Part shown: positions 1-64,000 of the stretch, piece after piece | Position numbering within the stretch: position 1 is the first letter of the stretch | Layout of the letters: each line of letters starts with the position of its first letter | Origin: Anaerococcus sp. mt242 | GTDB taxonomy: Bacteria; Bacillota; Clostridia; Tissierellales; Peptoniphilaceae | NCBI RefSeq assembly: GCF_016798225.1 | Contig: NZ_JAEUYX010000006.1 | Location: forward strand, 1-64,000 | Direction: 5' to 3' | Length of the DNA stretch: 64,000 nt | Made by a program: the position numbers and the translations under genes | The notes under the pieces: model-generated | Database searches by the model: none | Told to the model about the DNA's origin: nothing | What the model saw: the letters and a program-made list of their open reading frames with translations, nothing else

Positions 1-93
1 ATTACATTCCGCTTAAAATATTATTAAGTTATTCCGTGTTTATGGGTTCAGCTCATACAGTTAGGTTGCCTTTTTTTATACACACTTATAAAC

Positions 94-121
94 TTGAATA
101 AAATAATGGATTAGATATAAT
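94..121 (+). promoter_or_regulatory. Promoter of cysK-cysE
   Basis: A -35 box TTGAAT (94-99) and a -10 box TATAAT (116-121) are separated by 16 bases. The only downstream genes are cysK and cysE. No T-box, S-box or other leader structure is visible between this promoter and the start codon at 193. The first 90 bases of the window hold no gene I can support. Confidence 0.6.
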
Positions 122-192
122 AATAGACAAAAGATACCCATAGAAAATTTATATATATTTTCAGGAGTGTATATTTATAAAAGGAGAATAAT

Positions 193-1104
193 ATGTCTAT
201 TAAAAATAACGCAAAAGAACTTATCGGAAATACTCCCTTACTTAAGCTTAATTCCCTAAAAAAAGAGGGTAGAGCTGATATCTATGTAAAAGTAGAAAAA
301 AATAATGTGGCTGGATCTGTAAAAGATAGAATCGCTCTTTATATGATTGAAGAAGCAGAAAAAGCAGGCAAAATAAAGCCAGGAGATACAATTGTAGAAC
401 CAACAAGTGGGAATACTGGGGTGGCCCTAGCAGCCTTATGTGCGGCAAAAGGATACAAACTAATCCTAACCATGCCAGCATCAATGAGTGAAGAACGTGA
501 AAAACTAGCAAAAGCTTATGGGGCAGAAGTTATAAGAACAACAGAAAATGCTCTACAAGGAGCTGTGGATAAGGCAAAAGAACTTTCTGAAAATGAAGGA
601 TATTACTTCCCTGATCAATTTTCAAACCCAGCAAATATAAAAGCCCACTATGAAACAACAGGACCAGAAATTTTAGCAGAACTTACACCAGATGCCTTTA
701 TAGCAGGAGTTGGTACAGGTGGAACAGTATCTGGAGTTGGTAAAAAATTAAAAGAAAAAGATAGCAATATCAAAATCTACGCTATCCAACCAGCAGAAAG
801 TCCACTTTTATCAGGTGGAGAGGCCTCTAGCCACAAAATCCAAGGCATAGGTGGAAACTTTATTCCTAAAAATCTAGATTTTGATGTAGTAGATGATATT
901 GTAAGTGTAGCAAGTGATGATGCAATAAAAATGAGCAGACAATTAGCAAAAGATGAGGCCCTAGCAGTTGGGATATCATCAGGAGCAAATGTAGTAGGAG
1001 CTATTGAAATTGCAGATAAATTAGGTGAAGGTAAAACAGTTGTAACTGTACTTCCAGATACTGGGGAAAGATACCTATCAACTAGCCTATATGAAATTAA
1101 TTAG
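193..1104 (+). CDS. cysK: Cysteine synthase (O-acetylserine sulfhydrylase)
   Basis: This PLP enzyme makes L-cysteine from O-acetylserine and sulfide in the cytoplasm. The 303 residues match the normal family length. The PLP lysine is K44 in the motif AGSVKDR, and the substrate loop TSGNTG lies at about 71-76. A second glycine-rich phosphate-binding stretch, GTGGTVSG, is near residue 180. The start is set by AAGGAGAA just upstream. It overlaps cysE by 14 bases, so the two are translationally coupled and form the complete two-step route from serine to cysteine. The family call is firm; CysK versus a CysM-like paralog cannot be separated by eye. Confidence 0.95.
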
Positions 1105-1618
1105 TTATGAAGAATATAAAGAGGAACTTTTAGAAGCTGCTCTAAAAAAAGATCCATCTTTAAAAAGTAAGGAAGAAGCAATACTTTATTCCCCAGGCAT
1201 AAAAGCTCTTTTAAGCCACTTTAGGGCCCACAATTTGTGGCTTGGAGGCCAATTTTATGAAGCTGATGAATTAGCCTACAAGTCTAGGATAGAAACAGGT
1301 ATAGAAATCCACCCTGGAGCAAAAATTGGCAGAAAAACATTTATCGACCATGGCATGGGCATTGTAATTGGTGAAACTGCAGAAGTAGGAGAAGACTGTT
1401 TGATATATCACGGAGTAACCCTGGGTGCAGTTGAAAATAAAAAAGGAAAAAGACACCCAACGGTAGGTAACAATGTCATGATAGGTGCAGGAGCTGTAGT
1501 TCTTGGCGCTATAAATGTAGGGGATAATGTAAAAATAGGAGCTAATGCTGTTGTTTTAGAAGATGTAGTAGATAATGCAACAGCAGTCGGTGCACCGGCT
1601 AGGATTATAAAAAAATAA
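1091..1618 (+). CDS. cysE: Serine O-acetyltransferase (short form)
   Basis: It acetylates serine with acetyl-CoA to give the CysK substrate. The C-terminal two thirds are left-handed beta-helix hexapeptide repeats, including IHPGAKIG and a run of V/I-G-x-x-x motifs. The catalytic-region motif [10 protein letters not shown] is near residues 87-96. At 175 residues it is shorter than enterobacterial CysE at both ends. The chain stops at GAPARIIKK, directly after the beta-helix, and lacks the C-terminal tail ending in isoleucine that inserts into the CysK active site in the classical cysteine synthase complex. It begins inside the end of cysK. Confidence 0.93.
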
Positions 1619-1627
1619 ATAATTATT

Positions 1628-1673
1628 AAAAACTTCTAAATTTGAATTAAAAATCTTATTTAGAAGTTTTTTT
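1628..1673 (+). terminator. Terminator after cysKE
   Basis: An inverted repeat of AACTTCTAAA against TTTAGAAGTT is followed by a T run. It lies just after the cysE stop codon and is the likely end of the cysK-cysE transcript. Confidence 0.75.
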
Positions 1674-1726
1674 GTACAAATATTTGCGGTATAAATTATT
1701 GTGAAGGTATAGAAAGAGAGGTTTAT

Positions 1727-2044
1727 ATGGCAAAGAAAACTCAGTACGCATTTCTTTTCGCATTTGGTATCCTGCTTTATTTTTTGCTTTATCAAAGTCA
1801 GATAGTTTTTAAAAACACTATCCCATTAATTATAATTCTTGGAGCAGGATTATATTATAATGATAAGTTAAAGATGAAGAAAAAAGGTAACATCTTTTTG
1901 TTCCTGCTAATGATAATTTTATCATTCTCAGTTATTTTTAGAGATACTCATAATTTAACTTACCTTACAACAAGTCCAACAATGGATGGGATAATTTTAG
2001 CCCTTATAACTTTTGTGTTTCACAATTACCTAATATATGAATAA
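1727..2044 (+). CDS. Small hypothetical membrane protein
   Basis: I do not recognise this 105-residue protein. It has about four hydrophobic segments: near residues 7-21, 29-43, 56-71 and 86-101. A lysine-rich loop around 46-54 is probably cytoplasmic by the positive-inside rule. It has a plausible start (AGAGAGG upstream), its own space between two terminators, and no overlap with neighbours, so it appears to be a single-gene unit. No catalytic motif is visible. Confidence 0.6.
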   Translation: MAKKTQYAFLFAFGILLYFLLYQSQIVFKNTIPLIIILGAGLYYNDKLKMKKKGNIFLFLLMIILSFSVIFRDTHNLTYLTTSPTMDGIILALITFVFHNYLIYE

Positions 2045-2055
2045 ATTCCTAACAA

Positions 2056-2085
2056 AAAAAGGGGCATTCTTGCCCCTTATATTTT
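2056..2085. terminator. Bidirectional terminator between the 105-aa gene and tyrS
   Basis: The hairpin AAGGGGCA-TTCT-TGCCCCTT (2059-2078) is flanked by an A run on the left and a T-rich run on the right. It can end both the plus-strand small gene and the minus-strand tyrS. Confidence 0.8.
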
Positions 2086-3335
2086 TATCCTAAAAGTATT
2101 CTGTGGAAGTTTTTCTTTCCTTTTTTGATTATTATTTTATCATCTGTAAATAAATCTTCTGTAACTTCAAGGCTTGGGTCAGATACTTTTTCATCATCGA
2201 TTGATACTCCGCCTTGTTTTATAAGTCTACGAGCCTCACCATTTGACTGAGTAAGTCCAACATCTGTCATAAGTTGTAATAAACCAATTGGTAAATCAGC
2301 TTTTGAGATTTCTGTTGTTGGCATAGCATCTTCATTACCAGCTCCTGCAAATAGTGCTTTTGCTGCATCTAAGGCTTCTTTGGCTTTTTCTTCACCGTGG
2401 ATTAATTTTGTTACTTCAAAAGCTAGTACTTCTTTGGCATGGTTTATATCAGCTGCATCTGTTGCAGATCCTAGTTTTTTACATTCTTCAGTTGGTAGGA
2501 AAGTAAGTTGTAGTAAGAATTTTGTAACATCCCTATCATCAACATTTCTCATGTATTGGAAAAGCTCGTATGGGCTTGTTTTTTCTTCATCTAGCCATAC
2601 TGCACCTTTTTGTGATTTACCCATTTTTACTCCATCTGCAGTTGTAAGAAGGGAGAAAGTCATACCGTAGGCCTTGTCATTTTCTTTTTTACGAACTAAG
2701 TCTACTCCACCGATAATATTTGACCATTGGTCAGATCCACCGATTTCTAAAGTACAATTGTGACGGCGGTAAAGTTCTAAGAAGTCATAGGATTGTAAAA
2801 GCATATAAGAAAATTCAAAAAATGTTAGCCCACCTGCTGCCATACGGTTTTTGTAGGCATCTTTTTTTAGCATTTCTCCAACTAAAAATTCACTTCCTAC
2901 ATCTCTTAAAAACTCAACAAATTGAAGTTCTAGTAACCATTTTTTATTGTTTTCTACTATTGCAGCATCTTCTCCAAATTCTAAAAATCTTTGAAATTGA
3001 GAGTAAAATCTTTCTGCATTGTTATCGATTGTCTCTTCTGTCATGACCTTTCTCATGTCAGAACGACCTGATGGGTCACCGATTAGAGTTGTACCACCAC
3101 CTAATAGGGCAATTGGTTTGTGGCCGTAATTTTGCATACGAATCATAACCATAATTTGGATTAAGTGACCTACTGTAAGAGAATCAGCTGTTGCATCAAA
3201 ACCACAATAGAAAGTTAGTTTTTCATTTTTTAATTTTTCTTTAAGCTCTGCTTCATCAGTAGCTTGCTCGTAGTAACCACGTTCTACTAGCTCATCAAAA
3301 ACATTCTCATATTCTTTTTCATAAGTGTATCTCAT
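2085..3335 (-). CDS. tyrS: Tyrosyl-tRNA synthetase
   Basis: It charges tRNA-Tyr. The class I signatures are present: the HIGH equivalent VGHL near residue 55 within the CGFDATADSLTVGHL region, and the KMSKS equivalent KMGKS near residue 237. The C-terminal about 65 residues form an S4-like RNA-binding domain (LIKQGGVSIDD). The length of 416 is normal for bacterial TyrS. The start ATG at 3335 is preceded by AGGAGG. The gene is monocistronic and sits behind a T-box leader with a tyrosine specifier, so expression should rise when tRNA-Tyr is uncharged. Confidence 0.96.
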   Translation of the reverse strand: MRYTYEKEYENVFDELVERGYYEQATDEAELKEKLKNEKLTFYCGFDATADSLTVGHLIQIMVMIRMQNYGHKPIALLGGGTTLIGDPSGRSDMRKVMTEETIDNNAERFYSQFQRFLEFGEDAAIVENNKKWLLELQFVEFLRDVGSEFLVGEMLKKDAYKNRMAAGGLTFFEFSYMLLQSYDFLELYRRHNCTLEIGGSDQWSNIIGGVDLVRKKENDKAYGMTFSLLTTADGVKMGKSQKGAVWLDEEKTSPYELFQYMRNVDDRDVTKFLLQLTFLPTEECKKLGSATDAADINHAKEVLAFEVTKLIHGEEKAKEALDAAKALFAGAGNEDAMPTTEISKADLPIGLLQLMTDVGLTQSNGEARRLIKQGGVSIDDEKVSDPSLEVTEDLFTDDKIIIKKGKKNFHRILLG

Positions 3336-3505
3336 AATTTCCTCCTAAAAATTGTCATAAAAAAAGAGTATAAGAGGGCAGAATTCTGCGGTACCACCTC
3401 TTTTTATACTCGCTTTCTTTTACACAAAGAATAGTGTTAAACTCAATGAAAGTGTAATTCGGGAAAATTCCTTACTGGGTTTTCATTATCGAGTTTTATT
3501 TAATT
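3336..3505 (-). promoter_or_regulatory. T-box leader of tyrS (Tyr specifier, very short stem I)
   Basis: On the minus strand the conserved T-box core AGGTGGTACCGC maps to 3388-3399. It lies between two arms of an intrinsic terminator: GAGTATAAAAAGAGG (3397-3411) against CCCTCTTATACTC (3366-3378), followed by a U run. The alternative antiterminator pairs AGAGG with CCUCU around the internal GCAGAAUUCUGC palindrome. Stem I spans only 3440-3495: AACUC/GAGUU and AUGAAA/UUUCAU helices, an AGUA...GAA loop-E-like element, and the tyrosine specifier UAC at 3454-3456. A small ACAC/GUGU hairpin follows. The distal part of a canonical stem I is missing. Confidence 0.88.
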
Positions 3506-3511
3506 AGTTTT

Positions 3512-3540
3512 AATATACCTTTTATTTAATGAATCTTCAA
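3512..3540 (-). promoter_or_regulatory. Promoter of tyrS
   Basis: On the minus strand TTGAAG (3535-3540) and TATATT (3512-3517) are separated by 17 bases. This places the transcript start near 3505, only about ten bases before the first strand of T-box stem I. Confidence 0.65.
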
Positions 3541-3545
3541 TCAGC

Positions 3546-3794
3546 CTAGCTACTTATAAAAGAGCCTACTTCTCCTATTAGCATTAGGATAGAGCTTATA
3601 ATAAATAAAATGCTTAATTTCTTGCTAAATATTTTCCCAGAATAGATACTATAAATAATTAATATATAGGCAATTATTTGCGAAATGAAGTAGCTAGTGT
3701 CTGTTAAAAACTTATCTCCAAGCGCTACGATGAGACAAGAGATGAAAAATAATATGCTCATTCGATTTTTATGCTGGTCTATATCTTTTTTCAT
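3546..3794 (-). CDS. Small hypothetical membrane protein
   Basis: I do not recognise this 82-residue protein. It has three likely membrane helices, at about residues 12-25, 33-50 and 60-78, with a basic N-terminus (KKDIDQHKNR). The ATG at 3794 is preceded by AAGGAGG at a slightly long spacing. It lies upstream of the tyrS promoter in the same direction and is not part of the T-box-controlled transcript. It is probably a real gene because of the ribosome binding site and coherent hydrophobic pattern. Confidence 0.55.
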   Translation of the reverse strand: MKKDIDQHKNRMSILFFISCLIVALGDKFLTDTSYFISQIIAYILIIYSIYSGKIFSKKLSILFIISSILMLIGEVGSFISS

Positions 3795-3919
3795 ATCCTA
3801 TGGCCTCCTTTTTAATTTCATTATATGGTAAATATAAAAGTTAATCAATACTTAACTATGAGTATTATAAGATTTGAAGTATGATATATCTATATATTTT
3901 CTAAAAGAAAGGATAGCTT

Positions 3920-5869
3920 ATGACAGAAAAAAAACCTTATTATATAACAACTCCAATATACTATCCTAATAGTAACCTACATATTGGAAATACTTATACA
4001 TCAATAATTGCTGATGTTTTAAAAAGATATAAAAATTTAAATGGCTATGATGCATATCTAGTAACTGGAACTGATGAACACGGACAAAAGATTATGAGAA
4101 CTGCAATATCTCATGGTACTAGCCCTCAAAAATTTGTGGACATCATAGCAGATGAAACAAAATTACTTTGGAAAAAACTTGAAATTGACTACGATACCTT
4201 TATAAGATCAACAGAGCCTCAACATGAGGAAGATGTAAGAAATATTTTTACAAAACTTTATGACCAAGGTGATATTTATAAAGGTGAATATAAGGGATAT
4301 TACTGCACCCCTTGCGAAACTTTTTGGTCTGAAGGTCAACTAGTAGATGGCAAATGCCCGGACTGTGGTCGTGATGTAGAATACCAAGAGGAAGAATCCT
4401 ATTTCTTCAGATTATCAAAATATGAAGATAGATTAAAAGAATTATTTAAAGAACACCCAGAATTCCTTGAACCACAATTCCGTCAAAAAGAAATGTTAAA
4501 TAACTTCATCGATAAGGGACTTTCTGATCTTTCTGTAACCCGTAATACCTTTAATTGGGGAGTAGACGTTCCTTTTGATAATGAGCATGTGGTTTATGTT
4601 TGGATAGATGCCCTTTCTTGCTACTTATCTGCAATTGGATATGGAGATAATCAAAAGAAATTTAATAAATATTGGCCTGCAAGTGTGCATTTAATAGGAA
4701 AAGATATAGTAAGATTCCACACTATTATTTGGCCTGCCCTTTTAATGGCTCTAGATTTACCAATTCCAGAAAAAGTTTTTGCCCATGGTTGGATTCTTTT
4801 TGATAATGATAAGATGAGTAAATCCAAGGGAAATATTATGTATCCAGAACCACTTGTAGAACTTTATGGTGTGGATGCCTTAAAATATTTCGTCCTTCGT
4901 GAATTTAATTTTGGCTCTGATGGAAACTTCTCTAGCCAAAAATACATGGAAAGATATAATTCTGACCTTGTAAATGACCTTGGAAACCTAGTTTCAAGAA
5001 CTACATCAATGATTGATAAATATAATGGTGGAGTAGTTGCTAAGGGTAGTGAAACTGATACTTACGATGAAGAATTAAAGGCCCTTGCAAAAACAACCTA
5101 TACTGACTTTGTAAGCCTAATGGATGATTTTAAATTTAATGAAGCCTTACAAACTGTTTGGACATTTATCAGACGTGCTAACAAATACGTAGATGAAACT
5201 GAGCCATGGATTTTAGGCCGTGATGAAGCTAATAAGGATAGACTAAACACAGTTTTATATAATCTAGCAGAGTCACTAAGAATTGTTGCCCAATTAATCG
5301 AGCCAGTGATGAAAAATACTAGCAAAGAAATCCTTAAAAAACTTGGTACAGACAACAAAGGTTTTGCATCTGCAAGAGAATTTGGTCTTTTAGAAGAAGG
5401 AGCAAAAGTTACTAAGGGAGCAAACTTATTTGATAGGCTAGATATAGAAGTAGAACTTAAAAAACTTCACGACCGTAACAATGAATTAATCGGCCAAAGA
5501 ATAAAAAATAGCGACGATAAAAAAGAAGATGAAGAAAGTAAGGCTGAAATAACATTTGAAGACTTCACAAAGGTAGAAATGGTTGTAGGAAAAATCCTTG
5601 AAGCCAAAGAACACCCAGATGCTGACAAGCTTTTAGTCTTTACTGTAGATGTGGGAGAAGAAAACCCTCGCACAATTATATCTGGTATCAAAAAATGGTA
5701 TGAGCCAAGTGATTTAGTTAATAAAAATGTAATAGTTGTTAAAAACCTTGCACCAAGGAAAATGCGCGGTATCGAGTCTCAAGGCATGATCTTAGCAAGT
5801 GATTTTGATGGTGACCTATCACTTTTAACAACTCTAAAAGATATGAAACCAGGAAGTAAGGTTTCTTAA
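3920..5869 (+). CDS. metG: Methionyl-tRNA synthetase with C-terminal tRNA-binding domain
   Basis: It charges tRNA-Met. The HIGH equivalent HIGN is at residues 21-24 and KMSKS starts at K298. The connective peptide carries one zinc knuckle, C129-x2-C132 and C146-x2-C149. Residues about 545-649 form an EMAP-II/Trbp111-like OB fold (DFTKVEMVVGKILEAKEHP region) typical of dimeric MetRS. The start follows AAAGGATAGCTT. It heads a run with tatD, rnmV and rsmA, a common Firmicutes arrangement. I see no S-box or T-box in the 125 bases upstream. Confidence 0.96.
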   Translation: MTEKKPYYITTPIYYPNSNLHIGNTYTSIIADVLKRYKNLNGYDAYLVTGTDEHGQKIMRTAISHGTSPQKFVDIIADETKLLWKKLEIDYDTFIRSTEPQHEEDVRNIFTKLYDQGDIYKGEYKGYYCTPCETFWSEGQLVDGKCPDCGRDVEYQEEESYFFRLSKYEDRLKELFKEHPEFLEPQFRQKEMLNNFIDKGLSDLSVTRNTFNWGVDVPFDNEHVVYVWIDALSCYLSAIGYGDNQKKFNKYWPASVHLIGKDIVRFHTIIWPALLMALDLPIPEKVFAHGWILFDNDKMSKSKGNIMYPEPLVELYGVDALKYFVLREFNFGSDGNFSSQKYMERYNSDLVNDLGNLVSRTTSMIDKYNGGVVAKGSETDTYDEELKALAKTTYTDFVSLMDDFKFNEALQTVWTFIRRANKYVDETEPWILGRDEANKDRLNTVLYNLAESLRIVAQLIEPVMKNTSKEILKKLGTDNKGFASAREFGLLEEGAKVTKGANLFDRLDIEVELKKLHDRNNELIGQRIKNSDDKKEDEESKAEITFEDFTKVEMVVGKILEAKEHPDADKLLVFTVDVGEENPRTIISGIKKWYEPSDLVNKNVIVVKNLAPRKMRGIESQGMILASDFDGDLSLLTTLKDMKPGSKVS

Positions 5870-6630
5870 TGAGATTGATAGATTCACACTGCCACCTTAC
5901 AGATGAGGCTTTTGATGATGACAGGTTATTTATTTTAAATGACCTGTCTAATTTTGGTCTAAAGGCAATCATAAATCCTGCTACAAATATAGCTGATAGC
6001 AAAATGGCAATAGAACTTGCTGAAAAATACGACAATTTTTACGCCATGGCAGGCATCCACCCAGAAGAAGTTGATGACACTGATAATAAAGATTTAGAAG
6101 AGTTAGAAAAGCTTGCAAAAAATGAAAAAGTAATAGCAATTGGGGAAATAGGCCTAGATTACTATTGGAAAGATGATAATAAGAAAAAGCAAAAAGAAAT
6201 ATTTATCCACCAATTAGAACTAGCTAGAAAATTAGAAAAGCCTGCAGTAATCCATGTTAGAGACTCCAAAGATGATGTAATAGAAGTCTTAAAAGATTAT
6301 ACAGACTTAAAAATCCAAATCCATTGCTTTTCAGATGACCTAGAAGCTTTAGAAAAATATATGGAAATGGGATTTTTTATTTCAATAGGTGGAGTAGTTA
6401 GCTTTGATAATGGTACAAATGAACAAAATGCAGCAAGAAATGTGCCAATCGAAAGACTGATGCTAGAAACAGATAGTCCATACCTAACCCCAGAACCATA
6501 TCGTGGCCTTCGCAATGATCCTAGAAGAGTGGTTGAAGTTGCAAGAAAAGTAGCAGATTTGCGCGATATGAAAATAGATAAGCTCGCAAAAAGAACCTAC
6601 AACAATACCAAGGAGTTTTTTAATTTATGA
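5869..6630 (+). CDS. TatD-family metal-dependent deoxyribonuclease
   Basis: This is a cytoplasmic TIM-barrel nuclease of the TatD/YcfH family, with roles proposed in 3'-5' DNA trimming and repair. Metal ligands are visible: SHCHL at residues 6-10, GEIGLDYYW near 97, H near 123 and 128 (IHQLEL), VIHVRD near 148 and ETDSPYL near 203. The 253 residues are the usual length. Its ATG overlaps the metG stop codon by one base, and its own end overlaps rnmV by four bases. Confidence 0.93.
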   Translation: MRLIDSHCHLTDEAFDDDRLFILNDLSNFGLKAIINPATNIADSKMAIELAEKYDNFYAMAGIHPEEVDDTDNKDLEELEKLAKNEKVIAIGEIGLDYYWKDDNKKKQKEIFIHQLELARKLEKPAVIHVRDSKDDVIEVLKDYTDLKIQIHCFSDDLEALEKYMEMGFFISIGGVVSFDNGTNEQNAARNVPIERLMLETDSPYLTPEPYRGLRNDPRRVVEVARKVADLRDMKIDKLAKRTYNNTKEFFNL

Positions 6631-7157
6631 TAAAAGAAACCATAGTTGTTGAAGGAAAAGATGATATTGCCAATGTAAAACGAGCTGTTGATTGTGAGAT
6701 AATTGCTACAAATGGCCTAGCCTTTGGCAAAGAGTTGATAGATCGTTTAGAAAAAATAAATGAACGCACCGGCATAATCATTCTCACAGATCCTGACCAT
6801 GCTGGCAAAAAAATTAGAGAAAAAATTGCAAGGCACATCCCAGATGCCAAACACGCCTATATCGATAGAAAACTTGCCATAAAGAAAAATGACTTGGGTG
6901 TAGAAAATGCAGAGCCACAAGTGATTATAGATGCCTTAAATAATGCAAAAGCAGAAACAGTTGAGAAAAGAAATGAATTTGTCATGGCAGACTTGGTAAA
7001 TAACGGTCTTTCAATTGGTAAGGGTGCAAAGGAAAACAGGGAAAAACTTGGAGATATCCTAGGCATTGGTTATTATAATTCCAAGCAACTTTTAAGCAAG
7101 CTAAATTCTTTTGCTATCAGCCGTGAGGAATTTGAAAGGGCGGTGGAAGCTTTATGA
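6627..7157 (+). CDS. rnmV: Ribonuclease M5 (5S rRNA maturase)
   Basis: RNase M5 performs the last cleavage of 5S rRNA precursors in low-GC Gram-positives. The N-terminal Toprim domain shows VEGKDD near residues 8-13 and LTDPDHAG near 53-60 with the acidic metal-binding residues. The C-terminal part binds the rRNA-L18 complex. The length of 176 is typical. It overlaps tatD upstream and rsmA downstream by four bases each, the classical rnmV-ksgA gene pair. Confidence 0.94.
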   Translation: MIKETIVVEGKDDIANVKRAVDCEIIATNGLAFGKELIDRLEKINERTGIIILTDPDHAGKKIREKIARHIPDAKHAYIDRKLAIKKNDLGVENAEPQVIIDALNNAKAETVEKRNEFVMADLVNNGLSIGKGAKENREKLGDILGIGYYNSKQLLSKLNSFAISREEFERAVEAL

Positions 7158-7990
7158 AGAAACTATATTCACCAAAGGTAGTTCGCGAAATAATCGATCT
7201 GTATGATTTTAAATTCAAAAAATCCCTTGGCCAAAACTTTTTGATAGATAAAAATTTTGTAGATAAGATTGTAGATGCGGCAAAGATTGAAAATCAAAAC
7301 GTCCTAGAAATAGGACCTGGTATAGGAACTATTACCTATGAGATGGCAAAAGTTGCTAAAAAAGTAGTAGCCATAGAAATAGACCAAACATTGATACCAA
7401 TTTTAGAAGAAAACCTAGGGGAATTTGAAAATGCAAAAGTCATCAATGAGGATATTTTAAAGGTTGATCTTAAGAAATTAGTAGAAGAAGAATTTAATGG
7501 AGAAAGTTTTAAGGTGGTTTCAAATCTTCCTTACTATATCACCACTCCTATCATTGAAATGCTAATAACAACAGGCATCCCATGTGATGATATGACAATC
7601 ATGGTTCAAAAAGAAGTAGCTGAACGCATGGTTGCAAGTGAATCTGATAAAGAGTATAGTTCTCTTTCGGTATTTATAAAATTTTACACTGATGCAAAAG
7701 TAGTCATAAACCTACCAAAATCAGTATTTATGCCCCAACCAAAGATTGATTCTACCATACTAAATCTAAAACTAAGACTTTATGATGATAGAGTTAATCA
7801 AGATATGCTCTTTAAACTTGTAAGAGCTGGGTTTAACAAAAGACGAAAGACTATCCTAAATTCCTTATCTGATGTAGTGGCTAAGGATGATTTGAAATTA
7901 ACCTTTGAGAAGCTAAATTTAGCAGAAAATCTAAGGGCAGAAAATTTATCCTTAGATGATTATATAAATTTGGCAAATGAATTGTCTTAA
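7154..7990 (+). CDS. rsmA: 16S rRNA dimethyladenosine transferase
   Basis: RsmA/KsgA dimethylates two adjacent adenines near the 3' end of 16S rRNA during 30S maturation. Visible motifs are SLGQNFLID near residue 23, the SAM-binding EIGPGIGT near 51 and the catalytic NLPYY near 124. The C-terminal helical domain carries FNKRRKT. The length of 278 is normal. It is translationally coupled to rnmV by a four-base overlap. Confidence 0.95.
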   Translation: MKKLYSPKVVREIIDLYDFKFKKSLGQNFLIDKNFVDKIVDAAKIENQNVLEIGPGIGTITYEMAKVAKKVVAIEIDQTLIPILEENLGEFENAKVINEDILKVDLKKLVEEEFNGESFKVVSNLPYYITTPIIEMLITTGIPCDDMTIMVQKEVAERMVASESDKEYSSLSVFIKFYTDAKVVINLPKSVFMPQPKIDSTILNLKLRLYDDRVNQDMLFKLVRAGFNKRRKTILNSLSDVVAKDDLKLTFEKLNLAENLRAENLSLDDYINLANELS

Positions 7991-8034
7991 TTGGGTATAA
8001 GTAATTAAGTAAATGAAAGTATAAGGAGATACAA

Positions 8035-8265
8035 ATGGCAGATATTAAAGTTTATACATCAAATACTTGTGTTTTTTGTAAAGCAGCAAAACAATATTTC
8101 AATGACAACAACATTGACTTTACAGAATTAAACATAGACGAAAATCCAGATGCAGTAGAATACCTAGTATCAAAAGGATACAGAGGAGTTCCTGTAATCA
8201 ACATCGATGGCGAAGACATCGTAGGATTTGATAAACCAGCTATTGAAGCAAAACTTGGTTTATAA
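8035..8265 (+). CDS. Glutaredoxin-like thiol-disulfide protein
   Basis: This 76-residue thioredoxin-fold protein has the redox motif C13-V-F-C16, a cis-proline in GVPVI near residue 53, and the C-terminal GFDKP turn. It resembles the YruB/NrdH-like glutaredoxins of clostridia that take electrons from thioredoxin reductase or lipoamide-type partners. A strong AAGGAGAT ribosome site precedes the ATG. It stands alone between rsmA and a terminator. The exact electron donor cannot be read from the sequence. Confidence 0.88.
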   Translation: MADIKVYTSNTCVFCKAAKQYFNDNNIDFTELNIDENPDAVEYLVSKGYRGVPVINIDGEDIVGFDKPAIEAKLGL

Positions 8266-8290
8266 GAGGGATTTTACCCTTGATTTTAAC

Positions 8291-8325
8291 TGGCATGAAG
8301 GTAATAACCTTTGTGCCAATTTTTA
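8291..8325 (+). terminator. Terminator after the glutaredoxin gene
   Basis: TGGCA-TG-AAGGT-AATA-ACCTT-TG-TGCCA forms a ten-base-pair stem with a symmetric internal loop, followed by ATTTTTAT. Confidence 0.8.
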
Positions 8326-8371
8326 TATTATTCATTTTCCCAAAAAAATTTAACATAATTGTTAGAAAGAA

Positions 8372-8399
8372 TTGTGAAATCAATGTTAGCGTTTAATAT
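8372..8399 (+). promoter_or_regulatory. Promoter of the two-component system
   Basis: TTGTGA (8372-8377) and TAATAT (8394-8399) are 16 bases apart, giving a leader of roughly 25 bases before the ATG at 8432. No clear Shine-Dalgarno sequence lies before the start codon, so translation initiation is probably weak. Confidence 0.45.
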
Positions 8400-8431
8400 G
8401 ATTTATTTTTATAGCAAAAGTGGCAATACAT

Positions 8432-9085
8432 ATGAAAAAAATACTTATAATTGAAGATGATAAAAATTTAAATAAGGGCCTATCCATAGCCTTGGAAAAA
8501 GAGTATGAAATTATTTCTTTAAATACAATCAGCGAAGCGAAAAAATATATTGATAGAGCTGACCTAATTTTGTTAGATATGAATCTTCCTGATGGAGATG
8601 GGCTAGAAATAATAAAATATACTAGACAAACTTCATCCATACCTATAATTATCTTATCTGCTATAGATTTGGAAGCTTATATAATTTCAGCTATAAACTT
8701 AGGAGCAGATGATTATTTAACCAAGCCTTTTTCTCTAGGTATTTTAGAAGCTAAGATTAAAAGAGCTTTTGAAAAGATAGCTTCTAATGATTTAAGACTT
8801 TATAAAAAAGATGGGTTAGACTTTAACTTTAAAGAAAATAAATTTTATATTAATAATAAAAAGATTGATTTGACGTGGACAGAGTCTAGAATTTTGTATT
8901 ATCTAATTAAAAATAAATCCCAAGTAGTAACTAAGGAATTACTATTTGACTTTATTTGGGGAGTAGATGATGAATTTATTGACCAAAATACTCTGAGTGT
9001 AAATATATCCAGAATCAGAAATAAATTAAAACCCTATGATCCTATTAAAACAGTTTTTGGAGTTGGCTATAAATGGAATTCTTAG
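8432..9085 (+). CDS. OmpR/PhoB-family response regulator
   Basis: The 217 residues comprise a receiver domain (about 1-115) and a winged-helix DNA-binding domain (about 125-217). The acidic pair EDD is at residues 8-10, the phosphoacceptor aspartate sits in LILLDMNLPDGDG near residue 50, and the switch lysine is in DYLTKPFS near 99. I chose ATG 8432 because the alternative GTG at 8420 has no better ribosome site. It overlaps the sensor kinase by 13 bases. The linked exporter at 10032-13173, with direct repeats in its promoter, is the likely target. Confidence 0.93.
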   Translation: MKKILIIEDDKNLNKGLSIALEKEYEIISLNTISEAKKYIDRADLILLDMNLPDGDGLEIIKYTRQTSSIPIIILSAIDLEAYIISAINLGADDYLTKPFSLGILEAKIKRAFEKIASNDLRLYKKDGLDFNFKENKFYINNKKIDLTWTESRILYYLIKNKSQVVTKELLFDFIWGVDDEFIDQNTLSVNISRIRNKLKPYDPIKTVFGVGYKWNS

Positions 9086-9945
9086 CAGGCTTTTTACTTA
9101 TTATAATAGTAATTCTTTTATACAAATATATAGCATTAAAAAAGCAAATGCAGGAGCTTTCAGACTATATTGATAAGGCTTTGGATGGAAATTTAGAAAA
9201 TTCTGACTTTGATGAGATGGAATTGTCCAAGATAAAATCAAAACTCATTAAATTTTTATATGCAAGCCAGGTAAAAGAAGCAAAAATAAACACAGAAAAA
9301 AATAAAACAAAAGATCTAATAGCTGATATATCTCACCAAACCAAAACGCCAATTACAAATCTCTCTTTATACATTAGCCTATTAGAAAATGATCCAAAAG
9401 ATGAGTACATTGGAATTATAAAATATGAGCTAGATAAACTAAAATTTTTAGTTCAAGCCCTAGTAAAATCTTCAAGACTTGAATCTGATATTATTGTTTT
9501 ACAAAAAAATCAAGCAAATTTAGCAGATTTGGTAAATAATGTTTTGGGAGAATTTAAAACTATATTAGATGAAAAAAATATAACTATTGTTTTGAAAGAA
9601 GAGGATTGCGTTTTTAATTTAGATGAAAGATGGCTTAAAGAAGCTATTCACAATTTAGTAGATAATGCTATAAAATATTCGCCTGAGCATTCTACAATTA
9701 ATATCTCAGTTTATAAATCTTATCTAAACTACAATCTAGACATAGAAAATGAGTACAAGGACTTATCAGAGGAAACTTTGCCAAAAATATTTGAAAGATT
9801 TTATAGGGGCAAAAATTCAGCCTCTAAAGATGGCTTTGGTTTAGGCCTCTTTATAGCTAGAGAGATTATAGAAAAACATGGTGGCAATATAAAGGCATCT
9901 TTGAGAGAAAATAAAATAAAATTTTCGATAGACTTCCCCTTGTGA
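9073..9945 (+). CDS. Sensor histidine kinase without an extracellular sensor domain
   Basis: This 290-residue kinase has a single N-terminal membrane helix (about residues 4-20) and then goes straight into a coiled linker. The H box is ISHQTKTP near residue 94, the N box HNLVDNAIKYSP near 195, and the G box GFGLGLF near 257. No extracellular loop is present, so it resembles the small kinases paired with Vex/Bce-type transporters, in which the permease or membrane state supplies the signal. It overlaps the regulator gene. Confidence 0.9.
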   Translation: MEFLAGFLLIIIVILLYKYIALKKQMQELSDYIDKALDGNLENSDFDEMELSKIKSKLIKFLYASQVKEAKINTEKNKTKDLIADISHQTKTPITNLSLYISLLENDPKDEYIGIIKYELDKLKFLVQALVKSSRLESDIIVLQKNQANLADLVNNVLGEFKTILDEKNITIVLKEEDCVFNLDERWLKEAIHNLVDNAIKYSPEHSTINISVYKSYLNYNLDIENEYKDLSEETLPKIFERFYRGKNSASKDGFGLGLFIAREIIEKHGGNIKASLRENKIKFSIDFPL

Positions 9946-9958
9946 GAAGTCTTTTTTC
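9929..9958 (+). terminator. Terminator overlapping the end of the kinase gene
   Basis: AGACTTC-CCCTTGTG-GAGAAGTCT-type pairing is followed by TTTTTTCTT, with the stop codon inside the loop. It separates the two-component genes from the exporter operon. Confidence 0.65.
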
Positions 9959-10012
9959 TTACAAAACTGTAAGAAACATTGTAAGTACTTTGTAAGATTG
10001 AGATGTTATATT
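9957..10012 (+). promoter_or_regulatory. Regulated promoter of the ABC exporter with TGTAAG repeats
   Basis: TGTAAG occurs at 9968-9973, 9980-9985 and 9991-9996, that is every 11-12 bases or one helical turn. The first copy also forms a dyad with the upstream TTACA. A -10-like TATATT lies at 10007-10012, but no matching -35 box is seen at the right distance. Helical-phase direct repeats at the -35 position are typical for activation by OmpR-family regulators, and the regulator gene is adjacent. The binding itself is inferred. Confidence 0.5.
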
Positions 10013-10031
10013 ATATAAAGAGGTGATATAT

Positions 10032-10709
10032 ATGTTAAAAGTAGAAAATTTAAAAAAATATTATAAAACAAATGATATCGAGCTAAGAGCTCTGGATGGA
10101 GTATCTTTTGCAGTAGAAAAAGGAGAGTTTATTTCTATAATTGGGGCATCTGGTTCTGGAAAGTCAACCCTATTACATTTATTAGGAGGGCTTGATTATC
10201 CTACAAGTGGAAAAGTAATTATTGATAATACAGATATTTATGCTTTAAAAGATGATGAAAGGACTATATTTAGAAGAAGAAATATTGGCTTTGTATTTCA
10301 GGCTTATAATCTTTTGCCAATGTTAAATGTATATGAAAATATAATTATACCTTTTGGTCTTGATGGAGATAAGGTAGATAAAAAATATGTTGACAATATC
10401 ATAGATATACTTGAAATTAAAGATCAAGTAGATAAAATGCCCAATGAATTATCAGGAGGCCAACAACAAAGAGTTGCTATAGCAAGAGCCTTGGTTACAA
10501 AACCATCTATAATTTTAGCTGATGAACCTACTGGGAATTTGGATTCAAAATCATCATCCCAAGTTGTTTATTTATTAAAAAGGATAAATAAGGAGCTTGG
10601 AAATACTATTCTTATGATAACCCATGATGATGCTGTGGCCCAAGCAGCAGAAAAAACTTTAAGGATAGAAGATGGAAAGTTGGTGGCTAATAATGAAAGT
10701 TCAAAATAG
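10032..10709 (+). CDS. ABC transporter ATPase (MacB/LolD type)
   Basis: The 225-residue nucleotide-binding protein shows Walker A GASGSGKST, Q-loop VFQAYNLLP, signature LSGGQQQRVAIARAL, Walker B IILADEPTG and the H-loop histidine in MITHD. The NLDSKSS D-loop is typical of the MacB/LolD/FtsE branch. The start at 10032 is better placed than an upstream ATG at 10023 because AGAGGTGA precedes it at the right distance. It energises the FtsX-type permease that follows and overlaps it by 17 bases. Confidence 0.93.
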   Translation: MLKVENLKKYYKTNDIELRALDGVSFAVEKGEFISIIGASGSGKSTLLHLLGGLDYPTSGKVIIDNTDIYALKDDERTIFRRRNIGFVFQAYNLLPMLNVYENIIIPFGLDGDKVDKKYVDNIIDILEIKDQVDKMPNELSGGQQQRVAIARALVTKPSIILADEPTGNLDSKSSSQVVYLLKRINKELGNTILMITHDDAVAQAAEKTLRIEDGKLVANNESSK

Positions 10710-13173
10710 AGCCTATATCAGAAAGCTAGCCAAAGCTATTTTAACTACTAATAAAAGTAGAAGAAATATTCTTTTATTAGCAATTGCTTTAACTTGTATA
10801 CTATTTACAAGTCTTTTTTCAGTAGTATTGGGCCTTGGCAAAAGTATGGAAGCTCAAACGATGAAAACTGTGGGGTCGATCAGCCACGGCTCATATAAAG
10901 AAGTTTCTAGCAAAGATATAGAAATTTTATCCAAAGATAAAGATATAAAGAAATATGCGATAAAAAAACACATTGGTATTCTAGATGATGAAAAAATAAG
11001 AGCAGAGTTATCTTATAGTGATAAAAATGGATTTGACTGGTCATTATTTGACAATGTTCGTGGAAGATATCCTGAAAAAGAAAACCAAGTATTTATAGAT
11101 ATAGCCACTGCAAAGAAACTAGGCTACAAAGGTGAAATTGGAGAAAAAATAAAGATTCCATTTAATATAGAAAAACCTTACACTGGAGAGCTTATAGAAA
11201 AGAAAATCGGAGATTTTGTTATATCTGGAACATATCAAAGTCCGATAGATTCCAACGTTGGTGTAGGACAAATATACTTATCAAAAGCCTATGTAGATAA
11301 ATTGTCACTTCCAGATACCAATAACGATATGGAAGTAATGCTAAATAATTCATTTATGATAAAGGATAAACTTTTAAAAATTGCAGAAAGAAATGGATAT
11401 AAGGTGTCAGATAGTCCTGGTAATTTATCTGATAAAGAAATAAGAATTGGAGTTAATTTCGCCTATCTTTTATCCGGAGCTGATGGTACAGACTTTACGA
11501 TGTTTTTACCAGCATTGCTCTTATTAATTTTAGTAATGCTTGCAGGATTTTTAATTATTAATAATATCTTTAAAATATCTGTAAATGAAGATATAAACTT
11601 ACTTGGATTACTTAAAACTATAGGTATGACAAAGGTACAAATTAAAAGACTTGTTCATTTAGAATCTTTTATAATAGCGATCCCATCTATAATATTGGGC
11701 AATATTATAGGAATTACTATCGGGAAAATAATTTTAAATAAAATATTTTCTACTAATGTAGTATTAGCAAATATAAATCTATCATTAGTTTTAATATTAC
11801 TAGTTATACTTTTTTCAACCATATTTACTTTATTAACTGTTTTTCTATCAGTTATGAGTCCGGCAAAATATGCAGCTAAAATTTCACCGATAGATGCTAG
11901 TAAATATAACGAAACTCAGGTAAAAAAGAAATATAAAAGTGATAATATTTCTCTAGGGAAACTTGCAAGAAGGCAGGTTTTTTCAAATAAATTTAGATTT
12001 ATCTCAATTGTTCTTTCTATGAGTCTATCAGCAGTTATTTTAAATAGTGTTTTAACTTATACAAGTAATATAGATTTGGAGAAAGGAATATCAGATGTAA
12101 TCGTAACTGATTATAATATAGCAAGTCCTAAGTATTTTAGATATAGGTATTACGATAAAGAAGACAGTCTAAAAGAAACACTTATTGATCAGATAAAGGA
12201 GCATCAAGGATTTAAAGATGGAGGAGCCTTATACTATTATGGTGATGAATATCAGTATCCAGATATAACGGTTGAAGGAAAAAAGATTGCTCCACTCTTA
12301 CTTGGAGTAGATGATTATTTAATAAATAAACAGAAATTTTTAGAAGGAGAATTTGATAAAGATAAATGGAATAACGGCTCTTATGCTATTGTAGGTGAAG
12401 ATAGCGATAAAAAATCTTCTTTTAAAGCTGGAGATAAAATTAAAATTAAAGTGAAAAATACTATAAAAGAAGTCCAAATTATGGGAAAAATTAACTATAA
12501 TTATTCCGATGGTTTAAGATATTATCCTATTATTCAAGAAGATCGATTTGATGAGTCTAGTCCTGAGTTGGATATAGAATATCTTTATTTAAACCCTAAT
12601 TTGTACGAAGAACTCACTGGAGATAGGAGCATAATGTCCTATGGATTTGATGTAGAGGATAGTGCAAAAGAAAACTTTGATGAATTTTTAAAATCCTTTG
12701 AAGATGAACCAGACTTTTCTTATGATTCAAGAGATATTCAGATAAATTCTTTTAAAGATTTCAAAAATCTTATAGAATTTGTGGGTTATAGTTTATCTAT
12801 AGTATTGTTTTTAATTTCTGTACTAAACTTTATAAATATTATTGCTACAGAAATTTTAAGAAACAAGGTTAATCTCTCAATCCTTGAAGCTATTGGAATG
12901 ACAAAAGATAATATTAAGAAATATTTAATAAAGAAGAATTTGATATATTCAATTTCAAGCTTAGTATTTTCTTTCATAGTGATGCTACTTGTAAATAAAT
13001 TTATATTGATAGATTTTATGGCAGAAACTAAGTGGACAACATTTAGTTTCATAATTACACCGCTTCTTATGGTGAATATCGCAAATATAATCATAGGAAT
13101 ACTGTTTACTAACAAATTTTATGAAAAACACAGTCGTGACAGTCTTGTTGATAGGATAAGAAGTTTAGAATAA
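10693..13173 (+). CDS. FtsX/MacB-type ABC transporter permease
   Basis: This 826-residue permease has an N-terminal membrane helix (about residues 25-45), a long extracellular domain, a block of three helices with an FtsX fold (about 265-390), a further helix near 440, a second extracellular domain, and a final three-helix FtsX block (about 690-810). Two FtsX cores in one chain match the Vex/YknZ-like exporters of Firmicutes. The start is the ATG preceded by GGTGG; an in-frame ATG at 10672 is possible. With the kinase and regulator it forms a peptide- or antibiotic-response module; the substrate cannot be read. Confidence 0.88.
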   Translation: MKVQNRAYIRKLAKAILTTNKSRRNILLLAIALTCILFTSLFSVVLGLGKSMEAQTMKTVGSISHGSYKEVSSKDIEILSKDKDIKKYAIKKHIGILDDEKIRAELSYSDKNGFDWSLFDNVRGRYPEKENQVFIDIATAKKLGYKGEIGEKIKIPFNIEKPYTGELIEKKIGDFVISGTYQSPIDSNVGVGQIYLSKAYVDKLSLPDTNNDMEVMLNNSFMIKDKLLKIAERNGYKVSDSPGNLSDKEIRIGVNFAYLLSGADGTDFTMFLPALLLLILVMLAGFLIINNIFKISVNEDINLLGLLKTIGMTKVQIKRLVHLESFIIAIPSIILGNIIGITIGKIILNKIFSTNVVLANINLSLVLILLVILFSTIFTLLTVFLSVMSPAKYAAKISPIDASKYNETQVKKKYKSDNISLGKLARRQVFSNKFRFISIVLSMSLSAVILNSVLTYTSNIDLEKGISDVIVTDYNIASPKYFRYRYYDKEDSLKETLIDQIKEHQGFKDGGALYYYGDEYQYPDITVEGKKIAPLLLGVDDYLINKQKFLEGEFDKDKWNNGSYAIVGEDSDKKSSFKAGDKIKIKVKNTIKEVQIMGKINYNYSDGLRYYPIIQEDRFDESSPELDIEYLYLNPNLYEELTGDRSIMSYGFDVEDSAKENFDEFLKSFEDEPDFSYDSRDIQINSFKDFKNLIEFVGYSLSIVLFLISVLNFINIIATEILRNKVNLSILEAIGMTKDNIKKYLIKKNLIYSISSLVFSFIVMLLVNKFILIDFMAETKWTTFSFIITPLLMVNIANIIIGILFTNKFYEKHSRDSLVDRIRSLE

Positions 13174-13204
13174 ATATTTTTTATCAGTCATATCGAAAGA
13201 GATT

Positions 13205-13243
13205 AAAAAAGACTATGAGTTTTAAGGCTCATAGTCTTTTTTG
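13205..13243. terminator. Terminator after the exporter operon
   Basis: AAAAAAGACTATGAG pairs with CTCATAGTCTTTTTT across an eight-base loop. The A/T flanks make it usable from both strands. Confidence 0.88.
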
Positions 13244-13312
13244 TTTATTTTCTAAAAATCTTATCTAGAAAGTGAATTTTAAAATTTTGCTTAATTTATT
13301 TTATTACAGATT

Positions 13313-13945
13313 TTATTCATAGCTAGATAAACTTTCGTTTGGTATTATTTCTAGCTCAGCAAGTTTACCCTGATACATAGTAAATATTACCACGTATTTA
13401 CTGTTTAAATACATATAATATTGGTCGTTTTGGGCATCTTTGGTATTTTGGCGTAGTTCTATGATTTCCTTATCTGGAACTTTTGCTTCTATATCGTAAA
13501 GGGCGTCTCCAAATTTTATATCACCTAAGGCAAAGTCCATGCTAGCTAGATCAAAATTTGAAATTTCAATGTAATTAATTGGTGTATCTATAATGTTGAT
13601 ATCCGTACTACTATTATTTGTAGCTTTTACAAATATTTGATTGTCATCCTTTGTAAGAAAAATATCGGCAGTTTTACCAGCAGGGATTGTTTTTAGATTT
13701 TCTTTTTGAGCTTCGCCATCTATGGCAGCGTTATAATCAAAGCCATTTTGAACAAAACGTCCCACATTTGGCGGGAAAGTATAGCCAAAGTCGTCTAATT
13801 TAAAGTCGCCTTCTATATTTTTTCTGTTATTTTCATCGGCCTTATCTATATTTTTTTGCAAAGAAAAATTCTCATACATAAAGTCTTGGGCCTCTTGGCA
13901 GGAGTTAAGGGATAGGGCCATTAGTATTATCAAAAGTATTTTCAT
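13313..13945 (-). CDS. Hypothetical lipoprotein
   Basis: I do not recognise this 210-residue protein. Residues 1-16 form a short lipoprotein signal with the lipobox LNSC, the modified cysteine being C16, so it should be anchored outside the membrane. The mature part is acidic and includes an N-terminal helical segment and a mixed region without cysteine or recognisable catalytic motif. It is transcribed divergently from ilvA. The ATG is preceded by AAAGGAGAA. It appears monocistronic. Confidence 0.72.
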   Translation of the reverse strand: MKILLIILMALSLNSCQEAQDFMYENFSLQKNIDKADENNRKNIEGDFKLDDFGYTFPPNVGRFVQNGFDYNAAIDGEAQKENLKTIPAGKTADIFLTKDDNQIFVKATNNSSTDINIIDTPINYIEISNFDLASMDFALGDIKFGDALYDIEAKVPDKEIIELRQNTKDAQNDQYYMYLNSKYVVIFTMYQGKLAELEIIPNESLSSYE

Positions 13946-14050
13946 ATTTTCTCCTTTATTGCTTTAATTATATCAAGATTTTTTGAATTATAAAACTGTT
14001 TAATATTTGTCAAAAAATTGTTATAATCAATTATAGAAAGGAAGTGTATT

Positions 14051-15235
14051 ATGTTTGATTTTACAAGTGCTAAAAAGAGACTAGATGAGGTCGTTAGACC
14101 AACTCATTTGATTTATTCAGAATACTTTTCTGATATTGCTTCTAATAACGTTTACCTAAAACCAGAAAATATGCAAAAAACTGGGTCTTTTAAGATCCGC
14201 GGAGCCTATAATAAGCTATCAAAACTAGATGAGCAGTCAAAAGAAGTAGGCATTATCACAGCATCTGCTGGAAACCACGCCCAAGGAGTAGCTTACTCTG
14301 CAAACAAACTTGGCATCAATGCTACAATTTGTATGCCAGAGCAAACTCCTATGATAAAGGTAGATGGTACTTTAAAATACGGGGCAAATGTTGTTTTATA
14401 CGGAGAAAACTTCGATGCATGCAAAGACCATGCTATAAAATTAGCTGAGGAAAACGGATATACCTTTATTCCTCCATTTGATGATTTAGATGTTATAGAA
14501 GGTCAAGGAACTATCGGACTTGAAATCATAGATGAACTTGAATATGTAGATTATGTCATCGTCCCAGTTGGTGGTGGCGGACTTATTGCAGGAGTTGCAA
14601 AATGTATTAAACAAATCAGTCCACTTATCAAAGTCATTGGGGTTGAGCCATATTCTGCTCGTTCTATGCAAGAATCTATCAAAAAAGGTAAGATAATTAA
14701 GTTAGAAGGTGTTGATACAATTGCGGATGGTACAGCCGTTGCAGAAGTGGGATCATACACATACGACATTGCAAAAGACTATGTAGATGACTGGATTACA
14801 GTAACTGATGAGGAAATCCTCATGGCATTTACAAACCTAATGGAAAAGCACAAATTAGTTGCAGAACCATCTGGAGTCCTAAGTCTGGCTGCCCTTAATA
14901 AACTAAATTTTTATAACAAAAATGTAGTTTCTATTATAAGTGGGGGCAATATCGATATGAGTTTTATCTCCCAACTTATCAATCGTGGACTATACGAAAC
15001 TGGCCGTATTACCCGTATTAACGTGGAAGTGCCAAATATACCAGGCAAACTCCAATCATTATTAGCAGATATTGCCTCAACCAAGGCAAATGTCATCTCA
15101 ATAGACCATGACAGCCTAAAAGAAGCCAGCAGATTTAAAAATATAAATGTAGAAATCACCTTAGAAACAAACGGCCCAGACCATGTCAAAAAAATCCACG
15201 ATGTCATAGCTAAGAAAGGATACATAATACATTGA
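14051..15235 (+). CDS. ilvA: Threonine ammonia-lyase with ACT domain
   Basis: This PLP enzyme converts threonine to 2-oxobutyrate and ammonia. The PLP lysine is in GSFKIRGA near residue 51, with SAGNHAQG near 80 and the phosphate-binding glycine loop VGGGGLIAG near 175. Residues about 325-394 form a single ACT domain (RINVEVPNIPGKL). The 394-residue length fits the TdcB/short IlvA branch, shared by catabolic and biosynthetic enzymes, so the role (isoleucine synthesis or energy) is undecided. It overlaps the murE start by four bases. Confidence 0.92.
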   Translation: MFDFTSAKKRLDEVVRPTHLIYSEYFSDIASNNVYLKPENMQKTGSFKIRGAYNKLSKLDEQSKEVGIITASAGNHAQGVAYSANKLGINATICMPEQTPMIKVDGTLKYGANVVLYGENFDACKDHAIKLAEENGYTFIPPFDDLDVIEGQGTIGLEIIDELEYVDYVIVPVGGGGLIAGVAKCIKQISPLIKVIGVEPYSARSMQESIKKGKIIKLEGVDTIADGTAVAEVGSYTYDIAKDYVDDWITVTDEEILMAFTNLMEKHKLVAEPSGVLSLAALNKLNFYNKNVVSIISGGNIDMSFISQLINRGLYETGRITRINVEVPNIPGKLQSLLADIASTKANVISIDHDSLKEASRFKNINVEITLETNGPDHVKKIHDVIAKKGYIIH

Positions 15236-16659
15236 CCTTTGATAGTTTAGTAAATCAAATTGACTATATAGATATAAAAGAACAAAATGATGAAGAAATA
15301 AAAAATATAACAAACAACTCAAAATTAGTGGAAGATGGCGATATATTTGTAGCGGTCGCAGGTACTCTAAGTGATGGCCACAAATACATCGGTCATGCCA
15401 TAGAAAATGGTGCAAAAACTATAGTTTATCAAAGTGATATAGACTTTAAGGATGGGATAAACTATATAAAAGTAGCAGACAGTAGACGCGCCCTATCTGA
15501 TATTTCAAACATCTTAGAAGATTTCCCATCAAAGAAAATGACGGTTGTAGGGGTGACAGGGACAAATGGAAAAACTACAACAGCAACCACCATTTATTAT
15601 TTGATGAAAGAAATATATGGCAATGCTACAAATATCGGTACAGATGGGACTTTTATAGGAGATGAACGCTCTGATACATCAAATACTACACCAGATATTT
15701 ATATTTTAAATAAGATTTTTAATCAGAGTTTAGAAAAGAATATAGATCATGTAGTACTTGAAGCATCAAGCCATGGCCTAGTTCAAAACCGCCTAAATGG
15801 CATTGACTTTGACTATGGAATATTTACCAATCTTTCCACAGAGCATTTAGATTATCATAAAACAATGGATGAGTATTTTGCGGCAAAAATGATACTTTTA
15901 GATCATGCTAAGAAAAGAATTGTAAATATAGATGATCCATACGGAAAAAAAGCCAAAGAAAAATTTCAGGATGCTATAACTTTTGGAAAAGAAAGTGGGT
16001 CTGATTATCAAGCCACTGATATAGTAAAAAATGAAAAAACTACTGATTTTAAAGTAAATGGAGTAGATTTTACTATAAATTCCATAGCAGATTATGAGAT
16101 TTATAATAAACTTGCTGCAATTGCAACTTTAAATAATATGGGAGCTAGCCTTGAAGAAATTTCTCAAAAATTAAAAGTATTTAAGGGATTACCATCAAGA
16201 TTTCAATATGTAGAAAATGATTTAGATAAAAATATAATCATAGACTTTGCCCACACACCAAGGGCCTTTGAGGCGATTTTTGAATCCATACCAAAAGATG
16301 TAAAAACCTATGCAGTTTTTGGTATAAATGGCGACAGAAATACAGAATTTAGAAGGCTTATAGGAAATGCCTGTGCAAAAAATTATGTTTTTGCAGTAAT
16401 TACTACAGATGATCCAAAATTTGACAATTATGAACATATCACAGATGAGATTGCAGCAGGGATTGATGAACTTGGTGGAAAGTACGAACGCATAGAAGAC
16501 CGCTTAGAAGCTATGACTTTTGCTATAAAAAAAGCAAATCCGGGAGACTATATCCTTATGCTTGGAAAAGGTGAAGAGCATTTTATGAAATATCACGGCA
16601 ATGAAAAAACTCCATACAATGAAATTGAAACAGTCCAAGAGGCTATAAAAAACCAATGA
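15232..16659 (+). CDS. murE: UDP-MurNAc-tripeptide synthetase (MurE type)
   Basis: It adds the third amino acid to UDP-MurNAc-L-Ala-D-Glu in peptidoglycan synthesis. The P-loop GVTGTNGKTTT is near residue 106, with EASSHGL near 181 and the central-domain HLDYH near 203. The position occupied by DNPR in DAP-adding enzymes reads DDPK here, which argues against diaminopimelate and fits a lysine- or ornithine-type wall. The start is TTG inside the ilvA stop region, with AGAAAGGA upstream, so translation is coupled to ilvA. The 475-residue length is normal. Confidence 0.88.
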   Translation: MTFDSLVNQIDYIDIKEQNDEEIKNITNNSKLVEDGDIFVAVAGTLSDGHKYIGHAIENGAKTIVYQSDIDFKDGINYIKVADSRRALSDISNILEDFPSKKMTVVGVTGTNGKTTTATTIYYLMKEIYGNATNIGTDGTFIGDERSDTSNTTPDIYILNKIFNQSLEKNIDHVVLEASSHGLVQNRLNGIDFDYGIFTNLSTEHLDYHKTMDEYFAAKMILLDHAKKRIVNIDDPYGKKAKEKFQDAITFGKESGSDYQATDIVKNEKTTDFKVNGVDFTINSIADYEIYNKLAAIATLNNMGASLEEISQKLKVFKGLPSRFQYVENDLDKNIIIDFAHTPRAFEAIFESIPKDVKTYAVFGINGDRNTEFRRLIGNACAKNYVFAVITTDDPKFDNYEHITDEIAAGIDELGGKYERIEDRLEAMTFAIKKANPGDYILMLGKGEEHFMKYHGNEKTPYNEIETVQEAIKNQ

Positions 16660-17864
16660 AAATTTTAGTAATTGGGGCAGGAGTAGCTGGTCTATTTTTT
16701 GCCTCCTTTATGGACAAACACGATGTCACAGTTATTGAAAAAAATGAATTTGCTGGCAGAAAACTTTTGGCAACAGGCAATGGCCGTTGTAATTTTACCA
16801 ACCTTAACTTTTCGGCAGACAATTTTAAGGCAAGCAGTGATCAACTTATAAACTATGCAATTAAATATTTTACCAATCAAGATTTGATAAAATATTTAAA
16901 CGAAATTGGGATTGCCACAACAAATCTCCCATCAGGGAGGTGTTATCCCAAGACTATGAGTGCGAAAACTGTCAGAGACTCTCTGTTTTTGGCAGCAGAA
17001 GATAAGGCGAAATTTGTCTTTAATGAAGAAGTGATAGATATTAACTTTAAAAATAAAAAGGTAAAAACCAGTAACAAAACTTATTCATATGACAAATTAG
17101 TAATAGGAAGTGGTGGGATCACCCTAAAAAATTCTGGATCAGATGGAAAGATTTTTGATTTGATAAAAAATCAAATTCCTCTTACAGATATGACCTATGC
17201 AATAACAAATTATGAAACCCGTGAGAAGCTTTCAAAAAAAGCAAAGGGGACAAAGGTTACTGCAAAAGCAAGTTTATATGTAGATGATAAATTTATAAAA
17301 GCATCTACTGATGATGTGATTTTTCAAGACTATGGACTCACAGGAACAGCAATTTTGGATATTTCAAATGACCTATCAGAAAGTTTATCTTATAAAAAGT
17401 CCTCTCATATATATATAGACTTTTTCCCAGAATATTCCCGAGAAGACTTTATAAATTATCTGTCTAGCCTTTTAAATAAATTTGCTAAAAGGCCTATAAA
17501 AGATATACTAATTGGTGTAATCAACGAAAAATTAATCGATGATATACTAAAAATTTCAAATATTAAGCCTTTCAAAAAGGGTTTTGAAATCGATAATAGG
17601 GACTTTTATAACCTAGTAAATACGATAAAGTCTCTAAGGTTTGAAGTTTTAGATATACATGATAGACAAAATGCCCAAGTCACTCTTGGTGGTGTGGATA
17701 GCAATTTTATAAATCCCAAAACTATGGAATCTACAAAGATTAAGGATGTATTTTTCATAGGAGAATGCCAAGATGTAGCTGGTGATTGCGGAGGATATAA
17801 TATTTCCTGGGCAGCCTCCACTGCAAAAGTAGCCAGTGATTATTTAAGGAGCTTAGATGTTTAA
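16656..17864 (+). CDS. FAD-dependent oxidoreductase of the HI0933/YhiN family
   Basis: The 402-residue flavoprotein has an N-terminal dinucleotide-binding GAGVAGLFFA motif (residues 7-16), the family signature GNGRCNFTN near 42, and a C-terminal FAD motif GECQDVAGDCGGYNIS. This family is widespread and largely uncharacterised. It overlaps murE by four bases and the next gene by eight, so it belongs to the ilvA-murE transcript. No membrane segments are seen. Its substrate is unknown. Confidence 0.87.
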   Translation: MKILVIGAGVAGLFFASFMDKHDVTVIEKNEFAGRKLLATGNGRCNFTNLNFSADNFKASSDQLINYAIKYFTNQDLIKYLNEIGIATTNLPSGRCYPKTMSAKTVRDSLFLAAEDKAKFVFNEEVIDINFKNKKVKTSNKTYSYDKLVIGSGGITLKNSGSDGKIFDLIKNQIPLTDMTYAITNYETREKLSKKAKGTKVTAKASLYVDDKFIKASTDDVIFQDYGLTGTAILDISNDLSESLSYKKSSHIYIDFFPEYSREDFINYLSSLLNKFAKRPIKDILIGVINEKLIDDILKISNIKPFKKGFEIDNRDFYNLVNTIKSLRFEVLDIHDRQNAQVTLGGVDSNFINPKTMESTKIKDVFFIGECQDVAGDCGGYNISWAASTAKVASDYLRSLDV

Positions 17865-19149
17865 AATTAGTAGAGAACTAAATGAAATGAAATATAATGG
17901 AGAGTCAATTAAGCTTGCCATTTTGGGTGCAGGGAAAATGGGAACTAGTCTTATATCCCAACTTGCAAACATTGATGCTATGGAAGTAAAGCTTGTAATT
18001 GACCGTACTCCACAAAAAGCAATTGAGGCTTTAAAAAAAGCTGGTGTTGCTGAAGATAAGATAATTTACACCGATGATTATAACGAAGGATACGAAGTTT
18101 TAGAAAAGGGATATGTCTGTGTTTCAACAAATTATAGACTTTCTTATAAACTTTTACAAATAAATGCGGTTGTAGATTGTACAGGAAATCCATCTTTTGG
18201 AGCTGTTATTGCTAGAAAAACTATCCAATACCACAAACACATGATTTCATTTAATGTGGAGTGTGAAGCTACAGTTGGTCCAGTTTTACACGATATGGCA
18301 AAAAAAGCAGGGGTAGTTTATACAGGAATTCTTGGTGATGAACCAGGTGCGATAATTGATCTTTGTGAAAATGCCTTTGGTATGGGACTTGATGTCCTAG
18401 TAGCTGGAAAGGGCAAAAATAATAGACTTGATGAGTATGTAACTCCAGAAAGTGTTAAAACAGAAGCAAAAGAGAAAAATCTTTCTGCAAAAATGTTAAC
18501 AAGCTTTGTAGATGGAACAAACACTATGATTGAGCTTACAAGTGTATGTAATGCACTAGGATTTTTGCCAGATAAATTTGGTTGCCACGGTGTAGAATCA
18601 AGCCCTCAGACTGCAGTAGAAGACTTTAAATTAAAACAAGATGGTGGTATTCTTGATAATTACAAAGTTGTAGAATTCTCAAAAGGAATGGCACCAGGAG
18701 TATTTATCATTGTAACGAGTGATAAAGAAGATGTTAGAAATTTAATGAAGTTTTTAGGATTTGGAGATGGTCCAAATTACTTGATGTATAGACCTTACCA
18801 CCTAACAAGCCTTGAAGCTCCAATTACAATCTTTAAAGCGGTAGTAGAAAATGAAGCAACAATAGCCCCAATTCAAGGACAAGTTGCAGATACAGTAACA
18901 GTTGCTAAAAGAGATATCAAAAAAGGGGAAACCCTTGATGGTATAGGTAGCGAAAAAGTTTATGGTAAGATAACAAGCCACACAAGATCCATCCAAGAAG
19001 ACCTATTGCCAATAGGAATGATAACAGAAAAAACAGTTGCAACTTGCGATATAGCAAAAGATAGTCTAATAGATATGACTATGGTGGAGGTCGATGATAG
19101 AGCAACAATAACGAGACTTAGAAGAAGACAAAATTCAATGAAATTGTAA
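17857..19149 (+). CDS. NAD(P)-dependent dehydrogenase-like protein with SAF domain (COG4091 type)
   Basis: The 430-residue protein begins with a Rossmann fold (LAILGAGKMGTSL near residues 20-33) of the homoserine-dehydrogenase-like kind. It ends with a SAF domain (about 345-430, TVAKRDIKKGETLDG), a fold found in sialic acid synthases and sugar dehydratases. This architecture corresponds to the group long annotated as predicted homoserine dehydrogenase with SAF domain. The middle part carries DEPGA and a conserved cysteine/histidine stretch (GCHGVE). The substrate is not known to me. It overlaps the preceding gene by eight bases and ends the operon. Confidence 0.78.
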   Translation: MFKISRELNEMKYNGESIKLAILGAGKMGTSLISQLANIDAMEVKLVIDRTPQKAIEALKKAGVAEDKIIYTDDYNEGYEVLEKGYVCVSTNYRLSYKLLQINAVVDCTGNPSFGAVIARKTIQYHKHMISFNVECEATVGPVLHDMAKKAGVVYTGILGDEPGAIIDLCENAFGMGLDVLVAGKGKNNRLDEYVTPESVKTEAKEKNLSAKMLTSFVDGTNTMIELTSVCNALGFLPDKFGCHGVESSPQTAVEDFKLKQDGGILDNYKVVEFSKGMAPGVFIIVTSDKEDVRNLMKFLGFGDGPNYLMYRPYHLTSLEAPITIFKAVVENEATIAPIQGQVADTVTVAKRDIKKGETLDGIGSEKVYGKITSHTRSIQEDLLPIGMITEKTVATCDIAKDSLIDMTMVEVDDRATITRLRRRQNSMKL

Positions 19150-19150
19150 T

Positions 19151-19185
19151 AAAAAACGAAATGGGTTCCCCATTTCGTTTTTTAA
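19151..19185. terminator. Terminator after the ilvA-murE operon
   Basis: AAAAAACGAAATGGG pairs with CCATTTCGTTTTTT across a TTC-containing loop. It can act on both strands. Confidence 0.87.
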
Positions 19186-19257
19186 TTAGTTTCTTATGAC
19201 AATAAGTAAGTATTATTTTTTATTTATACGGCTAAGTAAATTATTAAAGATTGGTCT

Positions 19258-20433
19258 TTAAGCAAAAATTTCTCCAAGTTTTGTATCTTCAAGATTTTTT
19301 CCGTTAAAAACAATATCCTTAACATCATTTTGATACTTAATATCGCCCCAAAGGATGCCGCCTACATAGTCATCATTTAATTTGAATAATTTATAGATAT
19401 TTCCATCTTTTTCTTCTCTTATTTCTTCAATACCTTCACTTGAGTTTAGGCCAGCTGAGAATATTTTTGTATCACCTAAGGTAAGTACAGAGAATGGTTT
19501 TGGTTTTTCATACATTTGACTATCCCCAGCCATATTGTTTCCAGCGATTTTGCCCATTTCTTGACTACTTGTCCAAAGACCTATTGTAAAATCACCAATT
19601 TGTGCACAATCTCCAGCAGCGTAAATATTGTCATACTCTGTTTTTAGTCCATCATCTACCAAAACACCGCGGTCTACTTCAAGGCCAGAGTTTTTGGCAA
19701 GATCTATATTTGAACGGATACCTGCTTGGACCATAATTGCATCTGCTGGAATTTCGGTCCCGTCTGATAGTTTTATTCCTTTGGCTATACCATTTTCTTC
19801 AATTATTTCTTCTGTAAATTTACCAGTATAGGTTTTGATGCCCATGTCATTTAAAGTTTTTTCTAGTTTTTCTGATAAATCTTTATCAAGTTGGCGTGAT
19901 AGTAAATAGTCAAAACTTTCTATGACTGTTACATCTTTTTCTAAAAGTAGGGCAGAGTAAGCAGCTTCAAGACCTAGGATACCCCCGCCAATAACAATTA
20001 CCTTGTTTTTATCAGCTACATAATCCTTAAAGTCCATCAAATCATCAATAGTTCTTATTGCAAATACACCTTTGCTGTCAATATTTGTAATTGGAGGAAC
20101 AAATGGTCTAGCTCCTGTTGCTAAAAGAACTTTTCCATATTCGATTTCTTCTCCGTCACAAAGTATAGCAACGTTTTTGTCGGTATCGATTTTTTCTACA
20201 AAGCATTCTAATCTTTCATCTATTTTTCTTTCGTCATACCAAGGTTGTTTTTTTACAAACAAATCATCTTTATCAAAGTCTTGACTAATTAGATGAGAAA
20301 GTCTTGTTCTCCAATATGTGCTTGATTTTTCGTTTGATACTATCAAAATTGTAGCATCAGCATCTTTTTTTCTGATTTCTTCTGTAGCAGAAAGGCCGGC
20401 TATACCGTTACCTATAATTAAATAATCGTACAT
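19258..20433 (-). CDS. FAD/NAD-dependent oxidoreductase, NADH:rubredoxin reductase-like
   Basis: The 391 residues show an N-terminal FAD motif GNGIAGLSA (8-16), an NAD-binding motif GGGILGLEAAYSALLLEKDVTVIE near 149, and the second FAD motif IYAAGDCAQ near 265. It belongs to the class that includes clostridial NADH:rubredoxin oxidoreductase and the N-terminal module of NirB. Absence of a rubredoxin or BFD domain on the chain suggests a separate acceptor; a rubredoxin gene lies at 48307-48465. It is transcribed alone. A role in oxygen and peroxide reduction chains is inferred. Confidence 0.82.
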   Translation of the reverse strand: MYDYLIIGNGIAGLSATEEIRKKDADATILIVSNEKSSTYWRTRLSHLISQDFDKDDLFVKKQPWYDERKIDERLECFVEKIDTDKNVAILCDGEEIEYGKVLLATGARPFVPPITNIDSKGVFAIRTIDDLMDFKDYVADKNKVIVIGGGILGLEAAYSALLLEKDVTVIESFDYLLSRQLDKDLSEKLEKTLNDMGIKTYTGKFTEEIIEENGIAKGIKLSDGTEIPADAIMVQAGIRSNIDLAKNSGLEVDRGVLVDDGLKTEYDNIYAAGDCAQIGDFTIGLWTSSQEMGKIAGNNMAGDSQMYEKPKPFSVLTLGDTKIFSAGLNSSEGIEEIREEKDGNIYKLFKLNDDYVGGILWGDIKYQNDVKDIVFNGKNLEDTKLGEIFA

Positions 20434-20528
20434 AAATATTCCCCTTTTAAAAAATATAATTAATATATTAATTACATACCCTATTTGTTAAGAAAATATA
20501 TATGATAATTTAAAGGTATAATACTTGT

Positions 20529-21029
20529 ATGAGAAAAGCAAAGTTAAATGATTTAAGAAATATAAATAATATAGTTGATGATGCTAAAATTGCTCTAAAA
20601 GATGATGGGGTGGATCAGTGGCAAAATGGTAGTCCAGATATTATGCTTTTAGGCAGGCAAATATCAAGCGAAAATGCCTTTGTATATGAAAATGATGATA
20701 AAATTTTAGCCTATGCGTATTTGTCAGAGGACTATGAGCCAACTTATGCAGCAGTTATGAATATTATGAAAGGATCAGATGCCTACACTATCCATACCTT
20801 TTGTGTAGATTCAAAAGAAAAAGGCAAGGGCATAGCTAGCAAATTTTTTGATGATATAATTGCTTATGCAAAAGAAAATAATAAAGATTCATTACGTATA
20901 GACACCCATGAGGATAATTTTAAGATGCGTGGCCTTATTTCAAAGATGGGCTTTAAAGAGCTAGGCCAAATTTATATCAAGGATGCTGGCATGACAAAAC
21001 CACGCATAGCCTATGAATTGATATTATGA
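20529..21029 (+). CDS. GNAT-family N-acetyltransferase
   Basis: The 166-residue protein has the GNAT fold with the acetyl-CoA loop EKGKGIASKFFDDI near residues 99-112 and the preceding strand AYTIHTFCVD. The acceptor substrate is unknown. A TATAAT box at 20517-20522 lies only seven bases before the ATG, so the transcript could be nearly leaderless, although no good -35 box is seen and AAAGG at 20512 could serve as a distant ribosome site. Its end overlaps the helicase gene by four bases. Confidence 0.85.
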   Translation: MRKAKLNDLRNINNIVDDAKIALKDDGVDQWQNGSPDIMLLGRQISSENAFVYENDDKILAYAYLSEDYEPTYAAVMNIMKGSDAYTIHTFCVDSKEKGKGIASKFFDDIIAYAKENNKDSLRIDTHEDNFKMRGLISKMGFKELGQIYIKDAGMTKPRIAYELIL

Positions 21030-23602
21030 TAAATGAAGGTCAAAAATTAATCATAGAGTTTGGCAAAACTCCCGCTGCTGTAATTGCAGGACCTGGAACA
21101 GGAAAGACCTTTACCATAGTAAAAAAAGTAGTAGATTTGGTAAAAAATCATGGAATTCCTGCCAATAAAATTTTGATTACAACTTTTACCAAAAAGGCAG
21201 CAGCTGAGCTAAATACTAGGATTATTACTGAATTTAACAAAGAAAATATTAATTCTAATCTAAATGACCTTAAAATAGGTAACTTTCATAGTTTAGCATC
21301 TAGCTTTTTAGCTGATTACAAAAAGCTAGATGACAGATTTTTTGACAATAAGGTCATAGAGCCACAAATGGAGGGTTATTTAATCGAGCGAAATCTTGAT
21401 AGATTTTATAAAATCGATGGTTTTAGGGAAATTACAAATGGTTATGAAGTTTACACAATTCAAGATATTTTTGCCAAAATTACTAACAATCTAATAGACC
21501 CACAAGTTTTAAAAAATTCAAAAAATCCTAGGGATAGGCTAAGTTACGAGATTTTTAATACTCATCTAAATATTTTAAAGGAAAATCATCTTTTAAACTT
21601 CCAGATGATATTAAAAAACTTTTATGACTTGTTAGCTGATCCTATTATCGGCCCACAAATCCGTGATGATATTGATTTTGTAATCATAGATGAGTACCAA
21701 GATACAAATTTTATCCAGCAGGAAATCGCCTTTGGTCTTTTAAAAAACAAAAATATTATGGTTTTTGGAGATGATGACCAGTCACTATATAGATTTAGAG
21801 GAGCAGATCCTAAAAATTTATTAGAATTTGATGAGATTTGTAGGCAGAAATTAAATGCTCCTGCCAATTTTTATAAGTTAGATATAAATTATAGGTCAAA
21901 CCAAGCCATAATTGATGTTGCTCAAGATTTTATAAAAACAAATGAAAAATCAGATTTATTCACTAAGAATTTAAGGTCTAGTGATAGCAAGGTTAACCAA
22001 AATACAGTTGTTAAGGCTCGTGCAGAAAACTTGGAAAATTTGGTAAAAATAATTAATATCTTAAAAAAGGATTTAAATCTAAATCAAATAGCTTTTTTAT
22101 TTCCAACCCTAAATAATACCTATGCCAAAAATTTACAAAAATATTTAGAAAATAATGGGCTAGCAGTTTTAAATAAGGCAAGCACAAACTTTTTTGAATC
22201 CTATGAGATTAAAATTTTGGTCTATATTTTTGCAAAAACTTTTACATCATATCCATCAAACATTGGGTATCAAGAAAATTTGACAAAAGAAGATCTAGAT
22301 AAACTTTATTTTAGAAGGTATATAGCGTCATTGTTTGATGACCAATCTTTTAAATCAAACCAAATGGATGACTTTATAAAAGGATTTCAAAATACAAAAA
22401 ATATTTCCTTAAGCGAAGTTTTATATAAGTCTTTTAATCTGCCAATTTTAAAGAAAATTTTAGACAAAAATCTTGATAAGCTAGAAAATCAAAAGACTCA
22501 GAATAATATTGCAATCTTTAGCCAAAAACTTAGCGAATATGAAGAGATATTTGATAGGGAAAATCCAAATTATTATATAGAATTTATATATGGATATCTT
22601 TTTTATCACTATAAAACTAAAGCTATCAAAGAGTTTGAAAATCTTCCCGAAGAAACAGATGCCATAAATTTTATGACTATCCACAATGCTAAGGGCTTAG
22701 AATTTGATGTGGTTTTTGTCTCAGGGCTTAATGATTATCCAAGAGAGGATAGGAAAACTTTTTTGTCAGCCTATGAAAAAACAAGTGCAAATTCTGATGG
22801 GGGTCTCCGAGATTTTTATAGGAAATATTATACAGCCTTTACCCGTGCCAAAAAACTTTTGGTTCTTTTGGACAACTCTAGGGACAAAATTATCCAAGAC
22901 TTTGCAAATACCTTGCCAGATAGTTCGATTTTAAGAACAATTGATTTTAAAAAAGAAGAGACAAAAAAAGAAAAAGTAATTTTTGCCTATACAACAGATA
23001 TTGAAGTCTACCACTCTTGTCCTTTAAAATACAAATTTTTAAGAAAACTAAATTTTAAATTGCCCTTAAGCAAATCCTTGGAATTTGGAACCAATGTCCA
23101 CAAGTTAAGTGAGTATCTGGCCCAAAATCCTAATACTGATTTAAATAACGACTTTTTTGAAAATTTATTTACAAAAGACCCAGCCTACAAAAATCCACTA
23201 GAAAACTTTCAAATTAGAAATTTTGATGTAAACTCAACTGAGATAAACTTTAAGGCTGACAGAGATTTTTATATACTCCAAGGTAATATAGATATATTGC
23301 TAGATGGTAATACGATTTTGGATATCAAAACTGGATCTTATGATCAAAAAATCTTAGAAAAATACCAAAATCAGCTGATTACCTACAAATATTTAATGGA
23401 ATATAACAAGCAAAAAGTAAATCAAATGTATCTTTACTTTGTAAATCAAGATAAATTGCTAGCAGTAAATGAGACAGACTTTAATATTGATTTTATAGAT
23501 AATATTGCAAAAAATATCATAGATGACAATATTTATCAAAAAACATCTGATATTAATGAATGCAAGTACTGTCCTATGAAATATTATTGTGATAGATATT
23601 GA
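21026..23602 (+). CDS. UvrD-like helicase fused to a RecB/Cas4-type Fe-S nuclease domain
   Basis: An 858-residue superfamily 1A helicase: Walker A GPGTGKT near 28, motif Ia TFTKKAAAEL, motif II IDEYQDTN near 226, motif III GDDDQSLYRFRGA, motif V TIHNAKGLEFDVVF near 551 and motif VI YTAFTRAKK. The last 200 residues carry a PD-(D/E)xK nuclease: HSCPLKY, GTNVHKLSEYL, DILLDG...LDIKTG and a terminal CKYCPMKYYC, which with the first cysteine could bind a 4Fe-4S cluster as in AddB and Cas4. It is probably a DNA end-processing or repair enzyme. It is coupled to the GNAT gene by overlap. Confidence 0.88.
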   Translation: MINEGQKLIIEFGKTPAAVIAGPGTGKTFTIVKKVVDLVKNHGIPANKILITTFTKKAAAELNTRIITEFNKENINSNLNDLKIGNFHSLASSFLADYKKLDDRFFDNKVIEPQMEGYLIERNLDRFYKIDGFREITNGYEVYTIQDIFAKITNNLIDPQVLKNSKNPRDRLSYEIFNTHLNILKENHLLNFQMILKNFYDLLADPIIGPQIRDDIDFVIIDEYQDTNFIQQEIAFGLLKNKNIMVFGDDDQSLYRFRGADPKNLLEFDEICRQKLNAPANFYKLDINYRSNQAIIDVAQDFIKTNEKSDLFTKNLRSSDSKVNQNTVVKARAENLENLVKIINILKKDLNLNQIAFLFPTLNNTYAKNLQKYLENNGLAVLNKASTNFFESYEIKILVYIFAKTFTSYPSNIGYQENLTKEDLDKLYFRRYIASLFDDQSFKSNQMDDFIKGFQNTKNISLSEVLYKSFNLPILKKILDKNLDKLENQKTQNNIAIFSQKLSEYEEIFDRENPNYYIEFIYGYLFYHYKTKAIKEFENLPEETDAINFMTIHNAKGLEFDVVFVSGLNDYPREDRKTFLSAYEKTSANSDGGLRDFYRKYYTAFTRAKKLLVLLDNSRDKIIQDFANTLPDSSILRTIDFKKEETKKEKVIFAYTTDIEVYHSCPLKYKFLRKLNFKLPLSKSLEFGTNVHKLSEYLAQNPNTDLNNDFFENLFTKDPAYKNPLENFQIRNFDVNSTEINFKADRDFYILQGNIDILLDGNTILDIKTGSYDQKILEKYQNQLITYKYLMEYNKQKVNQMYLYFVNQDKLLAVNETDFNIDFIDNIAKNIIDDNIYQKTSDINECKYCPMKYYCDRY

Positions 23603-23642
23603 TTAAATTCTACTATGTAATACAATATAGCTAGGTGATATT

Positions 23643-23969
23643 ATGATAGAATCTCAAATGTTAAAGGGCGTCATCGAGGGAGTGATCCTTCATATAATAA
23701 AAAATAATGAAACCTACGGCTATGAAATAGTAGAAGAGCTTAAACGTAGCGGTTTTTACACGATGACAGAGGGGACAGTCTACCCAATTTTAACCAGACT
23801 TACAAAAAAAGGTTATATATTAGGTGGTTACAAAAAATCAGAAATCGGCCCAAAAAGAAAATATTATTATATTACAGCTAAGGGTAGAGAATATTTGACA
23901 AATTTTTATGTAAACTACGAGAAGCTTAACCAAGCAGTTTACAAGGTGATAGAAAAGGGGAACAAATGA
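23643..23969 (+). CDS. PadR-family transcriptional regulator
   Basis: The 108 residues form a winged helix typical of PadR proteins: YGYEIVEELKRSGF near 25, MTEGTVYPILTRLTKKGYI near 40-58, and GPKRKYYYITAKGREYL near 68-84, followed by a dimerisation helix. The family often responds to phenolic acids or cell-envelope drugs; no ligand can be inferred. It overlaps the pseudouridine synthase gene by four bases, and no exporter is adjacent, so the target is unclear. Confidence 0.9.
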   Translation: MIESQMLKGVIEGVILHIIKNNETYGYEIVEELKRSGFYTMTEGTVYPILTRLTKKGYILGGYKKSEIGPKRKYYYITAKGREYLTNFYVNYEKLNQAVYKVIEKGNK

Positions 23970-24664
23970 GAGTAGATAAGATGATAGGCAATGCAAAGCT
24001 AGACACACGACGCAATATCAAAAGAAATGCAAAAAAAGGTGCCCTAGTTATCAATGGAGAAATTGTAAAAGATTCATCTACTCAAGTTGATCCAAATGTC
24101 GATGAAGTTTTCTATATGGGAGAGTTTGTAGAATATTTTGACAATATTTATATAATTATGAACAAACCTGCAGGAGTTTTATCAGCTACAGTTGACGAAG
24201 AAGAAACTGTAGTAGACTTATTAGATGATTTTTATCAAATGCTTGACCTATCAATTGCAGGCAGACTTGATAAGGATACAACTGGACTTGTGCTATTATC
24301 AACTGATGGCAAATTTGTCCACAAAATTACCAGTCCAAATTCAAATATAGAAAAAACTTATGAAGTAGAAACCAAAGATACAATCGATGAGTCTTTTATA
24401 GAAGAATTTAAAAATGGTGTAGAAATCAAAGAGGAAGGCTACATAGCCCGTCCTGCAAAACTTGAAATAATAAATGAGAAAAAAGCAATAGTAAAAGTCA
24501 CTGAGGGTAAGTTTCATTTAGTAAAAAGACTGTTTTCAAATCTAGGCAATGAAGTGGTAAGTCTAAAACGCATTGCCATTGGAGATTTAAAACTTGATCC
24601 ATTTTTAAATGAGGGAGCTTATAGAGAGCTAAATGAGGATGAGCTTGAGCTCTTACTTGATTAA
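23966..24664 (+). CDS. 16S rRNA pseudouridine synthase (RsuA family)
   Basis: The protein isomerises uridine in small-subunit rRNA. Residues 1-45 are an S4 RNA-binding domain (RVDKMIGNAKLDTRRNIKR). The catalytic aspartate is in AGRLDKDTTGLVLLS near residue 97. PAGVLSA and EGKFHLVKRLF are typical of the RsuA/RluB/RluE/RluF group. At 232 residues it fits RsuA. It is translationally coupled to the PadR gene. Confidence 0.9.
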   Translation: MRVDKMIGNAKLDTRRNIKRNAKKGALVINGEIVKDSSTQVDPNVDEVFYMGEFVEYFDNIYIIMNKPAGVLSATVDEEETVVDLLDDFYQMLDLSIAGRLDKDTTGLVLLSTDGKFVHKITSPNSNIEKTYEVETKDTIDESFIEEFKNGVEIKEEGYIARPAKLEIINEKKAIVKVTEGKFHLVKRLFSNLGNEVVSLKRIAIGDLKLDPFLNEGAYRELNEDELELLLD

Positions 24665-24687
24665 AAGATACATAAAAGGAGGATTAT

Positions 24688-25284
24688 ATGTATCAAAAAT
24701 ATATAAAAAACATACTGGATTTTTTATTTGCTTTAATACTACTAATCCTTCTTAGTCCTGTATTTTTGATAATTGCAATAATTTCAAAGATAGAAGAACC
24801 AGACGGAACAGTATATTTTAAGCAAGAAAGGGCGGGAGTTTTTAATGAGCCTTTCCTATGCTACAAATTTAGGTCTATGAAAATGACTGCTCCAAAAAAC
24901 GCTTCCACATGGGAGCTTGAAAACCCAGAAGATTTTATAACCCCACTTGGAAAATTTTTAAGAAAAACATCCCTAGATGAACTTCCACAATTAATAAATA
25001 TCCTAAGGGGCGAAATGAGCTTTATAGGTCCAAGACCAGTTATTTTAAAAGAAAAAGAACTTTTAGATCTAAGAGCAGAAAATGGAGCATACATTGCAAA
25101 ACCAGGTATTACAGGGCTTTCTCAAATATCTGGAAGAGACAATCTATCTCCGAAATTAAAAGCAGAGACAGATGGTATTTATGCATCTGACATTACATTT
25201 ATCAATGATTTAAAGATATTTTTAAAGACAATTCCAAAAGTTTTATCAAGCGACGGGGTAACCGAAGGCAAACAAAACTTCTAG
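24688..25284 (+). CDS. Polyprenyl-phosphate sugar-phosphate transferase (monotopic, PglC-like)
   Basis: This 198-residue enzyme transfers a sugar phosphate from a UDP-sugar to undecaprenyl phosphate, the first step in building a surface glycan. It has one N-terminal hydrophobic helix (about 10-33) with a Ser-Pro break (LLSPVF) typical of the re-entrant helix. KFRSM follows near 59, with the catalytic Asp-Glu pair in TSLDELPQ near 96, GEMSFIGPRP near 108 and ISGRD near 144. AAAGGAGG precedes the ATG. No further glycan genes are adjacent. The sugar is unknown. Confidence 0.9.
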   Translation: MYQKYIKNILDFLFALILLILLSPVFLIIAIISKIEEPDGTVYFKQERAGVFNEPFLCYKFRSMKMTAPKNASTWELENPEDFITPLGKFLRKTSLDELPQLINILRGEMSFIGPRPVILKEKELLDLRAENGAYIAKPGITGLSQISGRDNLSPKLKAETDGIYASDITFINDLKIFLKTIPKVLSSDGVTEGKQNF

Positions 25285-25306
25285 GCTAAAGTTTTAAGGA
25301 AAATAT

Positions 25307-25335
25307 TTGCAATCAATAACAGATTATGATAAAGT
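25307..25335 (+). promoter_or_regulatory. Promoter of the glpP operon
   Basis: TTGCAA (25307-25312) and TAAAGT (25330-25335) are 17 bases apart. A nearby TATAAT at 25341-25346 is an alternative -10 box but lacks a partner. Transcription from the first pair would begin just before the leader hairpin at 25363. Confidence 0.5.
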
Positions 25336-25362
25336 ATGATTATAATAATATAGGTGATGAGG

Positions 25363-25394
25363 ACGAGCCGGATGAAATTTATGGGCTCGTTTTG
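25363..25394 (+). promoter_or_regulatory. Leader terminator hairpin upstream of glpP
   Basis: ACGAGCC (25363-25369) pairs with GGCTCGT (25384-25390) across a 14-base loop and is followed by TTTGTC. It lies between the promoter and the glpP ribosome site. A terminator in the leader is the known target type of GlpP, which prevents termination when glycerol-3-phosphate is present. Autoregulation here is inferred. Confidence 0.6.
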
Positions 25395-25413
25395 TCTATT
25401 ATTAGGAGGATTT

Positions 25414-25983
25414 ATGGAAAGCGAAAGTATTTTCGAAGAGCTTTATTCAAATCCTGTCATTATGGCAATAAAAAATAATAAAGATTTTAACAAATGTATG
25501 CAAAGCGATAACAAAATTGTATTTGTTTTGTATGGAAACCTTGAATCTATCCCTACTATTGTTAAAAAACTAAAAGATAATGGCAAGATTGTAATAGTTC
25601 ACGAAGATCTTATCGAGGGTCTGTCAAGCTCTACTTATGCAGCAAGCTTTATAAAAAGATATACTGAGGCCGATGGCATTATTTCTACCAAACCTGCAAA
25701 CGTTATTTATGCTAGAAAACTTGGTTTATTTGCAGTTTTAAGATTTTTTGTATTTGATAGCATGAGTTATGAAAATATGAAACAGACCATAAAAGATATA
25801 AGTTGCGATATCATAGAAATCCTGCCGGGCGTTATGCCAAATATAATAAAAGAGATAAAAAAGCGAACTAATATTCCACTTGTTGCAGGTGGGCTGATTT
25901 CTTCAAAGGAAGAGGTAATGGCTGCACTAAACTCAGGCTCCCTTGCAATCTCATCATCAAATTATAATGTATGGCAAATGTAG
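25414..25983 (+). CDS. glpP: Glycerol uptake operon antiterminator
   Basis: GlpP is an RNA-binding TIM-barrel protein that, with glycerol-3-phosphate, stops premature termination in glp leaders. The 189 residues include LFAVLRFFVFDS near 104, IIEILPGVMPNII near 131 and the phosphate-binding end LVAGGLISSKEEV near 154, all typical. I start it at ATG 25414, which has AGGAGG at an ideal distance; the reading frame also runs upstream through the leader hairpin, which is unlikely to be translated. It directly precedes glpK. Confidence 0.92.
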   Translation: MESESIFEELYSNPVIMAIKNNKDFNKCMQSDNKIVFVLYGNLESIPTIVKKLKDNGKIVIVHEDLIEGLSSSTYAASFIKRYTEADGIISTKPANVIYARKLGLFAVLRFFVFDSMSYENMKQTIKDISCDIIEILPGVMPNIIKEIKKRTNIPLVAGGLISSKEEVMAALNSGSLAISSSNYNVWQM

Positions 25984-25992
25984 CAAATCTAG

Positions 25993-27504
<1,512 letters not shown>

Positions 27505-27535
27505 AATAACGATATACAGCAAAATATTTTAGAGA

Positions 27536-27606
27536 AAAGAGTTACTTTGATAGATATAGGCGTACTTTACCCAAAAGTACCATAGCAAAGTAGCTCTTTT
27601 TTATTT
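27536..27606 (+). terminator. Complex hairpin between glpK and the glpA-like gene
   Basis: AAGAG-TTACTTTG (from 27537) pairs with CAAAGTAG-CTCTT and is followed by TTTTTATTT. Inside the loop a second stem, GTACTTT-ACCCA-AAAGTAC, can form. It is a strong intrinsic terminator sited directly before the glycerol-3-phosphate dehydrogenase, at the place where Bacillus glpD carries its GlpP-controlled leader terminator. It may act as an attenuator or as the glpPK terminator; I see no convincing promoter after it. Confidence 0.7.
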
Positions 27607-27626
27607 AGTACATAAAGGAGAAAATA

Positions 27627-29054
27627 ATGAAAGATGTTGTAATAATTGGGGCAGGTGTCACAGGCACATCTGTAGCCTACAATTTATCCAAATATGCAGG
27701 TGATTTTCTAGTTGTAGAAAAGCACTCAGATGTTTGCGAAGAAACCAGTAAGGCAAACTCAGGAATCTGCCACGGTGGTTACGATGCAGTACCTGGATCT
27801 ATGAAAGCAAAAATGAATGTAGAAGGTAACCACATGATGGAAGAACTAGCAAAAGAATTAGACTTTCCATATGAGAGAATAGGCACCCTAGTGCTTTGCC
27901 ACAAAAAAGAAGATTTTCCAAAACTTCAAGCGCTTTATGATCAGGGGATAGAAAATGGCGTTGGAGGGATGAAAATTATTTATAATGAAGAAATCCTTGC
28001 CATGGAGCCAAATGTAGAAAAAGATGTATATGCAGCTTTGCTTTGCGAAGAGGCAGGAATCGTCGATCCATTTTTAATGAATATTGCCTATGCAGAAGGC
28101 TCAAACCTAAATGGAGTAGACTATAAATTTAATACAGAAATTACAAAAATTGAAAAAATCGATGACCATTACGTTTTGATCAGCCAAGATGGCGAAGAAA
28201 TCGAAACTCGTGCAGTAGTAAATGCAGCAGGTCTATACTCAGATGCTATCCACAACCAATTATTAAATGACAACAAATTTGAAGTGAGAGCCCGCCGTGG
28301 AGAATATTTACTTTTGGATAAAGCAACACGAGGATTTGTGAACCACGTATTATTTAATCTGCCAACAGAAAAAGGAAAGGGAATCCTAGTAACTCCTACT
28401 ATTGATGGAAATACATTAATCGGACCAACCTCTGATTTTGTAGATGACAAAGCAGATACTGTAACAACCCAAGAAAGAATTGAAGAAGTAATAGAAAAAG
28501 TAGAAGATACAGTAGAAAATGTACCAGTTCGCCAGGTCATCACTTCATTTTCTGGAAACAGAGCCCACGAATCAGGCGGAGACTTTATCCTAGAAGAAAG
28601 CCAAAAAGGATTTTTTGATTGTGTTGGTATCGAGTCACCAGGACTTACTTCAGCACCAGCTATTGGAAAATATATGGCAAATTTAGTAAAAGAATCCCTA
28701 GGATTAGCAGAAAATAAAGAATTTAAGCCAGGTAGAAATCCAATCCCAAAAACAAGCGAAATGGAAACACCAGCTCACAATAATCTTATAAAAGAAAATC
28801 CACTTTACGGCAAAATTATTTGCAGATGTGAAAAAGTCACCGAGGGTGAAATTGTTGATGCAATTAACCGTCCACTTGGAGCAACAACAGTAGATGGTGT
28901 AAAAAGACGTGTTCGTGCAACAGCTGGCAGATGCCAAGGAGGATTCTGCTTGCCATCAATTATCGAAATTTTGGCACGAGAACTAGGCGTAGATGAAGAA
29001 GAAATTACCAAAAAAGGTAACAATTCCTACTACATTGAAAAAAGAGCTAAGTAA
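27627..29054 (+). CDS. glpA: Glycerol-3-phosphate dehydrogenase-like flavoprotein (GlpA type, with BFD-like Fe-S domain)
   Basis: The 475 residues have an FAD motif IIGAGVTGTSVAYNLSKY near 5, the DAO-fold HGGYDAVPGSMKA and GDFILEES, and a C-terminal BFD-like domain with CRCEKVTEGEIVDA near 391 and AGRCQGGFC near 428, giving four cysteines for a 2Fe-2S cluster. This matches the GlpA-like proteins of clostridia that oxidise glycerol-3-phosphate to dihydroxyacetone phosphate. The context (glpP, glpK, GlpB-like, DUF1667) supports it. A paralog is encoded at 30716-32224. Confidence 0.85.
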   Translation: MKDVVIIGAGVTGTSVAYNLSKYAGDFLVVEKHSDVCEETSKANSGICHGGYDAVPGSMKAKMNVEGNHMMEELAKELDFPYERIGTLVLCHKKEDFPKLQALYDQGIENGVGGMKIIYNEEILAMEPNVEKDVYAALLCEEAGIVDPFLMNIAYAEGSNLNGVDYKFNTEITKIEKIDDHYVLISQDGEEIETRAVVNAAGLYSDAIHNQLLNDNKFEVRARRGEYLLLDKATRGFVNHVLFNLPTEKGKGILVTPTIDGNTLIGPTSDFVDDKADTVTTQERIEEVIEKVEDTVENVPVRQVITSFSGNRAHESGGDFILEESQKGFFDCVGIESPGLTSAPAIGKYMANLVKESLGLAENKEFKPGRNPIPKTSEMETPAHNNLIKENPLYGKIICRCEKVTEGEIVDAINRPLGATTVDGVKRRVRATAGRCQGGFCLPSIIEILARELGVDEEEITKKGNNSYYIEKRAK

Positions 29055-29064
29055 GGAGAGATAA

Positions 29065-30324
29065 ATGCGCGAATATGATTTAGTAATAATAGGTGGAGGT
29101 CCTGCAGGACTTTCTGCAGCAGTAAAAGCCTATGATGAGGGAGTAGAAAATATCCTAGTTGTAGAACGTGATGACAAACTAGGTGGAATATTAAACCAAT
29201 GTATCCACAATGGATTTGGTTTGCAAAGATTTAAAGAAGAATTAGCCGGCCCAGAATATGCTCAAAGATTTATAAAAGAAGCCATGGCTCGTGACATTGA
29301 CATCATGATGAACACCATAGTACTAGAGCTGCGTGAAGACAAATCAGTTTTACTAATGAATGAAGAAAACGGCATGTTTGAAATAAAACCAAAAGCAGTA
29401 ATCCTAGCTATGGGTTGTCGTGAAAGACCAAGAGGTGCCTTAAATACTCCAGGCAGTCGTCCAGCGGGAATATACAGTGCAGGAACTGCCCAAAAATTAG
29501 TAAATATTGATGGATATTTGCCAGGCAAAAAAGTTGTTATCCTAGGATCTGGTGACATAGGACTAATCATGGCACGTCGTATGACCTTAGAAGGGGCAAA
29601 AATAGAATGCGTTGCAGAAATCATGCCTTTTTCAGGTGGACTAAAAAGAAATATCGTCCAATGTCTACACGATTTTGACATCCCACTTTACTACTCCACA
29701 ACTATATCAGGTATAAAAGGAACAGATAGGGTAGAGGGAGTTTATCTATCAAAAGTAGATGAAAATATGAAAGTCATCGAAGGCACAGAAAAATTTGTAG
29801 AATGCGATACAGTTTTACTTTCTGTAGGCCTCTTACCAGAAAATGAGCTAACCCAAGAAGCAAACATAAAAATAGATAGAAAAACAAAGGGAGCATATGT
29901 TTCTGACAAACTAATGACCAGTGTAGATGGTATATTTGCAGCAGGAAATGTCCTCCACGTTCACGATTTGGTAGACTTCGTATCAGAAGAAAGTGAACAG
30001 GCAGCAATAAATGCAACAAAATATATAAAAGGCGAGTTTTCAACAACAGGAGAAAACAAAATAGATATAACAGCAGGAGATGGAGTATCCTACACCATGC
30101 CCCAATATATAGACTATGAAAATATGGATGATTCAATAATAGTCAAATTTAGAGTAAACAACGTATATCCATCTAGAAAAATTGCTGCTTATGCAGATGA
30201 TAAATGCATCATAGAACGCAAAAAAAGAGTATTAGCACCAGGAGAAATGGAGCTAATAAGACTTAAAAAAGAAGACATAGATCCAAATACCAAACAAATC
30301 ACAGTAAAATTGGAGGAAGTATGA
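29065..30324 (+). CDS. GlpB-like FAD/NAD-dependent oxidoreductase
   Basis: The 419 residues contain an FAD motif IIGGGPAGLSAAVKAYDEG near 7, NQCIHNGFG near 47, the conserved GCRERPRGALN near 112, a second nucleotide site LGSGDIGLIMARR near 155 and a terminal GIFAAGNVLHVHDLVD. It most likely passes electrons from the GlpA-like subunit to an acceptor. It is placed 10 bases after glpA with GGAGAG before its ATG, and overlaps the DUF1667 gene by four bases, so the three are produced together. Confidence 0.85.
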   Translation: MREYDLVIIGGGPAGLSAAVKAYDEGVENILVVERDDKLGGILNQCIHNGFGLQRFKEELAGPEYAQRFIKEAMARDIDIMMNTIVLELREDKSVLLMNEENGMFEIKPKAVILAMGCRERPRGALNTPGSRPAGIYSAGTAQKLVNIDGYLPGKKVVILGSGDIGLIMARRMTLEGAKIECVAEIMPFSGGLKRNIVQCLHDFDIPLYYSTTISGIKGTDRVEGVYLSKVDENMKVIEGTEKFVECDTVLLSVGLLPENELTQEANIKIDRKTKGAYVSDKLMTSVDGIFAAGNVLHVHDLVDFVSEESEQAAINATKYIKGEFSTTGENKIDITAGDGVSYTMPQYIDYENMDDSIIVKFRVNNVYPSRKIAAYADDKCIIERKKRVLAPGEMELIRLKKEDIDPNTKQITVKLEEV

Positions 30325-30677
30325 AAAAACAATTTACCTGCATAAACTGTCCCATGGGTTGCCAAGTAGTGGTAACTATGGAAGGTGAGGAAATCACAAA
30401 TATAGAAGGCAATAATTGCAAACGCGGCGAAAATTACGTAAGAGATGAAGTAAAAGATCCAAAAAGAATGGTAACATCCACTGTAAAAGTAGCTGGCAGC
30501 AAAACCTACAGCGTCCCAGTAAAAACAGAAACAGCCATCCCAAAAGGGCTTATATTTGATTGTATGAAAGAAATAAACGATGCAGAAATAAAAGCTCCAG
30601 TCCATATAGGAGATATAGTAATAGCAAATGTCCTAGACACAGGAGTAGATGTGATAGCTACTGATGAGAGGGCATAA
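30321..30677 (+). CDS. DUF1667 protein, probable third subunit of the glycerol-3-phosphate dehydrogenase
   Basis: A 118-residue protein with N-terminal cysteines CINCPMGCQVVV (C7, C10, C14) and a fourth in NNCKRGENYV near 35, spaced as for an iron-sulfur cluster like that at the start of molybdopterin oxidoreductases. The C-terminal part (about 50-118) is a small beta-rich domain. DUF1667 genes regularly follow GlpA/GlpB-like genes in clostridia. Its exact function is not established to my knowledge; an electron-transfer role is inferred from cysteines and position. Confidence 0.82.
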   Translation: MKKQFTCINCPMGCQVVVTMEGEEITNIEGNNCKRGENYVRDEVKDPKRMVTSTVKVAGSKTYSVPVKTETAIPKGLIFDCMKEINDAEIKAPVHIGDIVIANVLDTGVDVIATDERA

Positions 30678-30712
30678 AAGATGACCAAGTTTAGACTTGG
30701 TCATTTTTTATA
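30678..30712. terminator. Terminator between the convergent glycerol genes
   Basis: GACCAAG-TTTAGA-CTTGGTC pairs perfectly and is followed by ATTTTTTATAT, directly after the DUF1667 stop codon and before the end of the minus-strand glpA-like gene. Confidence 0.8.
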
Positions 30713-30715
30713 TAT

Positions 30716-32224
30716 CTATTCTTCTTCCTCTTCTTCAATCTCTTTTCTAGAAGTTTCCCTAATTTCTTTTATTAATTCGTTAACTCTCTTTTTATTAAGT
30801 CTTGATAACTCATTTCTTTCAAAGTCGTAGAGGTCATCGATTGGTTTTTTACCTAGTTCATCTTCCATTACTTCTAGGACTCTTGGTTTACAAAATTGTC
30901 CTTGGCAAAATCCCATGCCTGCTCTGGTTCTGCGTTTTACTGCATCTAGGGTTTCTACTGGGATGCCTCTATTCATAGCATCTCTGATTGTTTTTTCTGT
31001 GACTTGTTCGCACCTACAAACTATTCTTTCTGGATCGCCAAGTGGAAGTTCGAGCCTATCTTTGATTTTATTCATATCTTCTAGTTCTTTGTACTCGATG
31101 ATTGGTTCTCTGTGTGGATTATAGTCTGGGTCTTCTTCTAGATTTAGTCCGGATTCTTTAAGGATATTTTCTACGATTTTTGCAATTTCTGGACTTGCAG
31201 TGATGCCTGGTGATTGGATACCTACTACATTTATAAAGCCAGCTACATTTGATTCTTCGATTATAAAATCGTGGGTTGAGCTTGCTGGGCGTAGACCTGT
31301 AAAAGACCTTATAAATTCTCTTAGGTTTATTACATCATCTTTTACTGATTTTTGAGCTTCTTCGTAGATATACATTAGCCTATCTTCATGAGTTGATAGG
31401 TCGATTTCTTCTTCATCAATGGCATCTGGTCCTAAAAGTAAGTTGTTGTGGAAGGTTCTTGTTGCTAGTATTCCTTTGGATTTTTCTGTTGGCACTTGAA
31501 AAAGTACGTTGTTTAATCTTTTTCCTGTTCCCTTTTGAAATATCAAATATTCTCCACTTCTAGGGTGAATATCAAAATCGGTTTTTGCAATCATTTCTGA
31601 AACAATGGCTCCTTCTAGACCTGAAGCGTTTACTACATACTTTGCTTCAAAGTCTTTGCCATCTTCTGTTTTTACTAGAAAATGGTCATCATTTTTTGAA
31701 ATATCAGATACTCTTGAATTTAAAAATAGTTCTGCACCATTTGCTACAGCATTTTCAGTAAGGGCTACTACATATTCATATGGTGAGCAAACTCCTGCAC
31801 TCTTGCACCAAAGAGCAGCAATAGCATCATCGGATACATTTGGCTCGATTTCGCGTAATTTGTCTTGGTCGATGATTTCTAAATCTGGCAGACCATTTTC
31901 AATGCCCATATCATAAAGTTTTTCTAAGGTCTTTATTTCATCTTTTTCAAAAGCTAAGACTAAAGATCCATTTGCAACAAAACCAAAATGCAATTCATTT
32001 TCAAGCTCTTCAAATTGGGTGCGGCCTGGATAGCAAATCCTACCTCTTAGTTCATCGTGGGGCTCAGCGTAGCCACCGTGGATAATGGCAGAATTTGCCT
32101 TGCTGGCTCCCATACTAACATCGTTTGCTTTTTCAACTATGGCTATATTCAATTTATATCTTGATAAGCGACGGGCGATAGATGCTCCTGATACACCAGC
32201 ACCTATGACTAAAACATCATACAT
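30716..32224 (-). CDS. Second GlpA-like FAD-dependent dehydrogenase
   Basis: A 502-residue paralog of the 27627 gene: FAD motif IGAGVSGASIARRLSRY near 7, KANSAIIHGGYAEP near 42, and a C-terminal BFD-like domain with CRCEQVTEKTIRDA and GMGFCQGQFC. It continues about 40 residues past that domain and ends in a charged KEIEEEEEE tail that the first copy lacks. I start at 32224, which has GAAGGAAAC upstream, rather than at the longer frame start 32257 that lies inside the leader hairpin. It has its own promoter and leader terminator. The substrate is probably glycerol-3-phosphate but may differ. Confidence 0.83.
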   Translation of the reverse strand: MYDVLVIGAGVSGASIARRLSRYKLNIAIVEKANDVSMGASKANSAIIHGGYAEPHDELRGRICYPGRTQFEELENELHFGFVANGSLVLAFEKDEIKTLEKLYDMGIENGLPDLEIIDQDKLREIEPNVSDDAIAALWCKSAGVCSPYEYVVALTENAVANGAELFLNSRVSDISKNDDHFLVKTEDGKDFEAKYVVNASGLEGAIVSEMIAKTDFDIHPRSGEYLIFQKGTGKRLNNVLFQVPTEKSKGILATRTFHNNLLLGPDAIDEEEIDLSTHEDRLMYIYEEAQKSVKDDVINLREFIRSFTGLRPASSTHDFIIEESNVAGFINVVGIQSPGITASPEIAKIVENILKESGLNLEEDPDYNPHREPIIEYKELEDMNKIKDRLELPLGDPERIVCRCEQVTEKTIRDAMNRGIPVETLDAVKRRTRAGMGFCQGQFCKPRVLEVMEDELGKKPIDDLYDFERNELSRLNKKRVNELIKEIRETSRKEIEEEEEE

Positions 32225-32238
32225 TGTTTCCTTCTTTC

Positions 32239-32278
32239 TAAAAAACACAAAAGGCAAGTATAAAGTCTATACTTGCCT
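32239..32278 (-). promoter_or_regulatory. Leader terminator hairpin of the second glpA-like gene
   Basis: On the minus strand AGGCAAGTATA (32268-32278) pairs perfectly with TATACTTGCCT (32252-32262) over a five-base loop, followed by TTTGTGTTTTTT. It lies between a strong promoter (32309-32337) and the start codon at 32224, so it must be overcome for expression. It may also end the glpF transcript. Confidence 0.75.
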
Positions 32279-32308
32279 CAAACTCAATTATTATTTATTT
32301 ATACAAAT

Positions 32309-32337
32309 ATTATATAGTAAATGAGTTTATTTATCAA
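32309..32337 (-). promoter_or_regulatory. Promoter of the second glpA-like gene
   Basis: On the minus strand TTGATA (32332-32337) and TATAAT (32309-32314) are exactly 17 bases apart, just after the glpF stop codon. It shows that this gene is transcribed separately from glpF. Confidence 0.75.
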
Positions 32338-32341
32338 TTAC

Positions 32342-33064
32342 TTAAATAAATATAATATTAAATAATACTACTGCCAAAAGCCCACCGATGATAGGTCCTA
32401 TAACTGGTATCCACGCATAATCCCACATTGCATCTACTTTTTTCTTAAAAGGTAATATTTGATACATAATTCTAGGTCCAAGGTCACGGGCAGGATTTAT
32501 AGCATAACCTGTAAGACCACCTAGAGACATACCAACTGATATGATTAGACCATAGACAAAGATTTTATCTAGACCAACATTGCCAGCTCCAGCAACATTT
32601 CCAAAACCTAAAATTGCAAATACTAGGACAAATGTACCAACGATTTCAGATAATAAGTTTCTCCAAGTATTTCTTATAGATGGGGCTGTACAAAAACATC
32701 CTTTAACAATGCCAGGATCTTCCTCGCAAGTATCATCAAAATGGTCTTTATAAAGTAAATAAACCATAAGAGCACCAAGCATAGCACCAATCATTTGTGC
32801 TCCAATATAATATGGAACCGTATTCCACGCGATGTCGCCCTTAAAAGCTAGAGCAATTGACAAAGCGGGGTTAAAATGTGCTCCACTCATTGCTCCAAAA
32901 ATTGCTGCAGGAATCATAACAGCAAGGCCCCAAGCAATAGTAATTTGAACAGGGCCACCACCATACATTCCAGATTTTCTAGTAAGTACATTGGCCACAA
33001 CTCCATCACCTAATAAAATTAACAGGAAAGTACCCACTAATTCAGCCACAAAGATATCTCTCAT
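32342..33064 (-). CDS. glpF: Glycerol uptake facilitator (aquaglyceroporin)
   Basis: The 240 residues form six membrane helices and two half-helices. The first NPA motif is in GAHFNPALSIALA near 66, the second in GYAINPARDLGPR near 195, where the aspartate after NPAR is typical of glycerol-conducting members. A cysteine-rich extracellular loop (DTCEEDPGIVKGCFC near 110-125) is unusual but occurs in Firmicutes GlpF. AGGAGG precedes the ATG. It supplies GlpK with glycerol and sits behind its own leader hairpin. Confidence 0.94.
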   Translation of the reverse strand: MRDIFVAELVGTFLLILLGDGVVANVLTRKSGMYGGGPVQITIAWGLAVMIPAAIFGAMSGAHFNPALSIALAFKGDIAWNTVPYYIGAQMIGAMLGALMVYLLYKDHFDDTCEEDPGIVKGCFCTAPSIRNTWRNLLSEIVGTFVLVFAILGFGNVAGAGNVGLDKIFVYGLIISVGMSLGGLTGYAINPARDLGPRIMYQILPFKKKVDAMWDYAWIPVIGPIIGGLLAVVLFNIIFI

Positions 33065-33082
33065 ACAAACCTCCTCGTAAAT

Positions 33083-33111
33083 ATAAAAAGCGAGTAAAAT
33101 TAAAACCCGCT
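33083..33111 (-). promoter_or_regulatory. Leader terminator hairpin of glpF
   Basis: On the minus strand AGCGGGT (33105-33111) pairs with ACTCGCT (33089-33095), with one G-U pair and a nine-base loop, followed by TTTTTAT. It lies about 35 bases after the predicted transcription start and just before the ribosome site, the position of GlpP-controlled terminators. Confidence 0.62.
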
Positions 33112-33151
33112 CTCTATATCATATATATTTGTGGAAACCTTTTCTGTATTA

Positions 33152-33180
33152 AGTATAGCATGTATGATAAAAAATGGCAA
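33152..33180 (-). promoter_or_regulatory. Promoter of glpF
   Basis: On the minus strand TTGCCA (33175-33180) and TATACT (33152-33157) are 17 bases apart. Together with the hairpin at 33083-33111 it defines a leader of about 80 bases. Confidence 0.75.
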
Positions 33181-33240
33181 TAGTTTCATATACCGTTTAT
33201 TAAGTTTATTTTACGAAAATTTAATGTCTTTTTTAAAATA

Positions 33241-33270
33241 TAAGTTTTCTCTAACTTAGAGAAATAAGTT
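33241..33270 (+). promoter_or_regulatory. Palindromic operator-like element upstream of bmpA
   Basis: TAAGTT, AACTTA and TAAGTT occur at 12-base intervals (33241, 33253, 33265), separated by TTCTCT and GAGAAA, which are themselves complementary. This produces three overlapping dyads, including TTTCTCT/AGAGAAA with a five-base centre. It lies 30 bases before the -35 box of bmpA and could bind a dimeric regulator. No known purine regulator motif is recognised. Confidence 0.4.
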
Positions 33271-33299
33271 AAAAATTTATTATTTATAGACAAAATAGC

Positions 33300-33328
33300 T
33301 TGATTGTAATAAAATTAAGGCATAAAGT
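33300..33328 (+). promoter_or_regulatory. Promoter of bmpA
   Basis: TTGATT (33300-33305) and TAAAGT (33323-33328) are 17 bases apart, followed by a short leader with GGGAGGAAG before the ATG at 33350. Confidence 0.6.
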
Positions 33329-33349
33329 AAAATTTTTTGGGAGGAAGAG

Positions 33350-34537
33350 ATGAAAATTAAAAACTTTATGTCAATCGCAGCCGCACTATCATTATCACTA
33401 GTATTAGCATCATGTGGATCAAATACAGAAAATGCTAAAAATGAACCAGCAGATAATGAAACAAAAGTAGAAGAAAAAGCGGATGATACAGCTGATAAAT
33501 CAGAAGAAACTGAAAATACAGAAGAAAACACAGCTGATGCTCCAGAAGAAGATAAAGATGAAGAAGAAAAAGCTGCTAATCCAACAGGTGAAGAAGTTAA
33601 CCTAACAATGGTAACAGACTTTGGTGGAGTAAATGATAAATCATTTAACCAATCTGCTTACGAAGGTTTACAAAAAGCCGAAGAAGAAGGCAGTGCAAAA
33701 TTTGACTACATCGAAAGTCACAAAGAAGCAGACTTCGTACCAAACCTTGAAAGCGCACTTGATTCTGAATCAGACATCATCCTTACTGTAGGATATGCAC
33801 TATTCCCAGCTACAGATGAAGCAGCTGAAGAAAACCCAGAACAAAACTACGTAATCATTGACAATGCAAATGAAAATGACAGAGAAAACTTACTTGGAGT
33901 AACATTTGCTGACCACCAAAACTCATTTTTAGTAGGATACATTGCAGGTATGCAATCTGAAACAAATAATGTAGGATTTGTAGGTGGTATCAAAGGTGTA
34001 ATCGTAGATAGATTTGAATATGGTTTTAGAGCAGGTGTTGAACAAGCAGCTCGCGAAAAAGGCGAACCAATTACAGTTCAAGTACAATACGCAAACAGCT
34101 TTAATGACCAAGCAGCAGGTAAAAATATCGCAGATAGAATGTACCAAGAAGGTGCAGATGTTATCTTCCACGCAGCAGGCGGTGTTGGAATCGGTGTTAT
34201 CGAAGCAGCAAAAGAAAATGATAAATGGGTTGTTGGTGTAGACCGTGACCAACAAGACGAAGCACCAGATAATATGCTAGTATCAACAGTAAAAGGTGTT
34301 GGTGATGCTGTAAGACAAATTATTGACGAATATGCTCAAGGAAAATTTGAAGGTGGAGAACAAACATTTACTCTAGCTGACGGTGAAGCAGTAACAATCG
34401 CATACGCAGATAATGGTATTGTAAGCCAAGAAATTAAAGATAAAGTAGAAGAAATTAAACAACAAATCATCGATGGAAAAATTGAAGTTCCAGAAAATGA
34501 AGAACAAGCAATCGATCAAGGTTGGATTGAAAAATAA
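33350..34537 (+). CDS. bmpA: BmpA/PnrA-type nucleoside-binding lipoprotein
   Basis: This is the substrate-binding protein of the nucleoside ABC importer that follows. Residues 1-21 form a lipoprotein signal with lipobox LASC. A very acidic, low-complexity linker (about 25-78, rich in E, D, N, T) follows. The binding domain begins with VTDFGGVNDKSFNQSAYEGL near 88, the family signature, and includes GFVGGIKG and FHAAGGVG. The 395 residues are longer than usual because of the linker. Specificity for purine nucleosides is inferred from the family. Confidence 0.93.
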   Translation: MKIKNFMSIAAALSLSLVLASCGSNTENAKNEPADNETKVEEKADDTADKSEETENTEENTADAPEEDKDEEEKAANPTGEEVNLTMVTDFGGVNDKSFNQSAYEGLQKAEEEGSAKFDYIESHKEADFVPNLESALDSESDIILTVGYALFPATDEAAEENPEQNYVIIDNANENDRENLLGVTFADHQNSFLVGYIAGMQSETNNVGFVGGIKGVIVDRFEYGFRAGVEQAAREKGEPITVQVQYANSFNDQAAGKNIADRMYQEGADVIFHAAGGVGIGVIEAAKENDKWVVGVDRDQQDEAPDNMLVSTVKGVGDAVRQIIDEYAQGKFEGGEQTFTLADGEAVTIAYADNGIVSQEIKDKVEEIKQQIIDGKIEVPENEEQAIDQGWIEK

Positions 34538-34547
34538 ATTTAGAGTA

Positions 34548-34578
34548 TAAAGGCCTCTTTTTTGGGGTCTTTTTATTT
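34548..34578 (+). terminator. Terminator after bmpA
   Basis: AAAGGCCTC pairs with GGGGTCTTT (two G-U pairs) across a T6 loop, followed by TTATTT. It lies between bmpA and the ATPase gene, so it probably keeps the binding protein in excess over the membrane components. Confidence 0.7.
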
Positions 34579-34650
34579 GTAAAAAAATAATACTATAAAA
34601 GTACGTTTTATGATATTATTATGTATATACACTAAAGAAGCGAGGATATT

Positions 34651-36174
34651 ATGGATAAGCATTTAAATGAAAATCCTGTAGTATCTATGAAAAATATAAG
34701 CAAGTCCTTTGGAGATAAGCAGGTATTATCAAATGTGAATTTTGATTTACACAAATCTGAAGTACACGCTCTTTTAGGGGAAAATGGTGCTGGTAAAACC
34801 ACACTGATGAATATTTTGTATGGGATGTTCCCACCAAGTGATGGGACTATTACTATAAATGGCAAAACTTTTTCAAATATGACTCCTAAAATTGCCATAG
34901 ATGCAGGTATTGGAATGGTTCATCAACATTTTATGTTAATAGAACCTCTTACAGTTACAGAAAATATTATTCTAGGTTATGAAGAAGACACTGGTCTGTT
35001 TTTAGATAGAAAAACTGCTCGTGAAAAAATATCAAAATTGTCCGAAGAGTATGGACTTATGATAGATCCAGATGCAAAGGTTGAGGATATTACAGTTGGT
35101 CAACAACAAAGAGTAGAAATCCTAAAGGCCCTTTATAGGGGAGCAGATATTTTAATATTTGATGAGCCAACAGCAGTTTTAACTCCTCAAGAAATCAACG
35201 AATTTATTGTAATTATAAATAGACTTACAAAAATGGATAAGTCAATAATAATCATCACCCATAAGCTTGCAGAAATAAAGGCTATGGCTGATAATTGTAC
35301 CATTATTAGACGTGGAGAATATATTGATAAACTAAATGTAAAAGAAGTGGATGAAAATATTTTGGCCGAAAAAATGGTTGGTCGAAATGTTAGCTTCAAT
35401 GTAGATAAAAAGGCTCAAGAAACAGGTGGAGTTGTCCTAAAAGTAGAAGATCTTTGGGCAAAAGACCGCCGTGGTGTAGATATTTTAAAAGGCCTTGATT
35501 TGGAACTTCGTGCTGGAGAAATTTTGGGAATTGCTGGAGTTGATGGCAATGGTCAAAGCGAATTAATTGACTGTCTAACTGGTATGGCAAAGTCAAATCG
35601 TGGAATAATTACTCTAAATGGCAAAGATATTACAAATACAAGTCCTAGAAATATTTTAGATACCGGCATGAATTCTATACCAGAAGATAGGCAAAAACGC
35701 GGATTAGTATTAGAATATCCGATAAAAAATAATCTTATCTTAGAAAATGTTCATAAAGAGCCATTTTCTAGTAGAGGAAAATTAAATTTCAAAAATATAG
35801 ATGAAAATGCCAGAAATCTTGTAAAAAAATTTGATGTTAGACCAAATGATATAAATGAAAAAGCTGTAGCTCTATCAGGTGGTAATCAGCAAAAAGTAAT
35901 TATTGCTCGTGAGATTTCAAATAATCCTGATGTCTTAATAGCAGCTCAGCCAACAAGGGGACTTGATGTTGGTGCTATCGAATTTATCCACCAATATTTG
36001 GTAGAACTTAGAAACGCAAACAAGGCTGTTTTGTTAATTAGCTTTGAGTTAGATGAAGTAATGGACCTATCAGATAGGATTCTTGTAATTTATGATGGCA
36101 AGATTGTTGGTGAGAAAGATCCTAAACAAACTGACGAATTTGAACTAGGTAGATTAATGGCAGGTGGAAAATAA
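34651..36174 (+). CDS. nupO: Nucleoside ABC importer ATPase (two NBDs)
   Basis: The 507 residues contain two ABC domains in tandem, as in sugar and nucleoside importers. The first has Walker A GENGAGKTT near 44, signature VGQQQRVEILKAL near 149 and Walker B LIFDEPTAVL near 169. The second has a degenerate P-loop GVDGNGQSEL near 296, signature LSGGNQQKVIIAREI near 408 and a Walker B changed to AAQPTRGLD, which is normal for this family. Its stop overlaps the permease start by one base. Confidence 0.93.
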   Translation: MDKHLNENPVVSMKNISKSFGDKQVLSNVNFDLHKSEVHALLGENGAGKTTLMNILYGMFPPSDGTITINGKTFSNMTPKIAIDAGIGMVHQHFMLIEPLTVTENIILGYEEDTGLFLDRKTAREKISKLSEEYGLMIDPDAKVEDITVGQQQRVEILKALYRGADILIFDEPTAVLTPQEINEFIVIINRLTKMDKSIIIITHKLAEIKAMADNCTIIRRGEYIDKLNVKEVDENILAEKMVGRNVSFNVDKKAQETGGVVLKVEDLWAKDRRGVDILKGLDLELRAGEILGIAGVDGNGQSELIDCLTGMAKSNRGIITLNGKDITNTSPRNILDTGMNSIPEDRQKRGLVLEYPIKNNLILENVHKEPFSSRGKLNFKNIDENARNLVKKFDVRPNDINEKAVALSGGNQQKVIIAREISNNPDVLIAAQPTRGLDVGAIEFIHQYLVELRNANKAVLLISFELDEVMDLSDRILVIYDGKIVGEKDPKQTDEFELGRLMAGGK

Positions 36175-37520
36175 TGGAAAATACACAACAAGTTAAAGTA
36201 AAGAAAAAAAAATCACGCGACAATTCCAAATTATTATTTACCTTTATTTCAATATTATTAGGATTTTTAGTAGGAGCAATTGTTCTAAGCATCTCTGGCT
36301 ATGATCCGATTGAAGGATACAAAGCCTTATTTCAAGGGATTTTTAAGACTCCAAGAAATATGGGATGGGCTATTGTTAGTTCAACTCCAATTATTTTAAC
36401 AGGTCTTGGTGTGTGTTTTGCTTTTCAAACAGGACTTTTTAATATGGGAGCTGAGGGCCAATTTATAATTGGTACAGTCGTAGGATTTTTAGTAGGTTAT
36501 AAATTACCACTTCCTCCAATCTTACATCCAATTGTTGCAATAATTTTAGCAATGATAGCAGGGGCCCTTTATGGAGCTATTGCAGGTTTTATCAAAGCGC
36601 ATTTTGGCATTCATGAAGTTATTTCAACCATAATGTTAAACTGGATTGCCTTTTATTTCCAAAACTTTATTGGCTACGCATATCAACAGCCAAATTCAAT
36701 GGGTTCTTTTGATGTCCTAGATAGTGCAAAAATAACCATGTTTGATAGAGCAACGGTTAAAAATTTCGGACCATTTTTCAAAAAATTCTTTAAAGCTCCA
36801 ATACATTTTGGAACAATACTTGCAATCATTGCAGTTATTGTTGTTTGGTATATTTTAAAGAAAACTGTTCTTGGTTATGAACTAAAGGCAGTGGGTCTTA
36901 ACCGCGAGGCTAGTGAATATGGTGGTATTGACTCTGGCAAAAAAATTGTCCAATCAATGGCAATTTCTGGAGCAATTTGTGCCCTAGCTGGAGTTACACA
37001 AATCTTAGGATTTACCTATGCTCTTTCGATAGTTTCTGCTATGGATAACTATGGATTTGACGGATTAGCTGTTTCACTTCTAGCAGGAAATAACCCAATC
37101 GGCGTAATTTTCTCAGGATTATTTTTTGGTTCACTAAAATATGCAGGTAGCAATATCCAAAGAGTCATGGGAGTGCCAACAGAGTTAATCAACATAATAA
37201 TTGGTACAATTATCCTATTTACAGCTGTACCATTAGTATTTAGAATTATCCGTGCTAAAAGCAGAAATAGAAAAAATACTAAAAAACAAATGGCGGATAC
37301 AAAAGTAGTTAAAAACGCGCCTATTGATGATGCTGATAATAAAAAAGAAATTATAAATCAAAAGACTATTGATAATGAAAAAGTAGAATCTTTAGAAAAC
37401 GAAAAAGTTAATGAAGATATTAAAAAGAAATCTAAAAACGAATCTAACTCTAATCCAAGAGTTATAAATGAAACTGGTGAAGATATCATAGTAAAAACTG
37501 TAGAAAGAGAAGAGGAGTAA
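36174..37520 (+). CDS. nupP: Nucleoside ABC importer permease (NupP/YufP-like)
   Basis: The 448-residue permease has about nine to ten hydrophobic helices (from residue 18 to 360) and the BPD_transp_2 features NMGAEGQFIIG near 91 and LKAVGLNREASEYGGI near 236. It has an unusually long, charged, hydrophilic C-terminal extension (about 365-448, rich in K, N, D, E) predicted to be cytoplasmic. It pairs with the next permease to form the heterodimeric channel. Confidence 0.92.
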   Translation: MENTQQVKVKKKKSRDNSKLLFTFISILLGFLVGAIVLSISGYDPIEGYKALFQGIFKTPRNMGWAIVSSTPIILTGLGVCFAFQTGLFNMGAEGQFIIGTVVGFLVGYKLPLPPILHPIVAIILAMIAGALYGAIAGFIKAHFGIHEVISTIMLNWIAFYFQNFIGYAYQQPNSMGSFDVLDSAKITMFDRATVKNFGPFFKKFFKAPIHFGTILAIIAVIVVWYILKKTVLGYELKAVGLNREASEYGGIDSGKKIVQSMAISGAICALAGVTQILGFTYALSIVSAMDNYGFDGLAVSLLAGNNPIGVIFSGLFFGSLKYAGSNIQRVMGVPTELINIIIGTIILFTAVPLVFRIIRAKSRNRKNTKKQMADTKVVKNAPIDDADNKKEIINQKTIDNEKVESLENEKVNEDIKKKSKNESNSNPRVINETGEDIIVKTVEREEE

Positions 37521-37521
37521 T

Positions 37522-38454
37522 ATGAATTTAGTAATGCTCGCTTTAATAATAGGAAATACTTTTTCAAATGCTGCTCCAGTACTTTTTGCAGGACTTGGCG
37601 GTATGATGAGCGAAAAATCTGGTGTTGTAAATATTGGACTTGAAGGAATGATGACAATTGGTGCTCTTGTTGGAGCTACAGTTGGCTATAAATTAGGAAA
37701 TCCTTGGCTAGCGTTTTTAGCAGGCGGTCTTGCAGGAGCAGGATTTGGACTAATTCACGCTTTTATTTCAATTTCCCTAGGAGGAGATCAAACTATCTCA
37801 GGTATTGCTATTAATACGCTAGGACCTGGTTTGGCACTATTTTTAGCAAGATTATTTTTTGATGGAGCAAGTCAAACTCCATCAATCCCACTAGAAAACA
37901 AGATTCCAAGACTATTTAGAGGATCAGGAAACCAAGTGATTTTAAATATTTTTGGTCAATATGCAACAGTTTATATTGTCCTAATAATGGTGGTAGTTTT
38001 ATACCTTTTCCTTTATAAAACTAAATGGGGACTTAGGGTAGTAGCAGTTGGAGAGCACCCAAAAGCTGCAGAAACTTTAAATATTTCTGTAAAGAAAACT
38101 CGTTACTGGTCGGTAATTTTCTCAGGTTTTATGGCAGGACTTGGTGGAGCAAGTATGGCCCTTGCGGTTGTAAGTTCTTTTTCACAATCACTTATAGCAG
38201 GACAAGGATATATTGCCCTAGTAACAGTAATTTTTGGTAACTGGAAGCCACAAGGAGTGCTTTTAGGATCCTTATTTTTTGGTCTTGCCCAATCAATAGC
38301 AACATATCTTGGAGGATCAGGACTAAGTATGCCAATAGAATTTATCTCAATGATTCCATATGTAGCAACATTATTAATACTGATAATTTTCCAAAGAAGA
38401 TCAAAGGCACCAAAAGCATCTGGTAAGCCATATTTAGCTATAGACAATATATAA
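37522..38454 (+). CDS. nupQ: Nucleoside ABC importer permease (NupQ/YufQ-like)
   Basis: The 310-residue second permease has about nine hydrophobic helices, the motif NIGLEGMMTIGALVGA near 34 and LRVVAVGEHPKAAETLNI near 172, matching the smaller partner of the NupPQ pair. It begins two bases after its partner and closes the transporter operon before a terminator. Confidence 0.93.
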   Translation: MNLVMLALIIGNTFSNAAPVLFAGLGGMMSEKSGVVNIGLEGMMTIGALVGATVGYKLGNPWLAFLAGGLAGAGFGLIHAFISISLGGDQTISGIAINTLGPGLALFLARLFFDGASQTPSIPLENKIPRLFRGSGNQVILNIFGQYATVYIVLIMVVVLYLFLYKTKWGLRVVAVGEHPKAAETLNISVKKTRYWSVIFSGFMAGLGGASMALAVVSSFSQSLIAGQGYIALVTVIFGNWKPQGVLLGSLFFGLAQSIATYLGGSGLSMPIEFISMIPYVATLLILIIFQRRSKAPKASGKPYLAIDNI

Positions 38455-38467
38455 ATTTTGAAAGTAT

Positions 38468-38497
38468 AAGCCCTTAATAGGGTTTATATTTTTGTCA
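38468..38497 (+). terminator. Terminator after the nucleoside importer operon
   Basis: ATAAGCCC-TTAATA-GGGTTTAT is followed by ATTTTTG. Confidence 0.78.
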
Positions 38498-38539
38498 AAA
38501 AGTTGTATATTATAATATATAGCTTTAAAAGGAGCAAGT

Positions 38540-40960
38540 ATGAATTGTACTAACTGCGGTGCAAAGGTAGATGATAGCGCGAGATTTTGTCCGGTTTGTG
38601 GCCACAAACTAAAAAGTGATACTCCGCATGCTCATCCGGAGGCCCCACAAGCACAGGCTTCTCCAGTAGAAAAATCTACCTATGAATCGATACAAAATAA
38701 AGAAAACTTAATAGAAAATCAAAAAAAATCAGAAGAGAAAAGTAAAAAAGAAAGCAAGATTCAAAGATTTATAAGTTCTTTTACTAGCAAAAAAACTCAG
38801 CCTAAGCCTAAGGAAGAAAAAATCGCTGATGAAATTTTTGATAATGACAATAATTACAGTCATTTAAATCAAAAAATTGAACCAGACATGGCAAATGAGA
38901 GTCAAATCCCTCCTTCATATTATGGTTATAATCCGGTAGAGGATAGGCAAAGAAAAGACTTAAGAAATCCCTCTTTAACATCTAAAAACAATCCAACAGA
39001 TTATGTCCAAAACAAGGTCTTACATAAGCAAACCGAAAGTATTTCTGAAGATAAAAATCCAAATCTAAAACAAAATCAAAATTATATTCCTAACAAATTT
39101 TCAAAAGAAACAAATCTTTCAAGTGAAATGCGAATTGCTCAAAACTTAGCGAGGGCAGAAGGTTATAATAATCAAGAAAATGAATCTTTAAATGACGAAG
39201 TAAGATATGATGATATACCGAATGAATTTGTAGAAGCAAGAATTGCAAGGCAAATCAATGGTGGTGGACCAAAATTATCTTACAGTAGAGCAGAAAATGA
39301 AGATTATAGGGCTGATGATAGGACTAATGCTGCAAATAGACCTGTGACAGGTGAAAATCAAAATTTAAATAGCTATGAAAAAGCCAATTTAGCAAATTCT
39401 ATAGAAGATGAGGCAAAAAATAAGTCTACAAAAGATGAAAAAGAGCCTTTCAAATTCAAACCAATTTATTTATTGCCACTTTTAATCATAGCTATAGCAC
39501 TGACGGGAGTGTACTTCCTTAAAAACCGTACGGCTCAAGAAGTAGAAATTGATCTTAGCCAGTACATTGATGTAACTTATAGCGGAGATGATGGTGCAGC
39601 AAGCCCAAGTGCTACTTTAAATACATCAAAATTACTAGCAGATTATGGTAATGATATTGCATATGTAAATAAAGATAGAAAAAATGATCAATACTCATCA
39701 CCAGCAAATCAATTGGTTGATGACCTAGAAAAAAGTACAAATTTCCAATTTAGCAAGGATAGTAATCTATCAAACGGTGAAGAAATCACAGTTGTAGCCA
39801 ATGTTTCTGATAGTGCAATAGCAGATGATTACAACGTTATGTTTACAAACACCATAAAATCAGTAATTGTAGATGGATTGATCACTCAAGAGTCTGTAGA
39901 CCCATTTGAATATATGGATGTAAATTTTGAAGGCGAAAGTCCAAATATTACACTATCTGCAAACTTTAGAGAAGATGCACCAGAATATCTTAAAAATATA
40001 GAAATAGCACCAAGCAAAACCAGTGAACTTGCTAGTGATGAAGAAGTAAATATTTCTCTAAACTTTGATGAAGAGGAACTATTTAATTCTTATGGTATAA
40101 GATTAAATCCAATTGATAAAACATTTACAGCCCCAGGTGAATCTGACCAAGCTGAGGAAGAAAATTCTGAAAAGGAAAATAATGATGAGGCTAGTGGAGA
40201 ATTAGGAGATGGATTTATCTCAACAATCGATAATCTTGATGAAGAATTATTAGGCACATTAAAATATAATGCTGGTCAATTGATTAAAGAAACATTTGGC
40301 GGCAGATCTTTTACAGAAATAAATGAAATAAATTATCTTGGAGCTATTACAGGCTCAGATGCAAATGCAGACCTTAAAAACAGGGTAATGCTAATTTATG
40401 AAGTAAAAGCCAAAGAAGACTACGAAGGTCGTTACACAAATGACTTTAGCTACTATACATTTGTAGAATATCAAAATGTAAAAGATAGTAAGGCAGAAGA
40501 TGGCAAATTCTACACAGAAGGGCCAATAACAACAGATAACGAAATCTTCCACAAATTCTTTGTAGAAGATGACTACACATATTATGAAATTCCATATTAT
40601 GGATTTGCATTCTTAGAAGAAGTAATATCAAGAGCCAACAATGCCCTATCAGGACTAAATATCGAAGACTCTATATCAGTAGATATTTCAAAATACTTTG
40701 AAAAATCTGACGGAGTTGCCGGTGAATACCAAGGCAATGGCACAAGGCTATCATTAAAATCTGATGGAACACTAAGATATAAACTAGATCAAAGAGTTCA
40801 TACAGGAAAATGGAGCGAAAATGGTTCTGATGTAAGCCTTACAATCCAAGGTGTAAATGTAGATACACCAATCAATGCGAAATTTGAAAACGGAGCGTTG
40901 AATGTAGCAGAGCAAGGCGAAATGGCAGGACAAACATTTAATAAAATGGAAACATATTAA
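38540..40960 (+). CDS. Large zinc-ribbon single-pass membrane protein (TcaA-like architecture)
   Basis: Of the 806 residues, 3-21 form a zinc ribbon (CTNCG...CPVCG). Residues about 30-300 are a long, hydrophilic, Q/N/K/E-rich disordered region. One membrane helix spans about 308-328 (YLLPLLIIAIALTGVYFL). The remaining 475 residues lie outside and include repeat-like beta domains with SxxELASDEEV / SNLSNGEEIT motifs, an acidic break near 535-553, and a C-terminal lipocalin-like beta region (about 730-800, GEYQGNGTRLSLKSDGTLRY). Zinc ribbon, helix and extracellular repeats resemble staphylococcal TcaA. Its function here is unknown. AAAGGAG precedes the ATG. Confidence 0.75.
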   Translation: MNCTNCGAKVDDSARFCPVCGHKLKSDTPHAHPEAPQAQASPVEKSTYESIQNKENLIENQKKSEEKSKKESKIQRFISSFTSKKTQPKPKEEKIADEIFDNDNNYSHLNQKIEPDMANESQIPPSYYGYNPVEDRQRKDLRNPSLTSKNNPTDYVQNKVLHKQTESISEDKNPNLKQNQNYIPNKFSKETNLSSEMRIAQNLARAEGYNNQENESLNDEVRYDDIPNEFVEARIARQINGGGPKLSYSRAENEDYRADDRTNAANRPVTGENQNLNSYEKANLANSIEDEAKNKSTKDEKEPFKFKPIYLLPLLIIAIALTGVYFLKNRTAQEVEIDLSQYIDVTYSGDDGAASPSATLNTSKLLADYGNDIAYVNKDRKNDQYSSPANQLVDDLEKSTNFQFSKDSNLSNGEEITVVANVSDSAIADDYNVMFTNTIKSVIVDGLITQESVDPFEYMDVNFEGESPNITLSANFREDAPEYLKNIEIAPSKTSELASDEEVNISLNFDEEELFNSYGIRLNPIDKTFTAPGESDQAEEENSEKENNDEASGELGDGFISTIDNLDEELLGTLKYNAGQLIKETFGGRSFTEINEINYLGAITGSDANADLKNRVMLIYEVKAKEDYEGRYTNDFSYYTFVEYQNVKDSKAEDGKFYTEGPITTDNEIFHKFFVEDDYTYYEIPYYGFAFLEEVISRANNALSGLNIEDSISVDISKYFEKSDGVAGEYQGNGTRLSLKSDGTLRYKLDQRVHTGKWSENGSDVSLTIQGVNVDTPINAKFENGALNVAEQGEMAGQTFNKMETY

Positions 40961-40966
40961 ATAAAT

Positions 40967-40999
40967 AAACCCGGTAAGGAAAACTTACCGGGTTTTTAT
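40967..40999. terminator. Bidirectional terminator between the zinc-ribbon gene and the tRNA array
   Basis: AACCCGGTAAG-GAAAA-CTTACCGGGTT is followed by TTTATTT and preceded by an A/T-rich flank. It can also stop minus-strand transcripts running out of the tRNA-derived array. Confidence 0.88.
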
Positions 41000-41040
41000 T
41001 TGCCAAAATTAAAAATAATCAGATAAAACTAATTCTATCA

Positions 41041-41101
41041 TGGTCGGTGTGAAAGGATTCGAACTTTTGAGCCTCATCTTCTCAAAGCCAAGAGCTGCCA
41101 A
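41041..41101 (-). repeat. tRNA-Pro-like truncated copy 1
   Basis: On the minus strand this segment reads from a D-loop-like TTGGCAGC through to a complete CACACCG-ACCA 3' end, with an intact TTCGAAT T-loop. The 5' acceptor strand and 5' half of the D arm are missing. The anticodon arm is replaced by a hairpin CTTTGAG/CTCAAAAG with loop AAGATGAGG. It is the copy furthest from the intact tRNA gene. Confidence 0.8.
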
Positions 41102-41135
41102 CATTTAATTAGTATATTAAATAAGCAATATAAAA

Positions 41136-41177
41136 AAGTAAAAAAATAAGCATTTATCGAACTGCTTTAATAATCAA
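41136..41177 (-). terminator. Degenerate terminator following copy 2
   Basis: On the minus strand AAGCA-GTTCGATAAA-TGCTT is followed by ATTTTTTT. The same sequence, almost unchanged, follows copy 3, so terminator and tRNA-like part repeat as one unit. Confidence 0.6.
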
Positions 41178-41237
41178 TGGTCGGTGTGAAAAGATTCAAA
41201 CTTTTGAGCCTCATCTTCTCAAAGCCAGCGCTACCAA
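41178..41237 (-). repeat. tRNA-Pro-like truncated copy 2
   Basis: On the minus strand it retains TTGGTAGCGC, identical to the D-loop and 3' D-stem of the neighbouring tRNA-Pro. It then carries the same CTTTGAG/CTCAAAAG hairpin as the other copies, a T-loop changed to TTTGAAT, and the CACACCG-ACCA end. This copy best shows the tRNA origin. It has no 5' acceptor strand. Confidence 0.82.
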
Positions 41238-41271
41238 AATTTAATTATTATCTTAAATAAACAAAATAAAA

Positions 41272-41312
41272 AAAGCAAAAAAATAAGCATTTATCGAACT
41301 GCTTTAAAATTA
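41272..41312 (-). terminator. Degenerate terminator following copy 3
   Basis: On the minus strand AAGCA-GTTCGATAAA-TGCTT followed by ATTTTTTT matches the one after copy 2. Confidence 0.6.
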
Positions 41313-41373
41313 TGGTCGGTGTGAAAGGATTCAAACTTTTGAGCCTCATCTTCTCAAAGCCAGTGTTACCAAC
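41313..41373 (-). repeat. tRNA-Pro-like truncated copy 3
   Basis: On the minus strand it reads TTGGTAACAC, then the CTTTGAG/CTCAAAAG hairpin, a TTTGAAT T-loop and the CACACCG-ACCA end. It starts 132 bases before the matching 3' end of tRNA-Pro in window coordinates. The inner core is identical in all three copies. Confidence 0.8.
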
Positions 41374-41410
41374 AATTAATTGTTAAGTAAATAATAAATA
41401 TAAAATGAGC

Positions 41411-41435
41411 AAAAAAAATAGCAGCTTATGCTGCT
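41411..41435 (-). terminator. Terminator of tRNA-Pro
   Basis: On the minus strand AGCAGC-ATAA-GCTGCT is followed by ATTTTTTTT, ten bases after the tRNA 3' end. Confidence 0.82.
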
Positions 41436-41444
41436 TTTTAATTA

Positions 41445-41521
41445 TGGTCGGGGTGAAAGGATTCGAACCTTCGACCTCATGTTCCCAAAACACGCGCGCT
41501 ACCAAGCTGCGCCACACCCCG
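41445..41521 (-). tRNA. tRNA-Pro (anticodon TGG), CCA encoded
   Basis: The minus strand gives a 77-base tRNA: acceptor CGGGGTG/CACCCCG, D-arm GCGC/GCGC with AGCTTGGTA loop, anticodon stem CGTGT/ACATG around loop TTTGGGA (anticodon TGG, proline), variable AGGTC, T-arm with TTCGAAT, and an encoded ACCA end. All four stems pair. It is the only complete tRNA gene in the window. Confidence 0.96.
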
Positions 41522-41539
41522 TTAAGTGATTACTATGTA

Positions 41540-41568
41540 AGTATACACCCTTTTTTTTACAATGTCAA
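41540..41568 (-). promoter_or_regulatory. Promoter of tRNA-Pro
   Basis: On the minus strand a consensus TTGACA (41563-41568) and TATACT (41540-41545) are exactly 17 bases apart, about 18 bases before the tRNA 5' end. It is the strongest promoter match in the window. Confidence 0.85.
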
Positions 41569-41689
41569 GTTTTTGTAAAAGTTTTTTAAAAAAAAGTTTA
41601 CAAAAGTAGATTTTGACCCCTTTCTTTTGAGAAGTCTGTTATAATAATACCATAAGCAAAATTAAAAGTAAACAAAATTGAGGAAAATA

Positions 41690-41956
41690 ATGATAATTTT
41701 AGATGCAAAAAATTTTACCGATCAAAAGACCTTTTATAAGCTTTTAAATGATCAAATAGATTTTTATTATTATGTGGAAAATCTAGATGCGCTTTATGAT
41801 TTTTTGGTAACTACTGACTATGAGATAAAGATTACTAATTATAGATATATGTTTATAAATCTTGGCGAATATGGAGAAAAGCTTGTAACAGTTTTTATCG
41901 ATGCGGTAAAAGATTATGATGCAAATGTAAGTTTGGAGCATGGTAATGGTTTATAA
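41690..41956 (+). CDS. Barstar-like protein
   Basis: This 88-residue protein resembles barstar, the inhibitor of barnase-type RNases: it opens with a strand MIILDAKNF, has a helix, and then YYYVENLDALYDFLV, the equivalent of the barstar YYGENLDALWDCL segment that plugs the RNase active site. The ATG at 41690 follows TTGAGGAAA; an in-frame TTG at 41678 is less likely. No RNase gene is adjacent. It overlaps the GntR regulator gene by eleven bases and opens a six-gene run. Confidence 0.72.
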   Translation: MIILDAKNFTDQKTFYKLLNDQIDFYYYVENLDALYDFLVTTDYEIKITNYRYMFINLGEYGEKLVTVFIDAVKDYDANVSLEHGNGL

Positions 41957-42296
41957 AAATAAACAGAGTGAAATAAAAGATTTTGTAGCCTTGGAACTAA
42001 TATCTGGTAGAAAAAAATACGGAGATCCATTTTTTGAAAAAAAATTTTTTACAAGTAAGTTTAAAGTAAATCCTTCTTATGTAAGAGATGTTTTTGATGA
42101 TCTAGAAAAAGAAGGAATCATCCAAAAACAAGGCGAGTCATATATATTTTCTGCAGACGAAAATAGGGTGTTCTGGCTAAAAGATGAATTTTTGCACTCA
42201 TATATAAATGATTTTACAGAAAATTTAAATAAAATTGGTGTAAGTATGGATGAAGTCATTGAAATACTAAGACAAAGGAATATTGCAAATGGATAA
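41946..42296 (+). CDS. GntR-family regulator (YtrA-like, short)
   Basis: The 116 residues hold a winged helix at about 5-70 (IKDFVALELISGRKKYGDPF, then VNPSYVRDVFDDLEKEGII) and a short helical tail with no ligand-binding domain. This is the YtrA pattern, which usually represses the ABC transporter genes that follow, as here. The start at 41946 is seven bases after GGAG. It overlaps barstar upstream and the ATPase downstream by eight bases. Confidence 0.85.
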   Translation: MVYKNKQSEIKDFVALELISGRKKYGDPFFEKKFFTSKFKVNPSYVRDVFDDLEKEGIIQKQGESYIFSADENRVFWLKDEFLHSYINDFTENLNKIGVSMDEVIEILRQRNIANG

Positions 42297-42987
42297 AGCA
42301 ATAGAGATTAAAAATTTCACAAAAAAATACGAAGATCTAATTGCCATAGATGACATAACTTTAAGTATAAATTTAGGAAATATCACTGGTATTCTTGGTC
42401 CAAATGGGTCTGGTAAAACTACATTATTAAAGGCTCTTGCAGGATTAATTCATCCAGATAAGGGAGAGATAAATCTTAATGAGCAAAAAATAGCAAATAT
42501 AGATAAGAATAAGATTGCGTATTTGCCAGATGAAAAATTTCTATACCCAAATCAAAGTGTAAAAGAATCTAGGGATATGTACGCTGATTTTTATGAGGAA
42601 TTTGATAAGGAGCTTTTTGATAAAATCTTAGAATTTTTTTATTTAAATAAAAAAAGTAAGATTAGCAGTCTTTCCAAAGGAGATTACAAAAAACTGGGTC
42701 TTTGTCTAAATTTAGCTAGAAATGCAGAAATATATATTTTTGATGAGCCACTTGATGGTCTAGATCCTATATCAGCTGCAAAAATAATTGACCTTATTAT
42801 CGACAAGCTTGAAAATGAAAAAACTTTTGTAATATCTACCCACCAAATTGCCCTTACGGAAAATCTATTTGATGAAGTAATTTTCCTATCAAACGGTAAA
42901 GTTCATGATTTTGGAAAGGCTCGTGAGATTAGAGAACAAAATCAAATGGATATTAACGATTACTATGATGAAATATATTTAGGATAA
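42289..42987 (+). CDS. ABC transporter ATPase
   Basis: The 232 residues show Walker A GPNGSGKTT near 36, a signature reduced to LSKGDYKKLGLCLNL near 126, Walker B IYIFDEPLDGLDP near 148 and the H-loop VISTHQ. It fits the YtrB/CcmA-like group of export-type ATPases. The start at ATG 42289 lies inside the end of the regulator gene. It works with the six-helix permease at 42990. Confidence 0.9.
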   Translation: MDKAIEIKNFTKKYEDLIAIDDITLSINLGNITGILGPNGSGKTTLLKALAGLIHPDKGEINLNEQKIANIDKNKIAYLPDEKFLYPNQSVKESRDMYADFYEEFDKELFDKILEFFYLNKKSKISSLSKGDYKKLGLCLNLARNAEIYIFDEPLDGLDPISAAKIIDLIIDKLENEKTFVISTHQIALTENLFDEVIFLSNGKVHDFGKAREIREQNQMDINDYYDEIYLG

Positions 42988-42989
42988 GT

Positions 42990-43724
42990 ATGAATAAGTT
43001 TATAAAATACGATTTAAAATCAAATAGAGGATTTTTAAGAAAACTAATAATCCTGCAAATAATATTTATATCTCTAAGCTTTTTAGGACATGGATTTTTG
43101 TCGACAAATTATCTGACAGATCCCGTTTTTGCAAATGGGATATTTTCCCTAGCTACAGTGTTTTTTTTAGGAATTAATATTTTTTATATAGTTTTTACTA
43201 TAAATAAAGATTTTAACTCAGAAAGAGCCTTATTAAAGTTTTCTCTACCAAATGCACAGAAAAAAATTATTTGGGCAAAAATATTTGAATTAGCATTTTT
43301 TTATATAATCAATTTGCTTTTTTTATTGATATTTTTGTGGGCTCTAAGATTTAAAATTACATCTGATATAGTATACTTTTTCGCCTTGGGGCTTATTTGG
43401 ATGCTTATAGTAGGAGGATTTGTTTTCTATTTTAAAAGTCTAAATAGATTTGACCAAGCTACAGGAAGTAAATTATACGGTCTGGGATTAGTTTTATTAA
43501 TCATTGTGCTTGGATTTTTAGTATGCAAATATTTTTCCTTTGTGATAGTTAATGGAGCAATCCAACATGCCCGCCCTATAAATTACGGATTTGTCTTCCC
43601 ATTTGCAGTGGGCAGCCTTAGCCTATATAAAAATATCAGCCCGTTAATTTATTATTTTTTAGCCCTATTAGTTGTAATTTTTGTAAATCAAAAAAATATA
43701 AAGAATAATTTAGACTTATCCTAG
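42990..43724 (+). CDS. ABC-2-type membrane permease
   Basis: The 244 residues have about six hydrophobic helices: near 19-34, 47-70, 97-118, 126-147, 163-184 and 224-238. No signature beyond the ABC-2-like layout is visible. Its position two bases after the ATPase, in a GntR-ATPase-permease series, makes it the transporter's membrane part. The substrate is unknown. Confidence 0.8.
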   Translation: MNKFIKYDLKSNRGFLRKLIILQIIFISLSFLGHGFLSTNYLTDPVFANGIFSLATVFFLGINIFYIVFTINKDFNSERALLKFSLPNAQKKIIWAKIFELAFFYIINLLFLLIFLWALRFKITSDIVYFFALGLIWMLIVGGFVFYFKSLNRFDQATGSKLYGLGLVLLIIVLGFLVCKYFSFVIVNGAIQHARPINYGFVFPFAVGSLSLYKNISPLIYYFLALLVVIFVNQKNIKNNLDLS

Positions 43725-43732
43725 GAGTGAAA

Positions 43733-44467
43733 ATGCAAGATATAAAAGAAATTATTAGAAATTCGAATAATATAGTATTTTTTGGTGGAGCAGGAGTATC
43801 AACAGCTTCTGGCTTGCCCGATTTTAGATCAGCAACTGGTCTTTATAATAAGAAAAACAACGCTAATTATTCACCAGAATATATGTTAAGCCACGAGTTT
43901 TTTGAAAATCATCCTGATGAGTTTACAACATATGTAAAGGAAAATCTTATGGTAGAGGGTATTTTGCCAAATTATTGTCATTATGCCCTAGCAAAACTTG
44001 AAAAAATGGGTAAACTTCAAGGAATAATTACTCAAAATATAGACGGTTTACATCAAAAAGCAGGCAGTAAAAATGTAATAGAACTTCATGGTACATTAAA
44101 CGATCACTATTGTACAAATTGCGGAGAGAAATATGATTTGGATTATGTAAATAAATTTACCGCTACTCCAAGATGTGCGAAATGTGATGGTATTGTACGC
44201 CCAGACATAGTCCTTTATGGTGAGGGTTTAAACCAAGATAATATTAGTCATGCTATAAACTTAATTTCCCATGCTGATGTTTTGATTATTGGCGGTACAT
44301 CTCTTGCGGTTTATCCTGCAGCGGGTCTCATAGATTTTTATAATGGCAATAAACTTATTTTAATAAATAAAGATGACACTGGTAAGGAAAATGCGGCTAA
44401 TTTTGTATTAAAGGGAGATATAAGTAAAATCATGAAAGAATTAGTAGAGGATATTGATGAAAGATAG
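43733..44467 (+). CDS. NAD-dependent protein deacylase (sirtuin)
   Basis: The 244-residue sirtuin shows GAGVSTASGLPDFRS near 19-33, TQNIDGLHQKAG near 101, the catalytic histidine in ELHG near 119, zinc cysteines CTNCG and CAKCDG near 127-152, and GTSLAVYPAAGL near 190. It removes acyl groups from lysines using NAD+. The start is ATG 43733 after AGGAGTG; a GTG at 43727 is the alternative. It lies eight bases after the permease and overlaps the next gene. Confidence 0.93.
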   Translation: MQDIKEIIRNSNNIVFFGGAGVSTASGLPDFRSATGLYNKKNNANYSPEYMLSHEFFENHPDEFTTYVKENLMVEGILPNYCHYALAKLEKMGKLQGIITQNIDGLHQKAGSKNVIELHGTLNDHYCTNCGEKYDLDYVNKFTATPRCAKCDGIVRPDIVLYGEGLNQDNISHAINLISHADVLIIGGTSLAVYPAAGLIDFYNGNKLILINKDDTGKENAANFVLKGDISKIMKELVEDIDER

Positions 44468-44831
44468 ATTTAATATAGATGAGTACGGAATATTTTTAGT
44501 ATGGCTAGGAATTATTTTTAGCCTGCTAGCATATTTCACTCATTCGCAATTTGTGGACATTTTGGCCCTTGTAAATGTAATTTATGCAATTTTTAGATTT
44601 TTCTCTAGTAATAAGGAAAAAAGAATTGCTGAAAATAACCAATTTAAGCAAGCTTTCCTAAATCCAATTAAAAAATCTTTTAAGGGATTTAAAAACGAAA
44701 CTGTGGGAGATAAAAATTACAAATACGTTTCTTGCCCTCAATGCGGACAAAAGCTGCGTATACCAAAGAAAAAGGGGAAAATAAAAGTAAGATGTCCAAA
44801 GTGCGATACAAAGTTTGATGCTAGAAGTTGA
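44457..44831 (+). CDS. Small membrane protein with C-terminal zinc ribbon
   Basis: The 124 residues begin with two hydrophobic helices (about 10-26 and 30-45), followed by a basic linker and a zinc ribbon: SCPQCGQKLRIPKKKGKIKVRCPKC. The knuckle pattern CPxCG-x~17-CPxC is common in small Firmicutes membrane proteins that may bind nucleic acid or protein. It overlaps the sirtuin gene by eleven bases and ends the operon at a terminator. Confidence 0.75.
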   Translation: MKDRFNIDEYGIFLVWLGIIFSLLAYFTHSQFVDILALVNVIYAIFRFFSSNKEKRIAENNQFKQAFLNPIKKSFKGFKNETVGDKNYKYVSCPQCGQKLRIPKKKGKIKVRCPKCDTKFDARS

Positions 44832-44851
44832 TTCTAGCATCTTTTAAATTT
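44817..44851 (+). terminator. Terminator after the barstar-GntR-ABC-sirtuin operon
   Basis: GATGCTAGAA-GTTGA-TTCTAGCATC is followed by TTTTAAATTT; the stop codon lies in the loop. Confidence 0.88.
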
Positions 44852-44893
44852 AGCTTAGAAGTTGTATAATTTTTCTGAAAGAGAGGCTTTAAA

Positions 44894-46075
44894 ATGCAAA
44901 GAATTATTGGAACAAGATCATTGGGACTACGCGCGCCAATTATTGAAAAAGGCGATAACTTAGAAGAAATAGTTTTTGATACTGTAAAAAAAGCAAGTGA
45001 AAATCATGACATTACTATGAATGATTTAGATGTAGTATGTGTTACAGAATCTCTTGTTGCTCGTGCTCAAGGCAACTACGCTACAATAGAGCAAATAGCA
45101 AAAGATATTAATAACAAATTTAAATCAGATGAACTAGTAGTATTATTTCCTATTTTATCAAGAAATAGATTTTCTATACTATTAAAGGCAATTGCGCTTT
45201 CTGGAAAAAAATTACATATTTGTCTTTCATATCCGCAAGATGAGGTAGGAAACTATCTAATGGATGAGATGGATTTATTTAATAGTGATATTAATCCATA
45301 TCAAGATGTTTTAAATATAGACGAATTTAGGAAAATAGCTGGGGACTACAAACACACATTTACTGGTATGGACTATCCATCATTATATACAGAAATTGCT
45401 CCTAATTCTGAAATACATTTTCTAAATAATCCAGTAGATAGCTTAAAATTCGCTGAAGATGTTTTGGTTTGTTCAATCCACACTAGAAACATCATAAAAA
45501 GACAATTAAAAGAAGCTGGTGGAAAAAATATTCTATCACTTGATGAAATCTTAAACGAACCGGTGGATGGATCTGGATTTAACAAAGATTATGGACTATT
45601 AGGCTCAAACTTATCAACAGAAAATGAAGTCAAACTTTTCCCAAGAGATGGGGAAGAATTTGTAAAAAACTTACAAAAAAAATTGATTGCTCATTTTAAT
45701 AAACAAATCGAAGTAATGATTTATGGAGATGGAGCCTTTAAAGATCCAGTTGGTAAAATCTGGGAATTAGCTGATCCAATTGTATCACCTGCATTTACAG
45801 ATGGACTTAAGGGTACACCAAGCGAAATTAAGATAAAATATATTGCCGATAATGAGCTAGCTGATTTATCTATCGAAGAGAGAACATCAGCAATGGTTGA
45901 TAGAATTTCCAAAAAAGCAAAGGAATTGGTTGGCAAAAACGAAACTTTAGGAACAACTCCAAGACAAATAACAGATTTACTAGGCTCTTTAGCCGATCTT
46001 ACATCTGGATCAGGAGATAAAGGTACACCTATTGTTTTAATACAAGGATATTTTGATAACTACTCAAATAATTAA
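44894..46075 (+). CDS. CofE-like protein (F420-0:gamma-glutamyl ligase family)
   Basis: The 393-residue protein resembles coenzyme F420-0:L-glutamate ligase: TRSLGLRAPIIEKGDNL near 6-22, DLDVVCVTESLVARAQGN near 45, MIYGDGAFKDPVGKIWELADP near 278 and SPAFTDGLKGTPSEIKIKYIADNE near 302. Members of this family occur in clostridia and relatives that are not known to make F420, where the role is undescribed. No other F420 gene is seen here. AAAGAGAGG precedes the ATG. Confidence 0.8.
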   Translation: MQRIIGTRSLGLRAPIIEKGDNLEEIVFDTVKKASENHDITMNDLDVVCVTESLVARAQGNYATIEQIAKDINNKFKSDELVVLFPILSRNRFSILLKAIALSGKKLHICLSYPQDEVGNYLMDEMDLFNSDINPYQDVLNIDEFRKIAGDYKHTFTGMDYPSLYTEIAPNSEIHFLNNPVDSLKFAEDVLVCSIHTRNIIKRQLKEAGGKNILSLDEILNEPVDGSGFNKDYGLLGSNLSTENEVKLFPRDGEEFVKNLQKKLIAHFNKQIEVMIYGDGAFKDPVGKIWELADPIVSPAFTDGLKGTPSEIKIKYIADNELADLSIEERTSAMVDRISKKAKELVGKNETLGTTPRQITDLLGSLADLTSGSGDKGTPIVLIQGYFDNYSNN

Positions 46076-46100
46076 TTTCTATTTTTAAGGAGAAATAGCT

Positions 46101-47066
46101 GTGGCAGGATCAGATAGCCAGGAAAAGAAAGATAATAAAGCCTTTGCAACTCATTTTGTAAATGATTATTTTGAAAAAAGAGCAGAGGCTAAATACAATC
46201 ACGACCCAATGGATGAACTCCAAAGATATTTAATGATGTCTTTTGCCGCCATTTTGATGGCCTTTGGGACACATTTTTTTAAATATCCAAACTCATTTGT
46301 AATTGGTGGAGTAGAGGGGATGAGTATCATTGCTTCAACTTTTGTACCATTCACTCGACCAGAAATTACCCTTTTTATAAATGTAAGCTTGCTAATAATT
46401 GCATACTTTGTTTTGGGCAAGCACTTTACCCTAAGGACTGGTTATGTCGCAATTTTAAACTCGTTGACGGCCTTGGGTTTAGATTATATTTTCCCAATTG
46501 CAGGTCCATTAACATCAAATAAGCTTTTGGAGTTGATATTTACCCTATTAATATCAGCCTTTGGCTCAGCAATATTATTTAATCTTGCGGCAAGTTCCGG
46601 CGGGACTGATATAATTGCAATGATTATAAAAAAATATTCTTCCCTAGAAGTAGGAAAGGCTCTATTGTGCGTAGATAGTGTATTTACCATAGCTTCTATT
46701 TGGATTTTTAATGTAGAAATAGGTTTGCTTTCTATTTTAGGACTATTATTAAAAGGAATATTTGTGGATGTAATTATCCAGTCCTTAAATACTGACAAGT
46801 TATTTATAATTATTACTACAAAACCAGATGAAGTAGGTAAATTCATACGTGGGGAGCTCAATAGATCTGCTACAGTTATGAATGGAGTCGGACTTTATAA
46901 AGGGATTCACCGATTTGTATTCTTATCTGTGCTTTCACCAAAAGAGGCACCACTTTTTAAAAGATACATCAAGGGAGTGGATCCATCAGCATTTATAACT
47001 ATTATAAATACATCAAGAATTATTGGTAAAGGATTTTATCTAACCAGTGATTCTAACCAGTATTAA
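46101..47066 (+). CDS. YitT-family membrane protein
   Basis: The 321 residues have six hydrophobic segments between about 47 and 225 (for example MSFAAILMAFGTHFF and LILFTLLISAFGSAILF-like helices) and the motif ASSGGTDIIA near 166. A C-terminal cytoplasmic DUF2179 domain (about 230-315, DKLFIIITTKPDEVGKFI) follows. The start is GTG at 46101 after AAGGAGAAA. It lies 26 bases after the CofE-like gene, probably cotranscribed. The family's substrate is unknown. Confidence 0.87.
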   Translation: MAGSDSQEKKDNKAFATHFVNDYFEKRAEAKYNHDPMDELQRYLMMSFAAILMAFGTHFFKYPNSFVIGGVEGMSIIASTFVPFTRPEITLFINVSLLIIAYFVLGKHFTLRTGYVAILNSLTALGLDYIFPIAGPLTSNKLLELIFTLLISAFGSAILFNLAASSGGTDIIAMIIKKYSSLEVGKALLCVDSVFTIASIWIFNVEIGLLSILGLLLKGIFVDVIIQSLNTDKLFIIITTKPDEVGKFIRGELNRSATVMNGVGLYKGIHRFVFLSVLSPKEAPLFKRYIKGVDPSAFITIINTSRIIGKGFYLTSDSNQY

Positions 47067-47080
47067 TCATATACATTAAG

Positions 47081-47110
47081 AAAGACGCTTTGCTATAAGG
47101 CGTCTTTTTG
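47081..47110 (+). terminator. Terminator after the yitT-like gene
   Basis: AAAGACGC pairs with GGCGTCTTT across a ten-base loop, followed by TTG. Confidence 0.82.
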
Positions 47111-47170
47111 TTTGAAATGTGTAGAAAATAAGTGTAAAATAATAGTGAAGTACTATGGATGGAGAATGAT

Positions 47171-48229
47171 ATGAAGTCAAAAAACAAAGCTTTAATGTTT
47201 CTTTGTCTTTTAGTGGCTTTATTTTCTATCAGACCATCCTTTGCTAGTACAGATGATCAAAATCAGCCGACTAGCCCACAAACAGATATCAAAAGCGGGG
47301 ATGAGATTACCATTACAGAAGAAGAACCTATTGAAAATCAACATGAACTTCCACCTGTTAAAGCTGAAGTAATAAAGCCACAAAAAGCGGCCGGCAGAAG
47401 ACCAGTGCAAAAAGAAAATGTAACAACAAAAAATAATACATCACCTAGCCTGACTGTAGACCCAAGAGCGACTGAGGTTAACGAAAGAGTAAATAAAAAA
47501 TACCGAGAAGAGCAAAAGGCCAAAGAAAGTCAAAAAACAGAAACTAAAAAAGAAATAAAACCTGCAAACAAAGCAAAAACTGTAAATAAAAAACCTAGCC
47601 CCACCAAGGCAGATGTTGAAAGAAAATCTGAAATTGATGCTTTACTAAAGGAATTAAATGAGCGAACTGAGGCTATTAAAAGTAATCTTAAGCCTAGTAG
47701 TTCCGATACAAAAAAGCCATCAAAAGGGGCAGAAAATTACAAAAATGCTGTGGAATTAGTAGGAGAGGTAATGCTTTCAGATAAAATTACTAAGGCTGAA
47801 AGCAAACAATTAGCAAAAACTACTAAAGAAATTGTCGAACAGTACAATAAGAAAATAGAAAATGCAGCAACTACTGAAGAAAAAGAAGCCTTAGTAAGAG
47901 AAGCAAGCCAAAAGATAAATGAAAATCTTAAAAATACATCAAAAGAAGCGTATGACACTGCTATAAACAAAGATGTATCAATCTATGATCAAAAAAACGA
48001 AACCCTGGTATTAGAGATTGAGCCAAATGACAAAGAAGATAGCAAGGAAGGGAATAAAAACTATAAGGTTACTAAAAGTACATCGCTAGAAAAACCCCCA
48101 AAACTTGCAAATGATGATAATGAAGCTCCATTTTTTAAAATGGCACTTGGAGTTTTTGTAGTTTTAATTATTTCTCTTGCAATAGCAATTACTGTAGTAT
48201 TAAAAAATCGAAACAATGTTACCAAATAA
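47171..48229 (+). CDS. Hypothetical secreted, membrane-anchored surface protein
   Basis: I do not recognise this 352-residue protein. Residues 1-26 are a signal peptide (basic start, hydrophobic core, cleavage near SFAS). The body is lysine-, glutamate- and proline-rich with predicted coiled-coil parts around 160-280 and no cysteine. A single membrane helix at about 322-345 is followed by a short basic tail, KNRNNVTK. No LPxTG motif is seen. The layout is that of a wall-spanning stalk held in the membrane. Start at ATG 47171, after ATGGAGAATGAT. Confidence 0.68.
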   Translation: MKSKNKALMFLCLLVALFSIRPSFASTDDQNQPTSPQTDIKSGDEITITEEEPIENQHELPPVKAEVIKPQKAAGRRPVQKENVTTKNNTSPSLTVDPRATEVNERVNKKYREEQKAKESQKTETKKEIKPANKAKTVNKKPSPTKADVERKSEIDALLKELNERTEAIKSNLKPSSSDTKKPSKGAENYKNAVELVGEVMLSDKITKAESKQLAKTTKEIVEQYNKKIENAATTEEKEALVREASQKINENLKNTSKEAYDTAINKDVSIYDQKNETLVLEIEPNDKEDSKEGNKNYKVTKSTSLEKPPKLANDDNEAPFFKMALGVFVVLIISLAIAITVVLKNRNNVTK

Positions 48230-48252
48230 GTCCTAAGGGGGCTTATTTTTTA
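48227..48252 (+). terminator. Terminator after the surface-protein gene
   Basis: AAGTCC-TAAG-GGGCTT (one G-U pair) is followed by ATTTTTT. Confidence 0.65.
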
Positions 48253-48268
48253 ATTATAAGTTTATAAA

Positions 48269-48298
48269 ATAAAAAGAGGCTTAAAAAAGCCCCTTGCG
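48269..48298 (-). terminator. Terminator after rubredoxin
   Basis: On the minus strand AGGGGCTT-TTTT-AAGCCTCT is followed by TTTTATTTT. Confidence 0.72.
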
Positions 48299-48306
48299 TT
48301 TTTGAA

Positions 48307-48465
48307 TTATTCTTGTGGTTCGAACATATCTTTGCCTACTCCACAAATTGGGCAAACCCAATCTTCTGGAAGTTGGTCAAATTCTGTACCAGCTTCGATT
48401 CCGTTATCAACATCTCCTTCAGCTGGATCATAAATGTATCCACATGCTGTACATACGTATTTCAT
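48307..48465 (-). CDS. Rubredoxin
   Basis: Translating the minus strand from ATG 48465 gives 52 residues with the two iron-binding pairs CTACGY (C5, C8) and CPICGVGK (C38, C41), the aromatic core Y/W positions, and the GxxxGTxFxxLPxDWVCP pattern: a complete rubredoxin. AAAGGAGA precedes the start. It carries single electrons in the cytoplasm, typically to oxygen- or peroxide-reducing proteins in anaerobes. The flavoprotein at 19258-20433 is a likely reductase, although it is 28 kb away. Confidence 0.96.
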
Positions 48466-48598
48466 ACCAATGTCTCCTTTCATTGTTATTACATTTATAT
48501 TATACCACTTTTAACGAATTTTAATACATTTTTTATAAAACATTCAGTTTTTTTCATAATCTTTGGGTATAAGATTATTGAAGATAAAGGAGAGAACT

Positions 48599-48991
48599 AT
48601 GGAGATTATAAGAAATCTTATACATAGTGACCTAGACTTAATAAAAGAATTTAGAGATAATATTATAGAATTTTTAAAAAAACAAGAATATGATGACGAT
48701 ATTATTTTTAAAATTAGACTTGTTTTAGATGAGCTTATCACAAATTCTTACAAGCATGGAAATAGAAAAAATTATGAAAAACTAATTGATATCATCATGC
48801 TACTGGATAGGGACTATTGTATGATAAAAGTAAAAGATGAGGGCGAGGGGATAGACTACACCAAAGATCGTGATATGCTAGCAGATCATGGTAGAGGTAT
48901 CCAACTAGTTTATAATCTTTGCGAGAATATAATAGTTAAAGATAATACAATAGTAGCATTTTTACTTTTAGATACGCAAAGAGTTAGTTAA
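48599..48991 (+). CDS. RsbW-like serine kinase/ATP-binding protein
   Basis: The 130 residues are a lone GHKL ATPase domain: N box VLDELITNSYKHGN near 44, G1 box VKDEGEGIDY near 80 and a G2-like DHGRGIQLVYNL near 98. This is the layout of anti-sigma-factor kinases such as RsbW and SpoIIAB. No anti-anti-sigma or sigma gene is adjacent, so its partner is unknown. I start at ATG 48599 after AAAGGAGAG; the frame extends upstream without a ribosome site. Confidence 0.83.
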   Translation: MEIIRNLIHSDLDLIKEFRDNIIEFLKKQEYDDDIIFKIRLVLDELITNSYKHGNRKNYEKLIDIIMLLDRDYCMIKVKDEGEGIDYTKDRDMLADHGRGIQLVYNLCENIIVKDNTIVAFLLLDTQRVS

Positions 48992-49027
48992 AACATCTAG
49001 ATAACTTTATTAGCTAGATGTTTTTTT
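48991..49027 (+). terminator. Terminator after the RsbW-like gene
   Basis: AAACATCTAG pairs with CTAGATGTTT across a 13-base loop, followed by a T run. Confidence 0.82.
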
Positions 49028-49101
49028 ATTATGTTTATTGATAATATAACCACAATCGATATAATATATTGATAGAATTTATTAGTTTGAAAGAAGGAAT
49101 T

Positions 49102-50922
49102 ATGAAAAGAGAAGATGTAAGAAATGTAGCCATTATTGCCCACGTTGACCATGGTAAAACTACCCTAGTAGATGGACTTTTAAGAAGTTCAGGTACTTTT
49201 AGAGACAACCAAGAGGTCAATGAGAGAGTAATGGACTCAAATAGTATTGAAAAAGAAAGAGGAATTACAATTCTTTCTAAAAATACTGCTATTCATTATA
49301 AAGATACAAAAATAAATATTATAGATACACCAGGCCACGCGGACTTTGGTGGAGAAGTAGAACGTGTTTTAAATATGGCTGAGTCTGTGGTTTTAGTTGT
49401 AGATAGCCACGAAGGACCTATGCCACAAACAAAATTTGTTTTAAGAAAAGCAATTGAGCTTGGCTTGCCTGCTATCATTTGTATAAATAAAGTAGATAGA
49501 CCAGACCAAAGGATTGATGAAGTAGAAGATGAAGTTCTAGATTTATTTATCTCACTTGATGCGGATGAATCTTATTTAGAAAGTCCATTTATCTACGCAT
49601 CAGCAAAAAATGGATGGGCTTCCCTTGAAAAAGCTAGTGTAAAAAATGATATGACAGACTTACTTGATACAATCATTGACTACACTCCAGCCTTTGAAGC
49701 AGATGAAAATGCTCCATTTAAAGTTTTAGTTTCTACAACTGATTACAATTCATTTTTAGGATCTATTGCTATCGGTAAGGTAGAACAAGGTGTGATTAAG
49801 AAAAATGCAAATGCAGTAATTACAAACTACAACGAAGAAGACCGCCATGAAAGATCAAAAATTGTAACAATTTACGAATTTGATGGCCTAGATAGAGTAG
49901 AAGTAGAAGAAGCAAAATTTGGATCAATCGTAGCTCTATCAGGTATGGAAGACATATCAATTGGAGATACTATCGGTACAGAAGAAGATAGCCAGCCAAT
50001 TGAGTTTACAAAAATATCTGAACCAACCCTTTCAATGACATTTTCAGTAAACGATTCACCATTTGCTGGTCGTGATGGTAAATTTGTAACCAGCCGCCAC
50101 TTAAGAGAAAGGTTATTTAAAGAAAAGGAAACAGATGTTTCACTTAAGGTAGAAAATACTGACTCAACAGAAAGCTTTAAAGTTTCAGGCCGTGGAGAAC
50201 TTCACTTATCAGTATTAGTTGAAAACTTAAGACGTGAAGGCTACGAATTCCAAGTTTCTAAACCAGAGGTTATGTTTAAAGAAATAGATGGCAAAAGAAA
50301 TGAACCTATTGAAGTTGCAACAATTGACGTTGACCAAGAATATACAGGATCAGTTATAGAAAAACTTGGACGTAGAAAAGGTGAACTTATCGATATGACA
50401 CCAACTTCTTCAGGATATACAAGAATGACCTTTAGAATTCCAGCACGTGGACTAATTGGTTATAGAACTGAGTTTTTAACTGATACAAAAGGAACTGGTA
50501 TATTAAACTCAGAATTTGAAGAATACGCTCCATATAAAGGAGATATCGAAACTCGCCAAGACGGCTCACTAATTGCTAGTGAACAAGGAATTGCAAGAGC
50601 CTATGGACTAAATTCTGCTCAATCACGTGGACTATTATTTATCGAAGCAGGTGAAGAAGTTTACGAAGGAGAAGTAGTAGGCATGAATGCAAAAGGCCTT
50701 GATATCGATGTAAATGTATGTAAAACTAAAAAACTTACAAATACACGTGCATCAGGATCTGATGATGCCATCGTCCTAACACCTCCAAAGAAAATGAGTG
50801 TAGAAGAAATGATGGAATTTGTAGAAGATGATGAATTAATCGAGGTAACTCCAAATACACTTAGAATTAGAAAAAGAATTCTAGATAGCAATTTAAGATA
50901 CAAATCAAAGAAAAATAAATAA
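49102..50922 (+). CDS. typA: Ribosome-associated GTPase TypA/BipA
   Basis: A translational GTPase linked to 50S assembly and stress or cold growth. The 606 residues show G1 AHVDHGKTT near 12, switch EKERGITI near 53, DTPGHADFGGEVERVL near 75 and NKVD near 130, followed by an EF-Tu-like domain 2, EF-G-like III and V domains and the BipA-specific C-terminal domain (RIPARGLIGYRTEFLTDT near 440). The start is ATG 49102 after GAAGGAATT; an upstream ATG at 49069 has no ribosome site. Confidence 0.96.
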   Translation: MKREDVRNVAIIAHVDHGKTTLVDGLLRSSGTFRDNQEVNERVMDSNSIEKERGITILSKNTAIHYKDTKINIIDTPGHADFGGEVERVLNMAESVVLVVDSHEGPMPQTKFVLRKAIELGLPAIICINKVDRPDQRIDEVEDEVLDLFISLDADESYLESPFIYASAKNGWASLEKASVKNDMTDLLDTIIDYTPAFEADENAPFKVLVSTTDYNSFLGSIAIGKVEQGVIKKNANAVITNYNEEDRHERSKIVTIYEFDGLDRVEVEEAKFGSIVALSGMEDISIGDTIGTEEDSQPIEFTKISEPTLSMTFSVNDSPFAGRDGKFVTSRHLRERLFKEKETDVSLKVENTDSTESFKVSGRGELHLSVLVENLRREGYEFQVSKPEVMFKEIDGKRNEPIEVATIDVDQEYTGSVIEKLGRRKGELIDMTPTSSGYTRMTFRIPARGLIGYRTEFLTDTKGTGILNSEFEEYAPYKGDIETRQDGSLIASEQGIARAYGLNSAQSRGLLFIEAGEEVYEGEVVGMNAKGLDIDVNVCKTKKLTNTRASGSDDAIVLTPPKKMSVEEMMEFVEDDELIEVTPNTLRIRKRILDSNLRYKSKKNK

Positions 50923-50931
50923 GAGGTAGAT

Positions 50932-51585
50932 ATGGATAGAAGGTTTGAAAGAACACTCAGCCAAATCCTAAGTGTAGTGGTTTTGATAGTGTTTTTAATA
51001 ACTATTGTATCAGCAAATTTTAATATATGGTTAGTTAGCTACATATGGGCAGCTGGATTTATCATAGCATGGGCACTAATGCTTATTTTTGGTGTCTATG
51101 TACTATTTCAAAAAAAATCCTATGGAATGTCAATTTTTGTAGCTATACTTACAGCCCTAGGATTTGCGATTTTAAGTGTACCAGCTATATTAGTCTTAGC
51201 GAGATTTATCCCAGGACTTCCAGCGGGACTTACATTTAACAATCAATTTTTAAATTCAAATAGCCAATTAGTCTTATACACCGTATTAATAGTTGTATAC
51301 TTTGCTCATATTATCAATGCATCAAAATTAAAAAATAAAAATGCTCAGTATATAGAATACTCTGAAGCTAAGGAAGAAGATTTAGATGAAAATTTAGATT
51401 TTAACAAAAATTTGCATTCGGATAGTGAAATTGAGTATAATATAACAAAAGACACTGACGAAAAGTTAGTGTTTGAAGCTGATAGCAATGAAAATTCTAC
51501 TTATAACACAGAAGAAGTGATTCTTGTAGAAGATTTAACAGATGAAGATTTAGAATTTAGGAAAGATGAGGAGAACAATGGCTAA
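50932..51585 (+). CDS. Hypothetical membrane protein with acidic tail
   Basis: I do not recognise this 217-residue protein. Three hydrophobic helices lie at about 13-30, 36-57 and 65-88, with a fourth near 108-125. The last about 85 residues are very acidic (LDENLD, TDEKLVFEADSNEN, LVEDLTDEDLEF) and probably cytoplasmic. It sits nine bases after typA and overlaps rex by eight bases. LapA-like or DUF-type membrane proteins have a similar layout but the match is not firm. Confidence 0.68.
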   Translation: MDRRFERTLSQILSVVVLIVFLITIVSANFNIWLVSYIWAAGFIIAWALMLIFGVYVLFQKKSYGMSIFVAILTALGFAILSVPAILVLARFIPGLPAGLTFNNQFLNSNSQLVLYTVLIVVYFAHIINASKLKNKNAQYIEYSEAKEEDLDENLDFNKNLHSDSEIEYNITKDTDEKLVFEADSNENSTYNTEEVILVEDLTDEDLEFRKDEENNG

Positions 51586-52216
51586 AGATAACGGTGTATC
51601 ATTATCGGTTATAAAAAGATTACCAAAATACTATAGATATCTAGAAAGTATAAATGATCGAGGCATAGTAAGAGTTTCATCAAAAGAATTATCAGAAATT
51701 ACTGGACTAACAGCAAGTCAAATTAGACAAGACTTAAATCATTATGGTTGTTTTGGTCAGCAAGGATATGGATATAATGTCCGTGAGCTTATGGATGAGC
51801 TTTCAAAAATAATTGGTGTTGATAAAAAGTACAAAATGGTTTTAGTTGGTTTTGGTAATATCGGCCATGCTCTTTATAAATACAAATCCTTTAAAGACTT
51901 AGGTTATCATATCGAATCTGTATTTGATCTTGAAGCAAGAGAAGCTAATGATAAGGATCCAGAAGTAATAAGCATAGACAAATTACCAGATTACCTAAAA
52001 AACAACAAAATTGATATTGGTATTATTTCTACACCAAAAGATGCCAGTCAAGAAGTTTGCGATATCCTTTGTGATGGCGAAGTTTCAGGTATATGGAACT
52101 TCTCTCCAGTAGATATAAAGACAAAAAATGATGTTGTTTTAGAAAATGTACACCTTGATGAATCATTATTTACTCTAACCTACTTCATCAATTCTCCACA
52201 GGACTTTAATTTTTAA
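51578..52216 (+). CDS. rex: Redox-sensing transcriptional repressor Rex
   Basis: Rex represses fermentation and respiration genes until NADH displaces it. The 212 residues comprise an N-terminal winged helix (about 5-75, VSSKELSEITGLTASQIRQDLNHYG) and a Rossmann domain with VGFGNIGHALY near 87, followed by the C-terminal swapped helix. The ATG at 51578 is preceded by GAGGAG, better than the frame start at 51566. I found no full Rex palindrome in the window's promoters. Confidence 0.94.
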   Translation: MAKDNGVSLSVIKRLPKYYRYLESINDRGIVRVSSKELSEITGLTASQIRQDLNHYGCFGQQGYGYNVRELMDELSKIIGVDKKYKMVLVGFGNIGHALYKYKSFKDLGYHIESVFDLEAREANDKDPEVISIDKLPDYLKNNKIDIGIISTPKDASQEVCDILCDGEVSGIWNFSPVDIKTKNDVVLENVHLDESLFTLTYFINSPQDFNF

Positions 52217-52218
52217 AA

Positions 52219-54144
52219 ATGAATATACTTACAGCAAGCAATTTGAGTAAATCATATCCAACTAAGGACATATTTTCAAATGTGAGTTTTAAGATTGAAA
52301 AGGGTGATAAAGTTGGGCTCATTGGTATCAATGGGGCCGGCAAATCCACCCTTTTTAAAATTCTAATGGGAGAAAATGAAAAAGACTCGGGTGAAGTTTA
52401 TATACCAAATAATGTCAAAGTTGGATACTTAGAGCAAATACTTTCTATCGATTATCATATAAGTATATATGATTATTGTATGAAGGTTTTTGATGATATT
52501 ATTGAAATAGAAGCAAATTTAAGAAAAATTGAACAAAAATTAGCAAATCCAGATCTAAACCCAAATCAAATGGATAATCTTTTGGCAGAGCATAGTAAAC
52601 TTTTTGAAAAGTTTGAAGAGAAAAATGGCTATGCCATAAAATCCGAGCTAGAAGGCACTCTAAAAGCAATGGGATTTAGTGAAGAAGACTTTGAGAAGGA
52701 TATTATAAATTTATCAGGTGGCCAAAAAGCTAGGGTAGAGTTAGCATATTTACTTTTAGAAAAACCAGATTTAATTCTCTTAGATGAGCCAACCAACCAC
52801 CTAGATATTGGGGCTATAAGATTTTTAGAAAACTTTATCAAAAATTATTCTGGATCTGTAATAGTAATTTCCCACGACAGATATTTTCTAGATAATACTG
52901 TAAATAGGATATTTTTGTTAGAAAATGGTGGATTAACCACATATAATGGGGATTACACTACATTTGTAAAAAAACGTAAAAAAGAACTAGAAGTGCGTAT
53001 GCACCAGTACAAAAATCAGCAAAAGGAAATTGACCGTCAAGAAGAAATTATCGATCGACTTAAAAACCAAGGTGGCTCAAAAAGAAAAAGAGGTATTTCC
53101 CAATCCAGATCACGCCAAAAACTTTTGGACAAGATGGAAAGGATAGAAATGCCAGAGACAATCCAAAATTACATGAAGCTAAAATTCACTCCGCGCATCC
53201 AAAGTGGAGAGGATGTTCTTAAGGTCGATAATTTAGAAAAATCCTTTGCAGATAAGAAAATTTTTGAAAATATATCATTTAACCTATACCGCAACGAAAG
53301 AACCGCAATTATCGGAGAAAATGGTGTTGGAAAAACTACTCTTTTTAGGATAGTAATGGGCGAAGAAATGCCATCAGCTGGCAAAGTTAAGCTTGGACAA
53401 AGTGTAAATATAGGTTATTTTGATCAAGAACAAAAATCATTAAACTTAACAAATACTATATTTGAAGAAATAAGCGAAACTTATCCAATGATGACAAATT
53501 TTGAAATTAGGTCATATCTTGCAAAATTTATGTTTTATGGAGACGATGTAGATAGAGAAATTTCTGAACTTTCTGGTGGAGAACGAGCTAGGATTTCTCT
53601 ATTAAAACTAATGATTTCAGATACAAACTTCATTTTGATGGATGAGCCTACCAACCATTTGGATATTGATTCTAAAGAAATTTTAGAAGATGCTATCCTT
53701 GATTATGAGGGTACTATGCTAATTATTAGCCACGATAGGTACTTTTTAAATAAGATAGCAGGCAAAATTTTAGATATGAAATCTGATGGTATAGATGAAT
53801 ATTTGGGTAACTATACTTATTATGAAAATAAACTTAGGGAACAAAGTCAAACTATAGAGCAAGGTCAATCTGTCAGCAAAACCCAATTAGTCAAAGAAAA
53901 GAAAAAACAAAATCTAAAGAAAAATGAAATAAAGAAAATAAAAAATGATATTAGGGATGTTGAAAATGAGTTGGAAGCAATTGAAAATGAAATTGCAAGC
54001 CTAACTGACCTTAGCCTGGCCACAGACTTTTATGCTGACCAAGAAAAAGTAGTAGAAACTTTTGCAAAAATTAAGGAATTAGAAGAAAGAAAAAAAATCC
54101 TTGATGAAAAGTGGTTAGACCTTAGCATGAGTCTTGAAGACTAA
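52219..54144 (+). CDS. ABC-F family ATPase
   Basis: The 641 residues contain two ABC domains without membrane parts. Walker A motifs are GINGAGKST near 36 and GENGVGKTT near 368; signatures LSGGQKARVELAYLL near 163 and LSGGERARISLLKLM near 453; both Walker B sites read DEPTNHLD. The linker between them is charged, and a coiled coil occupies about 555-641, as in Uup/YdiF. ABC-F proteins act on the ribosome, in translation quality control or antibiotic protection. It begins two bases after rex. Confidence 0.93.
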   Translation: MNILTASNLSKSYPTKDIFSNVSFKIEKGDKVGLIGINGAGKSTLFKILMGENEKDSGEVYIPNNVKVGYLEQILSIDYHISIYDYCMKVFDDIIEIEANLRKIEQKLANPDLNPNQMDNLLAEHSKLFEKFEEKNGYAIKSELEGTLKAMGFSEEDFEKDIINLSGGQKARVELAYLLLEKPDLILLDEPTNHLDIGAIRFLENFIKNYSGSVIVISHDRYFLDNTVNRIFLLENGGLTTYNGDYTTFVKKRKKELEVRMHQYKNQQKEIDRQEEIIDRLKNQGGSKRKRGISQSRSRQKLLDKMERIEMPETIQNYMKLKFTPRIQSGEDVLKVDNLEKSFADKKIFENISFNLYRNERTAIIGENGVGKTTLFRIVMGEEMPSAGKVKLGQSVNIGYFDQEQKSLNLTNTIFEEISETYPMMTNFEIRSYLAKFMFYGDDVDREISELSGGERARISLLKLMISDTNFILMDEPTNHLDIDSKEILEDAILDYEGTMLIISHDRYFLNKIAGKILDMKSDGIDEYLGNYTYYENKLREQSQTIEQGQSVSKTQLVKEKKKQNLKKNEIKKIKNDIRDVENELEAIENEIASLTDLSLATDFYADQEKVVETFAKIKELEERKKILDEKWLDLSMSLED

Positions 54145-54164
54145 TGTCATTTGAGAGGGAGATA

Positions 54165-55394
54165 ATGAAGATAAAAGATGAAAATGAATTAGACCAACAA
54201 TCAAAAAATAATTTAAAAGTAGGTCTTATCTTACTTTTAACATTTTTTGCAATTTGGTATATAGAGCCCATTGGCAAATTTTTAATAGCAACTTATGCAG
54301 TTTTTAGGCCGATTTTACTAGGATTTGCCATAGCCTTTGTGATAAATTTACCTATGAATTTTTTCCAAGAAAAAGTTTTTGGAAGGATAATCGATCCTTT
54401 AAAACACAAAAAATTGGTAGTTGCCCTTTCACTTATAGTCAGCTGGCTAATCTTTTTCGCTGGAGTAAGTATACTTTTAGTCGTAGTTATTCCAGAATTT
54501 ATTAATGCCCTTCAAACAGGTATTACTAACTTGCCAGTATTTATGGATTCACTTTTAGAATATACAGAAAAATTCCCAGCTATCCACAAGCAAGCAGTTC
54601 AATTTAAAGATTATTTCCAAGACCTAGATGTGGTTAAAATTTCAGATACAGTTACAGCCTACATCAGTGGAGATAGTTCGAATTTATTAAATAGGGCTCA
54701 AAATATCCTATCATCAGTAGGATCTGGATTAATAGCTGTAGCCATGGGTTTTGTATTTTCTATTTATGTCAGTGTCAATAAGAAAGATCTGAGACAAAAT
54801 GCCAATAAAATTTTATATGCAAACTTTAGCGAAGAAAGAGCAGATAGAATAAATTATTTATTTAAACTAACCTATGATTCATTTTCCAAATTTTTGGACT
54901 CCAAGGTCCTATCATGCATATCACTAGGTATATTTAATTATATTGGTATGAAAATATTAAGAATGCCATATGCAGGTATGATTTCTGTTTTGGTTGGTGC
55001 GATGGATATAGTTCCATACTTTGGCCCTATTATAGCTGGTGCTTTTGGTATGATTATGATATTTATCCAATCCCCAATCCAGTCGCTAGTTTACATAATT
55101 TTCTTGGTAATATTACAACAGGTTCAAGAAAATATTGTATATCCATTATTTATTGGAAAAAATTCTGGTTTACCAGCAATTTGGATTTTCCTTTCAGTAT
55201 TTTTGGGAGGAAGACTATTTGGTATCCTAGGTATGATATTCTTTATGCCACTAGCAACAGTGATTTATACTTTGGTTGTCGATAGGACTAATATTAAGCT
55301 TAAAGAAAAAAATATGGATAGAATAACAGTAGCAAAAAAATCTAATCAGACTGTAGAAGAACTTCGAGAAAAAGAGGTAGAGAGAAAAGCCTAA
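54165..55394 (+). CDS. AI-2E/PerM-family transporter
   Basis: The 409 residues have about seven hydrophobic helices (near 18-38, 43-65, 75-100, 175-200, and a cluster from 255 to 370) and the conserved stretch AGMISVLVGAMDIVPYFGPIIAG near 272. Members include AI-2 exporters and sodium/proton antiporters; the substrate cannot be assigned. The start at ATG 54165 follows GAGAGGGAG, while the frame's first ATG at 54144 overlaps the ABC-F stop. Confidence 0.85.
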   Translation: MKIKDENELDQQSKNNLKVGLILLLTFFAIWYIEPIGKFLIATYAVFRPILLGFAIAFVINLPMNFFQEKVFGRIIDPLKHKKLVVALSLIVSWLIFFAGVSILLVVVIPEFINALQTGITNLPVFMDSLLEYTEKFPAIHKQAVQFKDYFQDLDVVKISDTVTAYISGDSSNLLNRAQNILSSVGSGLIAVAMGFVFSIYVSVNKKDLRQNANKILYANFSEERADRINYLFKLTYDSFSKFLDSKVLSCISLGIFNYIGMKILRMPYAGMISVLVGAMDIVPYFGPIIAGAFGMIMIFIQSPIQSLVYIIFLVILQQVQENIVYPLFIGKNSGLPAIWIFLSVFLGGRLFGILGMIFFMPLATVIYTLVVDRTNIKLKEKNMDRITVAKKSNQTVEELREKEVERKA

Positions 55395-55424
55395 TAAAAA
55401 GACCCCGACTGGGGTCTTTTTAAA
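55395..55424. terminator. Bidirectional terminator between the convergent permease and thiamine kinase genes
   Basis: AAAAAGACCCC-GACT-GGGGTCTTTTT is a perfect eleven-base-pair hairpin with A and T flanks. Confidence 0.92.
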
Positions 55425-56040
55425 TTGATTTGTCTTCAAAAATTACAAGTAAGTATCCGCTTTTAACCTTTATTCTAAAATCCTTGCCGGTTGTTTCATT
55501 TGAAACTCCTAGGGCATTGTCATTTGCTAGATCAAAATTATTTAATTCGTAATATAATCCCTTAATATCCACACCCTTTACTATATCAGAAAGGGCAAAT
55601 ATTGATACATAAAAATTATCATCATCATTAAATTTATATTCTAACCTATCATCTACTATATAAAAACTTTTGTATTTTGATTTAAAGACTACATTTATGC
55701 CTTTTTTCTTAAATTCTAAGGCACTTCTAATATTAGCAAATGTGTGAGATTCGCGTCCACCAAGCCCACCATAAATAACAATATCTTTATAACCCCAATC
55801 TTCAGCTACCATTAGAGCAGCCTTTGTGTCTGTGTAATCTTTTATAGGATTTAATTTTATAACCAAATCGCCTTCTGGTTGATTTGATGAATCAAAATCA
55901 CCAATTATCATTGTTGGTGTAATGCCTGCTTCTTTTGCGTATAAATGCCCCTTATCAGCAGCAATTACCATATCTTCTTTATTTATATGATCAAAAAAAC
56001 CATCAAAATCGCCGCCTGCGATTATATAACATTTTTTCAT
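55420..56040 (-). CDS. Thiamine pyrophosphokinase
   Basis: It converts thiamine to thiamine diphosphate using ATP. In the 206 residues, AGGDFDGFF near 8, AADKG near 28, the metal-binding IGDFDSS near 47, KDYTDTKAALMVAED near 65 and YGGLGGRESHTFANI near 88 are the family motifs; the C-terminal half is the thiamine-binding beta domain. The start at ATG 56040 follows AAGGGAG; the frame extends ten codons upstream without a site. No TPP riboswitch is seen upstream. Confidence 0.92.
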   Translation of the reverse strand: MKKCYIIAGGDFDGFFDHINKEDMVIAADKGHLYAKEAGITPTMIIGDFDSSNQPEGDLVIKLNPIKDYTDTKAALMVAEDWGYKDIVIYGGLGGRESHTFANIRSALEFKKKGINVVFKSKYKSFYIVDDRLEYKFNDDDNFYVSIFALSDIVKGVDIKGLYYELNNFDLANDNALGVSNETTGKDFRIKVKSGYLLVIFEDKSI

Positions 56041-56150
56041 ATCTACTCCCTTAACTTTATCTATAACCAATTATAACAAATCCTTAATAGAAGAAAAAAT
56101 TTTTCTAGGGTAAAGTTAAAATGAAAGATTAAAAAGAATTTAGGATAAAA

Positions 56151-56780
56151 ATGAAATTAAAAAATAGCAAAGTAGGAGAATTTGTCCCAGTTACAAGCAA
56201 GCTAGGTCTTTATTATGGAGGCTATCAAAATGCTTTAGGGGATGTAGGTGTTTCAAAATTTTATAGGGATAGGTCTTGCGTTGTGACTGCATTTACCAAT
56301 TCATATTTATATATGTATCACCCAGATGAAAAATTTACTTTAGAAGAATACAACAAGTATCACTATGATTTTTACAAAAAAATCCGCCCACACATAAACG
56401 GAGTGCCTACTGTCGAAGCCTTAAATCGCAGGGTAAATCGCATAAGACGAGATCGTAATTTAAATCTATACGCTCATATAATGCAAGAATTTTTTGTAAG
56501 ACGTCACAGTACTGAAGAAAAAATTGCCTTTATCAATCAAGGTCTTAGTAAAAATTGCCCAGTAATTTTTATAAATTGGATGAGTAGGAATGTAAAAGTT
56601 CTAGCCCACCACGGGGTAACAATCACTGAGTGCAATGATATGGGTGACTATCATGAGCTAGTTATTTCTAGTTGGGGGAGAGTTTATAAAATAAATTTTG
56701 AAATTTTTGATAGGCAAATAAAATCATATAGCGGACTAATATATTTTGAAAGGAATGATTATGAAATACATCAAAGTTGA
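56151..56780 (+). CDS. Hypothetical protein, possibly papain/C39-like fold
   Basis: I do not recognise this 209-residue protein. A cysteine in DRSCVVTAF (C43) starts a hydrophobic helix, and histidine-rich segments LAHHGVTITE (H153, H154) and DYHELVISSWGRVYKINF (H168) follow. The order Cys-helix then His-beta-SSWG resembles papain-like or C39-like cysteine peptidases, in which the late segment reads HxVxVxG or NSWG. It has no signal peptide. Its end overlaps the frameshifted COG3323 gene by 20 bases. Function as a peptidase is only a suggestion. Confidence 0.6.
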   Translation: MKLKNSKVGEFVPVTSKLGLYYGGYQNALGDVGVSKFYRDRSCVVTAFTNSYLYMYHPDEKFTLEEYNKYHYDFYKKIRPHINGVPTVEALNRRVNRIRRDRNLNLYAHIMQEFFVRRHSTEEKIAFINQGLSKNCPVIFINWMSRNVKVLAHHGVTITECNDMGDYHELVISSWGRVYKINFEIFDRQIKSYSGLIYFERNDYEIHQS

Positions 56781-57071
56781 AGTTTTCGTACCAGCAGATG
56801 ATAAGTGGAAAGTAATAGATGGCTTAAATGAAAAAAAATTTTAAAGGATAATGGCTATGATTCTGTATTTGCAGAAAGTGTAGTTACAGGACATTTTATC
56901 CCCCTAGAAGGATCAAATCCTGATAAGGGAGAAATAGGAAAGCCTTGCGAAGTAAATGAGGTAAAACTAGAATTTAGAATTAAAGCAGAAGATAAGGAAA
57001 AAGTTTTTGAAATTATAAAGTCAAATCATCCTTATGAAGTACCAGTTATAAACTTTTTAGAACTTTTATAG
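56761..57071 (+). pseudogene. COG3323/NIF3-insert-like protein, frameshifted at an A8 run
   Basis: From ATG 56761 (after AAAGGAATG) the frame reads MKYIKVEVFVPADDKWKVI... and hits TAA after 27 codons, at 56842-56844. A shift of -1 at the A8 run (56831-56838) restores a continuous product of 103 residues ending at 57071, with TGHFIPLEG and the terminal SNHPYEVPVINFLELL typical of the YqfO/NIF3-inserted PII-like domain. So one A appears missing, or the run is used for slippage. The rest is undamaged, which argues for a recent change, a read error or recoding. The function of the family is unknown. Confidence 0.8.
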
Positions 57072-57079
57072 GAAAAACT

Positions 57080-58585
57080 ATGCAAGAAAGACTTAAAAGA
57101 TCAAATGGTGTGGTAATGCCAATTTTTTCCCTTCCCTCTCCTTATGGGATAGGTACTTTTGGCAAAGCTGCCTATGAATTTGTAGACTTTTTATCAGATG
57201 CTTCTATAAAATACTGGCAGATTTTGCCACTTGGACAAACTTCATATGGAGATAGTCCTTACCAAGCATTTTCATCATTTGCCGGCAACCCATATTTTAT
57301 AGATTTAGATTTGCTCTGTAAAGACGGACTTTTAGAAGAAGAAGATTTAGAGAACCTCAATTTTGGGGACAATGAAAGATACGTTGACTATGCTATCCAA
57401 TACAATATACGCTATCGTATATTAAAAAAAGCTTTTGAAAACTCAAAAGGAAAATTGGATGAAAAGATAGCAGAATTTAGAAAAAAAGAAAGCCTTTGGC
57501 TAGAAGATTATGCTCTTTTTATGGCTATAAAGCACGATAAACTTGATGTAAACTGGGTGGAGTGGGATGAAGATTTACGTGATAGAAATCCAAAAGCCTT
57601 AGAAGAATTTGGAAAAGAGCACAAAGAGGATATAAATTTTTATATCTTTATTCAATACGAATTTTTTACCCAATGGCAAAAGTTAAAAGAATACACTAAT
57701 AGACACAATATTGAAATCATTGGTGATTTACCAATTTATGTTGCCTATGATTCCTGTGATGCTTGGGTTAATGCTGATATTTTAAAAATCGATCCTAAAA
57801 TAAAAGAACCAATCATAGTTGGAGGTGCTCCGCCAGATGCATATTCGGATGATGGGCAACTTTGGGGCAATCCAGTTTATGATTGGAGAAAAATGAAAAC
57901 TGATTCTTATAGCTTTTGGCGTAAAAGACTTGAAATGGCTCTTAGAACTAATGATTTACTCCGCCTTGACCACTTTAGAGGATTTGAAAAATATTACGCA
58001 ATTCCCGCTACAGATGAAAATGCCAAATTTGGCAAATGGGAGCCAGGTGGGGGCTATGAATTTTTTGATTATATCCTTAAAAAGTTTCCTAATAAGCAAT
58101 TTATAGCTGAGGATTTGGGGTATATCACTAAGGAAGTCGATGAATTAAAAAATCATTACGGCTTTCCAGGCATGAATGTTATCCAATTTGCCTTTGACGG
58201 GACATTTGATAACAATTATTTGCCACATAATTATGAGAAAAATTCAGTAGTTTACTCATCAACCCATGATTCTTCTACTCTTAAAGGCTGGATAGAATCA
58301 CTTGATGAAGAAGAACTATCTCTTGTAGAAAAATATTTTGGACTTAGCAAAGTAGACAAAGAAGATTATGTTTGGGAAATCATAAGGTCTTTAATGGCAT
58401 CAGTTTCTGATCTTGCTATTTTTCAAATCCAAGATTTTTTTGAGATAGGAGATAAAGCAAAAATAAACACACCTTCCACCATGGGAAATAATTGGAAATG
58501 GAGGGCCAAAAAAGAAGATTTTACAGATGCTTTGGCAGTAAAAATCAAGGAAATGTCAAGATTATATGGGAGATATAATGGATAA
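57080..58585 (+). CDS. malQ: 4-alpha-glucanotransferase (amylomaltase)
   Basis: The 501-residue GH77 enzyme transfers maltodextrin segments between chains. PSPYGIGTFG near 15, YWQILPLGQTSYGDSPYQ near 44, the nucleophile region LLRLDHFRGFEKYYAIP near 293, the acid/base IAEDLG near 341 and the TSD-site STHDSSTLKGW near 394 are all present. It starts nine bases after the frameshifted gene and overlaps glgP by eight bases. With GlgP it degrades glycogen or maltodextrin. Confidence 0.95.
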   Translation: MQERLKRSNGVVMPIFSLPSPYGIGTFGKAAYEFVDFLSDASIKYWQILPLGQTSYGDSPYQAFSSFAGNPYFIDLDLLCKDGLLEEEDLENLNFGDNERYVDYAIQYNIRYRILKKAFENSKGKLDEKIAEFRKKESLWLEDYALFMAIKHDKLDVNWVEWDEDLRDRNPKALEEFGKEHKEDINFYIFIQYEFFTQWQKLKEYTNRHNIEIIGDLPIYVAYDSCDAWVNADILKIDPKIKEPIIVGGAPPDAYSDDGQLWGNPVYDWRKMKTDSYSFWRKRLEMALRTNDLLRLDHFRGFEKYYAIPATDENAKFGKWEPGGGYEFFDYILKKFPNKQFIAEDLGYITKEVDELKNHYGFPGMNVIQFAFDGTFDNNYLPHNYEKNSVVYSSTHDSSTLKGWIESLDEEELSLVEKYFGLSKVDKEDYVWEIIRSLMASVSDLAIFQIQDFFEIGDKAKINTPSTMGNNWKWRAKKEDFTDALAVKIKEMSRLYGRYNG

Positions 58586-60965
58586 ATTAGCAAAGAATAA
58601 GTTTACAGAGGACTATATAGAAAACCTACAGAGGATCACTCTTAAAAATTTCGATGATACAAGTGAAAAAGATAAGTACGATGCCCTTTGTGACACAATT
58701 ATGGAGCGTATCAACCAAGAATGGAGGGCTAGCAAAAATAAATCAAGATACGAAAGAACAGCTTATTATTTTTCAGCAGAATTTTTAATAGGTAGATCTC
58801 TTGGAAATAACCTAATAAATCTAGGGATCTACGATGAGGTCAAAGATTTGCTTGATGAATTAGGAATTGATTTTGAAGCAATCGAAGACTATGAAGATGA
58901 TGCAGCTCTTGGTAATGGTGGACTAGGACGCCTTGCTGCCTGCTTTATGGATTCTGCTGCAACTCAAGATATAAATATGTATGGCTATGGAGTCCGCTAT
59001 CGTGAGGGGTTATTTAAACAATCTTTTGAAAATGGATTTCAAAAAGAACAAGGAGATAGTTGGATAAAAGATGGTGATGGCTGGTCTATAAGAGTGGATT
59101 CGGACTCAAGAATAGTAAATTTTAGGGATCAAGTAGTAAAAGCTGTACCATTTGATATGCCAGTGGTGGGCTTTGAAAATGGTAAAGTAAATACCCTAAG
59201 ACTTTGGCAAGCAGAACCATTTGAAGAATTTGAATTTGATAAATTTAACAATTTTGAATACGATGCTGCAGTTGCTAAGAAAAATAGGGCAGAGGATATC
59301 ACAAGAGTACTTTATCCAAATGATATTCAAAGAGCAGGACGCGTATTAAGATTAAAACAACAATATTTCTTTGTTTCTGCCTCCATACAAGATATGGTTG
59401 CAAAATACAAAAGATATTTTTCTGATGATTTACGTTTTAAAAATTTCCACAAATACCATGTAATCCAACTAAATGACACCCATCCAAATATTGCAATTGC
59501 TGAATTGATTAGGGTTTTAGTAGATGAAAATGGTCTAGAATTTGAAGAAGCATTTAAAATTGTTCAAAAAGTATTTGCCTTTACAAACCACACGGTTTTA
59601 CAAGAAGCTCTTGAGAAATGGCCAATTGATATAGTAGAAGAAGTAAGCCCAAGATGTCTAGAAATCATATATCAAATTAATGATATTTTAGTAAATGATT
59701 TTAAGAAAAAAGGCTTATCAGAAACTGAAATCGACCCATATAGAATTGTAATTTATGATCAAGTTCATATGGCAAATCTTGCGATTTTTGTTGGTTTTTC
59801 AGTAAATGGTGTAGCAGCCCTTCATACACAAATTTTAAAAGATGATACTTTTAAACACTGGTATGAGATTTTCCCAAATAAATTTAATAACAAAACCAAT
59901 GGTATCACTCCAAGAAGATGGCTGGTTTATGCAAATAGATCACTTTCAAAATTTATTACAGAAAAACTTGGCACAGAGGATTGGAAATATAATCTAGATG
60001 AGCTAAAGGCGCTAGAAAAATTTGCAGACGATGAAGATGTTTTAAATGAACTTTGGGATATCAAACAGGCAAATAAAAATCGTCTTGCTACTTATATCTT
60101 AGAGCATGAGGGTATAAAAATTGACCCAGAATCAATTTTTGATATCCAAGTAAAAAGAATCCACGAGTATAAACGCCAACATCTAAATATATTACACATA
60201 ATTTATTTATATCATGAACTTAAGAAAAATCCAGACATGGACTTTTATCCAACAACATTTATTTTTGGAGGAAAGGCAGCGCCAGGATATTTCAGAGCCA
60301 AGGCTATTATAAAACTTGCCAACGAAGTGGCAAGAATAGTAAATAATGACCCAGATGTAAACGAAAAATTAAAAGTGGTTTTCGTAGAGAACTTTAGAGT
60401 ATCCTATGGGGAGAAAATTTATCCGGCAGCAGATGTTTCAGAGCAAATATCAACTGCAGGCAAGGAAGCCTCTGGTACTGGAAATATGAAATTTATGCTA
60501 AATGGCGCACCAACATTAGGTACCCTTGATGGTGCAAATATAGAAATTTTTGATCACGCTGGAGAAGAAAACAATTATCGTTTCGGCGCAACTGTTGAAG
60601 AATTAAACGAAATTTATGATAGCTATAATCCAAGAGGAATTTATCAAACAAATAAAGACATCAAAGAAGCAGTAGATGCTTTGGTAAATGGTGAGCTAGA
60701 CGACAATAATTCTTATATGTTCCTCGATATTTATAATGAATTAATCAATCCACAAGATGGCTCTCGTGGGGATAGATACTTCATATTAAAAGACTTTGAA
60801 GCTTACAAACGCGCTCATGAGAAGATAAATCATGATTATAGGGACAAACTAGCTTGGTCTAGAAAATGTCTTATGAATATTGCAAATGCAGGATTTTTCT
60901 CATCAGATAGGACAATAATTAATTATGCAGATGAAATTTGGAAGATAGATTCTCCAAATTATTAA
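58578..60965 (+). CDS. glgP: Glycogen/maltodextrin phosphorylase
   Basis: It releases glucose-1-phosphate from alpha-1,4-glucans. The 795 residues include RTAYYFSAEFLIGRSLGNNL near 50, ALGNGGLGRLAACFMDS near 111, HEYKRQHLN near 528 and the PLP lysine K638 in SGTGNMKFMLNGAPTLGTLDGANIE-type sequence. The allosteric segments of animal enzymes are absent, as in bacteria. The start is ATG 58578 after GGGAGATATA; a frame start at 58566 is inside malQ. Both genes are one unit. Confidence 0.95.
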   Translation: MDKLAKNKFTEDYIENLQRITLKNFDDTSEKDKYDALCDTIMERINQEWRASKNKSRYERTAYYFSAEFLIGRSLGNNLINLGIYDEVKDLLDELGIDFEAIEDYEDDAALGNGGLGRLAACFMDSAATQDINMYGYGVRYREGLFKQSFENGFQKEQGDSWIKDGDGWSIRVDSDSRIVNFRDQVVKAVPFDMPVVGFENGKVNTLRLWQAEPFEEFEFDKFNNFEYDAAVAKKNRAEDITRVLYPNDIQRAGRVLRLKQQYFFVSASIQDMVAKYKRYFSDDLRFKNFHKYHVIQLNDTHPNIAIAELIRVLVDENGLEFEEAFKIVQKVFAFTNHTVLQEALEKWPIDIVEEVSPRCLEIIYQINDILVNDFKKKGLSETEIDPYRIVIYDQVHMANLAIFVGFSVNGVAALHTQILKDDTFKHWYEIFPNKFNNKTNGITPRRWLVYANRSLSKFITEKLGTEDWKYNLDELKALEKFADDEDVLNELWDIKQANKNRLATYILEHEGIKIDPESIFDIQVKRIHEYKRQHLNILHIIYLYHELKKNPDMDFYPTTFIFGGKAAPGYFRAKAIIKLANEVARIVNNDPDVNEKLKVVFVENFRVSYGEKIYPAADVSEQISTAGKEASGTGNMKFMLNGAPTLGTLDGANIEIFDHAGEENNYRFGATVEELNEIYDSYNPRGIYQTNKDIKEAVDALVNGELDDNNSYMFLDIYNELINPQDGSRGDRYFILKDFEAYKRAHEKINHDYRDKLAWSRKCLMNIANAGFFSSDRTIINYADEIWKIDSPNY

Positions 60966-60989
60966 AATATATTAGAAAGAAAGAAAAAA

Positions 60990-61784
60990 ATGAATAAAGA
61001 AACGTTACTAGGATTACTCATTCCATTTTTAGGAACTTCCCTTGGTTCTGCTATGGTTTTTGTAATGAAAGATGAGCTAAATCCAAAAGTACAAAAGGGA
61101 TTGTCAGGTTTTGCTGCCGGAGTCATGGTGGCAGCAAGTATCTGGTCACTATTAATTCCTGCCATGGATATGGTAAAAGAAACTATGGGCAATATGAGCT
61201 GGGTTCCAGCTGTCATTGGATTTTTAATAGGAATTTTATTTTTATTATTCCTAGATAGTGCTATTCCCCACCAACATATTGACTCGGCTGCGCCCGAAGG
61301 ACGCAATAGTGAAAACTTAAGAAAAACAACCATGATGGTTTTAGCAGTAGTAATTCACAATATCCCAGAAGGAATGGCTGTGGGAGTTTCCTATGCAGGT
61401 GCACTTTTTGGCACAGGAAATGTAAGTCTAGCTGGAGCACTTGTACTATCAATAGGTATTGCCATCCAAAACTTTCCAGAAGGTGCTATTATTTCTATGC
61501 CACTTCGTTCAGCTGGAGTTGATAAAAAGAAATCATTTTGGATGGGAGTAGGATCTGGTGCAGTTGAGCCAATTGCTGCTCTTGTTACAATTTTATTATC
61601 TCAAATAATGATTCCAATCTTGCCTTACCTATTAGCCTTTGCCGCTGGAGCTATGCTTTATGTCGTAGTCGAAGAACTTATCCCAGAAGCAACAGGCGAG
61701 GGAGAGGATCATACAAATATTGGTACTCTTGGCTTTGCAGCGGGTTTTGTAATAATGATGATACTTGATGTTATGCTTGGATAA
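60990..61784 (+). CDS. ZIP-family divalent metal transporter
   Basis: The 264 residues form about eight hydrophobic helices. Helix four carries VIHNIPEGMAVGVSYAG near 128 and helix five QNFPEGAIISMPLRSAG near 164, the metal-binding motifs of ZIP (ZupT/GufA-like) proteins. A histidine pair lies in the loop PHQHIDS near 92. It probably imports zinc or related ions. It begins 24 bases after glgP with AGAAAG before its ATG. Confidence 0.92.
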   Translation: MNKETLLGLLIPFLGTSLGSAMVFVMKDELNPKVQKGLSGFAAGVMVAASIWSLLIPAMDMVKETMGNMSWVPAVIGFLIGILFLLFLDSAIPHQHIDSAAPEGRNSENLRKTTMMVLAVVIHNIPEGMAVGVSYAGALFGTGNVSLAGALVLSIGIAIQNFPEGAIISMPLRSAGVDKKKSFWMGVGSGAVEPIAALVTILLSQIMIPILPYLLAFAAGAMLYVVVEELIPEATGEGEDHTNIGTLGFAAGFVIMMILDVMLG

Positions 61785-61786
61785 AT

Positions 61787-61815
61787 AAACACCTAATCCT
61801 AGGTGTTTTATTTTG
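61787..61815 (+). terminator. Terminator after the ZIP transporter gene
   Basis: AAACACCTA-ATCC-TAGGTGTTT is followed by TATTTTG. Confidence 0.85.
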
Positions 61816-61879
61816 CCCAAAACTACCGACTATTAGGAAAAAATAGTAATATATAAGTAGGAAAGAATTAGGGGGAGAT

Positions 61880-62701
61880 ATGAATTATTTTACTGAATTT
61901 TTTAACTCTTTAGCTCTTATAAGAGTTACAGACATTATAGATATAGCCATCATTTCTTTTGTTGTCTATAAATTATTTTCTTTATTACGAAATACCCGTG
62001 CTGAGCAAGTTTTATATGGACTTATTATTGTATTAATTTTTGCTTCAGTTGCCGATATTTTAAGTCTAAATACAGTTAGCTGGGTGATGAACCAATTTTT
62101 AACAGTGGCACTTGTATTTATAATTGTAGTTTTCCAACCTGAACTAAGATCAGCCTTGGAGCGAATTGGTCGAGGTAGATCGATTTTTACTGGTGAACGT
62201 GCATTAAAAAATGAAAAAAGCATCGATGAGCTAACTCGTGCCATGACTTCCCTTGCTCGTCAAAAAATTGGCGCCCTTGTAGTTTTGGAACGTGAAGTTG
62301 GACTAAATGATATCGTAGAAAGTGGAACCATCCTTGATGCCGATGTTTCAAGTGAGCTTTTGATAAATATATTTATCCCAAACACCCCCTTACATGACGG
62401 TGCTGTTATAATAAATAACGAAAAAATTATAGCGGCAGCTTGTTATCTACCGCTTTCAAATTCAAATTTAATTTCAAAAGAATTAGGTACAAGACATAGA
62501 GCAGCAGTGGGAATTTCTGAAAAGTCAGATGCAATTGTCATAGTTGTAAGTGAGGAGACAGGTAATATCTCAGTTGTAGAATCAGGCAGAATCGACAGAT
62601 ATTTTGATGAAGATTCACTAAAACAAAGATTGAAAAAAGACCTAGTTTTAGTAAAAGAAGCTCAAGCTGATGAAGATAAGAAAGAAGACGATGATGAATA
62701 A
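61880..62701 (+). CDS. cdaA: Diadenylate cyclase CdaA
   Basis: It makes cyclic di-AMP from ATP at the membrane. The first about 80 residues contain three hydrophobic helices. The DAC domain shows the catalytic D173 in LHDGAVIIN and R205-H206-R207 in GTRHRAAVG. The last about 15 residues are acidic ([10 protein letters not shown]). The length of 273 is typical. GGGGGAGAT precedes the ATG. It overlaps cdaR by eleven bases, the conserved cdaA-cdaR order of Firmicutes; glmM is not yet seen. Confidence 0.96.
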   Translation: MNYFTEFFNSLALIRVTDIIDIAIISFVVYKLFSLLRNTRAEQVLYGLIIVLIFASVADILSLNTVSWVMNQFLTVALVFIIVVFQPELRSALERIGRGRSIFTGERALKNEKSIDELTRAMTSLARQKIGALVVLEREVGLNDIVESGTILDADVSSELLINIFIPNTPLHDGAVIINNEKIIAAACYLPLSNSNLISKELGTRHRAAVGISEKSDAIVIVVSEETGNISVVESGRIDRYFDEDSLKQRLKKDLVLVKEAQADEDKKEDDDE

Positions 62702-63659
62702 TAAAAATGATTTAAAATTAAAAATTCTTTCAGTTCTGGTAGCTATATTTATGTGGACTTTTGTAATCAATTCCACAAACCCAACTGCAAATAAAACTTA
62801 CCGCAATGTACCAGTTGTAATAAGAAATCAAGATGATTTGGAAAAAAACGGATACACTATAATTGGTAAGGATGAAGCATATTCCACAAATGTAAAACTT
62901 AAGGGTAGTAGAGAGAAATTAATTTCTCTAAAACCAACTAATATATATGCTAGTGTTGATATTTCTGACTTAAAAGAAGGTGTACAGTCACTTGATATAG
63001 AGGTTGACACACCATCAGGAGTAAGTGTAGATGAGCTTGATCCAGGTGAAATAAATCTTAATATACAAAAAGTTATAGAAAAATCACTACCGGTCAATCA
63101 CATAATTTCTGATGAAATCAAAGATGGTAGAATAGTTGAAGTAAACGAAATGTCACCAGAAGAAATTACCGTAAAGGGACCTGCTAGTGTAATAAACAAA
63201 GTGGATAGGATTGAGCTAAGAATAGATGATATAAGTTTCCTAGATGGTAAAATTCACAATATACCAGTCAAGGTCTTGGATAAAAATGGAAATGCCCTAT
63301 CAGATATAAATATTTCTCATGAGGATGTAAATGTTTCATTTTTAGTATACGAAACCAAAAGAGTAAAGCTAAAACTTATAACAAGCGGAACTATAAACAA
63401 GGACTATGAACAAACAGCTAGGGAGCTCTCACCAGACTCAATAGTTATAAAAGGACAAGAATCAATAATTCGAGACATTAAAGAGATATCTACCAAACCA
63501 GTTAATATTAACAATCTAAGATCAAACTCCAATGGAGAAGTAAAACTTGATTTACCAGATGGGGTTGAAGTTTATAATGGAGATAGCACTGTAAACTACA
63601 GGATAGATGTCCAAAGAAAAGCAAAATCAGCAAGTGATGATAATAAAGATGACAAATAA
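62691..63659 (+). CDS. cdaR: CdaR-like YbbR-domain regulator
   Basis: The 322 residues start with a membrane helix (about 8-28) and continue outside with YbbR repeats: about 40-120, 125-205, 210-290, each with the V.ISDEI / EVTVKGP-like pattern (for example [20 protein letters not shown] and [18 protein letters not shown]). CdaR interacts with and modulates CdaA. The ATG at 62691 is inside the end of cdaA. It overlaps the CCA-enzyme gene by eleven bases. Confidence 0.92.
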
Positions 63660-64000
63660 AATCTTAAAACAATTAGAGGATGCAGGCTTTGAAAGCTATG
63701 CTGTTGGCGGTTGTGTACGAGATGAGTTATTAAATCGAGTAAATTTTGATGTTGATATCACGACAAGTGCAAGACCAGATGAGATTAAAGAAGTATTTAA
63801 AGATTATAAAATAATCGACATTGGAGCAAAATTTGGAACGATAAAAGTTTTGGATGAGGATAGTGAATACGAAATCACAACTATGAGGCGTGAGTCAGGA
63901 TATTCTGACAAACGTCATCCAGAAAAAATCGCCTTTACAGATGATATAAAAGAAGATTTAAAAAGACGTGATTTTACCATAAACGCTATGGCAAAAAGAA
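63649..64000 (+). CDS. cca: CCA tRNA nucleotidyltransferase (N-terminal part, cut by window edge)
   Basis: Translation from ATG 63649 gives 117 residues open to the window end. It shows the poly(A)-polymerase-type nucleotidyltransferase head: [12 protein letters not shown] near residues 17-28, the two metal aspartates in FDVDIT near 33-38, GTIKVL near 64, ETTMRRE-like sequence near 77 and [10 protein letters not shown] near 107. It should add or repair the CCA end of tRNAs. It overlaps cdaR by eleven bases. Confidence 0.9.

Follow-up and report, generated by a model that had tools for sequence, protein, structure and literature searches.

A tRNA gene followed by truncated copies of itself raises the question of whether the copies are products of decay or a relic that has acquired a new role. 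Three such copies lie behind tRNA-Pro(TGG) in a 64,000-nt stretch of the genome of Anaerococcus sp. mt242 (contig NZ_JAEUYX010000006.1; hereafter the window). The array is real and genus-wide, and its recurrence in other Anaerococcus species makes it more than chance; its constant core suggests that a broken tRNA gene has been put to new use.

Layout of the array behind tRNA-Pro(TGG)

The intact tRNA-Pro gene, with the anticodon TGG and an encoded CCA, occupies positions 41445–41521 on the reverse strand and was the sole tRNA detected in the window by ARAGORN and Rfam. Its promoter (41540–41568, reverse strand) consists of TTGACA, 17 nt and TATACT, agreeing with the consensus at 11 of 12 positions, and its intrinsic terminator lies at 41420–41435 on the same strand. 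The three truncated copies follow on that strand at 41313–41375, 41178–41239 and 41041–41104, with start-to-start spacings of the units of 132, 135 and 137 and CCA-bearing 3′ ends at 41313, 41178 and 41041. Their scores with model R1 were 63.1, 59.2 and 65.6 bits, respectively, the parent tRNA scoring 44; R1 was built from 33 of 40 listed stretches and contains copy 1 within its own alignment. Each copy retains a portion of the D loop, the T-arm, the 3′ acceptor strand and CCA, with the anticodon region rewritten; it lacks the 5′ acceptor strand and the D arm's 5′ half. Within the rewritten region lies an 18-nt core, at 41344–41361 in copy 1 (GGCTTTGAGAAGATGAGG), 41209–41226 in copy 2 and 41072–41089 in copy 3, all on the reverse strand. 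No tRNA was called on the window copies by ARAGORN or Rfam, and no cloverleaf with acceptor and anticodon stems was found in them. The genome holds one array locus of this kind; a Rfam tRNA search across it returned 32 tRNAs over the cut-off, none of them an array copy.

Behind each of copies 1 and 2, on the reverse strand, stands a near-identical weak hairpin and T-run (39 nt at 97%), at 41285–41304 (hand reading and repeat detection) and at 41148–41167 (hand reading; −2.7 kcal/mol, weaker than the −3 cut-off). Copy 3 lacks this element, and beyond it a strong two-way terminator (40967–40995, both strands) separates the array from a convergent gene ending at 40960. Of the three window copies, copy 1 alone passes the terminator cut-off, the stems after copies 2 and 3 being weak. 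The convergent open reading frame (38540–40960) begins with a zinc ribbon; since the accessible text of PMC8629427 predicts that Anaerococcus reads CGG as tryptophan, table 11 translations of the window's reading frames may be wrong at CGG codons. The initial annotation had described the tRNA, the three copies with their spacing, the missing 5′ acceptor strand and the shared weak terminator, and had derived the copies from a tRNA-Pro gene by tandem amplification with the terminator inside the unit, the copies resembling one another more than the parent; all of this is upheld here.

The position of the window array between tRNA-Pro and the convergent gene, and the presence of serial terminators, would suit a back-up series that keeps tRNA-Pro transcription out of that gene, with the tRNA-like parts as passengers. 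The most constant part of the units is nevertheless the core, which lies outside the terminators, and we consider this explanation quite improbable.

Distribution, origin and mobile elements

The initial annotation had proposed counting copies at the same locus in relatives. Copies are present at the tRNA-Pro(TGG) locus in 16 of 31 Anaerococcus genomes (42 copies, 1–5 per genome). Three further copies at tRNA-Pro(CGG), in genomes G020 and G027, bring the total to 45, a count that leaves out parents, chance matches, a remnant in G012 and a remnant at the CGG locus of G029. Half of the core is missing from the G012 remnant, G011 has a doubtful remnant, and 13 of the 31 genomes show none; G014, which is near the window's species, is among the genomes without an array. 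On a GroEL tree of 30 of the 31 genomes, some nodes of which have low support, arrays occur on both deep branches, and the array is therefore probably ancestral to Anaerococcus, with several losses. Among 99 other genomes of the family, no match exceeded the parent's score under stricter filters (E up to 1e-8). The open-access literature searched, for such arrays in Anaerococcus or for arrays of truncated tRNAs, contained nothing on the locus.

Within a genome, copies often share their downstream spacer and terminator with the local tRNA-Pro, which indicates unequal crossing-over. In sister genera, a full tRNA-Pro(CGG) directly follows tRNA-Pro(TGG) at 8 of 10 loci (L356–L360, L362, L364 and L365), which had been chosen because they scored high with the model or had two matches side by side; the array may accordingly sit in place of a lost second tRNA-Pro gene. 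The copies are nearest the Anaerococcus TGG gene (mean score 28.8 versus 18.7–25.9 for four CGG genes), in a comparison in which 42 of the 45 copies come from the TGG locus, and origin from a TGG duplicate or later homogenization would explain this equally well. Within a clade, CGG-locus and TGG-locus copies have their D part in common, suggesting that the two loci have exchanged sequence. The tRNA-Pro(CGG) gene of G020 is itself internally deleted and is then followed by a copy (L065:5022-5065).

The region has also been hit by mobile elements. In G017, three head-to-tail units of a 62.8-kb element separate tRNA-Pro from the array (G017:C1:140699-329225; the ends are in L233 and L067). An integrase gene (Pfam Phage_integrase) and one arm are identical in all three, and a 16-bp att core, CCTTTCACCCCGACCA, stands at every junction, the 3′ end of tRNA-Pro serving as attB. 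The triplicate arrangement could still reflect an assembly artefact. G028 has a related arm (77%) behind copy 1, and in G018 an IS110-family transposase gene lies between two array copies (L069:2342-3565). Dispersed repeats starting with CTGTCATATTGAGCG or close to it, which look like small mobile repeats, occur near arrays (beyond the last copy in L004 and L008; L066:4540-4740).

These insertions would favour reading the units as what integrating elements leave at their attachment sites, or as landing pads for such elements, an idea related to the attachment-site scars that the initial annotation had listed. This reading was already weak, and the structure of the unit does not fit it: the left side of the copies is derived from the tRNA (13 of 18 core positions), not what an attR remnant would carry; the units often repeat the host terminator after CCA, unlike attR scars; and the 18-nt core, which is not part of the att core, is found nowhere else in the 31 genomes. 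Because the host terminator is so often repeated and the core falls outside the att core, the units are not scars, and a role as landing pads is very doubtful; the 15 viral contigs described below, which contain most of the core without a tRNA context, also speak against it.

Constancy of the 18-nt core

The commonest core reads GGCTTTGAGAAG(G/A)TGAGG, with the G/A change at position 13 falling between clades, and the parent tRNA has TGTTTTGGGAACATGAGG at the corresponding place. The anticodon arm had been described as replaced, and this does not hold: no foreign sequence is present, and the core aligns base for base to the tRNA, with matches at 14 of 18 positions in the window and at 13 of 18 when the commonest core is taken, one base being inserted after the core. 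An exact 17-mer of the core, GCTTYGAGAAGRTGAGG, has 32 matches in the 31 genomes, every one inside these arrays.

We compared the rate of change in the core with that of coding positions. Across the 16 genomes, the 18 core columns require 8 parsimony changes. The same number of GroEL fourfold sites drawn at random require 45.1 on average (minimum over 20,000 draws, 18), and first and second codon positions of GroEL require 6.7 in the same comparison; these counts use one consensus per genome, which hides variants such as GGCTTTGGAAAGG. A2 comprises 44 of the 45 copies, the third copy of G025 being left out. Fourfold sites of the neighbouring ATPase gene show JC distances of 0.76–1.32 between the main clades (11 of the 16 genomes), and the spacers differ between clades to the point that they could not be aligned by eye. 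Upstream of the core, the 4.3 changes per column are an overestimate, as those columns are poorly aligned.

The distribution of changes within the copy bears on the possibility that the copies are plain pseudogenes, formed by tandem duplication, converted by the parent and among themselves, and decaying with no function. The 13 core columns shared with the parent show 2 changes versus 32.5 expected, and the five that differ from it show 6 versus 12.5 expected (P=0.064), about half the neutral rate and not significantly slower than neutral. At three of these five columns there are changes towards the parent's base, so that parental conversion may add to the constancy and may explain part of it. 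However, the segment from the T-arm to CCA, all of it homologous to the parent and no less open to conversion by it, has 28 changes in 28 columns, and a constancy that peaks in the core while this segment varies is a profile that parental conversion alone would not give. Core position 1, moreover, differs from the parent and is identical in 45 of 45 copies. The evident unequal crossing-over, with units that often match the local tRNA-Pro terminator, the decay of end copies and the many losses would all suit functionless duplication, which we regard as unlikely on balance and as less likely than the RNA-based explanation given below. Selection on the core is, from these comparisons, quite probable, and we take it to be the main cause of the constancy.

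What has been kept is a linear stretch. The initial annotation had correctly seen that a central part stays while the flanks drift and had assigned this to a new hairpin, common to all three copies and possibly selected as a structure. In the window that hairpin, CTTYGAG/CTCRAAG, needs a bulged A and belongs to the predicted fold of only one of the three copies; no pair in it is changed on both sides across the copies, and its pairing (91.5% of cells) equals that in column shuffles (91.7%), so it was rejected as a conserved feature. An alternative pairing, GGTGA/TCACC, is formed in 180 of 218 cells in an uncontrolled count, and its mismatches, as far as they were read, lack changes in the partner. 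In the T-stem, both partners have changed in 2 cells, a number that 81 of 500 shuffles attain, and the covariation score is attained by 6 of 500, which gives weak support to a T-stem kept as in tRNA; its last pair is open in 17 of 42 distinct rows. Over the 45 copies, no conserved fold beyond dinucleotide shuffles was found (mean z 0.05). A coding core was rejected as well: read by eye in G019, its frame lacks a start codon and is interrupted by a stop immediately upstream.

A scan of all species recovered at least 118 stretches; in these and in 15 viral contigs that contain the 17-mer, 138 occurrences were scored. Among the best 30 of these 138, a tRNA-like continuation was present at five loci (L077, L087, L088, L118 and L170), four of which are Anaerococcus records; the letters of L170 are those of the G025 array. 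A phage origin of the core was rejected, as none of the 15 viral contigs has the 17-mer beside a tRNA part. In a Blautia metagenome-assembled genome (L125:5990-6031, reverse strand), a 24-nt match to the core and the next bases, GCTTTGAGAAGATGAGGCTCGAAG, lies in the leader of a glmS-like gene and is followed by TGTC and a T run, with no Rfam match up to E 1; it may be a chance match or a related attenuator.

Terminators, proposed read-through and comparison with known systems

Intrinsic terminators were called within 60 bases after 31 of the 45 copies, versus 5.8 in shuffles, leaving 14 copies with none called; the terminator stems of several copies are unlike the parent's (G004, G005, G021 and G024). 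By comparison with shuffles, the 45 copies had no promoters of their own on average (mean z −0.27 forward and −0.68 reverse), three G020 copies reaching z of about 2, and five tRNA-Pro promoters, the window's included, had z of about 4 to 5.4. Terminators without copy promoters would fit small RNAs that arise when transcription from the tRNA promoter runs past the tRNA's own terminator. Simple read-through is harder to reconcile with G002, G015 and G019, where 11 of 12 copies, read by eye, have a second terminator immediately upstream.

The best explanation, to which we assign a probability of roughly 0.38, is exaptation of a tRNA relic, with read-through transcription that starts at the tRNA promoter yielding small RNAs bounded by terminators. 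A tRNA-Pro gene relic would have lost its 5′ half and anticodon stem and been exapted, and amplification would have produced units that each contain the core, the tRNA 3′ end and a terminator. RNA polymerase starting at the strong tRNA-Pro promoter would read through the tRNA terminator, giving short RNAs that are each closed by the next terminator. Function would reside in the linear core, through base pairing or protein binding; copy number would set dosage, and output would follow tRNA-Pro transcription. RNA as the active form, made by this read-through, carries the same estimate. What we infer from the sequences in this account is the read-through, the RNA as active form, any target and selection as the main cause of constancy. 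Against it, recent duplication of whole units would also keep the terminators. The new tRNA-like small RNA that had been offered as an option survives in part: a read-through RNA is the best reading left, and its still tRNA-like character is contradicted by the open T-stem pair and by the failure of tRNA detection in the window copies.

The main rival holds that the core acts as DNA: behind tRNA-Pro it would be a recurring site for recombination or for a bound protein, and its transcription would not matter. It would account for the constancy of a linear sequence without pair covariation and for copy promoters not beyond chance. It would also account for the last copies of the arrays: in G006 and G018 the 3′ tRNA part is gone and the core is intact, and in G025, G024 and G017 the same part is gone with 1–3 changes in the core. 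A DNA-level role, however, gives no reason for the terminators after 31 of the 45 copies, and the absence of the exact core from the rest of the 31 genomes also speaks against it; we judge it rather unlikely.

Returning to the read-through RNAs, the architecture of the array is like that of the RtT RNA (RttR, RF00391) of E. coli tyrT/tyrV, its sequence is not. In both systems tandem units lie behind a tRNA gene, each with the tRNA 3′ end and CCA, and copy number varies; the E. coli tyrTV yardstick has 178-bp repeats, each with a tRNA-Tyr 3′ end and an RtT RNA, and RtT occurs in 4655 of 5426 E. coli genomes at 1 to 9 places each. These E. coli places (L355:705-1263 and genomes) are themselves a large natural series of copy-number variation. 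The Anaerococcus array differs in its parent, tRNA-Pro rather than tRNA-Tyr, in its distant host, in the intrinsic terminators of most units and in keeping more of the tRNA. RF00391 gave no match in the window, none up to E 10 in 40960–41640 and none in the loci of seven array genomes, whereas E. coli gives four; similarity of the core to RtT outside the T-arm was not significant (reached by 11% of shuffles), and homology to RtT was rejected for want of support beyond the T-arm. According to the accessible part of PMC4986893, RtT RNAs are released from tRNA operon transcripts and modulate the stringent response. Their role is otherwise poorly understood. RttR is listed at 97±9% in one screen's table, with no further entries in the accessible part of that source (PMC4606813).

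Two other systems offer partial parallels. The RrA/B/F RNAs of E. coli rrn operons are made by read-through between two terminators (PMC8144298, accessible part); they belong to rRNA operons, are not said there to be tRNA-derived and have transcripts shown, whereas the Anaerococcus array is known from sequence alone. The pseudo-tRNA tRNA-Other of Bacillus cereus is likewise a tRNA relic that serves outside translation, and it neighbours an integrated island; as described in the accessible part of PMC3399842, it is tRNA-sized and contained in a longer RNA with predicted promoters, unlike the tandem, truncated and promoterless Anaerococcus copies.

Set beside these systems, the locus presents at one site a natural series of a broken tRNA gene after it has left translation, running from the intact parent through copies in 16 species to remnants and complete loss. 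Its core, in an array unrelated to RtT and of the same build, is short, sharply bounded and constant and can be tested directly. Tentatively, the array may represent a genus-wide family of tandem small RNAs, bounded by terminators, with a core from the destroyed anticodon arm, regulating in step with tRNA-Pro transcription. If that is true, an RtT-like system would have been invented independently in Anaerococcus, and arrays of tRNA-tail RNAs would be a recurrent route to new bacterial regulators.
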